DNA of 40,122 bases from assembly GCA_017501565.1 (NCBI GenBank), contig JAFVWP010000134.1, positions 1 through 40,122 of the forward strand, given 5' to 3'. Under the pieces are notes generated by a model, which ran no database searches, was not told the origin of the DNA, and saw only the letters and a list, made by a program, of their open reading frames with translations. Position numbers and translations under genes: made by a program. Numbering within the stretch: the first letter of the stretch is position 1; every line of letters begins with the position of its first letter. Source of the DNA: Elusimicrobiaceae bacterium (GTDB lineage Bacteria > Elusimicrobiota > Elusimicrobia > Elusimicrobiales > Elusimicrobiaceae). This document shows, in pieces, positions 1 to 40,122 of the stretch.

Positions 1-134
1 CTTTGTTAAAAGGGATTGGGGTCGGGTATGCCCCGGCCGAACTGCCGGAAGAATGTGCGGTGGAAATAGAAATCCACGGACGTCTGATCCCGGCGAAAAA
101 AGTGAAAACGCCGTTTTATAAAAATCGGGTCTAA
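1..134 (+). CDS. gcvT: Glycine cleavage T protein (aminomethyltransferase), C-terminal end only
   Basis: This is the last 43 codons of a gene that begins left of the window, read from base 3 and ending in TAA at 132-134. The C-terminus contains GIGVGYAP, then an IEIHGR strand and a final [10 protein letters not shown]. This matches the usual GcvT tail of the form 'GxxVAKVVKTPFYK'. GcvT takes the aminomethyl group from lipoylated GcvH, passes the one-carbon unit to tetrahydrofolate and releases ammonia. The gcvH gene follows after 14 bases, so this is one operon. Identification rests on the tail motif plus the gcvH-gcvPA-gcvPB context. Confidence 0.88.
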
Positions 135-148
135 AAAAGGAGAATCTT

Positions 149-526
149 ATGCATACAGCAGAAAACAGCAAATACAGCAAAACGCACGAATGGGCGCATT
201 TAGAAGGGGATATTGCCACCGTGGGCATTAGCGAACATGCCCAACAAGAAATCGGGGACGTAGTTTTTGTGGACTTGCCTAAAGTAGGCACACAAGTCAC
301 CGCGGGACAGAATTGCTGCGTGATAGAGTCGGTCAAATCCGCTTCTGAAATCTATGCACCGCTGAGCGGTGAAATTGTGGAAGTAAACGATGCGTTAACC
401 GCAGATCCTTCCTTAGTAAATTTGCATGCTCACGGCGAAGGGTGGCTGTTTAAAATCAAAGCTTCCGCACCGGCCGAATATGACGCCTTGCTGGACTTAA
501 AAGCCTACCAAGACACTATTAAATAA
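149..526 (+). CDS. gcvH: Glycine cleavage system H protein
   Basis: Lipoyl carrier protein of the glycine cleavage complex, 125 aa, which is the normal size. The start is ATG at 149 with AAAAGGAG just upstream. The N-terminus YSKTHEWA and the lipoylation site [12 protein letters not shown] are diagnostic. The lipoate-bearing lysine is K63. The protein shuttles the aminomethyl intermediate between GcvP, GcvT and dihydrolipoamide dehydrogenase (not encoded in this window). It lies between gcvT and gcvPA and is followed by a terminator-like hairpin, so H protein could be made in excess of P protein; that last point is inference. Confidence 0.96.
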
Positions 527-533
527 ACTTTTG

Positions 534-563
534 CTTCCCCCGCCCTAGCGGCGGGGGCTTTTT
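534..563 (+). terminator. Terminator-like hairpin between gcvH and gcvPA
   Basis: An 8-bp G/C stem (CCCCCGCC 537-544 with GGCGGGGG 550-557) has a 5-base loop and is followed by CTTTTT. It looks like a complete intrinsic terminator. The Shine-Dalgarno of gcvPA (GAGGGG) begins only about 4 bases after the T run, so gcvPA must be expressed by read-through or from a promoter overlapping the hairpin. Confidence 0.8.
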
Positions 564-574
564 AAGAGGGGACC

Positions 575-1897
575 ATGTTTATATCCAATACTGCTGAAAA
601 CGAAAAAGAAATGTTGCAAAAAATAGGCATTTCTTCGGTGAAGGATTTGTTTAAAGACATTTCGCCGGATTTGTTGTATCCTGCCTTGAATTTGCCGCCC
701 GCTTTGACGGAGCAAGCCTTGCACGCGCATATTAAAGAATTGGCTGCCAAAAATACCAAAATGCTTAATTTTATCGGGGCCGGGTGTGAAGAACACTTTA
801 TTCCTTCTGCCGTAAATGCGCTGAGCCAACGCGGGGAATTTTTGACCGCGTATACGCCGTATCAGGCAGAAGCAAGCCAAGGCACTTTGCAAACTATTTA
901 CGAATTTCAAAGCAGTATTTGCGCTTTGTTCGGCATGGAAGTTTGCAGTGCGTCTCACTATGACGGCGCAACCGCTTTGGCCGAAGCCTGTGCCGCGGCG
1001 CAGCGGGTCAATAACCGCAAGAAAATTTTATATTCCGCCGCGTTGCACCCGCATTATAAAGAAGTCTTGCATACTTACTTAAAAAATGTGCCGGAAATTT
1101 CGTTGCAAGAAGTGCCGTTGAAAAACGGCATTACGGACGGCGAAAAATTAAAAGAATTATTAACCGACGATACGGCTTGTTTTGCCGCGGCGGGGCCTAA
1201 CTTTTTGGGCCAATTGGAGCCGATGGCGGAGTGGAGCGCGCTTGCTCACGAAGCGGGTGCTTTGTTTGTGGCAGTGGTCCATCCGTTGGGGTTGGGAATT
1301 TTGCAAACGCCCGGAGAATATGGGGCAGATTTTGCCGTAGCCGAAGGCCAATGTTTAGGTAATGCCATGCACTTTGGTGGTCCCGGTTTGGGTATTTTTA
1401 CTTGTAAGCAAGCCTATGTGCGCCAAGTGCCCGGCCGCATTGTGGGGATTGCCAAAGACAAAAAAGGCCAACGCAGTTTTGTGCTGACTTTGCAGGCACG
1501 CGAACAACATATCCGTCGTGAAAAAGCCGCTTCCAACATTTGCTCCAACCAAGCTTTGTGTGCTTTGAACGCGTTGATTTATTTAACCTTACTCGGCCCG
1601 CAAGGCATACAGGAAGTTGCTTCGCTTAATGTAGCCCATGCGCATGAATTAAAAGATTTATTACTTCAAGATGGCCATAAAGTAAAATTTGACGGCCCTT
1701 TCTACAATGAGTTTGTTTTAGAATTAAACCGCCCCGCTTGCGAAGTGATAGAAAAGTTAGCCGCTCAAGGCATTTCGGCCGGTTTTGATTTGGGCCGCGT
1801 TTGTGAAAGCCTTAAAAATTGTTTGTTGGTCTGTGTTACCGAAACCAAAACCAAACAAGACTTGCAAACTTATGTCAATGCATTGAGGGGGTGCTAG
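575..1897 (+). CDS. gcvPA: Glycine dehydrogenase (decarboxylating) subunit 1
   Basis: N-terminal half of split P protein, 440 aa, the typical length for GcvPA. The start is ATG 575 with GAGGGG in front. Characteristic stretches are FIGAGCEEHFIPSAV, FLTAYTPYQAEASQG and the region around residues 115-130 (YDGATALAEA). Together with GcvPB it forms the PLP-dependent enzyme that decarboxylates glycine and loads the aminomethyl group onto GcvH. The stop codon is followed one base later by the gcvPB ATG, so the two subunits are translationally coupled, as expected for a heterotetramer. Confidence 0.96.
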   Translation: MFISNTAENEKEMLQKIGISSVKDLFKDISPDLLYPALNLPPALTEQALHAHIKELAAKNTKMLNFIGAGCEEHFIPSAVNALSQRGEFLTAYTPYQAEASQGTLQTIYEFQSSICALFGMEVCSASHYDGATALAEACAAAQRVNNRKKILYSAALHPHYKEVLHTYLKNVPEISLQEVPLKNGITDGEKLKELLTDDTACFAAAGPNFLGQLEPMAEWSALAHEAGALFVAVVHPLGLGILQTPGEYGADFAVAEGQCLGNAMHFGGPGLGIFTCKQAYVRQVPGRIVGIAKDKKGQRSFVLTLQAREQHIRREKAASNICSNQALCALNALIYLTLLGPQGIQEVASLNVAHAHELKDLLLQDGHKVKFDGPFYNEFVLELNRPACEVIEKLAAQGISAGFDLGRVCESLKNCLLVCVTETKTKQDLQTYVNALRGC

Positions 1898-1898
1898 T

Positions 1899-3347
1899 AT
1901 GCAAGAGAACAGCCAACACAATGTATTAAGTATTGAAAAATCGGTACCCGGTCGGCGTGCTTTGCGGTTTGAAAAAGCCGAAAAGGCGGCTAATGCGTAT
2001 TTGCCTACGCAATTTTTGCGCGAAAAAGCCCCCCGCTTGCCGGAAATGAGCGAATTGGATATTGTGCGCCATTTTACCAATTTATCCCGCCTGAACTATT
2101 GTCTGGACAGCCATTTTTATCCGTTGGGTTCTTGTACGATGAAGTATAACCCCAAAGCCTATGACGTGTTGAGCAATTTGGACGGGTTTGCTTCTTTGCA
2201 CCCTTTTGCTCCGCAAGTCGCTGCACAGGGTACTTTAGAGCTTTTGTATAACTTGCAAGAATTGTTGAAAGAAATTACGGGCCTGGCCTGTTTCACCTTG
2301 CAACCCGCGGCCGGGGCTCATGGAGAATTGACCGGTATTTTGACGGCGAAAGCCTATTTTCAAGCCAAAGGCCAGCACCAACGCACGGAAGTAATCGTGC
2401 CGGATACAGCCCACGGCACCAACCCTGCTACGTCTCACATGGCGGGTTATCAGGTGGTTAATATCAAATCCGGCGCCGACGGGTGCGTGGATAAAGAAGC
2501 CTTGCAAAAAGCCTTATCTGACAAAACAGCAGTCGTGATGCTGACAATTCCAAACACGGTGGGTTTGTTTGAAAAAGATATTTGTGAAATTGCGGATATG
2601 GTGCATAAAGCGGGTGCCTTGCTTTATATGGACGGCGCCAACTTTAATGCTTTAATCGGGGTAGCAAAGCCGGCCAGCTTCGGGGTGGATATGATGCACT
2701 TAAATCTGCATAAAACCTTTGCCGCGCCGCATGGCGGTGGCGGGCCCGGTTCGGGTCCGGTCGGGGTAGCGGCTCATTTGGCCGAATTTTTGCCCAAACC
2801 TTTGGTGGAAAAGAAAGACGGCCTTTTTGTGTTCAATGAAAATATGCCCCACAGCCTTGGCAAAATGAAAACTTTTTACGGCAACTTGGCGGTGTGTTTG
2901 CGTGCGTACTGCTTTTTGCGCCAATATGATGCCGATACGTTACGCCAAGTGGCACAGCAAGCTGTTTTGAATGCCAATTATGTACGGGTCGCCTTAAAAG
3001 AATATTTCCCGGCATTTTTTGACCGCGTTTGCATGCACGAATGTGTGTTGACCTTGCAGAAAGAAAAAATGAACGGCATTCGCACGGCAGATATTGCCAA
3101 ACGTTTGTTAGATTACGGTTTCTATGCGCCGACTATTTACTTTCCGCTCATTGTGCCCGAAGCGATGATGATTGAGCCGACAGAAACGGAAAATAAAGAA
3201 AGTTTAGACCGCTTTATAGAAGCTATGAAAAGTATTTTTCAGGAAATTGTGCAAAACCCGGCTTTGGTGCATGATGCCCCGCATCAGCAACCGGTGGGGC
3301 GCATTGATGAAGTAAGTGCGGCCCGCGAGCCTAATTTGCATTGGTAG
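1899..3347 (+). CDS. gcvPB: Glycine dehydrogenase (decarboxylating) subunit 2
   Basis: C-terminal, PLP-binding half of the P protein, 482 aa. Seen in sequence: FYPLGSCTMKYNPK near residue 77, DTAHGTNPATSHMAGY, and the cofactor-lysine region NLHKTFAAPHGGGGPG, where K272 should form the Schiff base. The C-terminal IEPTETENKESLDRF is also typical. The start ATG 1899 lies one base after the gcvPA stop. A strong inverted repeat follows the stop at 3354-3377, before the lipoate ligase-like gene. Confidence 0.96.
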   Translation: MQENSQHNVLSIEKSVPGRRALRFEKAEKAANAYLPTQFLREKAPRLPEMSELDIVRHFTNLSRLNYCLDSHFYPLGSCTMKYNPKAYDVLSNLDGFASLHPFAPQVAAQGTLELLYNLQELLKEITGLACFTLQPAAGAHGELTGILTAKAYFQAKGQHQRTEVIVPDTAHGTNPATSHMAGYQVVNIKSGADGCVDKEALQKALSDKTAVVMLTIPNTVGLFEKDICEIADMVHKAGALLYMDGANFNALIGVAKPASFGVDMMHLNLHKTFAAPHGGGGPGSGPVGVAAHLAEFLPKPLVEKKDGLFVFNENMPHSLGKMKTFYGNLAVCLRAYCFLRQYDADTLRQVAQQAVLNANYVRVALKEYFPAFFDRVCMHECVLTLQKEKMNGIRTADIAKRLLDYGFYAPTIYFPLIVPEAMMIEPTETENKESLDRFIEAMKSIFQEIVQNPALVHDAPHQQPVGRIDEVSAAREPNLHW

Positions 3348-3353
3348 TTTTTT

Positions 3354-3377
3354 CCGGCGCGGTTACGGCCGCGCCGG
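3354..3377 (+). other. G/C-rich stem-loop between gcvPB and the lipoate ligase-like gene
   Basis: Perfect 9-bp inverted repeat (CCGGCGCGG / CCGCGCCGG) around a 6-base loop TTACGG. Only TTCTTCGT separates it from the ATG at 3386, and there is no clean T run after it. It could be a weak terminator, an RNA processing or stability element, or a translation-control hairpin. It supports starting the next gene at 3386, because a start farther upstream would place the hairpin inside the coding sequence. Confidence 0.6.
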
Positions 3378-3385
3378 TTCTTCGT

Positions 3386-4081
3386 ATGGGAAAGCAACTT
3401 CTTACTCCGGCCTTAAATGTTTATGAGCAAATGGCCTTAGACGATACCCTGGCGCATCATGCGTTAGCGGACGGGCCTGTTTTGCGCTTTTATCATTGGG
3501 TGGTGGGGGCTTCGGTTACGTTTGGTTATGGGCAGTTTGTGCAAAGCGTAAAGAAACAATGCCCCGCAGGTAGCGGGCCTATTTGCCGCAGACCGACGGG
3601 AGGCGGGATTGTTTTTCATGGGGAAGATTTAACTTTTAGTTTGATTTTTAAAAATATTTCTGCCCGCCCTAAAGAAATTTATGCCCTTTTGCACGGCGCA
3701 ATAGAAAATGCCTTGTTGGAAAATGGCTCCATGGATATTTTACGCCAAGGGCAAGTGGAAGTGCAAGCTTATGCCCCCACACAAAACGGCCTGGCCAGCG
3801 GTTGTTTCGTAAACCCGGTAGAAAATGATTTGCTCAGCGGCGGAAGGAAAATATTGGGCGGAGCTATCCGCCGTTTTGGAGAAGCGGTATTGTATCAAGG
3901 GTCTTTGCAATGTCCGCACGCGCGCAGTAATGTATTATTTCGGCGTGCGGTGGCACAAGGTGCGGCCCGTTTTTTGCAAGAGCCCTTTGCGGTTTTCCCC
4001 GCACAAGAGTCCTTTTTGGCACAAGCGCGAAAGTTAGCCAAAACCCAATATGAAACTCTTGCCTGGAATGAAAAATTTTAA
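3386..4081 (+). CDS. Lipoate-protein ligase / octanoyltransferase family protein
   Basis: A 231-aa protein of the BPL/LplA/LipB fold. The signature RRPTGGGIVFHGEDLTFSL matches the ligase motif RRxSGGGxVxHxxxxNxS, and GGRKILGGAIRR carries the expected active-site lysine (K155 counted from this start). The likely job is attaching lipoate or octanoate to GcvH, encoded three genes upstream. I chose ATG 3386. An in-frame TTG at 3341 would overlap gcvPB and put the 3354-3377 hairpin inside the gene. No convincing ribosome binding site is visible at either. LplA (free lipoate, ATP) and LipM-like (octanoyl-ACP) activity cannot be separated from sequence alone. The stop overlaps the next ATG (TAATG). 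Confidence 0.85.
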   Translation: MGKQLLTPALNVYEQMALDDTLAHHALADGPVLRFYHWVVGASVTFGYGQFVQSVKKQCPAGSGPICRRPTGGGIVFHGEDLTFSLIFKNISARPKEIYALLHGAIENALLENGSMDILRQGQVEVQAYAPTQNGLASGCFVNPVENDLLSGGRKILGGAIRRFGEAVLYQGSLQCPHARSNVLFRRAVAQGAARFLQEPFAVFPAQESFLAQARKLAKTQYETLAWNEKF

Positions 4082-4770
4082 TGAAAAATGCGATTAAATT
4101 TTTAGTGGCTGTTTTACTCGTGCCCACCACTTTCTTTGCGGTGGCGGAAGTGTGCGCGCAAAGCGGTATAATTATTAAAAATTTTCAAAACGGGGTCGGT
4201 TTTTTAGCTGGGGCGGCCCTGTATTGCGTAATTCATTTTTCTTGTTATCAATTTGAAAGAATGTATGTGTTCGGGCACGAAACCACACACGCGGTGGCGG
4301 CTATGTTTTTTGGGTTTCGGATTCATTCCATATCCGTTAAAAAAGACAGCGGCCACGTTAAAATGGACCGCTGTAACGCCGCAGTGGTGTTGGCTCCGTA
4401 TTTTGTACCTTTTTACGCCGTAATAGCGGGGCTTATTTATTTGGCGGTTCATTTAGTGATAGATGCCTCTGCCTATCGGCCTGTTTTTATGGCGGCGGTA
4501 GGATTTTTTATGGCTTTTCATTGGGTGCAAACTTTCAAAACCCTTTGGGAAACCCAACAGCCGGATTTGAAAATGGCCGGGGGAGTCTTTTTTTCCTGGG
4601 TCATTATCTTGTTATGCAATGCGGCGGTTTTCTCTTTGGTGTTGAAATGTTTGTTTCCGCAAGAGATATTTTTGTTGGAAATGGCCCGCGGTGTAGTGAA
4701 TAGCACCTATAATTTATGGAAAATTGTGATAAACTATATAATAGACCAAATCATAGCCGCGCGCCGATAA
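4081..4770 (+). CDS. Membrane protein with HExxH motif, M50-like
   Basis: A 229-aa integral membrane protein with about five or six hydrophobic segments: residues about 5-25, 38-55, 108-132, 138-155, 168-190, and a weaker C-terminal one. The zinc-protease motif HETTH lies at residues 66-70, on the edge of the second segment, followed by AVAAMFFGFRIHSISVKKDSGHV. This arrangement recalls the M50B-type membrane peptidases or chaperone-like relatives, which carry HExxH then a G-rich turn with a later DxxP-type ligand. I cannot point to the third zinc ligand with certainty. It overlaps the lipoate ligase-like gene by one base and is 7 bases from the AsmA-like gene. The substrate is unknown. Confidence 0.6.
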   Translation: MKNAIKFLVAVLLVPTTFFAVAEVCAQSGIIIKNFQNGVGFLAGAALYCVIHFSCYQFERMYVFGHETTHAVAAMFFGFRIHSISVKKDSGHVKMDRCNAAVVLAPYFVPFYAVIAGLIYLAVHLVIDASAYRPVFMAAVGFFMAFHWVQTFKTLWETQQPDLKMAGGVFFSWVIILLCNAAVFSLVLKCLFPQEIFLLEMARGVVNSTYNLWKIVINYIIDQIIAARR

Positions 4771-4777
4771 TATAAAT

Positions 4778-7093
4778 ATGACGAAAACGGAAAGTAAAAA
4801 GAAGAAAAGAAAAGGCCGAAAAAGAGCCAAAGTTTTTCGCTTTGCGAAAGGGACTTTGTCGCTATTTTTGCGGACCCTTTTGCTGTTGGTGATGTTTGCT
4901 TTTTTATTGTTCGGCGTTTTATGGTTGGGAATCGTCAAAATATTCAATGCCCAGCAAATCAGCGAAACGCTGGTGCAGCGCTTGCAGCAGTTGTTTGACC
5001 GACCGGTGGTTATTTCTTCTTTGGATTTAAAATTCTTAAACGTGGTAGAGCTGAAAGGCTTTGCCGTACTTGATAATGAAGTGCAACCGGGCACTCCTTT
5101 TGTGGCGGCAGAATCGGTTTTAATCAGTTATAAAATGTTGCCGCTGTTGGAAAACAAATTGGTGATAGATGAAATTGTCTTAAAAGGACCGCGCATCAAT
5201 ATTGTCCGCGCCGAAAACGGCAATTTTAACGTACCGCCTGTTCACCGCTCCGAAAATACAAAATCATACAAAAGCCAAGCTACCGGCAAGACCCTAGACG
5301 TAAGTATTGAAGATTGGCGCATAGAAGAAGGCGTGTTGAGTTACAAAGACTTGGGCCGCGGTTTTAGCCATGCGGTATATGGGCTGAATATGCATTTTCC
5401 GAAACTTAAGTTTAATGAACTTTCGCGCTTTCGTTTAAGTACCATTTTCAGAAGCCGTTGGGGGGAAAATATTTCCGATATGGAAATACGCGGTTTCGGG
5501 CAGATTAATTTTGCGGATTTTGATTGGAGTCAATTTGCCTTGCGTAACTTTAAAACGCAAATTTCCTTTTTTCAAAAACCTTTGCAACTGACCTTGGATT
5601 TGGACAATTTGCGCACGCCGTTTTTTAATCTGTCTTTGCAAGCGCCCGCTTTTGATCATCAGGATTTGTCCGTATTTTATAAAAATGCACCTACGTTTAA
5701 TGTGCCGGCTTCTACGTTGACGGCGCGTGGAGTATTGACGGAAGGATATACCTTTTTAACCTTAAATGAGCTGAAAACCAAGACCGATAATTTGAATTTT
5801 ACTTTATCGGGCAGTGCTGATTTTGCCGCCGCCCCCTTTAAGGCCGATGCCGAACTTAAAACCGATTGGCTGGATTTGGCTGTGCTGAGCAAACGTTGGC
5901 CCGCGTTGGCCCGTTTCGGCTTGTCCGGCAAAGGCTCTGTCAGCGCGAGTATAAAGCGGGAAAAAGGGCAAATCTCTTTGCCGTTGGTTACCATCGGTGC
6001 CCAAAAAGCCAAAGGTAATTTTTGGGGATTTTTGGCCGAGAATGTATCAGGCAGTTTTGTGGCTAAGAAAAACTTTTCGGACCTGTATGCCGAAACCACC
6101 CAAGGGCGCGTACAAGTAAAAGACAGCGTTTTTGATAAGTTGAAATTAAACGGCTCTTACCGCAAAGGGGACGTGTATGCTTATATTTCTTCGGCTACGT
6201 TAAACGGCGTACCGCTTAAAATGCGTTTGTCTATTGATGACATTAAAAATAAAAACCGAAAAATAGACACCTCTATTTATTTGAAAAATTTTGACCCGAT
6301 GAACTTTATCGGGGTAGTGATGGATTTTGTAGATATTATTTTAGATATTCCGAAAAAGAAAAACAAACCCGCTCCTGTTCAGACCGGGCAGTTGGCCTGG
6401 ATGCGTAACTTCCGCGACCGGTTGCCCAAGTTTATGCCCAATTTTTCGGGTACTTTGTATGCCGATACTTTTTCCAGCAATGTACTTTCGGGCAAGCGTT
6501 TTAATACGGAGTTTGCCTTTACGGGGTTGCTGCCGGGGGGCAGTGAACTAAACGGCACCTTGGACGTAAAATTAGAAGAAGGTATCATTCATCAAATGGA
6601 TAAATTGGCCGCTGAAGACCAAGCCTTAAACATTACTTTTACGCCGTTTATTATGATGCACCGCATGGAAAGAAGCGGAAGTTTTAAAGTAGGGGAAGTA
6701 TTAAAAGACGTAGCTTTTACAGAAATGGCTGGCTCGGTGGACTTTAAAAATGGCACAATGATTATAAATAATGCCTTTACGCAAGGCCCGGTTATCTCGG
6801 CCGCGGTATCCGGCTGGGTGGATTGGGTACGGGAAACTTTTGAGCTGGTAATTTGGACGATGTTTACCCCGTCTTCTAAAAAAGGCGGTATCTTGGCGGA
6901 GAATTTAACCGACGAATCCGGCAATCCGGCTTTGGCGTTTAAAGTGTCTTCGTCTATGTTGAAGCCGCGTCTTGAAATGATGCGCGCCAAGAAAACCAAA
7001 ACGCAAATAGATACGGCCCGCCGTCGCGGTTTGCGTACGGAATTTACAAAAAGCAGCGATTTTTTGAAAGGAGAGTTCAATGCTAAGAAATAA
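4778..7093 (+). CDS. AsmA-family / DUF748-like envelope protein
   Basis: A 771-aa protein with a highly basic N-terminus (residues 6-20 almost all K/R), one transmembrane segment at about 27-52, and then a long periplasmic part. The first stretch after the membrane (AQQISETLVQRLQQLFDRPV, then EIVLKGPRINIVRAENGNFN) is the typical AsmA N-domain. The rest consists of alternating beta strands as in the repeating beta-groove family, and the C-terminal region around residue 560-700 resembles AsmA_2. Such proteins are now thought to bridge inner and outer membrane for phospholipid transport, which fits a Gram-negative envelope. The 3' end overlaps pyrE by 14 bases. No Shine-Dalgarno is visible before ATG 4778. 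Confidence 0.8.
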   Translation: MTKTESKKKKRKGRKRAKVFRFAKGTLSLFLRTLLLLVMFAFLLFGVLWLGIVKIFNAQQISETLVQRLQQLFDRPVVISSLDLKFLNVVELKGFAVLDNEVQPGTPFVAAESVLISYKMLPLLENKLVIDEIVLKGPRINIVRAENGNFNVPPVHRSENTKSYKSQATGKTLDVSIEDWRIEEGVLSYKDLGRGFSHAVYGLNMHFPKLKFNELSRFRLSTIFRSRWGENISDMEIRGFGQINFADFDWSQFALRNFKTQISFFQKPLQLTLDLDNLRTPFFNLSLQAPAFDHQDLSVFYKNAPTFNVPASTLTARGVLTEGYTFLTLNELKTKTDNLNFTLSGSADFAAAPFKADAELKTDWLDLAVLSKRWPALARFGLSGKGSVSASIKREKGQISLPLVTIGAQKAKGNFWGFLAENVSGSFVAKKNFSDLYAETTQGRVQVKDSVFDKLKLNGSYRKGDVYAYISSATLNGVPLKMRLSIDDIKNKNRKIDTSIYLKNFDPMNFIGVVMDFVDIILDIPKKKNKPAPVQTGQLAWMRNFRDRLPKFMPNFSGTLYADTFSSNVLSGKRFNTEFAFTGLLPGGSELNGTLDVKLEEGIIHQMDKLAAEDQALNITFTPFIMMHRMERSGSFKVGEVLKDVAFTEMAGSVDFKNGTMIINNAFTQGPVISAAVSGWVDWVRETFELVIWTMFTPSSKKGGILAENLTDESGNPALAFKVSSSMLKPRLEMMRAKKTKTQIDTARRRGLRTEFTKSSDFLKGEFNAKK

Positions 7094-7667
7094 TTTAGAC
7101 CTGTTGTCATTATTACAAGAACATGGAGCCATCGTAGAAGGCCACTTTGTGATGCCTTCCGGCTTTCACAGCCAAACGTATATTCAAACGTCTCTTTTGT
7201 TGCAACACCCGAATTTAGCGCAAAAAATCGCGCAGGCTATGTCGGATAAATTCCCTGCCAAAGCTGATGTGGTGATGGCGTTGACTCCTTCTAACTCCGT
7301 TTTGGCTCAAGAAGTGGCGCGTGTGCGCGGTGCAAGAGCGATTTTTGCTTCCAAAGATGCCGACGGCAATATGATTTTAAAACACAATTTTGTGATTAAA
7401 CCCGGCGAAACCATTTTGTTAGTGGACGACGTAACGGTCGGCGGGCGCAAAGTATTGCGGGCCGAAGAAATGGTAAAAGCCGCCGGAGCTAAAGTGTTGG
7501 GTATTGCCGTTATGGTGGACCGCTCTATGGGTATTTTACCCTTAGAATTGCCGTTGCGCGCTTTGCTCTCTTACCCTATTCAAACTTTCACTGCCGCAAA
7601 TTGCCCGTTATGTGCTTCCGGCATTCCGGTCAATGAAGTGGACGATTTAAACAAGGAAAATAATTAA
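7080..7667 (+). CDS. pyrE: Orotate phosphoribosyltransferase
   Basis: A 195-aa enzyme that makes orotidine 5'-monophosphate from orotate and PRPP in pyrimidine synthesis. The PRPP-binding signature TILLVDDVTVGGRK lies at residues 111-124. The N-terminal part GHFVMPSGFHSQTYIQ matches the PyrE substrate region. AAAGGAGAG precedes the ATG. It overlaps the AsmA-like gene at the front and shares TAATG with the methyltransferase gene behind, so it sits in a tightly packed operon. No other pyr genes are present nearby. Confidence 0.93.
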   Translation: MLRNNLDLLSLLQEHGAIVEGHFVMPSGFHSQTYIQTSLLLQHPNLAQKIAQAMSDKFPAKADVVMALTPSNSVLAQEVARVRGARAIFASKDADGNMILKHNFVIKPGETILLVDDVTVGGRKVLRAEEMVKAAGAKVLGIAVMVDRSMGILPLELPLRALLSYPIQTFTAANCPLCASGIPVNEVDDLNKENN

Positions 7668-8839
7668 TGATTGAAATTAAATTAAAACCGAAAGAACACC
7701 GCCGTATTGCGGCGGGACACTATTGGATTTTTTCCAATGAAATTGACGGGTTGGATACGTCTATTGAGCCGGGTAGCATCGTGCGTGTGTTGGACAGCGA
7801 CGGCAATTGCATCGGTACCGGTTTTTTTAATCCGCACAGCCTGATTGCGGTGCGCATGATTCAAAAGGGGCCTGAACCCTTGCCGGAAGATTTTATCTTT
7901 CAAAATTTAGATACGGCTTATGATTACCGCAAAGAATTGGGTATCCGCAAATACGGCCGTATGTGTTACGGCGAGTCTGACAATATGCCCGGGCTTATTG
8001 TGGACCGCTATGGTGATGTATTGGTCGTGGAAATTTTAACGGCCGGTATGGAAAAACAAAAAGACGCCATTACCGCCGCGCTGAAAAAGATTTTTAAACC
8101 CAAAGGTATTTTGTACCGCGCCGACAGCGCTTTCCGCACCTTGGAAGGGTTGGGTAATACCCCGGAAGTGGTGGGGGACGTGCCCGAAAGCGTATTGATT
8201 GAAGAAAACAAAGTAAAATACGAAGTTCCCTTGCGTGTGGGCCAAAAAACGGGTTATTATTATGACCAACGCGAAAACCGCGAATTTTTAAAACCCTACT
8301 TTAAAGATAAATTGGTGGTGGATTTGTATAGCTACATCGGGTCCTTCGGTATTACGGCCGCCTTGGAAGGGGCCGCCCAAGTATGGGGGGTGGATTCTTC
8401 TGCCGCGGCGGTGGAATTTGCCAATAAAAATGCTGAACTCAACGGCGTAAAAGATTTGGCTATTTTCCAACGTGATGATGCCGAACGTATTTTGTCAGCC
8501 ATGAAGAAAAAAGAGCTTCCCGAGCAGCCGGATTTTGTATTGTTGGACCCGCCGGCCTTTGCCAAAAGCCGCAAAAATTTACCGCAAGCGGTGGGGCTGT
8601 ATGTGAAGCTGGTTAAAATGGCTTTGGAAGGATTGGAAAAAGGCGGTTATTTGGCTTTTTCTACTTGCTCTCACCATATTTCCAGAGAATTGTTTATGGA
8701 TATTATTCGCCAGGGTGTCAGCAAATCCGGCAAGCGGGCGGCTCTGTTAGAGTTGCGCGGTCAAGCCAAAGACCACCCGATCTTAATCGGTATGCCGGAA
8801 ACGGACTACCTGCATTTTGCTTTGTTGCAAGTGAGATAA
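7667..8839 (+). CDS. RlmI-like 23S rRNA (cytosine-C5) methyltransferase
   Basis: A 390-aa class I SAM methyltransferase with an N-terminal PUA domain (KEHRRIAAGHYWIFSNEI, then GSIVRVLD and IGTGFFNPHS). A Rossmann core has VVDLYSYIGSFGITAALEGA as motif I, and LLDPPAFAKS with FSTCSHH carries the catalytic cysteine region typical of m5C enzymes of the RlmI/RlmK family. By family, the likely target is C1962 of 23S rRNA. It is the last gene of the long plus-strand operon. A weak 6-bp inverted repeat (8842-8865) follows the stop. Confidence 0.88.
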   Translation: MIEIKLKPKEHRRIAAGHYWIFSNEIDGLDTSIEPGSIVRVLDSDGNCIGTGFFNPHSLIAVRMIQKGPEPLPEDFIFQNLDTAYDYRKELGIRKYGRMCYGESDNMPGLIVDRYGDVLVVEILTAGMEKQKDAITAALKKIFKPKGILYRADSAFRTLEGLGNTPEVVGDVPESVLIEENKVKYEVPLRVGQKTGYYYDQRENREFLKPYFKDKLVVDLYSYIGSFGITAALEGAAQVWGVDSSAAAVEFANKNAELNGVKDLAIFQRDDAERILSAMKKKELPEQPDFVLLDPPAFAKSRKNLPQAVGLYVKLVKMALEGLEKGGYLAFSTCSHHISRELFMDIIRQGVSKSGKRAALLELRGQAKDHPILIGMPETDYLHFALLQVR

Positions 8840-8882
8840 TAGACGGAAAAATAAAATTCTCCGTCGGAAAATGTAGTTTTAT

Positions 8883-8911
8883 TTTTCAAACCCGTTTATT
8901 TTTGTTATAAT
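8883..8911 (+). promoter_or_regulatory. Promoter of tRNA-Phe
   Basis: A perfect TATAAT (8906-8911) is preceded by TG one base earlier (extended -10). It lies 12 bases before the tRNA. TTTTCA at 8883-8888 gives a 17-base spacer as a possible -35. Confidence 0.75.
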
Positions 8912-8922
8912 ATATGGGTAAT

Positions 8923-8994
8923 GCCGAGGTAGCTCAGTGGTAGAGCACTGGTCTGAAAAACCAGGTGTCGACAGTTCGATCCTGTCCCTCGGCA
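8923..8994 (+). tRNA. tRNA-Phe (GAA)
   Basis: The full cloverleaf can be drawn. The acceptor GCCGAGG (8923-8929) pairs with CCTCGGC (8987-8993). The D-arm contains AGCTCAGTGGTAGAGC, the anticodon stem is CTGGT/ACCAG around loop CTGAAAA (anticodon GAA), and the T-loop is TTCGATC. The discriminator is A8994. CCA is not encoded; TTTTTC follows. Confidence 0.96.
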
Positions 8995-9010
8995 TTTTTC
9001 AATTTAATTT

Positions 9011-9044
9011 AACCGCGCTTTTTATAAAAGTGCGGTTATTTTTT
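9011..9044 (+). terminator. Terminator behind tRNA-Phe
   Basis: Stem AACCGC (9011-9016) / GCGGTT (9032-9037) is followed by ATTTTTT. The hairpin also overlaps the last codons and stop of the convergent msrC gene, so the 3' ends of the two transcripts meet here. Confidence 0.65.
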
Positions 9045-9462
9045 GCAGTTCTGCGCTGTCTTCGTCGGAAAATCTGTTTTTGATGGGAGAGTCTATATCC
9101 AGCACACCCCATATTTGTCCGTTTTGAATAAGCGGTATGACGATTTCGCTGTTAGATGCGCTGTCGCAAGCGATGTGCCCCGGAAATTGATGCACATCGG
9201 GCACAATGAGCGTTTTCTTTTGTTGCGCGGCGGTGCCGCAGACACCTTTGCCCAAAGCAATTTGGGTACAGGCGGGCTTGCCTTGAAAAGGGCCTAATCT
9301 TAATATGTTTCCGTCCAGTAAATAAAACCCCGCCCAATTAATATCGTGCATATATTGGTAAAGAAGGGCCGATAAATTGGCCATATTGGTCATCCGTCCG
9401 TATTGCGGCAAAAGCAAAGCTTTGGCTTGGTTAAAAATTAAAGAATAATCCGTTGTCTTCAT
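9022..9462 (-). CDS. msrC: Free methionine-(R)-sulfoxide reductase (GAF domain)
   Basis: A single GAF domain of 146 aa that reduces free methionine-R-sulfoxide in the cytoplasm. Typical stretches are LRLGPFQGKPACTQI, GKGVCGTAA, VPDVHQFPGHIACDS and GVLDIDSP. The three conserved cysteines are C65, C75 and C99, with spacing 10 and 24 as in the E. coli enzyme, so the catalytic set is complete. There is no ribosome binding site. A TGT-TAAAAT box ends 7 bases before the ATG, which suggests a leaderless mRNA. It is monocistronic and converges on tRNA-Phe. Confidence 0.92.
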   Translation of the reverse strand: MKTTDYSLIFNQAKALLLPQYGRMTNMANLSALLYQYMHDINWAGFYLLDGNILRLGPFQGKPACTQIALGKGVCGTAAQQKKTLIVPDVHQFPGHIACDSASNSEIVIPLIQNGQIWGVLDIDSPIKNRFSDEDSAELQKITALL

Positions 9463-9469
9463 ATAAAAT

Positions 9470-9478
9470 ATTTTAACA
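9470..9478 (-). promoter_or_regulatory. Extended -10 box of msrC
   Basis: On the minus strand TGT is followed by TAAAAT (9475 to 9470), with exactly 7 bases between the box and the ATG at 9462. Transcription would therefore start at or next to the start codon. Confidence 0.5.
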
Positions 9479-9496
9479 AATCACCCTTATTTTTTA

Positions 9497-9526
9497 TTGC
9501 ATATCTGCTTAAAAAAGACATATACT
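9497..9526 (+). promoter_or_regulatory. Promoter of the vor operon
   Basis: TTGCAT (9497-9502) and TATACT (9521-9526) with an 18-base spacer. The predicted leader of about 25 bases ends in AAAGGAGG before the ATG at 9558. Confidence 0.6.
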
Positions 9527-9557
9527 TTAATGGAGTGTAAGAGATAAAGGAGGCACT

Positions 9558-9764
9558 ATGCCTAGAATAGAAGTGGACGCCAACCGCTGTAAGGCTTGTT
9601 ATTTATGTGTCAGCGCCTGCCCGAAGAAATGTTTGGGTAAGTCCAAAACCATCAGTAAAAAAGGATATTTCCCCGCCGTTATGGAGCGGCCGGAAGATTG
9701 CATCGGCTGTACGATGTGCTACATGATGTGCCCCGATGTGGCCATCAGTGTAATTAAAGAATAA
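9558..9764 (+). CDS. vorD: 2-oxoacid:ferredoxin oxidoreductase, ferredoxin-like delta subunit
   Basis: A 68-aa protein with two complete 4Fe-4S motifs: C11-C14-C17-C21 and C48-C51-C54-C58, with an additional C25. It passes electrons from the catalytic subunits to external ferredoxin. AAAGGAGG gives a strong translation start. It is first in a four-gene operon in delta-alpha-beta-gamma order, and the separate small delta subunit is typical of VOR/KOR type enzymes. I use vor names because the alpha subunit most resembles VorB. Whether the substrate is branched-chain 2-oxo acids or 2-oxoglutarate is not decided by the sequence. Confidence 0.85.
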   Translation: MPRIEVDANRCKACYLCVSACPKKCLGKSKTISKKGYFPAVMERPEDCIGCTMCYMMCPDVAISVIKE

Positions 9765-9778
9765 ATTTGAGGATTTTT

Positions 9779-10942
9779 ATGACTGAAAAAACATTAAGAA
9801 AAGGCAATGAAGCCTTGGCCGAAGGGGCCATTCGGGCCGGGGCGCGCTTTTTTGCCGGGTATCCCATTACTCCGCAAAACGAAGTGCCGGAATATATGTC
9901 TGCCTATATGGCTGACGCAGGCGGTGCTTTTGTGCAAGCGGAAAGTGAAGTGGCCGCTATTAATATGGTGTACGGCGCCGCGGCTACCGGTACGCGCAGT
10001 ATGACGTCTTCTTCTTCGCCCGGTATCAGTTTAAAACAAGAAGGTATCACTTATTTAGCCAGCGCGGATTTGCCTTGTTTGATTGTCAATGTCATGCGTG
10101 GGGGCCCGGGTTTGGGCAGTATCGGCGGTGCGCAAGGGGATTATTTTCAGGCCACGCGCGGCGGCGGTAACGGAGATTATCGCGTCATCGTTTTGGCACC
10201 GAACTCTGTGGAAGAATTGGGTAATTTCCCGAAACTCGGCTTTGAGCTTGCGGAAAAATACAGAATGCCTTGTATGATTTTGGCCGATGGTATTTTGGGC
10301 CAAATGATGGAAAGTATGGCCTTTCATTTTGACCCGATAGACCCGAGAGCGTTGGGCAAATTGGATTGGGCGGTGGATATAGAAAAGAACGGCCGTCCGA
10401 AAAGAAAAGTTTTTTCTTACAAAGGCGATAACCTGATTGCGGACGTTACCGAACGCGCCAAGCGCTACGGGTTGATTGAAAAAACCGAAACCCGCTGGGA
10501 AGAACGCGATTGTGAAGATTGTGATGTGCTTTTAGTGGCGTACGGCTTGTCTTCGCGCGCCTGTTTGGAAGCAATTCAAAAGGCCAAAGAAGAAGGCTTA
10601 AAAGTGGGGCTTTTCCGCCCGATTACCTTGTGGCCTTTCCCGGCTCAAAGATTGGCCAAGCTTGCCACCCGGGCCAAAGCCGTATTGGCGGTGGAGCAAA
10701 GCTTGGGCCAAATGGTGCAAGACGTAAAACTTGCCATCAATGGCCAAACGCCTGTTTATTTAAATGCTTATCCCGCCGGTGGCCAACCGGACGGCAATAG
10801 CATTTTAACAGCCGTAAAATCCTGTTTAAACGGCGGCAAAGAAGGCTTGTTTGACTTGCAAGAACACGCCGAAGGTTTTGCCTATGAGTGCAAACGCGAC
10901 CTTTCTTTAGGGGTGCAAGGCGATTGCAAAGGGGGCAAATAA
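9779..10942 (+). CDS. vorB: 2-oxoacid:ferredoxin oxidoreductase alpha subunit (VorB-like)
   Basis: 387 aa. The start is ATG 9779 with GAGG six bases before it; the in-frame TTG at 9767 would contain that site. The N-terminal pyrimidine-type domain has TLRKGNEALAEGAIRAGARFFAGYPITPQNEVPEYM, almost exactly the VorB/KorA pattern. It also has the MTSSSSPGISLKQEG stretch, where TSS-like residues contact the substrate or thiamine. GLFRPITLWPFP marks domain II. With the beta subunit it forms the thiamine-dependent catalytic core that oxidatively decarboxylates 2-oxo acids to acyl-CoA. Confidence 0.88.
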   Translation: MTEKTLRKGNEALAEGAIRAGARFFAGYPITPQNEVPEYMSAYMADAGGAFVQAESEVAAINMVYGAAATGTRSMTSSSSPGISLKQEGITYLASADLPCLIVNVMRGGPGLGSIGGAQGDYFQATRGGGNGDYRVIVLAPNSVEELGNFPKLGFELAEKYRMPCMILADGILGQMMESMAFHFDPIDPRALGKLDWAVDIEKNGRPKRKVFSYKGDNLIADVTERAKRYGLIEKTETRWEERDCEDCDVLLVAYGLSSRACLEAIQKAKEEGLKVGLFRPITLWPFPAQRLAKLATRAKAVLAVEQSLGQMVQDVKLAINGQTPVYLNAYPAGGQPDGNSILTAVKSCLNGGKEGLFDLQEHAEGFAYECKRDLSLGVQGDCKGGK

Positions 10943-10945
10943 TTT

Positions 10946-11689
10946 ATGACGATTATAGCGAAAAAACCACAAAGTTTAACTGATATTCCCATGCACTATT
11001 GCCCGGGGTGCGGGCATGGTATCGTGCACCGCTTAATGGCGGAAACTTTTGACGAATTAAATATTGCCGGACGCGTGATCGGGGTTGCCCCTGTGGGTTG
11101 CGCCGTGTTTGCCGATGATTATTTCGCTTGCGACATGGTGCAAGGCGCCCACGGCCGCGGTCCCGCCATTGCTACGGGTATTAAACGCAGTAAACCGCAA
11201 GCCATTGTTTTTTCTTATCAAGGCGACGGCGATTTGGCTTCTATCGGTATGGCAGAAATTGTTCACGCGGCAGTACGCAGTGAAAACATCACGATTATCT
11301 TTATCAATAATGCTATTTACGGCATGACCGGCGGTCAAATGGCCCCGACCACGCTGGTAGGCCAAGTAGCCACCACCGCCCCCAAAGGGCGCGACCCGAA
11401 ACTGCAAGGGTGGCCGATTAATATGTGTGAAATGCTTTCGCAAATTACCGGCGCCAAGTATTTAGAACGCGTGGCGGTAGATACTGCGCAACACGTGATG
11501 GCTGCCAAAAAAGCCATCAAGAAAGCCTTTGAAAACCAAGTAAAAGGGGTGGGCTTTTCTATGGTGGAAGTTATCTCCCAATGCCCGACCAATTGGCACG
11601 CCAGCGTAGAGCAAGCCTTAGAGTTTGTACGTACTCAAATGATGCCGCAATATCCGTTGGGTGTATTTAAAGATGAGGGGGCAAAATAA
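10946..11689 (+). CDS. vorA: 2-oxoacid:ferredoxin oxidoreductase beta subunit (thiamine pyrophosphate-binding)
   Basis: A 247-aa protein. HYCPGCGHGIVHRL at the N-terminus is the usual beta-subunit start, and GDGDLASIG followed by IIFINNAIYGMTGGQ is the metal/thiamine diphosphate motif (GDG-X-N). No additional 4Fe-4S insertion is seen, which suits VOR/KOR. The start is ATG 10946, three bases after vorB. The stop overlaps the gamma-subunit start by one base (TAATG). Confidence 0.88.
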   Translation: MTIIAKKPQSLTDIPMHYCPGCGHGIVHRLMAETFDELNIAGRVIGVAPVGCAVFADDYFACDMVQGAHGRGPAIATGIKRSKPQAIVFSYQGDGDLASIGMAEIVHAAVRSENITIIFINNAIYGMTGGQMAPTTLVGQVATTAPKGRDPKLQGWPINMCEMLSQITGAKYLERVAVDTAQHVMAAKKAIKKAFENQVKGVGFSMVEVISQCPTNWHASVEQALEFVRTQMMPQYPLGVFKDEGAK

Positions 11690-12225
11690 TGTATCAAGGA
11701 ATTAGAATTGCCGGATTTGGCGGACAAGGGGTTGTTTCCGCCGGGATTTTACTCGCACAAGCCGGGGTGGAGGATAAAAAGAATGCCAGCTGGCTCCCTT
11801 CCTACGGGCCTGAAATGCGCGGCGGTACGGCCAATTGCTCGGTGGTAGTGACCGATGGGGAAGTATATACGCCTATCGTTTCCGCTCCCGATAGTGTTAT
11901 TGTAATGAATGAGCCTTCCTTGCCGAAGTTTGAACCGCTGATTAAAAAAGGCGGTCTGCTTATTCTGAACAGCTCTTTGATTAATTCCCGCCCCACACGG
12001 CAAGATATAGATGTGGTATGCGTGCCTTGCAATGATATTGCCAAAGAATTGGGCATGGACCGCATTGCCAATTTGGTGGCGCTCGGTGCTTTTATCAAGA
12101 AAACGGGTGCTGTCTCTTTGCAAAGTGTAGCCAACGCAATGAAAAAAGTATATAAGCGTGCTAAACCGGAAATGTTGGAATTAAATCAAAAGGCCCTGCA
12201 AGCCGGTTTTGATTTTGTGAAATAG
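11689..12225 (+). CDS. vorC: 2-oxoacid:ferredoxin oxidoreductase gamma subunit
   Basis: A 178-aa CoA-binding-type subunit. The beginning YQGIRIAGFGGQGVVSAGILLAQAG is the family signature. LPSYGPEMRGGTANCSVVVTD follows at about residue 37, and NLVALGAFIKKTGA lies near the C-terminus. It completes the DBAC set, so the operon can encode a whole enzyme. A bidirectional terminator follows 16 bases after the stop. Confidence 0.9.
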   Translation: MYQGIRIAGFGGQGVVSAGILLAQAGVEDKKNASWLPSYGPEMRGGTANCSVVVTDGEVYTPIVSAPDSVIVMNEPSLPKFEPLIKKGGLLILNSSLINSRPTRQDIDVVCVPCNDIAKELGMDRIANLVALGAFIKKTGAVSLQSVANAMKKVYKRAKPEMLELNQKALQAGFDFVK

Positions 12226-12240
12226 AAAAGATACACAAGT

Positions 12241-12270
12241 AAAAAGCCGCCTGAAAGGGCGGCTTTTTTA
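12241..12270. terminator. Bidirectional terminator, vor operon / MFS gene
   Basis: AAAAAGCCGCC (12241-12251) pairs with GGCGGCTTTTT (12258-12268) around a 6-base loop. There are T runs on both strands. The minus-strand MFS gene ends inside it. Confidence 0.88.
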
Positions 12271-13497
12271 TTCGGCAGAGTCTTGTTCGTAGTAGCGGAT
12301 CAGCCGCCCTTCCGCGCGGGCAATTTTGGCGGTGTAATACATTAAAATACTTGCCGGCAACATAACGGCACAGCACCCTAAAACAGCTATTTTAAGCCCG
12401 AAAGCATCGGATACTTGCCCGATTAAAGCCGGGGAAGCGGCATCGCCCAATGCGTGAATCAGGAAAATGTTTAAGGCAAAGGCCATAGAGCGCACTTTGC
12501 GCCCGCTTAATGCCACCAAAGACGCGCTAATCGGCCCCAAGGGCATAAAGATAAAGGTAATGGCAACAAAAAACGAAATCAGCGCAAAAGGCATACGATG
12601 GCTCAGTACTCCGGCCGCGGCAAAGGGAATGAAAATCAAAAAGCTGGAAAGAATAACAATAAAATGGGCCGAATTTGTTTTTTGTAAAAATTTATCGGAC
12701 ATTTTTCCGCCGATAAAGGTGCCCAAGGCTCCGGCTAAAATAACAATCGCGCCGAAAATAGTGCCCGCTTGCGCAACGCCCAATTCAAAAAAGCGGTGAA
12801 AATAGGTGGGCATCCAGGCTGAAAGACCGCCTAAAGTAAAAGTCTGCATGGCATGGGCCAAGCACAGCAGTATAAAAGGTTTATTTTTAAGCAAGGTGAT
12901 GTATTGGGAAAGACCCGGTTTTTTGCGTTTTTCCAGGTGGCGGTGTTCGCGGTCTTTGATTTGGAAAAGGGCCATTAACCCCAATAAAAACCCGGGGATA
13001 CCCACCACCATAAAAGCCGTTCTCCACCCCCAGCTTGCTCCCAACACTCCACCCAATAAATATCCCAGCGCACTGCCGGCGGGCAAAGCCAAGCCGAAAT
13101 AAGATAAAATGGTGGCACGTTTGTTTTTAGGATATTGTTCAGCCAAAAAGGGTTGGGCTATGGTGGTAAAGCCACCCTCTCCAATGCCGATAAACGCCCG
13201 CGCAGAGAGCAAAGAAAAATAACTTTTGGCTAAACCGCTTACAGAAGTGGCGGCACTCCAAATCAGTGCGCTGGCGGCTATCCAATATTGGCGGGGGTGC
13301 CTGTCGGCAAAGAAGCCCACAATCGGCGCATAGCACATATATACCAACATGAAAACGGACGCCAGGGTGCCTAACTGAAAATCTGAAATATGCAACTCTT
13401 GTTGGATAAGCGGAAAGACGGAAAAAAGCACTTGCCTGTCTATGTAGTTGAACAGGTTGAGAAGAAATAAAATCCAAAATAATTTTCGTGTATTCAT
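12268..13497 (-). CDS. MFS transporter, spinster-like
   Basis: A 409-aa membrane protein with twelve predicted hydrophobic segments. LNLFNYIDRQVLFSVFP in the first helix and GFFADRHPRQYW in the loop after the second are the MFS motifs. The NYIDR sequence is typical of the spinster-like group. The substrate cannot be deduced; relatives include sugar, organic-anion and lipid transporters. No ribosome binding site precedes the ATG. A TATAAA box lies 10 bases upstream, so the mRNA leader is probably only a few bases. It is monocistronic and convergent with the vor operon. Confidence 0.82.
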   Translation of the reverse strand: MNTRKLFWILFLLNLFNYIDRQVLFSVFPLIQQELHISDFQLGTLASVFMLVYMCYAPIVGFFADRHPRQYWIAASALIWSAATSVSGLAKSYFSLLSARAFIGIGEGGFTTIAQPFLAEQYPKNKRATILSYFGLALPAGSALGYLLGGVLGASWGWRTAFMVVGIPGFLLGLMALFQIKDREHRHLEKRKKPGLSQYITLLKNKPFILLCLAHAMQTFTLGGLSAWMPTYFHRFFELGVAQAGTIFGAIVILAGALGTFIGGKMSDKFLQKTNSAHFIVILSSFLIFIPFAAAGVLSHRMPFALISFFVAITFIFMPLGPISASLVALSGRKVRSMAFALNIFLIHALGDAASPALIGQVSDAFGLKIAVLGCCAVMLPASILMYYTAKIARAEGRLIRYYEQDSAE

Positions 13498-13570
13498 CTA
13501 TATATATTTTATAAAAAACGGCCGTCCGTGTGCTCTCAAAATGAACAGAGAATGCAAAACAATATTGATT

Positions 13571-13579
13571 TGCTATAAT
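13571..13579 (+). promoter_or_regulatory. Extended -10 promoter of the SMI1/prepilin pair
   Basis: TGC directly followed by a perfect TATAAT (13574-13579). No good -35 is visible. The predicted start is near 13586, giving a leader of about 20 bases that contains GGAGG. Confidence 0.6.
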
Positions 13580-13606
13580 AAAAAATAGATTATGGAGGAT
13601 ATTTTT

Positions 13607-14248
13607 ATGACAACCGAAACCTATGGAATGTGGGACCAATATAAATGGCAGCTTTCTACAAAATTTCCTGCTTTGTTAGAGCAGTTGGCCCCGGGTGCCG
13701 ATGAAGAAGCCATTCAACGCGCCGAAGCGGAAATGGGTATTTCTTTGCCGGAAAGTTTGAAGAATGTTTATCGCAAAAACAATGGTGAAAAAGATAGTTT
13801 TATTTGTGGAGTGTTATTGGGGTTTTCGTTATACAGCTTAGATCAAATGGTACAAGCGTGGAAAGACTGGCAAGCCGTGAAAAAATCTTTGAGCGAAGAA
13901 GATTTAAAAGATATAGAAGAATTTAACACTTCCGTACCCGAAGGGCACATTAAAAAGGATTATATTAACGCAAAATGGATTCCTATTTGTGACGATGCCG
14001 GCGGTAACCATATCGGGGTGGATTTAGACCCGGACACGGAAGGGAAAGTAGGACAAATTATTACTTTCGGCCGCGATGAACAAGAAAAAATAGTAGTGGC
14101 GGAAGATTTAGATGCTTTCTTTTTAAGAATGTGCGGCATTGTGGCCAGCAATCACTTTGCCATAGAAGATGATGAAGGAAACAAGGTTATTATTTTAAAT
14201 GATTATGCACATTTGATAGACTATTTAAAAGACGAAGAAGCTGTCTAA
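13607..14248 (+). CDS. SMI1/KNR4 (SUKH) family protein
   Basis: 213 aa. I chose ATG 13607 because GGAGG (13594-13598) lies 8 bases upstream. The ATG at 13592 overlaps that site and is unlikely. The order of conserved pieces fits SUKH domains: PGADEEAIQRAEAEMGISLPESLKNVYRKNNG near residues 28-57, then KWIPICDDAGGNHIGVDLDP near 122-141, and a late acidic end. SUKH proteins are often immunity proteins of polymorphic toxins, but many are lone housekeeping-like genes. No toxin is seen beside it. It is probably co-transcribed with the prepilin gene 11 bases downstream. Confidence 0.8.
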   Translation: MTTETYGMWDQYKWQLSTKFPALLEQLAPGADEEAIQRAEAEMGISLPESLKNVYRKNNGEKDSFICGVLLGFSLYSLDQMVQAWKDWQAVKKSLSEEDLKDIEEFNTSVPEGHIKKDYINAKWIPICDDAGGNHIGVDLDPDTEGKVGQIITFGRDEQEKIVVAEDLDAFFLRMCGIVASNHFAIEDDEGNKVIILNDYAHLIDYLKDEEAV

Positions 14249-14259
14249 AGGAGAAAAAA

Positions 14260-14688
14260 ATGAAAAAAGGTTTTACGTTGATTGAATTATTGATTATCAT
14301 GGTCATCGTGGGTATTTTGGTGACGGTGGCTTTTCCGAAATTTAAGACCGCTATGGAAAAGGGCCGCAGTTTGGAAGGGATTCACAATGCCAACGCCGTT
14401 AGTGAAGCGGCTAATGCCGTATATGTTAAAAACGGCTTTTCTTACGGAAGTAATGCATCGGAATTTAAGCGTCTTTCCGGTATTACCAATTCCCAACATT
14501 TTAACAGCCCCGACGTAACGATTGCCAACGAAATCGTGACGGTAACTTTGCTCAGAAAAACCAATAAATACAGCATTGTTTATACCTGCTCCGGCGGGGA
14601 GATTACCAGCCGCATGTGTAAAGGCGACAAGAAGATATGCAACGCTATCGGCGCCTTATCGGGCAGTGGAAGCAATTGGAATTTTTAA
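14260..14688 (+). CDS. Type IV prepilin-like protein
   Basis: A 142-aa protein with a class III signal: MKKG then FTLIELLIIMVIVGILVTVA, to be cleaved by prepilin peptidase after G4. F5 and E9 are at the usual places. It has a hydrophobic alpha-1 spine and a short globular domain with three cysteines near the end (C109, C118, C125 by my count), which could form a disulfide loop. AAAGGAG precedes the ATG. No pilus assembly genes are nearby, so this is an orphan pilin or pseudopilin, apparently in an operon with the SMI1/KNR4 gene. Confidence 0.88.
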   Translation: MKKGFTLIELLIIMVIVGILVTVAFPKFKTAMEKGRSLEGIHNANAVSEAANAVYVKNGFSYGSNASEFKRLSGITNSQHFNSPDVTIANEIVTVTLLRKTNKYSIVYTCSGGEITSRMCKGDKKICNAIGALSGSGSNWNF

Positions 14689-14707
14689 ACAAAACTTTCC
14701 GTTTATA

Positions 14708-14737
14708 AACCCCGCGTTACAGCGCGGGGTTTTATTT
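14708..14737 (+). terminator. Terminator behind prepilin gene
   Basis: ACCCCGCG (14709-14716) pairs with CGCGGGGT (14723-14730), followed by TTTATTTT. Confidence 0.85.
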
Positions 14738-14747
14738 TGTCAGGTTT

Positions 14748-15209
14748 TTATTTGCTATATTTGGTTTGACGCAGGGCCTCAAAAAGCGTAATGGCCGCTG
14801 ATGAAGACAGATTTAGCGAACGCACAGGGCCCGTCATGGGAATGGTGAACAGACGGCCCTGATAGGTGGTGTAAAACTCTTTGGGTAAGCCGCAAGATTC
14901 GGCCCCAAAGCACAAAAAATCTCCGTCTTTAAATTGTGCGTCAAAGTAACTTTTTGTCCCTTTGGTGGACATGAAAAACAGCTGGTCTTGGCTTGGGTTA
15001 TTTTCCGCCAAAAACTCTTCCCACGTTTCATATCTTTTATAGTCCAAATTCGGCCAATAGTCCAGCCCCGAGCGGCGAATTTCTTTAGATTCAATTTTAA
15101 AACCCAGCTTGCCTACCAAATGCAGACGTGTACCGGTAGCCACGCAAGAACGGCCGATATTACCGGTATTAAAAGGGATTTCTGGATTAATCAGTACAAT
15201 GTTAAGCAT
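14748..15209 (-). CDS. trmL: tRNA (cytidine/uridine-34 2'-O) methyltransferase
   Basis: A 153-aa SPOUT methyltransferase. MLNIVLINPEIPFNTGNIGRSC and the knot region LCFGAESCGLPKEF, IPMTGPVRSLNLSSSAAI are the TrmL signatures. It 2'-O-methylates the wobble base of certain leucine tRNAs. The start is fixed by the conserved N-terminus. Unusually, only 8 bases separate its ATG from the T run of the glgP terminator, so there is no room for a separate promoter and only a poor ribosome binding site. Confidence 0.93.
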   Translation of the reverse strand: MLNIVLINPEIPFNTGNIGRSCVATGTRLHLVGKLGFKIESKEIRRSGLDYWPNLDYKRYETWEEFLAENNPSQDQLFFMSTKGTKSYFDAQFKDGDFLCFGAESCGLPKEFYTTYQGRLFTIPMTGPVRSLNLSSSAAITLFEALRQTKYSK

Positions 15210-15215
15210 AGCATC

Positions 15216-15247
15216 ACAAAAAAAGGGCGCACCTAAAGTGCGCCCTT
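15216..15247 (-). terminator. Terminator behind glgP, directly before trmL
   Basis: On the minus strand AAGGGCGCAC pairs perfectly with GTGCGCCCTT (15247-15238 and 15232-15223). The loop is 5 bases, and the structure is followed by a run of seven or more T. The trmL start lies 8 bases after the T run. Confidence 0.85.
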
Positions 15248-15259
15248 AAATAAGGTGTT

Positions 15260-17818
15260 TTATTCTTCCCAGCGGATAAAGAACGGCATTAATACGTTGG
15301 GGATTTTGTCACAAGCGGGCAAGATACGCAAGGCATAGTCTTGTCTGCCGCTGTTGATGGGAGAGATTTGCACTTCGTAAATGTAGGCATCGCCTTCGTT
15401 GCCCACTACGTGCATATCTACGGCATCTTCTTTTTCAATACCGCCCAAAGCACCGCGGGTGCCCAAGTAAAGCTCTACTTGTATGTCTTCCGGGGCTAAA
15501 GCACCCAAGAATACGCGGGCTCTGAAGGTAAGTTTGTCACCCATCAAAATAGCTTTGTCAAAAGACGGCGTGATATTGGTTACACTCACGCGGAACCAAT
15601 TTTCCGCTATTTTCTTTCTCCAAGCGGCTACTTGTACGGCGGTTTCGCCTTCGTTTAAAATTTGGCCGAAGTTGTTGGCACCGACATAGAATTTTTCGTA
15701 ATATTCTTTCACCATGCGGTTGGTGTTAAAGAACGGGGCAATTTCTTGAATGGACTTTTTCATCAAGGCCAACCAAGAAGGAGAAAAGCCCTTATCGTTT
15801 TTGGCATAATAGGCGGGGGAAATTTCTTGTTCCAACAAGTTATACAAGGATTCCGCTTCCACCGCGTCGCGTTCGGCATCGGAGCTGTATTTTTCGGCAC
15901 CGCCGATGGACCACCCGAAATCACACGGACCTACTTCGTCCCACCAGCCGTCTAAAATAGAGAGCATCAAGGCGCCGTTTAAGGCCGCTTTCATACCGGA
16001 AGTACCGCTGGCTTCCATCGGACGAATGGGGTTGTTGAGCCATACGTCCACCCCTTGCACCATGTAGCGGGCGATGTTCATATTGTAGTCTTCCAAGAAA
16101 ACGATTTTGTTTTTAAAGCGCGTATCGTTTTGCGTTAAATTATAAATCGTTTTGATGAATTCTTTGCCTGCCGTATCGGCCGGGTGGGCTTTACCGGCAA
16201 AGACAAACTGAACCGGGCGCAACGGATTGTTGATGATTTTATCCAAGCGGTCCAAATCTTTAAATAACAAAGTGGCGCGTTTGTAGGTGGCAAAGCGGCG
16301 GGCAAAACCGATGGTCAACACGTCCGGTTTTAAGACGCGGCTGGCTTTGTTGATGGTCATGATGTCAAAGCCTTGGCGTTGCAATTGGCGTTTGATGCGC
16401 GTGCGGGCCATGTTGATAAGTTTGGCCTTGCGTTGGCCGTGAATGGCCCAAAGCTCTTCATCGGGGATTTCGTTTACCTTGTCCCACATGGGTTTGTCGG
16501 ACGGGTCAAACTCTTGGGTCTGGTTGCCGTTTAACAAATATTTGCGGAATAAGTCGTTAATCTCGTGAGAAATCCAAGATGCGCTGTGAATACCATTGGT
16601 AATACTGCCGATGGGCACTTCGTTCATCGGCAAGCCGGGCCAGAGATTGTTCCACATTTCGCGGCTTACTTTGCCGTGCAATTTGGCCACGCCGTTGGCA
16701 TAAGCGGTTAAGCGTAAGGCCAAAATGGTCATGCAGAAGGTGGCAGAATTTTCTTTTTCTTTACCCAAAGCCAAAAAGTCATTCCAGGAGATACCCATTT
16801 GTTGGGCATAATATTCCATGTATTTGCGGACCAAGGCCGGGTCAAAATGTTCGTTACCGGCAATTACCGGGGTATGGGTGGTGAATACGGAAGAGGCCCA
16901 TACAATTTCGCGCGCTTGGGCAAAAGTCATATTGCGTTGGCCCATGATGTCAATGATGCGTTGCAACAAAAGGAAAGCGCTGTGCCCTTCGTTGATGTGG
17001 TAAACGCTGGGCGTAAGACCCATGGCACTTAATGCTTTTACACCGCCGATACCCAATACAATTTCTTGGCGGATGCGGTTTTCGCGGTCACCGCCGTATA
17101 ATTTTTCGGTGATTAAGCGTTGGGCGGGGGTGTTTTCCTGTAAGTTTGTATCCAACAAATACAAATCGGTGCGGCCTACATTCACGCGCCATACACACGC
17201 TTTTACATTTTCGTTAAAGCCTAAGGGAATATCTACGATGATTTCGTTGCCGTTTTGGTCCAATACACGTTCTACGGCCATGTGGGCCCAATCGTTATCG
17301 GGATATTCTTCATTTTGCCAACCTTCGCGGTTCAACAGCTGTTGGCCGTAGCCTTTTTTGTAGAACAAACCTACACCGATGATGGGTAAACCCAAATCGC
17401 TGGCGGATTTAATATGGTCCCCGGCTAACATACCCAAGCCGCCGGAGTAAATGGGCAAACCTTCCCCGATGCCGTATTCCATAGAGAAATAGGCCGTGAG
17501 CATATTGCCTTGCTCTTGTTTGTGTTGTTTATACCAGGTTTGCGGATTATTTTTGTAATTGTAGTAGATTTCTTTTACTTTGTTGAGCTGTTCCACAAAA
17601 GCGCTGTCATTGCTTAATTCTTCTAAACGTTTTTGGGGTACACAGCCTAACATCCATTTGGGGTTGCGGTTGGAATCGTTCCAAAGTTTGGGGTCAATTT
17701 GCATAAACAGCATAATGGCCGGCCAATTCCACGTAAACCACATATTGCTGGCAAGTTCTTCTAAAAATTTGATATTGTCGGGCAAATTAGGTTGCACGTT
17801 GAAAGAGTGAATTTTCAT
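15260..17818 (-). CDS. glgP: Alpha-glucan phosphorylase
   Basis: 852 aa, GT35 family, of the shorter and more divergent bacterial/archaeal type. It releases glucose 1-phosphate from glycogen-like polymers. The N-terminus LASNMWFTWNWPAIMLFMQIDP, then AYFSMEYGIGEGLPIYSGGLGMLAGDH, and the cofactor site EASGTSGMKAALNG are clear. K610 should bind pyridoxal phosphate. AAGGAG precedes the ATG. It probably works with the GH57/DUF3536 protein encoded at 32862 in storage-glucan metabolism. A strong terminator follows, with trmL directly behind it. Confidence 0.94.
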   Translation of the reverse strand: MKIHSFNVQPNLPDNIKFLEELASNMWFTWNWPAIMLFMQIDPKLWNDSNRNPKWMLGCVPQKRLEELSNDSAFVEQLNKVKEIYYNYKNNPQTWYKQHKQEQGNMLTAYFSMEYGIGEGLPIYSGGLGMLAGDHIKSASDLGLPIIGVGLFYKKGYGQQLLNREGWQNEEYPDNDWAHMAVERVLDQNGNEIIVDIPLGFNENVKACVWRVNVGRTDLYLLDTNLQENTPAQRLITEKLYGGDRENRIRQEIVLGIGGVKALSAMGLTPSVYHINEGHSAFLLLQRIIDIMGQRNMTFAQAREIVWASSVFTTHTPVIAGNEHFDPALVRKYMEYYAQQMGISWNDFLALGKEKENSATFCMTILALRLTAYANGVAKLHGKVSREMWNNLWPGLPMNEVPIGSITNGIHSASWISHEINDLFRKYLLNGNQTQEFDPSDKPMWDKVNEIPDEELWAIHGQRKAKLINMARTRIKRQLQRQGFDIMTINKASRVLKPDVLTIGFARRFATYKRATLLFKDLDRLDKIINNPLRPVQFVFAGKAHPADTAGKEFIKTIYNLTQNDTRFKNKIVFLEDYNMNIARYMVQGVDVWLNNPIRPMEASGTSGMKAALNGALMLSILDGWWDEVGPCDFGWSIGGAEKYSSDAERDAVEAESLYNLLEQEISPAYYAKNDKGFSPSWLALMKKSIQEIAPFFNTNRMVKEYYEKFYVGANNFGQILNEGETAVQVAAWRKKIAENWFRVSVTNITPSFDKAILMGDKLTFRARVFLGALAPEDIQVELYLGTRGALGGIEKEDAVDMHVVGNEGDAYIYEVQISPINSGRQDYALRILPACDKIPNVLMPFFIRWEE

Positions 17819-17871
17819 TAAAGTCTCCTTAAAATTTATTTCCTAGATATTATATTAAAATAAGAGATACA

Positions 17872-18930
17872 TTACATCACGATGGTCAATACCAAAAAGT
17901 ATCCCACCATCAATACCAATCCCAAAGGCAAGGCCGCTTTGGCCCATTCTTTGCTTTTGATTTTGAGTTTGGACGCGGCAATAATGTTGGGAATATTGCC
18001 GGGGATTAACATTCCGCCGGAAATGATTAAGCTCATCAGTAAGAACATCAAATTGCGCATGGAAATATCGGGCGTGATTTCTATGGCGGCCAACGTGGCA
18101 TTGTCTAAAATAGCAGAGAGCATATTGATAAAATACAGCACATTGGCTGATAAGTGGGAAATAGTTTTCTCGGCTAAAGGTTTTAACCCGTCGCCCAACA
18201 GCACCAAAGCCATGACAAACAGATACACTTTTCCGGCACGGAAAGAAATATTTTTCAGACTATGTTCGGTCAGGTTTTCTTCTTCTTTGGTTTCTTGGGT
18301 TTGGGGCGCATTGTCTTGTTTAATGCGCGAAGCCAAAAACGCCAATAAGATATTTCCCGCCAATACATACCAACCCAAGTGTTGTACTAAAAACCAAAAG
18401 CCGGCATTGTACGGCTCGCCTTTGAGCTTGGATAAAACAATCGTGCCCAAAGGTTCTCCAATAGAAGTAAGTACGGCCCCCATACCAATAGCATAACAGG
18501 AGTAAACGACCAAGCGAATGCGGTTTTTGCGGTTTAAAGGCAAAAGCACGGCCATTTCTGCCAAAATCAAGGCCGCAATAATAGCGGTAATCAAGCTGGA
18601 AGTCATGCCCAAAGTAAAAACCAACACACCCAACGTAATTCTCAACCCCAAAGACCCTACCATTTTATGGGTTAATGTTTTTAAGCCTTTATGGCAAAAT
18701 TTAAACAAAAGCCCCGCTACAAAAACGGCAATGGTAATGGTAATCGGGTCTTTTAATGCGGTGGTTACCAAATGCCAGCTCCAGCTGTGCGTGATGCTGA
18801 CGGCCAAAATGCCACAGCCAAAGAGAAAGGCTTCCAGATTTTCTTCTACTTTATGAACAGATAAAGGCAACACTAAAACCAATAGGATCAGTGCGTATAG
18901 CAATACATTTTGCAGTAAAGATAGTTCCAT
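17872..18930 (-). CDS. DUF1646 family membrane transporter
   Basis: A 352-aa integral membrane protein with about ten hydrophobic segments. The C-terminal part ISGGMLIPGNIPNIIAASKLKIKSKEWAK and the middle part GMGAVLTSIGEPLGTIVLSKL match the DUF1646 group, which is related to ion transporter (NhaD/ArsB-like) families and often annotated as a cation transporter. AGGGGGA precedes the ATG. It lies 53 bases upstream of glgP on the same strand, but a functional link is not evident. Seventy bases near its 5' end (18817-18886) are repeated at 19733-19802 beside tRNA-Glu. Confidence 0.78.
   Translation of the reverse strand: MELSLLQNVLLYALILLVLVLPLSVHKVEENLEAFLFGCGILAVSITHSWSWHLVTTALKDPITITIAVFVAGLLFKFCHKGLKTLTHKMVGSLGLRITLGVLVFTLGMTSSLITAIIAALILAEMAVLLPLNRKNRIRLVVYSCYAIGMGAVLTSIGEPLGTIVLSKLKGEPYNAGFWFLVQHLGWYVLAGNILLAFLASRIKQDNAPQTQETKEEENLTEHSLKNISFRAGKVYLFVMALVLLGDGLKPLAEKTISHLSANVLYFINMLSAILDNATLAAIEITPDISMRNLMFLLMSLIISGGMLIPGNIPNIIAASKLKIKSKEWAKAALPLGLVLMVGYFLVLTIVM
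18817..18886 (-). repeat. Direct repeat, copy 1 (inside the DUF1646 gene)
   Basis: Seventy bases match 19733-19802 at 68 positions in the same orientation. Here they encode LVLPLSVHKVEENLEAFLFG within the first 35 or so codons of the transporter. Confidence 0.95.
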
Positions 18931-19027
18931 CGTATTTTCCCCCTAAGAAATGTTTTTCTTTATTCTATGAAATTTGGAGATGTTTCGGTAGTAAGCAAAA
19001 GGGTTATTTGGTGAGATGGTATAAATA

Positions 19028-19056
19028 AAAAAGCCCGACCAAAAGGCGGGCTTTTA
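19028..19056 (-). terminator. Terminator behind the secreted protein gene
   Basis: On the minus strand AAAAGCCCG...CGGGCTTTT forms a stem with two additional G/C pairs and a bulged base, then TTTATTTAT. Confidence 0.8.
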
Positions 19057-19072
19057 AAAAAAGAGCTAAATA

Positions 19073-19678
19073 CTATTTTTGGGGGGTACGTTGCATTTTG
19101 GGTACAGGTAAGGTACGCAATGCTTTTAACCACCGGTCAAAATCTTTTCTCATAGCGGTTGTAAGTTGGCTGTTTTTCTGTTCTATTTGCTCTTGGGTAT
19201 CGGACGGACTATACACGGCTCTGCGTACATATTGCAAGGCAATAGGGTGGCCGTTTTTTCCGGGGATAATGCGGAATAAGTTAAATTCATCTACCCATTG
19301 GCCGGGAATGGCAAAGGAAATTTCCACTTCGTCCGGGTGAATACCTTTGACAAAATTATAAGAGGTTTTAGGGTAGGTTTTTAACAAATTTACAATGATA
19401 GAACGTCCGATCTGCTCCGGCGTGGCGGTAACGGCATCATAAGAGCGCGCGGTCAGCATTTCCGTATAGTTGTTAAAGTTTTGTCCTTTGGGTAAATATT
19501 CGTTGAGCCATTGTTGGCTATTGCCGGAGCTGTATTGTAAATAAAATTTTTTTCCGTCAAAAAGAATGGACGGCACTGCCTTTTGGGCTTTGGTTTTGGG
19601 GGCCGTGGGCTTGGCGGGAGCAGCCAAGAGTGCCATAGAGCAAGACAGAATAAGAAAGAACGCAATTATCTTTTTCAT
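19073..19678 (-). CDS. Secreted or lipid-anchored protein of unknown function
   Basis: A 201-aa protein with an N-terminal export signal: MKK, a hydrophobic stretch about IIAFFLILSCSMALLA, and a likely cleavage near residues 19-21 (ALLAA). LILSC at residues 9-13 could alternatively act as a weak lipobox. A proline/lysine-rich linker follows (KPTAPKTKAQKA). The mature part is about 170 aa, has no cysteines, and contains FDGKKFYLQYSS and FNLFRIIPGKNGHPIALQYVRR. I recognise no family. AGGAGAAAA before the ATG and its own terminator make it a real gene. It is monocistronic. Confidence 0.75.
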   Translation of the reverse strand: MKKIIAFFLILSCSMALLAAPAKPTAPKTKAQKAVPSILFDGKKFYLQYSSGNSQQWLNEYLPKGQNFNNYTEMLTARSYDAVTATPEQIGRSIIVNLLKTYPKTSYNFVKGIHPDEVEISFAIPGQWVDEFNLFRIIPGKNGHPIALQYVRRAVYSPSDTQEQIEQKNSQLTTAMRKDFDRWLKALRTLPVPKMQRTPQK

Positions 19679-19732
19679 TTTTTCTCCTATTTGTTTTAGT
19701 TTTCCCCATTATAGCTAACTTTAGGCTTGTTT

Positions 19733-19802
19733 GCCAGAGAGAAAGGCTTCCGGATTTTCTTCTACTTTATGAACAGATAAAGGCAACACTAAAACCAATA
19801 GG
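19733..19802 (-). pseudogene. Fragment of DUF1646 gene (direct repeat copy 2)
   Basis: Seventy bases nearly identical (68/70) to 18817-18886, 916 bp away. Both differences are T-to-C on the coding strand and change the protein (L to P, F to S). The reading frame runs on for only a few codons before a stop. It sits just downstream of tRNA-Glu and just upstream of the secreted protein gene. It is a sequence remnant and not a gene. Confidence 0.85.
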
Positions 19803-19843
19803 TTGGGGAAAACAAGGGATACTGCGATAGGTCTAATAAAAAA

Positions 19844-19917
19844 CGTCCCGTACGAGATTCGAACTCGTGATCTCCGCCTTGAGAGGGCGGCGTCCTGGGC
19901 CACTAGACGAACGGGAC
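19844..19917 (-). tRNA. tRNA-Glu (CTC)
   Basis: Acceptor GTCCCGT / ACGGGAC, D-arm TCTAGTGGCCCAGGA, anticodon stem CCGCC/GGCGG with loop CTCTCAA (anticodon CTC), and T-loop TTCGAAT. The discriminator is G. CCA is not encoded; a run of T follows and may act as the terminator. The anticodon loop and D-arm fit glutamate. Confidence 0.93.
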
Positions 19918-19928
19918 TTTATATAAAT

Positions 19929-19937
19929 ATTCTAGCA
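19929..19937 (-). promoter_or_regulatory. Extended -10 promoter of tRNA-Glu
   Basis: TGC directly followed by TAGAAT (19934 to 19929) on the minus strand, 11 bases before the tRNA 5' end. Confidence 0.55.
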
Positions 19938-19948
19938 AATTCTGTCCC

Positions 19949-19971
19949 CCTTGCGCCCTGCAAGGTTTTTT
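19949..19971 (+). terminator. Terminator-like hairpin without an obvious plus-strand gene
   Basis: CCTTGC (19949-19954) pairs with GCAAGG (19960-19965) and is followed by six T. No plus-strand gene ends nearby. It could stop transcripts running antisense through the tRNA-Glu region before they enter ychF. Confidence 0.4.
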
Positions 19972-19982
19972 ATAGGTTAAAA

Positions 19983-19991
19983 TGCTAAAAT
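19983..19991 (+). promoter_or_regulatory. Extended -10 promoter of ychF
   Basis: TGC followed by TAAAAT (19986-19991). The predicted leader of about 30 bases contains AGGAG before ATG 20027. Confidence 0.5.
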
Positions 19992-20026
19992 ATAAAAGAT
20001 AAATATCCCCTTTTAGGAGTGTTCCC

Positions 20027-21100
20027 ATGGAAATCGGTATCGTAGGCTTGCCCAACGTCGGCAAATCCACCCTTTTTAACGCACTGACCTGTGCCGGTGC
20101 GGAAGCGAGCAATTATCCTTTTTGTACCATTGAGCCCAATGTGGGTATTGTGGCTATTCCGGACAAGCGTTTGGACCAATTGTTTGATATGTTTAAACCG
20201 CCTAAGAAAACCGCGGCGTTTATTAAGTTTGTAGATATTGCCGGGATTGTCAAAGGGGCCAGCCAAGGGGAAGGCTTGGGAAATAAATTTTTAGCCAATA
20301 TCCGCGAAGTGGACGCAATTATCCATGTGGTGCGTTTGTTTGAAGACGACAATGTAACCCACGTGATGAACAGCGTAGACCCTTTGCGCGATATTGAAAT
20401 TATCAACACAGAGCTGATGTTGGCAGATTTAGAATCGGCAAGTAAAATTTGCGACCGCCTGGGCAGTAATGCCAAAAGCGGCAAAAAAGATGCCATCGCG
20501 GCCTTTGAAACCATGAAAAAAATCAAAGCCGCGTTGGAAGACGGCAAACCGGTGGCAGCCTTGGGCTTAGAGCCGGAAGTGTTGCGCGAGTACCAATTTT
20601 TAACCGCCAAACCTGTTTTGTACGTGGGGAATAATTCCGAAACGCGCAACGTGGCCAATGCCGAAAAAGTAGCCAAATATGCCCAAGAAACCGGTGCCGG
20701 ATTTGTGGAATTATCCGTTAAGTTTGAAGCAGACATTGCTGAATTTTCCGAAGAAGAAAAGAAGGCGTTTTTGGCTGAAACCGGCAATGATTATACCGGG
20801 TTGGAGCGGGTCGTGCGCGAAGGTATGAAGCTTTTAAATCTCTGCACCTATTTTACGGCCGGGCCGGAAGTGGAAGTGCGCAGCTGGCTTATTCCCGTAG
20901 GGTGCACCGCACCGCAGGCGGCGGGTAAAATTCACAGCGATTTTGAAAAAGGCTTTATCCGCGCCGATGTTTACACATTTGATGATTTGGCCAAATACGG
21001 CGATGAAAAAGCCTTGCGGGAGCATGGTTTGATTCGCTCCGAAGGGAAAGAATATATTGTAAAGGACGGCGACGTTTGCCTGTTTAAAGTCAATGCCTAA
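20027..21100 (+). CDS. ychF: Ribosome-binding ATPase/GTPase YchF (Obg family)
   Basis: 357 aa, normal length. The P-loop GLPNVGKS is at residues 7-14, the switch region SNYPFCTIEPNVGIV follows, and G3 is DIAG in VDIAGIVKGASQGEGLGNKFL. The base-recognition motif reads NNSE near residue 204, of the NxxE form that makes YchF prefer ATP. The C-terminal TGS-like domain includes LCTYFTAGPEVEVRSWLIPVG. Such proteins bind ribosomes and respond to redox stress. It overlaps the next gene by 8 bases. Confidence 0.96.
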   Translation: MEIGIVGLPNVGKSTLFNALTCAGAEASNYPFCTIEPNVGIVAIPDKRLDQLFDMFKPPKKTAAFIKFVDIAGIVKGASQGEGLGNKFLANIREVDAIIHVVRLFEDDNVTHVMNSVDPLRDIEIINTELMLADLESASKICDRLGSNAKSGKKDAIAAFETMKKIKAALEDGKPVAALGLEPEVLREYQFLTAKPVLYVGNNSETRNVANAEKVAKYAQETGAGFVELSVKFEADIAEFSEEEKKAFLAETGNDYTGLERVVREGMKLLNLCTYFTAGPEVEVRSWLIPVGCTAPQAAGKIHSDFEKGFIRADVYTFDDLAKYGDEKALREHGLIRSEGKEYIVKDGDVCLFKVNA

Positions 21101-22313
21101 AATTACCTGTAAACATTTTAAACAATGCGGCGGTTGCGCCATGTTGGACTTGGCCTATCAAGACCAGGTGAGCAAAAAGCAAGAACGCCTGAAAGAAATT
21201 TTAAAAGATTTTTGGTCCGCGGATATTCCCGCCACCCAAACGGATAATCCTGTTTTTTTCCGCAACAAAGTAGAGCTTGGCTTTTGCCGTCAGCCTGTTT
21301 GGAAAGAGCCTTTTGATAAAAAAGTAAAACGCGATAAAACCATTCCTTTAGAGTTTGAGCAAACCTTAGGTTTTAAGCTCAAAGGCCGTTGGGACCGCGC
21401 GGTGGATATTGAAGAATGTTATCTTTTTGATGAACATTTAATCCCGCTTTTAACGGCGGTGCGTGCTTGGGCTAAAGCTGAAAATTTAGAGTATTATGAC
21501 CACCGCAAACATACGGGTATTTTGCGCCATATTATGTTGCGCGTGGGCAAAAACACCGGTGAAGCGATTGTGGTGTTGTTCGTAACGGACGACGTGCCCG
21601 AAAAAAGTTTTGTAAGTGCCGTAGAAAGTGTTTGGCCGCAAGCCAATATTATGGTGGCGGTCAATACCGGGCTAGCCGATACAGCCGCACCCGAAAGTTT
21701 GCGCGTGCTGAAAGGGAAAGATTTTATTACCGAAAAAATTATTCTTTGCGATGCTCAAGGCACGCAAGAACGTGAAATTGTATTTAAACTTTCGCCGCAA
21801 TCTTTCTTTCAAACCAATACTTTAACCGCCCAAAAGATGTATTCGCGCGTGCGTGCTTTGGTGAAAGAAATTTCCCCGAAAGTAATTTATGATTTATACG
21901 GCGGTGCGGGCAGTTTTTCACTTTCCTGTGCTGATTTGTGTGAGAAAAGCCTTTGTGTAGAAAGCGTGGCTCCGGCTATTTACAATGGGATTGAAAACGC
22001 CAAATTAAATGATGTAAAAAATGTGCAGTTTTTCTGTGCCAAAGTGGAAGATTTCGTCAAACAACAACCGCTGGAACGCAAAGACGTACTGATTATTTTA
22101 GACCCGCCCCGCTCCGGTATGCACCCCAAAGCAGCCAAAGCGGTGGCAGAATCGGGCGTAAAAAATATCTTGTATATTTCTTGCAATCCCGTTACCTTGG
22201 CGGAAGATTTGAAAATCTTGACCCGGTATTATGATGTAAAAGATGTGGAAGCCTTTGATTTCTTCCCGCATACGGACCACATTGAAACGCTGGTCCAACT
22301 GAAATTGAAATAA
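21093..22313 (+). CDS. RlmD/TrmA-type 23S rRNA (uracil-C5) methyltransferase
   Basis: A 406-aa SAM-dependent RNA methyltransferase. The 4Fe-4S ligands are C6, C12 and C15 (CKHFKQCGGC), probably with C109. Motif I is VIYDLYGGAGSFSLSCADL, and ILDPPRSGMHPKAAKAV precedes the catalytic cysteine C364 in YISCNPVTLAEDL. The protein starts directly with the cluster and lacks the N-terminal TRAM domain found in classical RlmD. Whether it modifies U1939, U747 or another position is undecided. It overlaps ychF by 8 bases. Confidence 0.88.
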   Translation: MPKITCKHFKQCGGCAMLDLAYQDQVSKKQERLKEILKDFWSADIPATQTDNPVFFRNKVELGFCRQPVWKEPFDKKVKRDKTIPLEFEQTLGFKLKGRWDRAVDIEECYLFDEHLIPLLTAVRAWAKAENLEYYDHRKHTGILRHIMLRVGKNTGEAIVVLFVTDDVPEKSFVSAVESVWPQANIMVAVNTGLADTAAPESLRVLKGKDFITEKIILCDAQGTQEREIVFKLSPQSFFQTNTLTAQKMYSRVRALVKEISPKVIYDLYGGAGSFSLSCADLCEKSLCVESVAPAIYNGIENAKLNDVKNVQFFCAKVEDFVKQQPLERKDVLIILDPPRSGMHPKAAKAVAESGVKNILYISCNPVTLAEDLKILTRYYDVKDVEAFDFFPHTDHIETLVQLKLK

Positions 22314-22330
22314 AATGATTTATGTAAAAA

Positions 22331-22352
22331 CCGCCGTCTTTTCAGGCGGCGG
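22331..22352 (+). other. Hairpin just before the helicase start
   Basis: CCGCCG (22331-22336) can pair with CGGCGG (22347-22352); a shifted 5-bp pairing is also possible. There is no T run behind it. Eleven bases (with no ribosome binding site) follow before ATG 22363. It could be a weak terminator for the upstream operon or a translation-control hairpin. Confidence 0.4.
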
Positions 22353-22362
22353 AATCTGATTT

Positions 22363-24894
22363 ATGACCATACAAGACGCTTTAAAATCCTTAAACCCGCA
22401 GCAGCTTTCTGCCGTAGATTACAATGAAGGCCCGTGTTTAATCGTGGCCGGGGCCGGTACGGGTAAAACCAAAACATTGACGACCAAAATCGCCAAACTA
22501 ATTGCGGACGGATATACCCCGTACCGCATTTTAGCCGTTACTTTTACCAATAAAGCCGCCCAAGAAATGCGCGATCGTGTGGAAACTTTGGTGCCCGGCC
22601 AAAGCCGCAATGTGTGGATCCATACCTTCCACTCTTTCGGGGTGCGTTTACTGCGCCAAAATGCAGAAAAAATAGGCCTTACGCGTGATTTTGCTATCTA
22701 TGATGACGGCGAACAAAAAAAATTGGTTTCCATGCTTTTAGAGCAAATGGGTGTCAAAGAGCCTAAAAAAGAAGTAAACCAAATCGTCAACCTGATTTCC
22801 CGCGCCAAAGATGACGGCATCTTGCCGGAAATGTTCTCTACGTCCGCCACGGACAGCGGCTTAGATTATAAAATCCGTGCCGCAGAAATATATAAACGCT
22901 ATGAACAGAAGCTCAAAGAAGCCGGCGCTTTAGACTTTGGCGACTTGCTCATTAAAACCCTGCAACTTTTGCGCGAACATCAAGACGTGCGCGAATATTA
23001 CCAGCAGTTTTTTCAATATATTTTGGTGGACGAGTATCAGGATACCAACCATACCCAATATTTAATCACGCGTCTGTTGGCTGAAAAACACCGCAAGCTT
23101 TGCGTAGTGGGGGACCCGGACCAAAGCATTTATTCTTGGCGTGGTGCGAATATCCGTAATATTTTAGAGTTTGAAAAAGATTTTAAAGATGCCAAAATTA
23201 TCACGTTGGAGCAAAACTATCGCTCTACCAAAGTAATTTTGGACGCTTCCAATAAGCTCATCACCAAAAACAGCAAGCGTAAAGAAAAAAGTTTATTCAC
23301 CCAAAAACAACACGGCGACGCTATTGAAGTACACCCTTCTATGACCGAAGGGCGCGAAGCGCTGTGGGTGGGGCAAAATATTAAATCTTTGGTAGATGAA
23401 GACGGATACTCTTTAAATGAAGTAGCTGTTTTTTATCGTACCAATGCCCAAAGCCGTAATTTTGAAGACACGTTCCGCCGTTTGCAGATTCCGTACCGCT
23501 TGGTGGGGACGGTGCGCTTTTATGACCGCAAAGAAATTAAAGATATGCTTTGCTATGCGCGTTTATTGATTAATCCCCATGATAATATCAGCCTGTTGCG
23601 CGTGATTAATACGCCTACGCGCGGTTTGGGTAAAACAGCTCAAGAGCGCTTGTTAGCTTACGGCGAAAGTAAAGGGATTTCTTTGTATGCGGCTTTGCAA
23701 GCGGTGCAGATGGTGCCGGATTTAACGCCCACGGCCCGCCGCAGTGCCTTGGAGTTTGTGCGCTTGGTGGAAGGGTGGCGCTCGGATATGTTTATCTCTA
23801 CGCCTACCGACGTGATGGACAAAATTTTGAAAACGTCCGGTTATGAGCAAATGGTAAAGGCGGAAATAGAAAAAGACCCGGAAGCCGAAAGCCGTTTGCA
23901 AAACTTGAACGAGTTGATTAACGCGGTTAAAGAGTATGAAGACCGCTGTAATAAAGACGAGAAAGAGCCTTCTTTGTCGGATTTTTTACAGGAAATTTCT
24001 TTGCTGACGGGGACCGATGAAACCCAAGTGGGTGAAGGCGGTGCCGTTACTTTGATGACCATTCACTTGGCGAAAGGATTGGAATTTAACGCCGTATTTG
24101 TGACCGGTTTGGAAGAAGAACTCTTTCCGTTAAACTGCAGCGATGAAGACGAAATGGAAGAAGAACGCCGTTTGTGCTACGTGGCGATGACCCGCGCCCG
24201 CGAAAAGCTGTTTATGACGTTTGCCGCCAGCCGCCGCAAATACGGCAAGACATTTACCAATGTGCCGTCGCGCTTTTTATTTGAAAGCGGTTTGTTAAGT
24301 GAAGAAGAAAGAGCGCGTTACAGCCAAGAGCAACCCCGCTATGACAATTTTAAAACCAAATATGGTCTGTATGGGCAAGGCGGCGGTTTTTACGGCGGTG
24401 CCAAAAACAGAAGCGGCTATCAAGGCTCTACCGGGCGTAGCAGTAACAGCTATAACGGATTTGAAGGCTTTGTCAGCCGAAGCCAATTTCAAAAGAAATA
24501 CGACGAACACGGCTATGAAGTGGAAGAGAATGATTTGGATTATACGTCTTCTTCTTACAAAGGTTCTTCCGGTTTGGGTTCTTTGTATGGCGGGTCCCGC
24601 TCATCGGGCTCTTTCGGCGGGGCAAGCCGTTTTGCATCGGGGGGAAGCTCCCGCAATTTTTCGGGTAACAATGCTTTTTCCGCATCTGCTCCCCGCCAGG
24701 AAGCCGGCACAAGTACCACCGCCGGAGACGGCCAAAAAGTAGCCGTCGGCGGTAAAGTAAAGCATGGGGCCTTCGGCGAAGGGACCATTACTGCGGTGGC
24801 AGGCTCGGGCGATAGCTGTAAGATTACGGTGGTGTTTGCAAATAGAGTGAGCCGTACGTTTATGCTGAAGTTTGCACCGCTAGAGATATTATAA
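22363..24894 (+). CDS. pcrA: UvrD/PcrA-type DNA helicase
   Basis: An 843-aa superfamily 1A 3'-5' helicase for repair and replication-conflict resolution. The set of motifs is complete: Q-motif LNPQQLSAV, Walker A GAGTGKT (residues 30-36), ILAVTFTNKAAQEM, DEYQDTN (223-229), GDPDQSIYSWRGA, LEQNYRST, MTIHLAKGLEFNAVFV and LCYVAMTRARE. The tail VGGKVKHGAFGEGTI..VVFANRVSRTF is the Tudor-like PcrA C-terminal domain that binds RNA polymerase. Between residues about 650 and 785 lies a G/S/Y/R-rich low-complexity stretch much longer than in standard PcrA. No ribosome binding site is visible. Confidence 0.95.
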   Translation: MTIQDALKSLNPQQLSAVDYNEGPCLIVAGAGTGKTKTLTTKIAKLIADGYTPYRILAVTFTNKAAQEMRDRVETLVPGQSRNVWIHTFHSFGVRLLRQNAEKIGLTRDFAIYDDGEQKKLVSMLLEQMGVKEPKKEVNQIVNLISRAKDDGILPEMFSTSATDSGLDYKIRAAEIYKRYEQKLKEAGALDFGDLLIKTLQLLREHQDVREYYQQFFQYILVDEYQDTNHTQYLITRLLAEKHRKLCVVGDPDQSIYSWRGANIRNILEFEKDFKDAKIITLEQNYRSTKVILDASNKLITKNSKRKEKSLFTQKQHGDAIEVHPSMTEGREALWVGQNIKSLVDEDGYSLNEVAVFYRTNAQSRNFEDTFRRLQIPYRLVGTVRFYDRKEIKDMLCYARLLINPHDNISLLRVINTPTRGLGKTAQERLLAYGESKGISLYAALQAVQMVPDLTPTARRSALEFVRLVEGWRSDMFISTPTDVMDKILKTSGYEQMVKAEIEKDPEAESRLQNLNELINAVKEYEDRCNKDEKEPSLSDFLQEISLLTGTDETQVGEGGAVTLMTIHLAKGLEFNAVFVTGLEEELFPLNCSDEDEMEEERRLCYVAMTRAREKLFMTFAASRRKYGKTFTNVPSRFLFESGLLSEEERARYSQEQPRYDNFKTKYGLYGQGGGFYGGAKNRSGYQGSTGRSSNSYNGFEGFVSRSQFQKKYDEHGYEVEENDLDYTSSSYKGSSGLGSLYGGSRSSGSFGGASRFASGGSSRNFSGNNAFSASAPRQEAGTSTTAGDGQKVAVGGKVKHGAFGEGTITAVAGSGDSCKITVVFANRVSRTFMLKFAPLEIL

Positions 24895-24921
24895 ACGGCA
24901 TCTTCGGTTGTTGATATTTCG

Positions 24922-24961
24922 TACACCGCCAAAAACTTCACGTTTTAGGCGGTGTTTTTTG
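24922..24961 (+). terminator. Terminator behind the helicase gene
   Basis: ACACCGCC-A-AAAAC pairs with GTTTT-A-GGCGGTGT with one A/A mismatch, then TTTTTTG. A long and convincing stem. Confidence 0.88.
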
Positions 24962-25154
24962 TACGGCTTTTTCATTTACAAGTCTATTTCTGGGCAAACG
25001 ATTTTCCATATTTAAGTTTCTTGACTCCGCCTTGCCTTCGCCGTACCTGTCAGTACTTGCCTTGGCAACTAGCGGAGCCAATAAATCATAAATCTGAAAA
25101 ATCATGCTATGAGCAATTATTTTTCAGTTGTTGCGAATGGCTTTTTTAGTTAAT
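24962..25154. other. Non-coding structured intergenic stretch
   Basis: No gene is seen here. It holds two inverted repeats. CTCCGC (near 25026) pairs with GCGGAG (near 25072) around a C/T-rich region containing GTAC-CTGTCA-GTAC. CTGAAAAAT (25094-25102) pairs with ATTTTTCAG (25119-25127). No promoter box is obvious. It could be a dispersed repeat or an RNA. Confidence 0.45.
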
Positions 25155-25189
25155 AAAAAACGCCCCACTTTTTAGAGCGGGACGTTTTT
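25155..25189 (-). terminator. Terminator behind the small membrane protein gene
   Basis: On the minus strand AAAAACG-T-CCC pairs with GGG-G-CGTTTTT, followed by TTATTAAC; one mismatch in the stem. Confidence 0.75.
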
Positions 25190-25208
25190 CGGTAAATTCT
25201 ATCAGAAT

Positions 25209-25571
25209 TTACAAAGCGCTAAGCATTGCAGCCAGGCCGGCTAGTATTGCACCCCCAAAGAAAATGAATAAGAGCACGGGCAGAATCACAAAACCCACCG
25301 TTATCCACCCGAACAGCGCGGCCCAGAATGCCGTGCGTGCTGCTTCTTCCGTCCACCCTTGCGCAACTTGATCTTGGGCGCGAAGGGAAAGAATCAGCCC
25401 CGCCAGCGCCAGCGGAATGGCAAAAAAACCTGTGAAACAAGATAAACACACCGCTACTACTGACAGCGTAAAGTGCGTATTGACGGAGCTTGTTTTGTGG
25501 CAAGCTCTGCCCTGCGATTGGTCGTTTCCCGGCAAGACGCCCGGTTGTGTTTTGTTAATACCTTTTTTCAT
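25209..25571 (-). CDS. Small membrane protein, CD225/dispanin- or DUF4190-like
   Basis: A 120-aa protein. After a polar N-terminus of about 30 residues come two hydrophobic segments (about 32-62 and 82-115) separated by RAQDQVAQGWTEEAARTAF. The form SVVAVCLSCFTGFFAIPLALAGLILSLRAQDQVAQG followed by a second helix is that of CD225/dispanin and the similar DUF4190 proteins. The function is unknown. The start is ATG 25571 with GGGGGC upstream. It is preceded on the same strand by the 15-codon ORF at 25611-25658, which is probably in the same transcript. Confidence 0.65.
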   Translation of the reverse strand: MKKGINKTQPGVLPGNDQSQGRACHKTSSVNTHFTLSVVAVCLSCFTGFFAIPLALAGLILSLRAQDQVAQGWTEEAARTAFWAALFGWITVGFVILPVLLFIFFGGAILAGLAAMLSAL

Positions 25572-25610
25572 TTTTTGCCCCCGTATATGTTCAGCGTACC
25601 CCCTTGCGGG

Positions 25611-25658
25611 TTATTTCTTTTTGCCGATGTCTTTGTCTTTACCGCAACCGCATCCCAT
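25611..25658 (-). CDS. Possible 15-aa Cys-containing small protein
   Basis: The ORF encodes MGCGCGKDKDIGKKK and ends in TAA. AGGAGG lies 7 bases before its ATG, one of the strongest ribosome binding sites in the window. Two cysteines (C3, C5) are separated by a glycine and followed by a lysine-rich tail. This could suit metal binding or N-terminal acyl anchoring, but that is only a guess. A minus-strand TATAAT (25703-25698) lies 39 bases upstream. It could instead be a leader ORF controlling the downstream membrane protein gene (39 bases apart). I know no family for it. Confidence 0.5.
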   Translation of the reverse strand: MGCGCGKDKDIGKKK

Positions 25659-25697
25659 ATCGGTACCTCCTGCTTTGGTATAGTAAACCGCAAAATT

Positions 25698-25707
25698 ATT
25701 ATATAAA
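25698..25707. promoter_or_regulatory. Overlapping divergent -10 boxes
   Basis: TATAAT on the minus strand (25703-25698), pointing to the 15-codon ORF and membrane protein, overlaps TATAAA on the plus strand (25702-25707), pointing to gatC. The two directions probably compete. Confidence 0.5.
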
Positions 25708-25733
25708 ATGTAATTTCAAAGGAGTTTTGCAAA

Positions 25734-26015
25734 ATGAGATTAGATCAAGACCATGCTACGACGTGCGCTCGTTCGGCCAAAATTGCACTGACCGAAAACG
25801 AAGCCCAAAAATACCAATCCCAACTGCAAGAACTTTTTGCTTGGGTAAAACAGCTTTCATCAGTAGATGTAAGTGCCGTGGAAGAAACGGCGGCGGTGCG
25901 TGCAGCCTATTTGCGCCCCGACGAACCTGTAACGGACGAAGCCTTGGTGCAAACCTTGGTGGGTGCTTTTAGCGATAAAGAAGGCACCTGTGCTAAAGTA
26001 AAGAAGGTGCTGTAA
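25734..26015 (+). CDS. gatC: Asp-tRNA(Asn)/Glu-tRNA(Gln) amidotransferase subunit C
   Basis: A 93-aa protein that stabilises GatA/GatB. The helical start (CARSAKIALTENEAQKYQSQL) and later LRPDEP are typical of GatC. AAAGGAG precedes ATG 25734. gatA starts two bases after its stop. gatB is not in this window. Confidence 0.88.
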   Translation: MRLDQDHATTCARSAKIALTENEAQKYQSQLQELFAWVKQLSSVDVSAVEETAAVRAAYLRPDEPVTDEALVQTLVGAFSDKEGTCAKVKKVL

Positions 26016-26017
26016 TT

Positions 26018-27433
26018 ATGAAAACGATTTTTGATATTACCCAAAGCGTAAAAGACGGCTCTGTCACCGCGCGTGAAGTGGTGTTGGAAAGTTTGCGCAG
26101 AATTAAAGAATTGAACCCGCAAATCAATGCATTTGTGGAAACCTGGTCCGAAGAAGCCTTGCAACGGGCTGACGAAATAGATGCCCGCCGCAACCGCGGA
26201 GAAAAATTGGGCCCCTTGGCGGGGGTACCTGTCGGGATTAAAGACAATATTTTATATAAAGGCCATAAAGCTACTTGCTGTTCTAAAATGTTAGCCAACT
26301 ATGTGGCCCCTTATAGTGCCTCGGTAGTGGAAAAACTTTTGGCGGCCGATGCGGTTATCGTCGGGCGGACCAATATGGACGAATTTGCCATGGGTAGCAG
26401 TAACCAAACTTCGGTGTACGGCCCGGTGCATAATCCGGTAGATTTTGACCGCGTTCCCGGCGGCAGTTCCGGTGGCAGTGCCGCGGCAGTGGCGGCAGGA
26501 ATGGTGCCGCTGGCCTTAGGCACAGATACCGGCGGTTCTGTACGCCAGCCGGCCGCTTTCTGCGGGGTAGTAGGAATAAAGCCCGGCTACGGACGCATTT
26601 CCCGCTATGGAGTAGTGGCTTTTTCTTCCAGCGCAGACCAGGTGGGTGTGTTGACAAATGACGTCAGCAGTGCGGCTTTGGCCTTGGAAGTGCTTTGCGG
26701 ACGTGATGAGAATGATTCTACTTCTTTAGAAGATGCCGTACCGCCATTTACCGATAAAATCCATCAGGATATTAAAGGGTTGAAAGTCGGTATGCCAAAA
26801 GGATTTTTAGACGATTTGGGCGAAGAAGTAAAAGAGAAAATTTTGTCTGCCGCGCAAACATTGCAAAATTTAGGCGCAGAAATTGTGGAAGTGGACGTGC
26901 CACACGCCAAGTATTCCGCGCCTTGCTATTACATCATCACCAGCGCGGAAGCCAGCTCCAATTTGGCCCGCTTTGACGGCTTGCGCTACGGGTATAATAA
27001 CCCCTCTGCTACGGACTTGAACGCCAGCTATGAGTTAAACCGCGCTCCGTTCGGCGAAGAAGTAAAAAAACGCATTATCATCGGCGCGACCGCACTCAAA
27101 GCAGAGAACTACAAAGAATGTTATTTACAAGCGGCTAAAGTGCGGGAACTTATTAAACAAGATTTTGCCAAAGCCTTTGAACAGGTAGATGTAATCTTAA
27201 CGCCTACATCTCCCACGACGGCTTTCCGCTTGGGGGAACATAAGGACAATCCTTTAGCGGTTTACTTGGCAGACCTTTATACTTGCCAAGGTAATATCGG
27301 CGGTTTGGCCGGTATCAGTGTGCCTTGCGGCGAAGATAAACTCGGCTTGCCGATTGGGTTGCAATTTTACGGACCTATTTTGCAAGAAGAAAAAATACTC
27401 AATGTAGCTTATCAGTTTGAGAAAGCATTATGA
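26018..27433 (+). CDS. gatA: Asp-tRNA(Asn)/Glu-tRNA(Gln) amidotransferase subunit A
   Basis: 471 aa, amidase-signature family. It releases ammonia from glutamine for conversion of Glu-tRNA(Gln) or Asp-tRNA(Asn). The catalytic triad is visible at the expected spacing: K75 (PVGIKDN), S150 (PGGSSGGSAAAVAAG) and S174 (DTGGSVRQPA). The presence of tRNA-Gln (CTG) and this enzyme in the same organism suits the indirect route to Gln-tRNA, though whether glutaminyl-tRNA synthetase also exists cannot be seen. It overlaps the Nudix gene by 4 bases (ATGA). Confidence 0.96.
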   Translation: MKTIFDITQSVKDGSVTAREVVLESLRRIKELNPQINAFVETWSEEALQRADEIDARRNRGEKLGPLAGVPVGIKDNILYKGHKATCCSKMLANYVAPYSASVVEKLLAADAVIVGRTNMDEFAMGSSNQTSVYGPVHNPVDFDRVPGGSSGGSAAAVAAGMVPLALGTDTGGSVRQPAAFCGVVGIKPGYGRISRYGVVAFSSSADQVGVLTNDVSSAALALEVLCGRDENDSTSLEDAVPPFTDKIHQDIKGLKVGMPKGFLDDLGEEVKEKILSAAQTLQNLGAEIVEVDVPHAKYSAPCYYIITSAEASSNLARFDGLRYGYNNPSATDLNASYELNRAPFGEEVKKRIIIGATALKAENYKECYLQAAKVRELIKQDFAKAFEQVDVILTPTSPTTAFRLGEHKDNPLAVYLADLYTCQGNIGGLAGISVPCGEDKLGLPIGLQFYGPILQEEKILNVAYQFEKAL

Positions 27434-27882
27434 TCGTTTCGGAATTTTCTTGCGGCGGCGTGATTTTGGACGGGCGGAAAGTATTGCTCGTGCAAGTCAA
27501 GAATATGAAAGGAAAAAAAATCTGGACGTTTCCCAAAGGGCATATTGAGCCCGGCGAAACGCCCCGCCAGGCCGCATTGCGCGAAGTGTTGGAAGAAACC
27601 GGCTATAAGGCGGTTATCGTGCGCCCGATGATTCGCGTAAAATATGCGTTTACCTTTCAAGGCAATTACATCAAAAAAATGGTCCAATGGTATTTGATGA
27701 AAAAATTAGGCCGCATCGGTAAACACGATGCTTCGGAAATCATTTCCATTCGCTGGGTGTCTTTAAGTAAAGCGCGCGAGTTGGTGCAATACCCGAGCGA
27801 TATTCGGTTGGTAGAAATGTTGATGTCTTCGTTAGGCATTGTGCCGGCAGAGAATCCGGAAACGGAGAATGAAGTGGAATAA
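27430..27882 (+). CDS. Nudix hydrolase, Ap4A/NTP type
   Basis: A 150-aa protein. A complete Nudix box has G37, E43, R51-E52, E55-E56 and G58 (GHIEPGETPRQAALREVLEETG). SCGGVILDGRKVLLVQ and IWTFPKGHIEPGE resemble diadenosine tetraphosphate hydrolases. The substrate is inferred only from this similarity. It overlaps gatA by 4 bases and therefore belongs to the gatCA operon. A strong terminator follows. Confidence 0.85.
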   Translation: MIVSEFSCGGVILDGRKVLLVQVKNMKGKKIWTFPKGHIEPGETPRQAALREVLEETGYKAVIVRPMIRVKYAFTFQGNYIKKMVQWYLMKKLGRIGKHDASEIISIRWVSLSKARELVQYPSDIRLVEMLMSSLGIVPAENPETENEVE

Positions 27883-27910
27883 ACAGCTTCTTTGGTTGCT
27901 TTTTTTGATC

Positions 27911-27948
27911 ACCGCGTAAAACCTAAAGTTTTATGCGGTATTTTTTTA
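27911..27948 (+). terminator. Terminator behind the gatCA-nudix operon
   Basis: ACCGCGTAAAAC pairs with GTTTTATGCGGT (one G-U pair) around CTAAA, then ATTTTTTTA. Confidence 0.88.
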
Positions 27949-27994
27949 GTTATTTTTTTGTCGGTGAAAAGAAAAAGCTTGACTCATTTTTTTT

Positions 27995-28003
27995 TGCTAT
28001 ACT
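27995..28003 (+). promoter_or_regulatory. Extended -10 promoter of second prepilin gene
   Basis: TGC directly followed by TATACT (27998-28003). TTGACT at 27979-27984 is too close (13 bases) to be a normal -35. The leader of about 65 bases contains possible hairpins. Confidence 0.5.
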
Positions 28004-28076
28004 TTGTATGAAATGGCATGGCGGGCGAAATAAAATGCCGTTTGCCGTGCCGTATCGGCCCGCAAGGAGAAGAAAA

Positions 28077-28538
28077 ATGAAAAAAGGTTTTACTTTAATA
28101 GAACTACTCGTAGTAGTTTTAATCATCGGTATTTTGTCAGCGGTGGCTTTGCCGCAATACAGAAAGTCCGTAGAGAAGAGCCGCACGGCGGAAGTTTTCG
28201 CTTTTGTAAATTTTGTCCGCCAAATATCCAGCGAATATTATCTGGCAAATGGCACTTACGAGGGATTTGATGAAACGATGATTCCTATGACTATGAAATA
28301 TTATAGTCAACCGCAAGGAATTACTGCAACATCTTATTATTGGCGGGCTAATCTGTATGCAAATGGAGGCAGACCCTATGCTTTTCATTTGCAATTTTCA
28401 GCAGGAAAAACGGAACCGACTACATTTGGTTGCTTTTCTACTAGCGGTGCTTCAAGCAATTATGAATGGGTGTGTCAAATGTTGTGCCAATCAGGCTCTT
28501 ACAGAAATGGACAACCGCCTTGTGAAGTAAAATTCTAA
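28077..28538 (+). CDS. Type IV prepilin-like protein
   Basis: A 153-aa protein starting at ATG 28077 with AAGGAG in front. An upstream in-frame extension to 27933 overlaps the terminator and promoter and is not credible. MKKG/FTLIELLVVVLIIGILSAVALPQYRKSVEKSRTAE is a textbook class III prepilin N-terminus (cleavage after G4, E9 present). The globular part ends with several cysteines (CFSTSG, CQMLCQSG, PPCEVKF), suggesting a disulfide-bonded C-terminal loop. It is monocistronic with its own promoter and terminator, an orphan like the prepilin at 14260, with which it shares only the N-terminal third. Confidence 0.9.
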   Translation: MKKGFTLIELLVVVLIIGILSAVALPQYRKSVEKSRTAEVFAFVNFVRQISSEYYLANGTYEGFDETMIPMTMKYYSQPQGITATSYYWRANLYANGGRPYAFHLQFSAGKTEPTTFGCFSTSGASSNYEWVCQMLCQSGSYRNGQPPCEVKF

Positions 28539-28570
28539 AAAACACCCCGCCAATCGGCGGGGTGTTTTTT
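28537..28570. terminator. Bidirectional terminator, prepilin / ytxH-like gene
   Basis: AAAAAACACCCCGCC pairs with GGCGGGGTGTTTTTT around AATC, a perfect 15-bp stem with T runs on both strands. Confidence 0.92.
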
Positions 28571-28592
28571 GTTTAAGCAAACAATAGGGCCG

Positions 28593-28976
28593 TTATCTTA
28601 ATTTTTTGGCGGCTTTTTCAAGGCCGTCGGCGGCTTTGTTGCGTAAGTCTTCGGTTTTTTCTTCGGCGATTTGTTTGAACTCTTCTGCTTTTTCGCCAAA
28701 GCGTTCCTTGAAAGCACCGGCGCGTTCGGCCAAAGCTTCTTTGGCTTTGGATACTTTGCCTTTTACATCTTCGGCATGACCGAGTACTTTTTCTCTTAAA
28801 TCTTTGGTGTGAGATAAGAACTCTTCTTTGCCGTCTTCATAGGTGTTTTCGGCCCATTTTTTGAGTTTTTTGCGGGTTGTTTCCCCTTTGGCGGGCGCAA
28901 ACAAAACCCCCACTGCCGCACCAATCAAAGCCCCCAATACAAAAGTAGCCAATCCTTCTCCATGTTTATTGCACAT
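28593..28976 (-). CDS. YtxH-like protein with long amphipathic helix
   Basis: A 127-aa protein. The N-terminal glycine-rich membrane segment (TFVLGALIGAAVGVLFAPAKGETTRKKLKKW) is the YtxH signature. The remaining 90 residues are charged heptad-like helix (EDVKGKVSKAKEALAERAGAFKERFGEKAEEF) similar to LEA/apolipophorin-type stress proteins. AGGAGGGG precedes ATG. The role is unknown; such proteins are general-stress or envelope proteins. It is monocistronic, divergent from nfnB. Confidence 0.8.
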   Translation of the reverse strand: MCNKHGEGLATFVLGALIGAAVGVLFAPAKGETTRKKLKKWAENTYEDGKEEFLSHTKDLREKVLGHAEDVKGKVSKAKEALAERAGAFKERFGEKAEEFKQIAEEKTEDLRNKAADGLEKAAKKLR

Positions 28977-29101
28977 AACCCCTCCTTTTTTCCTTTTTTA
29001 ATATTGTATAACAAATCTTCGCTTTTTCAATATACTATAATAAATATAAGGGAATTTTTGTATTTTGCCCATTGTTTTTTTAGATTAGGAGAACTCTATT
29101 T

Positions 29102-30490
29102 ATGCCCAATCCGTCTGCCCCGCGCCAAAACGGACATCAACAAGATCCGGCTGTGCGCAAGAATAATTTTGAAGAAGTTGCCCATACTTTTACCCAAGAA
29201 GAAGCCCTGTTGGAAGCTGACCGCTGTTTGAATTGCCCTACGCACCCTTGCCAAAATGCATGCCCGGTGGGTGTGCATATTCCTGCTTTTATTGCCAAAG
29301 TAAAAGCAGGAGATATTGGCGCGGCGGCCAGTGAAATTATGCAAACGAGCTTATTGCCCGCCATTTGCGGACGCGTTTGCCCGCAAGAGCATCACTGCGA
29401 AGGGCATTGTGTGTTGAAAGCTAAATTTGGCGCGGTCAATATCGGCGGTTTGGAACGTTTCGTGGCGGATACCGCGCGGGCCCAAGGCAAATTAAACGCG
29501 CCTACCCCTGCCGCCGCAACCGGTAAAAAAGTGGTATGTATCGGCTCGGGGCCGTCTTCTTTGGCTTGTGCGGCGGAGCTTCGCCGTGCGGGGCATAAAG
29601 TGGTGGTGATGGAAGCTTTGCACGCTTATGGCGGTGTGTTGCGTTATGGCATTCCTTCTTTCCGCTTGCCGCGCGAAGTAATTAACAAAGAAGTGGAAAC
29701 TTTGGCCGAAATGGGGGTTGAATTTAAAACCGATATTTTGGTGGGGGCTACAATTACGCTCCAAGAGCTTTTAGCAGAATACGATGCGGTTTATATCGGC
29801 TCCGGTGCCGGGTTGCCGATGATGTTGGGTATCCCCGGCGAAAATGCCGTAGGGGTGTATAGTGCCAATGAATTTTTAACCCGCGTAAACTTGATGCAAG
29901 CATATAAATTCCCGCAAACGGATACGCCCATTCGCGTGGGGCAACATGTAATCGTTTTAGGCGGCGGAAACAGCGCTATGGACGCCGCCCGCTGTGCCAT
30001 GCGCTTGGCTCCGCAGAGTGTGACGATTGCCTATCGCCGCAGCCGCGAAGAAATGCCCGCGCGCGTGGCAGAAGTGGAACACGCCCAAGAAGAAGGCGTA
30101 CAATTTGAATATTTAGTAACACCCAAAGAAATTGTGCAAGATGAAAGCGGGCATGTTACCGCCGTGCGTTTTACCCGCAACGAATTGGGGGCCCCTGATG
30201 AAAAAGGCCGTCGCCGTCCGGTGGAAATCCCCGGATCTGATTTTTTGATGCCGGCCGATAATGTGATTGTGGCTATCGGTCAGCGCCCTAACCCCACTAT
30301 TACCAAAACCACGCCGCAATTAAAAACCACCGAACGCGGGGTAATTGCCTTGAATGAAAAAGGCGAAACTTCTTTGCCGGGTGTTTTTGCGGGCGGGGAC
30401 ATTATCCGCGGAGGCGCAACGGTGCTGCTCGCGATGAACGACGGCATTGTGGCGGCCGGAAAAATCAAAGAATATTTGGAGAATAAATAA
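29102..30490 (+). CDS. nfnB: NfnB-like / glutamate synthase small-subunit-like flavoprotein
   Basis: 462 aa. The N-terminal two 4Fe-4S sites have cysteines C42, C45, C50, C54 and C89, C93, C99, C103. They are followed by two dinucleotide folds: FAD-binding CIGSGPSSLACAAELRRAGH and NADPH-binding VIVLGGGNSAMDAARCAMR. The C-terminal LPGVFAGGDIIRGGATVLLAMNDG is typical. Alone it resembles GltD, but the gene directly behind is the NfnA-type subunit. The pair therefore matches NADH-dependent ferredoxin:NADP oxidoreductase (also described as sulfide dehydrogenase or SudAB). No glutamate synthase large subunit is nearby. AGGAG lies 11 bases from the ATG. Confidence 0.88.
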   Translation: MPNPSAPRQNGHQQDPAVRKNNFEEVAHTFTQEEALLEADRCLNCPTHPCQNACPVGVHIPAFIAKVKAGDIGAAASEIMQTSLLPAICGRVCPQEHHCEGHCVLKAKFGAVNIGGLERFVADTARAQGKLNAPTPAAATGKKVVCIGSGPSSLACAAELRRAGHKVVVMEALHAYGGVLRYGIPSFRLPREVINKEVETLAEMGVEFKTDILVGATITLQELLAEYDAVYIGSGAGLPMMLGIPGENAVGVYSANEFLTRVNLMQAYKFPQTDTPIRVGQHVIVLGGGNSAMDAARCAMRLAPQSVTIAYRRSREEMPARVAEVEHAQEEGVQFEYLVTPKEIVQDESGHVTAVRFTRNELGAPDEKGRRRPVEIPGSDFLMPADNVIVAIGQRPNPTITKTTPQLKTTERGVIALNEKGETSLPGVFAGGDIIRGGATVLLAMNDGIVAAGKIKEYLENK

Positions 30491-30491
30491 A

Positions 30492-31346
30492 ATGCAGGAA
30501 AATGAAATTTTACTCAAAGAACAACTCAACGAAGTGGTGATGAAGTTTGTCATTTACAAGCCGCTCATCGCCAAATCTGCCAAGGCGGGACAATTCGTTA
30601 TTCTTCGTGGCCGTGAAGGGGGGGAACGTGTGCCCGTAACCTTGGTGGATTGGGACGCCCAAAAAGGGACCATTACCATCATTATCCAATCCATCGGTAA
30701 GTCTACTTTTATGTTTAATTCTCTCAAACAAGGCGATAGCTTTTTAAACATTTTGGGCCCTTTGGGAACCCCGGTGGAAATTAAAAATTATGGCGCTGTG
30801 GCTGTTGTGGGCGGCGGTGTAGGGATTGCGGAAGTATATCCTATTGCCAGAGCCTTAAAAGAAGCCGGCAATAAAGTGATTTCTGTTTTAGGTGCCCGCA
30901 CGAAAGATTTGATTATTTTAGAACCTGAAATGAAAGCCGTATCGGATCTTATTTTACCTTGTACTGATGACGGCTCCCACGGACAAAAGGGTATGGTAAC
31001 CGATGTACTTAAATCGGTGGTGGAATCGGGTGAAAAAATTAATGCCGGGTTTATTATAGGCCCGATACCCATGATGAAGTTTACCGCTAAATTAATGTTG
31101 GACTTAGGCATAGAGCCTTATGCCAGCTTAAACCCCATTATGTTGGACGGGACGGGTATGTGCGGCGGGTGCCGCGTAAGTGTAGAAGGCAAAGTGCGTT
31201 TTGCTTGCGTGGACGGACCGATGTTCCCCGCGCGCACGATTGATTTTGATGAGCTTATCCGCCGTACGGGAGAATATAAAGACCGGGAAAAAACGGCCGT
31301 AGAACATTACGAAAAAGATCATCAATGCAAATTAGGATTACATTAA
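30492..31346 (+). CDS. nfnA: NfnA-like ferredoxin:NADP oxidoreductase subunit
   Basis: A 284-aa protein starting at ATG 30492, one base after the nfnB stop. An upstream in-frame start at 30447 lies inside nfnB. It resembles PyrK-type reductases: FAD motif ERVPVT (residues 45-50), NAD-binding VAVVGGGVGIAEVYPIARAL, and a 2Fe-2S region GTGMCGGCRVSVEGKVRFACVDG with C224, C227 and C239. Only three cysteines are found, with D219 nearby. An Asp plus three Cys ligation has been described for this family. The complex couples ferredoxin, NADH and NADPH by electron bifurcation, which suits the vor enzyme's reduced ferredoxin. Confidence 0.88.
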   Translation: MQENEILLKEQLNEVVMKFVIYKPLIAKSAKAGQFVILRGREGGERVPVTLVDWDAQKGTITIIIQSIGKSTFMFNSLKQGDSFLNILGPLGTPVEIKNYGAVAVVGGGVGIAEVYPIARALKEAGNKVISVLGARTKDLIILEPEMKAVSDLILPCTDDGSHGQKGMVTDVLKSVVESGEKINAGFIIGPIPMMKFTAKLMLDLGIEPYASLNPIMLDGTGMCGGCRVSVEGKVRFACVDGPMFPARTIDFDELIRRTGEYKDREKTAVEHYEKDHQCKLGLH

Positions 31347-31362
31347 AGAGCTTTAGATTTGG

Positions 31363-31392
31363 AACACCCCGCTTTTTGAGCGGGGTGTTTTT
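31363..31392 (+). terminator. Terminator behind nfnA
   Basis: AACACCCCGCT (31363-31373) pairs perfectly with AGCGGGGTGTT (31379-31389), then TTT. It also lies just beyond the 3' end of the convergent phoH-like gene. Confidence 0.85.
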
Positions 31393-31406
31393 GGTTGTGT
31401 AGATTT

Positions 31407-32732
31407 TTACAGCAGTTTGGACGCCAAGTCTGCCAGGCGGCTGCGTTCGGTTTTCGTGAACGTGATATGCCCGTGGGAAGGTTGACCCTTCAAGCGGTCC
31501 ACCAAGTAGGTTAAGCCGTTGGATTCCACGTCCAAGTACGGCGTATCAATTTGATACGGGTCCCCGGTTACCACAATCTTGGTGCCTTCTCCGGCACGGG
31601 TGAGAATGGTTTTCATTTCATGCGGTGTTAAGTTTTGCGCATCGTCCACAATCATGTATTGGCCCGGCAAAGAACGCCCGCGCATGTGGGTAACGGAAGC
31701 AATTTCAATTTTTCCGCTATCCAATAAATAATGCGCTTTTTCTTCGCCTTCGTCGGGGTTTTTGCGGTCGGCCAAGAAGGCTAAGTTGTCATAAATAGCC
31801 CCCATCCAGGCTTCCAATTTTTCTTCTTTGGTGCCCGGCAAGAAACCCAAATCTTTCCCTACCGGTACAATAGAGCGGCACACCACCATGCGGCGGTAGG
31901 CATTTTCGTCCATGGTGCGTTGTAACCCGGTAGCCAAAGTGATTAAGGTTTTCCCGGTGCCGGCGGTGCCGACCAAGGTAACAATATCTAAGCTGTCATC
32001 TAATAAAAGCTCCATGGCAAAGCGCTGTTCTTTGTTTAGCGGTTTAATGCCCCAAGCTACCGGCTCTTGAGAAGACAAAGGCCGCAAGCAAAATTCCCCA
32101 TGGTTGGATACGCGCCCGATGGCTGATTTTTTACTGCCGTCATTGGCTTTTAAAATCAAAAATTCATTAGGGAAATACAGCCCTTCTTGCAACGGAAGTT
32201 TTTTGTCGCGGTAGAAAGCGTCTATTTGCGCGCTGTCCACTTCCACTTCCGCTACGCCGGTGTAAAGTTCGTCCAAGTTTACTTTATCAGACGTATAATC
32301 TTGCGCTTGCAGGCCCAAGGCTTCGGCTTTTAAGCGCATATTTATATCTTTGGTTACCACAATGACCGGGGCTTGATTCTTTTTGTAAGAGCCTTCTTTT
32401 TTGGCCATCGTGTAAGCGATGTTTAAAATAGAATTATCGGATTTATTAATAGAAAAAACTTGCGGTAAGATGCCCGGTTTATCTAATTCAATTTTTAAAG
32501 TGCCTCCGTTGGGCAACGGGACTCCTTCATTCAAGCGGCCCTTGGAGCGCAAAGAATCTAGTTCGCGCGATACCATGCGGGCACATTTGCCGCGGCTGTC
32601 TGCTTCGCTTTTGAAAGTATCTAACTCTTCAATAACGACCATCGGTATTACCACATGGTTGTCTGCAAAAGCATATAAAGACTGCACGTCATGCAATAGG
32701 ACGTTTGTGTCCAGAATAAAAGTTTTTTTCAT
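31407..32732 (-). CDS. PhoH-like ATPase with N-terminal PIN domain (PhoH2 type)
   Basis: A 441-aa protein. The N-terminal PIN nuclease domain has KKTFILDTNVLLHD with D8 and VVIEELDTFK near residue 33, plus later VVTKDINMRLKAEALG. The C-terminal RecA-like ATPase has VGTAGTGKT (Walker A), then YMIVDDAQNLTPHEMKTILTRAG, GDPYQID and the terminal KTERSRLADLASKLL. The combination PIN-PhoH is known for RNA-unwinding ribonucleases. Walker B reads DDAQN, whereas most relatives have DEAQN. GAGGTG precedes ATG. Confidence 0.92.
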   Translation of the reverse strand: MKKTFILDTNVLLHDVQSLYAFADNHVVIPMVVIEELDTFKSEADSRGKCARMVSRELDSLRSKGRLNEGVPLPNGGTLKIELDKPGILPQVFSINKSDNSILNIAYTMAKKEGSYKKNQAPVIVVTKDINMRLKAEALGLQAQDYTSDKVNLDELYTGVAEVEVDSAQIDAFYRDKKLPLQEGLYFPNEFLILKANDGSKKSAIGRVSNHGEFCLRPLSSQEPVAWGIKPLNKEQRFAMELLLDDSLDIVTLVGTAGTGKTLITLATGLQRTMDENAYRRMVVCRSIVPVGKDLGFLPGTKEEKLEAWMGAIYDNLAFLADRKNPDEGEEKAHYLLDSGKIEIASVTHMRGRSLPGQYMIVDDAQNLTPHEMKTILTRAGEGTKIVVTGDPYQIDTPYLDVESNGLTYLVDRLKGQPSHGHITFTKTERSRLADLASKLL

Positions 32733-32845
32733 AATTCACCTCGGGCCGCCTAAATTTTGCGACAGGTTACTTATAGTATAAGCCCTGCGCAAAATTTTAT
32801 CAAGTATTTTTTTCGGCGGACAATGGTGCAAAATGCAGGCAGAAT

Positions 32846-32854
32846 TGCTATAAC
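32846..32854 (+). promoter_or_regulatory. Extended -10 box of the GH57 gene
   Basis: TGC followed by TATAAC (32849-32854), ending 7 bases before the ATG at 32862, so the transcript would begin at or next to the start codon. Confidence 0.5.
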
Positions 32855-32861
32855 TATATAT

Positions 32862-35234
32862 ATGAAATATCTTTGTATTCACGGACACTTTTATCAACCT
32901 CCGCGTGAAAATGCCTGGCTGGAAGCCATTGAACGCCAGGACAGCGCGGCCCCCTTTCATGATTGGAATGCGCGCATTACGGCCGAATGTTACGGCCCGA
33001 ATGCTTTGGCGCGTGTGCTCAATGCCAAAGGGGAACTGACCGATTTGGTAGATAACTATTCTTATATCAGTTTTAATTTCGGGCCGACTCTTTTGTCTTG
33101 GATGGAAGAATATGCCCCGGAAGTGTATCAAGCTGTTTTAGAGGCCGATAAAGCCAGCCAAAAAAACTTTTCGGGTCATGGCTCTGCCATTGCGCAAGTG
33201 TATAATCATATGATTATGCCGCTTGCCAATGCCCGCGATAAAGAAACTCAAGTCAAATGGGGTTTGGCTGATTTTAAAAAGCGTTTCGGGCGCGATGCCG
33301 AAGCTATGTGGGTAGCCGAAACAGCCTGCAATACCGAAACGCTGGAAGTGCTGGCGCAACATCAATTGAAATACGTTATTTTGGCCCCGGGCCAATGTGC
33401 CCGCGTGCGCAAAATAGGGGATAAAAATTGGACCGATGTCAGCGGGGCCAAGGTGGACCCGAAACGTCCTTATATCTGTCATTTGCCCAGCGGACGGAAA
33501 ATAGCGCTTTTCTTTTATGACGGGCCGATTTCGCAAGGGATTGCTTTTTCCGATACCTTAAAAAGCGGCGAGAAATTCGCCGGGCGTTTGCTCAGCACAT
33601 ACAACAACAGCTCCGAGCCGCAATTGATGCACATTGCCACCGATGGGGAAACCTATGGCCATCACCAACATTTTGCGGATATGGCTTTGGCTTATTGTTT
33701 GAAACACGTCCAAGAAAAGCCCGATGTGAATATCACTATTTATGGCGAATTTTTGGAAAAATATCCCCCGCAGTACGAAGCACAGATTATTGAAAATACT
33801 TCTTGGAGTTGTTTCCACGGGGTGGAACGTTGGCGGGCCGATTGCGGTTGTAATTCCGGCGGCAAACCGGGGTGGAACCAAAAATGGCGCGGGCCTTTGC
33901 GGGCTGCGTTGGATTTTATCCGTGATGAAATGGCCAAAACCTTTGAACACAAAGGCCAAGAATATTTCAAAGAGCCTTGGGCCGCGCGTAATGATTATAT
34001 TGACTTAATTTTAGACCGCAGTTTAGATGCGCAACATCGCTTTTTCTTAAAGCATGCCACCGAAAAAGCCTGGAATGACAGAAGCGGCGCTTTGATGTTG
34101 CTGGAAATGCAACGCCACGCTATGTTGATGTATACCAGCTGTGGGTGGTTTTTTGATGAAATCAGCGGTTTGGAAAGCGTGCAAATTCTGCAATATGCCG
34201 CGCGTGCTTTGCAATTGCATCAGCAAATCGGCGGGGCAGAATTGGAAGCACAATTTTTGAAAATGTTACAAGCCGCGCCCAGCAATATTAAAGACCTGAA
34301 AAACGGCGCGGTAGTGTATGAAAAATTTGTGAAGCCTTCCGTAGTCGGTGCGGGGAAAGTGGCTTTGCAGGTAGCTTTGCAAGATTTACCCGCCAAAAAA
34401 CCGGCGCCGCCCAAAGCCTATTGTTACGAAGTGTCTGATTACCAACGCGAACATATCAAAACAAAAAATGGCCTTGTTTGTCTGGGCAGTATGAAACTGA
34501 AAAACAGAATCACGTTGGAAGAAGACCACATGGCTTACGGCATTTGCCAAAGCGACGGAACCAAGCTTACGTGCGCAGCGGCTGCTACCTCTGAAATAAA
34601 CCAAGAAGAAGTTTTTGAGCGGATTAAAAAGTGGGCATCGGAAAATAAAATTCCGCAAATTCACCACGAAATTGAAGAGCAGTTCAAAGAAATTTATCCG
34701 TTTACTTCTTTGTTTAAAGATGCCCAAGTAAATGTAATTCAACAGGTATTAAGCGGCATTTCTCAAACCACCGGGGAAGAATTTTCCCGCATTTTTGAGA
34801 AACAATATCCTTCCGTACGCGGTTTAAAATACATTGGGGCTCCTTTACCGCCTGCTTTTATGATCGTGGCCGATTATGTGCTGACCGCTGATTTAAAAGC
34901 TGAGTTAGAGCGGGACCCGGTGGACATCAATGCTTTGGAAGAACTAATGGAAGATGTGCGTACCTTGGGTCTGGACATAAACCGCCTGCAAATTAATGCC
35001 GTAGCGGAGCAAAAATTATTATCGTATGCCAAGGACTTTTTTGCCGCGCCGGAGCAGTTGGATACGGCGGTAAAATTGGTGGAGTTTATGAATTATTTGG
35101 AAATTTTCGGCTTTACGCCGGATACTACCCAAGCGCAGTTATGGGTGTTCCAAGGGTTTGATAAACTGCCGTCCGATAAACGCGATAAAAGTATTTTAAG
35201 AGCGCTGTGCCGCAAGTTAAAAATTGCGTTATAA
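32862..35234 (+). CDS. Glycoside hydrolase family 57 protein with DUF3536 region
   Basis: A 790-aa protein starting at ATG 32862, which gives MKYLCIHGHFYQPPRENAWLEAIE, the conserved N-terminus. A farther upstream start (32757) would add 35 residues with no similarity and overlap the promoter. The GH57 nucleophile should be E153 (MWVAETACN) and the acid D261 (HIATDGETYGHHQHF). After about residue 300 comes a DUF3536-type helical region ending in residues such as LELLMEDVRTLG. The family acts on alpha-glucans (amylase or 4-alpha-glucanotransferase type), but the exact reaction is unknown. It likely works with GlgP. No ribosome binding site is present; it may be leaderless. Confidence 0.85.
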   Translation: MKYLCIHGHFYQPPRENAWLEAIERQDSAAPFHDWNARITAECYGPNALARVLNAKGELTDLVDNYSYISFNFGPTLLSWMEEYAPEVYQAVLEADKASQKNFSGHGSAIAQVYNHMIMPLANARDKETQVKWGLADFKKRFGRDAEAMWVAETACNTETLEVLAQHQLKYVILAPGQCARVRKIGDKNWTDVSGAKVDPKRPYICHLPSGRKIALFFYDGPISQGIAFSDTLKSGEKFAGRLLSTYNNSSEPQLMHIATDGETYGHHQHFADMALAYCLKHVQEKPDVNITIYGEFLEKYPPQYEAQIIENTSWSCFHGVERWRADCGCNSGGKPGWNQKWRGPLRAALDFIRDEMAKTFEHKGQEYFKEPWAARNDYIDLILDRSLDAQHRFFLKHATEKAWNDRSGALMLLEMQRHAMLMYTSCGWFFDEISGLESVQILQYAARALQLHQQIGGAELEAQFLKMLQAAPSNIKDLKNGAVVYEKFVKPSVVGAGKVALQVALQDLPAKKPAPPKAYCYEVSDYQREHIKTKNGLVCLGSMKLKNRITLEEDHMAYGICQSDGTKLTCAAAATSEINQEEVFERIKKWASENKIPQIHHEIEEQFKEIYPFTSLFKDAQVNVIQQVLSGISQTTGEEFSRIFEKQYPSVRGLKYIGAPLPPAFMIVADYVLTADLKAELERDPVDINALEELMEDVRTLGLDINRLQINAVAEQKLLSYAKDFFAAPEQLDTAVKLVEFMNYLEIFGFTPDTTQAQLWVFQGFDKLPSDKRDKSILRALCRKLKIAL

Positions 35235-35236
35235 AT

Positions 35237-35270
35237 AAAAAAAGCCGCGTTGAAAAACGCGGCTTTTTAA
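35237..35270. terminator. Bidirectional terminator, GH57 / Sel1 genes
   Basis: AAAAAGCCGCGTT pairs with AACGCGGCTTTTT around a GAAA loop, with T runs on both strands. Confidence 0.9.
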
Positions 35271-35271
35271 A

Positions 35272-35889
35272 TTACATCGGCCCATGGTGTTGAAGGCGCG
35301 GGTCGCGATATTTTAAAAATTTAACGGCTATCGGCTCTTTTTGTGCCGCCGCTAATGCGTAGTATTTAAGGCCCTGTTGTTTGTCTATTTCGGTGCCGAT
35401 ACCCGCATAATAAAACTCAGCCAACATTCGCTGCCCCAACGGACTACCGCCGTCGGCGGCTTTTTTCAACCAGGCAAAGGCCTGTGCGTCATTTTGTTGC
35501 GTGCCCAAAGCTTGGCGGTACATGACCGCTAAATTAATCATACCTTCAAAATCGTTTTGTTGGGCCGTTTTTTTATAGCATTTTAAGGCTTTGGTTTCGT
35601 CTTTTTCAGTGCCGTGCCCTGCCATATAAAGAGCCGCTAAAGCATTGGTAGCTTTAATGTGTCCGTTTGCAGCAGCGGCCGCCATATATTCAAAGGCTTT
35701 GGGCCAATCTTTTTTAATAGCTTTCCCGTGGTAGTATAGCACGGCGGCTTCATATTGCATTTGCGGGTCACCCTGTTGGGCTTTTTGCAGTTTTTTCTGC
35801 AGCCGGGCCCGCGCCGCCAGGCGTATGAAATAAATGGCGGCCGCCAAGCTGATGGCAAGCAATAAAATGATGGCAGAAAGGTTATTCAT
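35272..35889 (-). CDS. Membrane-anchored Sel1-repeat protein
   Basis: A 205-aa protein starting at ATG 35889, one base after the lolD stop. The longer frame to 35961 overlaps lolD and has no conserved residues. One N-terminal membrane segment (about 4-25) is followed by Sel1-like repeats of about 36 residues: QMQYEAAVLYYHGKAIKKDW, IKATNALAALYMAGHGTEKDE, FEGMINLAVMYRQALGTQQND and LGQRMLAEFYYAGIGTEIDKQ. The repeats mediate protein contacts. It is last in the lolC/E-lolD operon; whether it takes part in lipoprotein export is unknown. Confidence 0.85.
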   Translation of the reverse strand: MNNLSAIILLLAISLAAAIYFIRLAARARLQKKLQKAQQGDPQMQYEAAVLYYHGKAIKKDWPKAFEYMAAAAANGHIKATNALAALYMAGHGTEKDETKALKCYKKTAQQNDFEGMINLAVMYRQALGTQQNDAQAFAWLKKAADGGSPLGQRMLAEFYYAGIGTEIDKQQGLKYYALAAAQKEPIAVKFLKYRDPRLQHHGPM

Positions 35890-35890
35890 A

Positions 35891-36553
35891 TTATTTGGTT
35901 TTAATGAGTTTGCGGTCCTGCAATGTATAAACCACGTCGGCAAAATTAGCCGCGTGCACATCGTGCGTTACCATCAAAATAGTTAAACCTTGCCGGGCAA
36001 GCGCGGCAAAATCTTTAAATACCTGTTCTTTGCGGGCCACGTCCAAATTGCCGGTGGGCTCGTCGGCTAATAACAAGGACGGCTCATTGCACAAAGCACG
36101 CGCGATGGCGGCGCGTTGTTTTTCTCCTCCGCTTAAATCAGACGGCATTTTGTGGCTGATTTGCCCGATGCCTAAAGTGTCTAGCAATTCTTGGGCGCGT
36201 TTTTGCTTATCTTTTCCGTGCATCAGCCCCGGCATAGCGACATTTTCCAACAAAGTAAACTCCGGGAGCAAGCCGTCAAATTGAAATACAAAACCCATTT
36301 TGTTTAAGCGAACGGCAGAGCGTTTAGACTCGCTCTTAATGGCGGTTAATTCTTGTCCGTCAAAAAAGATTTGTCCTTGGGTCGGTTGGTCTAACATACC
36401 GATTAAATTGAGTAAGGTGCTTTTTCCGCTTCCGCTGGGGCCTAACAAAACCACAAAAGTACCCGCTTGTAAAGAAAGGGATACATCTTCCAATACGCAC
36501 AGGTTTTCTTTTCCCTGTCCGTAGATTTTGGTCAAATTTTTAATTTCAATCAT
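35891..36553 (-). CDS. lolD: ABC transporter ATPase, LolD-like
   Basis: 220 aa from ATG 36553 (MIEIKNLTKIYGQG). Two other in-frame ATGs, at 36562 and 36574, overlap the upstream gene and cannot be excluded. Walker A is GPSGSGKS (38-45), the Q-loop is FVFQFDGLLPEFT, the signature is LSGGEKQRAAIARALCNEP, Walker B is LLLADEP, and the H-loop is VTHD. This is the LolD/MacB-type ATPase class. With the neighbouring permease it probably extracts lipoproteins from the inner membrane. A single permease gene would form a homodimer. Confidence 0.9.
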   Translation of the reverse strand: MIEIKNLTKIYGQGKENLCVLEDVSLSLQAGTFVVLLGPSGSGKSTLLNLIGMLDQPTQGQIFFDGQELTAIKSESKRSAVRLNKMGFVFQFDGLLPEFTLLENVAMPGLMHGKDKQKRAQELLDTLGIGQISHKMPSDLSGGEKQRAAIARALCNEPSLLLADEPTGNLDVARKEQVFKDFAALARQGLTILMVTHDVHAANFADVVYTLQDRKLIKTK

Positions 36554-36554
36554 A

Positions 36555-37775
36555 TCAGCCATAACGTATCGCATCCGTAGGATTTACGCGGGAAGCCTTA
36601 ACGGCCGGGTATAACCCCGCAAAGAAACAAACCAAGTAACTGCCGACAATGACGGACAATACGTCCATGGTTTCAATGCGTACGGGTACTTTGGTTAAAT
36701 AATAAATATCGCCGGGCAATTCTACAATGTTAAACGTGGCGATAATCCAACATAAAAGCAAGGCAAGCCCTACCCCCAAGACGATACCGATGGTGGCAGT
36801 CATCATAGCTTCCCACATAAAAATACCGCGTATCATTTTTGGGCTGGCGCCTAATGCGCGCATAATGCCGATGTCACGCAGTTTTTCGGTGCCGAGCAAA
36901 ATCAAATTGGAAGCGATATTTAAAGAAGCCACCAAAATAATCAAGAAAAGAATAATAAACATAACTGCTTTTTCCAATTTTAACGCCGCATAGAGCGTGC
37001 TGTTCATTTGGGCAAACGTGCGTACGGCGTAGCCAAAGCCGATTTCCTGTTGGATTTGGTTGGCTACGTCTTCGGCCTTATTCATATCTTTTAAATGTAC
37101 GGCAATCCCTGTGATGCCTTGTTTCAGGCCCAAAAAGTCGCTGGCGTCAGCCAAAGGCGCATAGGCAATGGTATTGTCAAATTCGTAATAACCGGTGCGC
37201 AACAGCCCGCTGATACGAAAACGTTTCATTTTAGGGAACATTCCCGCCCCGGTGGAAATGGATTGCGGAGAAATAAGCACCACTTCATCACCTACAAAAG
37301 CATTGATGTTGGTGGCTAGCTCTGTACCCAGGACTAAAGGAGGGGGAGCATCTTCAGACCAATCCGTCGGCTGAAAAGTCCCTTCCACAATGGAATCGTT
37401 TAAATTATTAATTTTAGCTTCCGCTTCCGGCAGTAAGCCGCGTATTACCACGCCGATGCTTTGCCCGCGGTGGGAAATAATGGCTTGGCCGTATATGTTG
37501 GGTGCGGCCGCGGTTACTTCGGGCAAGGCTTCTACTTGTTTTATCTTTTCCGGGTAAACGTCGGCGGCCATGCGGCCGAAAATCAAAATATGGCTTTGCG
37601 CCCCGACGATTTTTTCTTTAATATCGGTTTGAAAGCCGGTCATTACGGCTAAAGTAGTGATGAGTGCCGCCACCCCTACGCTTACTCCGGCTACGCCGAT
37701 AAGTGTGGTGATGATAGCAAAAAGACCTTTGCGTTTGAGCATGTAGCGAAGCGCTACGAATCTTTGAAATTTCAT
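36555..37775 (-). CDS. Lipoprotein-releasing ABC permease (LolC/LolE family)
   Basis: A 406-aa permease with the four-helix MacB/FtsX fold: one segment at about 18-45, a large periplasmic domain of about 220 residues, then segments near 268-292, 318-345 and 370-392. MKFQRFVALRYMLKRKGLFAIITTLIGVAGVSVGVAALI is the typical LolC/E start. As it is the only permease gene beside lolD, it may act as a homodimer (LolF-like role). No ribosome binding site is seen; a TACAAT box lies 6 bases before the ATG, again suggesting leaderless or near-leaderless mRNA. Confidence 0.9.
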   Translation of the reverse strand: MKFQRFVALRYMLKRKGLFAIITTLIGVAGVSVGVAALITTLAVMTGFQTDIKEKIVGAQSHILIFGRMAADVYPEKIKQVEALPEVTAAAPNIYGQAIISHRGQSIGVVIRGLLPEAEAKINNLNDSIVEGTFQPTDWSEDAPPPLVLGTELATNINAFVGDEVVLISPQSISTGAGMFPKMKRFRISGLLRTGYYEFDNTIAYAPLADASDFLGLKQGITGIAVHLKDMNKAEDVANQIQQEIGFGYAVRTFAQMNSTLYAALKLEKAVMFIILFLIILVASLNIASNLILLGTEKLRDIGIMRALGASPKMIRGIFMWEAMMTATIGIVLGVGLALLLCWIIATFNIVELPGDIYYLTKVPVRIETMDVLSVIVGSYLVCFFAGLYPAVKASRVNPTDAIRYG

Positions 37776-37865
37776 AGATATATTGTACTTAATTATGAAG
37801 TATCTTTGGGTAAGGAAAGGTTTTGTGGATATTCTTATGTAAAAGTGGAAAAAACGTATAAAAAA

Positions 37866-37965
37866 GCAAAAAAAAGACCCCTGAACGTTACTGATAACTC
37901 TGGTGCCATATCAGTAACTACTGGCCAAGCGGCGGGCGACGCCACAAAAGGCAGTCAAGGGGTTA
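37866..37965 (-). ncRNA. Candidate small structured RNA of about 100 nt
   Basis: On the minus strand a promoter (see 37971-37999) is followed by a compact RNA and ends in eight T (37875-37868). The RNA ends pair: ACCCCU-U-GAC with GUU-C-AGGGGU. Inside lies a perfect 9-bp hairpin GTTACTGAT / ATCAGTAAC. A GGCG/CGCC stem is also possible, and TGCC in the 5' part could pair with GGCA in the loop of the 9-bp hairpin. It is bounded by the lysS terminator upstream and lies 92 bases before the lolC/E-like gene. It does not match SRP RNA, tmRNA or a riboswitch that I know. It could alternatively be a leader/attenuator of the lol operon. Confidence 0.6.
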
Positions 37966-37970
37966 GCACC

Positions 37971-37999
37971 AGTATAGCAAATAAGTCTGAAACAGACAA
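37971..37999 (-). promoter_or_regulatory. Promoter of the candidate ncRNA
   Basis: On the minus strand TTGTCT (37999-37994), a 17-base spacer ending in TGC, and TATACT (37976-37971). It is one of the best promoter-like sequences in the window. Confidence 0.65.
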
Positions 38000-38011
38000 G
38001 GTAGTCAAAGA

Positions 38012-38044
38012 GAAAAAAGAAAACCCCCGCTTTTGGCGGGGGTT
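38012..38044 (-). terminator. Terminator behind lysS
   Basis: AACCCCCGC pairs with GCGGGGGTT around a 5-base loop. On the minus strand it is followed by TTTTCTTTTTTC. Confidence 0.8.
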
Positions 38045-38089
38045 ATTAAGTGAAACTTTTTATAATTTTTCTTATTCTTCTTCCTCTTC

Positions 38090-39598
38090 TTATCCTCCTT
38101 TTTCTGTAGAGAGAGATTTTAAGGTCGGGAAGAATATAATCTCGCGGATAGAATCTTGTCCGGTCAGCAACATCACCAAGCGGTCAATCCCAATCCCCAT
38201 ACCACCTGTCGGGGGCATGCCCGATTCTAACGCTTCAATATAATCGCCGTCTAAAATATCGGCATTTTCGGCATCTTCGCCTTGGGCCTTGGCTTTGGCG
38301 GCAGCTTGGTCTTTCAAACGCTGAAATTGGTCGGCAGGGTCGTTAAGCTCGGTGTAAGCATTGCCTAATTCTCCGCCGCAAACAAAGGCTTCAAAGCGTT
38401 CTACAAGTTCCGGATCGCCGGGTTTGGTTTTGCTGAACGGGCTGACGGCAGTGGGATAATCCAACGCAATCACCGGGCAATTAAAACCGGCTAATAATTT
38501 CGTTTCAAAAAGCTCATCAAAAAGTTTGCTGTCCGGGTCCGCGGCAGAGAAAGAAATGCCTTGTTCTTTGGCAAGTTTGGCCAAAGGTTCGCGCTTAAAT
38601 TGGCGGCCGTCCAACACTTCATGAATGTCTTGTCCAAAAGTTTCTTTCCAAGCTTCGGGGATATACAGACGTTTAAACGGCGGGACCAGATTGATTTCCT
38701 GTCCGCGGTACATTACCTTTTCTACCCCAATAGCTTTGGCGGCATTTCCCACGATTTCTTCAAACAAATCAGCCATGGTATTCACATCGCCGTAAGCTTG
38801 GTAAAGTTCCATCATGGTAAATTCGGGGTTGTGGGTAGTGTCTATCCCTTCGTTGCGAAACATATGTCCGATTTCGTAAATGCGGTCAAATCCGCCTACG
38901 ATCAACCGCTTGTGATAGAGCTCCAACGCTATACGCAAGCGAAGCGGCATTTTCAGCGCGTTGTGGTAGGTTTGAAACGGACGAGCCACCGCGCCGCCGG
39001 AATCCGGCGTTAAAATAGGGGTTTCCACTTCCAAATAGCCTTTATCTTCTAAGGTGCGACGAATGGAAGAAATAATTTTGGCACGTTTCACGAAAATATC
39101 TTTGACGTCTTCGTTAGCGATTAAATCCAAATGGCGTTTGCGGAAGCGTACTTCCGTATCTTGCAAGCCGTGGAATTTTTCGGGCATAGGGCGAATGGCT
39201 TTGGAAATTAAATCCAAAGAGCTGGCTTTGATGGTTTTTTCGCCCGTTTTGGTAACGAACATGTGTCCCTTGACGCCTACAAAGTCACCCACCGCCATGT
39301 GTTTTTTGAAAAAAGTGTAGGCTTCTTCACCCAAATTGTCTTTGGCGATATAAAGCTGGACTTTGCCGGAAAAATCACGAATATGGGCAAAGGCGGCTTT
39401 TCCCATTAAGCGAAGTTGAACCAAACGACCGGCAGTGCTGACTTCGGTCTCTTCAGGCAATTCTTTGGTTTCGGCACAAGCGTGAGTCTTTTCGCAATGA
39501 TTGGGATACGGGTTGATGCCGGCGGCTTTTAATTCTTCCGCTTCGGTATAGCGTTGGGCAATAATGCCGTCTAATGCTGTAACAGGTTTTGTTGTCAT
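38090..39598 (-). CDS. lysS: Lysyl-tRNA synthetase, class II
   Basis: 502 aa, normal length. Anticodon-binding OB domain (about residues 55-140, AGRLVQLRLMGKAAFAHIRDFSG). Catalytic motifs: motif 2 FRNEGIDTTHNPEFTMMELY, then GGELGNAYTELNDP and motif 3 GMGIGIDRLVMLLTG. The C-terminus REIIFFPTLKSL is canonical. GAGG precedes ATG 39598. Its 5' side is unusual: a terminator-like hairpin (39612-39642) ends 13 bases before the start. Transcription must therefore pass that hairpin, probably coming from the tRNA-Gln side. Confidence 0.97.
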   Translation of the reverse strand: MTTKPVTALDGIIAQRYTEAEELKAAGINPYPNHCEKTHACAETKELPEETEVSTAGRLVQLRLMGKAAFAHIRDFSGKVQLYIAKDNLGEEAYTFFKKHMAVGDFVGVKGHMFVTKTGEKTIKASSLDLISKAIRPMPEKFHGLQDTEVRFRKRHLDLIANEDVKDIFVKRAKIISSIRRTLEDKGYLEVETPILTPDSGGAVARPFQTYHNALKMPLRLRIALELYHKRLIVGGFDRIYEIGHMFRNEGIDTTHNPEFTMMELYQAYGDVNTMADLFEEIVGNAAKAIGVEKVMYRGQEINLVPPFKRLYIPEAWKETFGQDIHEVLDGRQFKREPLAKLAKEQGISFSAADPDSKLFDELFETKLLAGFNCPVIALDYPTAVSPFSKTKPGDPELVERFEAFVCGGELGNAYTELNDPADQFQRLKDQAAAKAKAQGEDAENADILDGDYIEALESGMPPTGGMGIGIDRLVMLLTGQDSIREIIFFPTLKSLSTEKGG

Positions 39599-39611
39599 AA
39601 AGGCCTCTATG

Positions 39612-39642
39612 AAAAAGCCGCCGCAAGCTGGGCGGCGGCTTT
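39612..39642 (-). terminator. Terminator/attenuator-like hairpin directly before lysS
   Basis: On the minus strand AAAGCCGCCGC (39642-39632) pairs with GCGGCGGCTTT (39624-39614), loop 7 bases, followed by TTTTTC. The lysS ribosome binding site begins a few bases later. Confidence 0.75.
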
Positions 39643-39653
39643 AATAAATCTGG

Positions 39654-39671
39654 TTCCGGGACTAGGATTCG
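39654..39671 (-). repeat. Displaced copy of the tRNA-Gln 3' end (att-like)
   Basis: Eighteen bases identical to 39838-39855, the 3' end of tRNA-Gln from T-loop to discriminator. Read on the minus strand this copy is followed by CCA (39653-39651), although the intact tRNA gene lacks an encoded CCA. It lies 184 bp downstream of the intact copy. Confidence 0.85.
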
Positions 39672-39727
39672 CCTTCCGGTCGTTTTGTTGACCCAAAACG
39701 CCTGCAGGCCGGGCTCGCGGTTTTTGC
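39671..39727 (-). repeat. Dispersed repeat core, copy A
   Basis: Fifty-seven bases identical to 40066-40122. It contains the inverted repeat CGTTTT-GTTGACCC-AAAACG and the palindrome GCCTGCAGGC. The further sequence to 39837 (with a perfect GCAAGCAAA/TTTGCTTGC hairpin) may belong to the same element but cannot be compared, since copy B is cut by the window edge. Confidence 0.9.
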
Positions 39728-39837
39728 CTTTCGCCGAAAGTAACGAATATCGGCTCAAACAAAAACATCGCTACGCCTTTCTTATCCTAACGCAAGCAAA
39801 GCAGTTTGCTTGCTGTCCTAAAAACATTTTTAAATTT

Positions 39838-39908
39838 TTCCGGGACTAGGATTCGAACCTAGAATTAATGTTCCAGAGACATTCGTGTTACCATTACACC
39901 ATCCCGGA
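39838..39908 (-). tRNA. tRNA-Gln (CTG)
   Basis: Acceptor TCCGGGA / TCCCGGA, D-arm GTGTAATGGTAAC, anticodon stem AATGT/ACATT with loop CTCTGGA (anticodon CTG), T-arm CTAGG-TTCGAAT-CCTAG, discriminator A. CCA is not encoded. Its last 18 bases are repeated at 39654-39671. Confidence 0.94.
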
Positions 39909-39921
39909 TCTATACATACAT

Positions 39922-39950
39922 ATTTTAGCATTTCCGCCTAAAAGGCGCAA
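39922..39950 (-). promoter_or_regulatory. Promoter of tRNA-Gln
   Basis: TTGCGC (39950-39945), a 17-base spacer ending in TGC, and TAAAAT (39927-39922), 13 bases before the tRNA. Confidence 0.6.
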
Positions 39951-40008
39951 GAAAGAGAACAGGGTAGAATGATAAAGAACTTCACCTTAAAATTCAACTG
40001 CTATGGGC

Positions 40009-40038
40009 AAAAAATTAGCCTATCCGCAAGGGATAGGC
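40009..40038 (-). terminator. Terminator for a minus-strand transcript from beyond the right edge
   Basis: GCCTATCC (40018-40025) pairs with GGATAGGC (40031-40038). On the minus strand it is followed by TAATTTTTT. The stretch 39951-40008 shows nothing else. Confidence 0.7.
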
Positions 40039-40046
40039 CAAATTTT

Positions 40047-40065
40047 ACTGCGCCCACCGGGACTT
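40047..40065 (-). repeat. 3' remnant of a second, different tRNA
   Basis: On the minus strand CAAGTCCCGGTGGGCGCA reads like tRNA positions 56-73: the end of a T-loop, T-stem CCCGG, acceptor strand TGGGCGC and discriminator A. It is not the tRNA-Gln end. The repeat core copy B joins it at the same T-loop base as in copy A. Confidence 0.6.
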
Positions 40066-40122
40066 GCCTTCCGGTCGTTTTGTTGACCCAAAACGCCTGC
40101 AGGCCGGGCTCGCGGTTTTTGC
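40066..40122 (-). repeat. Dispersed repeat core, copy B (cut by window end)
   Basis: Identical in all 57 visible bases to 39671-39727, same orientation. It continues beyond the window. Confidence 0.9.

Follow-up and report, generated by a model that had tools for sequence, protein, structure and literature searches.

Tyrosine-integrase islands of tRNA and tmRNA genes (Islander type, PMC4383910) split a tRNA gene, restore it with a piece of their own and leave the displaced 3' fragment at their far end. The element described here does the same. However, these islands are normally much longer and require an encoded integrase (PMC4383910), whereas the present element measures about 150-200 bp, is gene-less and encodes no integrase. 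Unlike the islands, it also carries an arm antisense to its own tRNA, and it occupies dozens of different tRNAs in one lineage. The attC sites of integron cassettes show 9-11 nt of self-pairing between the cassette ends and a branched tip (PMC2727003). With these the element has in common a poorly conserved sequence but a conserved structure, self-pairing ends, a branched tip, possibly an asymmetry that chooses the strand, and tandem arrays of units. The attC-type criterion, a folded site with conserved structure and end self-pairing, is met, although recombination of a single strand remains an inference. In contrast to integron cassettes, no integron integrase or attI has been shown for the element, its target is the tRNA T-loop, its units carry no gene, and a hairpin sits inside its arm. 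CTX-type phages use the host XerC/XerD through a folded single-stranded attP. They are likewise integrase-less with a folded single-stranded site, but reliance on a host recombinase is only presumed for the element, and the phages are whole genomes that target dif rather than tRNA genes. Repeats of the REP/BIME, MITE and ERIC types are short, gene-less, palindromic and multicopy, as is the element; unlike the element, they have no tie to tRNA genes and no arms matching the host site. No description of the element was found in the open-access literature searched (closed-access papers and preprints lay outside the scope).

The window, that is, the whole stretch of 40,122 nucleotides that was analysed, spans an entire contig (C134). 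An initial annotation, made from the sequence alone, had read on its minus strand an intact tRNA-Gln, a spacer with a hairpin, a core, and CGAATCCTAGTCCCGGAA plus CCA, and had taken this for a miniature mobile element without an integrase gene. This layout held (Table 1), and the reading was supported overall: the DNA inserted at tRNA-Gln amounts to about 190 bp and contains no gene. Absent from the annotation were the antisense copy of the T-arm and acceptor in the spacer, the covarying fold, and the further copies in the genome. In the window the hairpin interrupts the antisense arm at the boundary between its acceptor and T-arm parts.

Table 1. Features of the element copies in the window (positions are those of the window).
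Feature	Position	Strand	Basis or remark
tRNA-Gln(CTG), intact	39838..39908	minus	ARAGORN
Last 18 nt of tRNA-Gln, from C56, no CCA; 3' end borne by the insertion	39838-39855	minus	empty orthologous sites
Proximal trailer AAATTTAAAAATGTTTTT, differs from native trailer	39820..39837	minus	
Acceptor-antisense segment AGGAC, precedes hairpin	39815..39819	minus	family-level permutation test
Hairpin AGCAAGCAAACTGCTTTGCTTGCGT	39790..39814	minus	loop conserved, stem variable
T-arm-antisense 'guide' TAGGATAAGAA	39779..39789	minus	complement of T-loop/T-stem, 2 mismatches here
Mobile structured core, 107 bp, two stem structures	39672..39778	minus	comparison of copies at other tRNAs
Distal copy of tRNA-Gln 3' end from C56 + CCA; the original end, displaced	39651..39671	minus	empty sites
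Native tRNA-Gln trailer and terminator, directly upstream of lysS	39612..39650	minus	nine empty congeners
Second trailer/terminator copy of tRNA-Met and first bases of element left end	40000..40048	minus	
Distal copy of tRNA-Met 3' end from C56, CAAGTCCCGGTGGGCGCA	40049..40066	minus	
Second core copy, right part, truncated by contig end	40067..40122	minus	other half on G000:C109

The direction of the insertion was established from empty sites. Nine congeners (G001, G008, G016, G020, G033, G066, G074, G076 and G080) have the tRNA-Gln/lysS locus without the element, and there the sequence reads ...CCCGGAACCAGATTTATT, or a close variant, followed by the native terminator and lysS. These sites encode CCA and GATTTATT where the window has its CCA-less proximal end, which is new (CCCGGAA, followed by an A/T-rich trailer). 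Since the distal, CCA-bearing copy is the native end of the empty sites, the insertion gave tRNA-Gln a replacement 3' end and moved the old one outward. Comparison of empty with filled loci shows a split tRNA restored, with its displaced 3' fragment at the far end, as is required of a genomic island. The window directly demonstrates the annotation's claim that such elements restore the tRNA and displace its old end, while the annotation's alternative, that CCA pointed to copying from mature tRNA, failed, the CCA copy being the ancestral gene end encoded in the empty sites. Simple target-site duplication is contradicted in the window by the unlike trailers, though it is supported at some other loci. 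Nor is the structure fixed among relatives, as it would be after old tandem decay: besides the empty tRNA-Gln/lysS sites, the tRNA-Val(CAC) locus was occupied in 12 and empty in 16 of the 28 congeners read. Two further genomes (G067 and G023) carry apparent scars at the tRNA-Gln/lysS locus.

The annotation had also reported a 57-bp core recurring without mismatch at the right edge, joined there to the 3' end of a different tRNA, with both tRNA remnants beginning at C56. All of this held except the size. The two copies match at 57 of 57 positions up to the contig end, which truncates the right-edge copy; the core itself comprises 107 bp, because identity between elements starts just past the guide (...GAA) and stops at ...GGAAGG. 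A repeat of 63 nt at 97% identity links the two copies, while the chance expectation for a 25-mer with three mismatches is 0. The different tRNA, predicted to lie beyond the edge, was found in the same genome: its end occurs at one place (G000:C109:12042-12062) and belongs to tRNA-Met. On contig C109 a tRNA-Met ending ..GGTTCAAGTCCCGGTGGGCGCA is followed by its trailer, a hairpin, the guide TTAGGGACTTGAA, the left half of the core and the contig end. The second trailer/terminator copy of tRNA-Met in the window is part of an exact 67-bp direct repeat common to both contigs. The assembly break falls inside the repeated core. Because the tRNA end and the repeat match and the core halves complement each other, we infer that the two contigs adjoin in the genome.

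Across the family, a complete element has the order tRNA(S), terminator, acceptor antisense, hairpin, T-arm antisense, core, copy of S, trailer, where S stands for the 3' part of the tRNA from C56 onward; the element measures about 150-200 bases and has no gene. In Elusimicrobia almost every copy has its junction at C56. The arm hairpin has a stem of 9-10 bp, with the loop AACTGCTT in Elusimicrobia. The antisense arm mirrors the acceptor and T-arm of the element's own host tRNA. In a permutation test on 87 elements with 24 distinct 9-mers, the T-guide 9-mer matched its own tRNA at 8.10 of 9 positions, against 5.99 (sd 0.10) when tRNAs were permuted, and the acceptor part at 4.85 of 7, against 3.69 (sd 0.09). 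The hairpin stem was considered as a further fragment of the host tRNA and rejected, its similarity not exceeding permutation. The arm of L239, a Patescibacteria copy, is a nearly complete mirror of the tRNA end plus terminator. At some Lys and Leu tRNAs, arm and right junction have both shifted from the T-loop to the tRNA 3' end, so the two travel together.

The outer parts of the element vary more. Of 62 elements, 31 have unlike proximal and distal trailers, with less than 65% identity, and in 19 the two trailers are at least 85% identical. In G001, G028, G021 and G073 a species-specific terminator stands in identical form on both sides, which reads like a target duplication. Some distal copies (Val, Ser, Met) run into the element's left end. 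The T-stem of the distal S copy is often filled with extra bases while the guide still fits the tRNA; for example, in L051, L056, L071, L078, L088 and L198, 4-13 filler bases replace the T-stem and the T-loop and acceptor parts are retained. This possibly represents filler joining or inactivation. In five copies (L048, L053, L057 and L058 of G011, and L034 of G004) a highly structured hairpin of about 290 nt lies between guide and core, with a whole-element z-score of -10. It is apparently a nested or extended form of the element. An autonomous long version was sought, and neither candidate qualified: the five extended copies hold a structured hairpin without an evident gene, and L165 is a truncated copy beside a pilin-like gene.

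The source genome holds at least five further strong copies, after tRNA-Ser(CGA), Val(CAC), Arg(CCG), Thr(TGT) and Ser(TGA), as well as weaker ones. Each strong copy is joined to a copy of its own tRNA's 3' end, so that other cores do adjoin T-loop remnants, as the annotation's reading would need. At different tRNAs the cores can be up to 98% identical (Val in G036 and Met in G030; Ser and Cys in G015), with 97% for Ser and Asp in G011, and 20 core pairs of at least 93% identity join different tRNAs. Elements at different tRNAs share sequence identity only within the core. Within a genome, cores might also be homogenised by ectopic gene conversion among resident elements. Arrays of tandem units at a spacing of about 190-220 bp are common, and the 13 genomes tested carry 5-26 copies each. 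Among Elusimicrobiota, 87 of 248 genomes and 20 of 76 genera are carriers. In Patescibacteria the first named matches were found with an exact 22-base pattern, and at least 26 of 380 genomes carry the element, as counted under strict filters by a model trained on Elusimicrobia. Seven named Patescibacteria carriers have 4-18 copies each, and 43 of 53 Patescibacteria copies examined are located less than 100 bp downstream of a tRNA. Nearly always, the family sits just 3' of tRNAs. Searches of phage and plasmid collections gave no match to the element, nor did the exact core pattern in IMG/VR. Overall, there is good support both for the existence of the family and for its mobility.

A fold model was built from six copies and evaluated on 120 matches. 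It gave 92.7% paired cells against 71.9% in shuffled controls, with both sides changing in 45 of 48 pairs, and a covariation score of 0.447 compared with 0.147 for shuffled and at most 0.093 for slid alignments. These counts lean towards the model because the alignment was fitted to it; as a further check, the hairpins were read straight from the sequence. The folding z-score of the window copy is -3.7. Counted in this direct way, G.T wobble occurs in only 4 of 771 pairs of the arm hairpins, against 6.1% in the acceptor stems and 2.5% in the T-stems of the same tRNAs (Fisher P = 4e-7, ignoring kinship, i.e. counting related sequences as independent). Scarce wobble in freely changing stems is indirect evidence, but it likely favours folded single-stranded DNA over RNA; replacement of whole stems as blocks is a possible alternative. 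An internal TTT/AAGG motif is invariant. We infer that it could be a protein-binding site. At gathering score, Rfam 15 gave no match to the element; only tRNAs and a group I intron were matched.

Candidate mobilising enzymes were surveyed in 16 element-bearing genomes. Tyrosine recombinases were present in 15; those read were by eye mostly Xer-like and in a few cases phage-like, no search specific for IntI having been made. Most carriers among the Patescibacteria (five genomes) encode only one tyrosine recombinase, and one incomplete genome shows none. RVT_1 was missing in 13 of the 16, including near-complete genomes with 17-26 copies, and with only three carriers holding it a reverse transcriptase was rejected as the mobiliser. 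Y1_Tnp was missing in 10 of the 16, and the Y1 transposase was rejected for its absence from most carriers. This enzyme, the mobiliser of REP sequences, was found in none of the eight tested carriers of the window's genus and in six of the eight others. Mobilisation in trans by a tyrosine recombinase, as the annotation had proposed, is plausible and still an inference.

The reading that we prefer is an integrase-less element resembling an integron cassette, which targets the T-loop and is served by a recombinase in trans. We give it a probability of roughly 0.45; its enzyme and its retargeting step are unproven. In this reading, a single strand comprising the tRNA 3' end, the terminator, the antisense arm with its hairpin, and the core would fold such that the tRNA 3' end pairs with the arm. 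Folding would restore the T-arm site as a duplex whose structured tip is the core; a tyrosine recombinase in trans, either the host Xer or an enzyme not yet identified, would swap a single strand with the T-loop of the tRNA, before replication completed the insertion. Tandem arrays could arise by repetition or slippage. To change from one kind of tRNA to another, the element would need its arm copied afresh from the new site or its core swapped through gene conversion. A cassette-like reaction in trans fits the crossover at C56, the self-pairing of the ends, the structured tip, the tandem units and the unlike trailers. Against it, no recombinase is linked to the elements, and the identical species-specific terminators on both sides at some loci are unexplained. 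Distal copies that run on into the element's left end also count against it. Furthermore, near-identical cores sit at different tRNAs, which a simple cassette hop alone cannot explain.

The strongest rival, which remains possible, is a target-copying insertion. Here the mobile part would be the core alone or the core plus the hairpin, joined as a hairpin cap over a T-loop break; during replication, a template switch at the palindromic terminator would reproduce the target in the two arms and yield the order S, terminator, antisense S, core, S, terminator. It is favoured by the limitation of similarity to the core at different tRNAs, by the L239 arm that mirrors a whole tRNA end and terminator, and by terminators that can be locally identical on both sides; moreover, the fit of the arm to the host tRNA follows automatically. 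On the other hand, the window trailers are unrelated, the distal one being native, and an arm hairpin with a conserved loop, unrelated to tRNA sequence, is left unexplained. To our knowledge, no enzyme performs such an insertion. The cassette-like and target-copying routes may also act together. A bolder reading, against which we lean slightly, is a class of gene-less mobile DNA without fixed ends, in which a 107-bp folded core would insert into tRNA T-loops and have the host tRNA recopied as an antisense arm at each site, thereby retargeting to any tRNA; it would be common to Elusimicrobiota and Patescibacteria and perhaps be moved by the housekeeping Xer recombinase.

An RNA-mediated route is unlikely. 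The core would then be a structured RNA, either a ribozyme or the RNA of a retroelement served by reverse transcriptase in trans, with the arm pairing to the tRNA target. The conserved multi-stem fold, the folding z-score of the window copy, the invariant internal motif and the guide-like arm speak for it, but RVT_1 is missing from most carriers, there is nearly no G.U in freely covarying stems, and the element has no Rfam match. Also doubtful is a non-selfish role, as a functional non-coding RNA or tRNA-processing element retained by the host and spread by gene conversion. The element does occur in almost all sampled congeners, at many tRNAs, and its fold is strongly conserved; however, many congeners are empty at the same tRNA, copy number varies, and there are decayed and scarred copies as well as truncated tandem ones. 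Ordinary tandem tRNA duplication followed by decay, suggested by the distal tRNA 3' fragment and the occurrence of tandem copies, is all but excluded, because one core is shared by many unrelated tRNAs in two phyla, empty sites exist, and an antisense arm is not a product of direct duplication.

The element would be among the smallest known site-specific mobile elements, using essential tRNA genes as safe landing sites and adapting to a target by mirroring it in an arm of the element. Its occurrence extends over two distant phyla, one of them the Patescibacteria with their reduced genomes and, in many cases, only one tyrosine recombinase. The list of candidates is short, and the mobilising enzyme becomes a directly testable question. 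Annotators are likely to mistake such loci for tRNA fragments.

Several copies have unusual neighbours. In L102 and L043, and also in L015 and L019, the element is joined to a gene with a T-arm end (..GGTTCAAATCCTATACTGGGCACCA) that neither ARAGORN nor Rfam recognised as a tRNA or tmRNA. One Patescibacteria copy (L236, G091:C7) is borne by a tRNA whose anticodon, according to ARAGORN, is TTA and reads a stop codon. In Kaiserbacteria (L226 and L147) the element follows a tRNA-Leu that itself holds a group I intron. At L249 (G085:C77) there is no recognised tRNA and the site is the 3' end of a possible coding sequence; the arm and the right junction there both match a TCGAAGCGC-like sequence.
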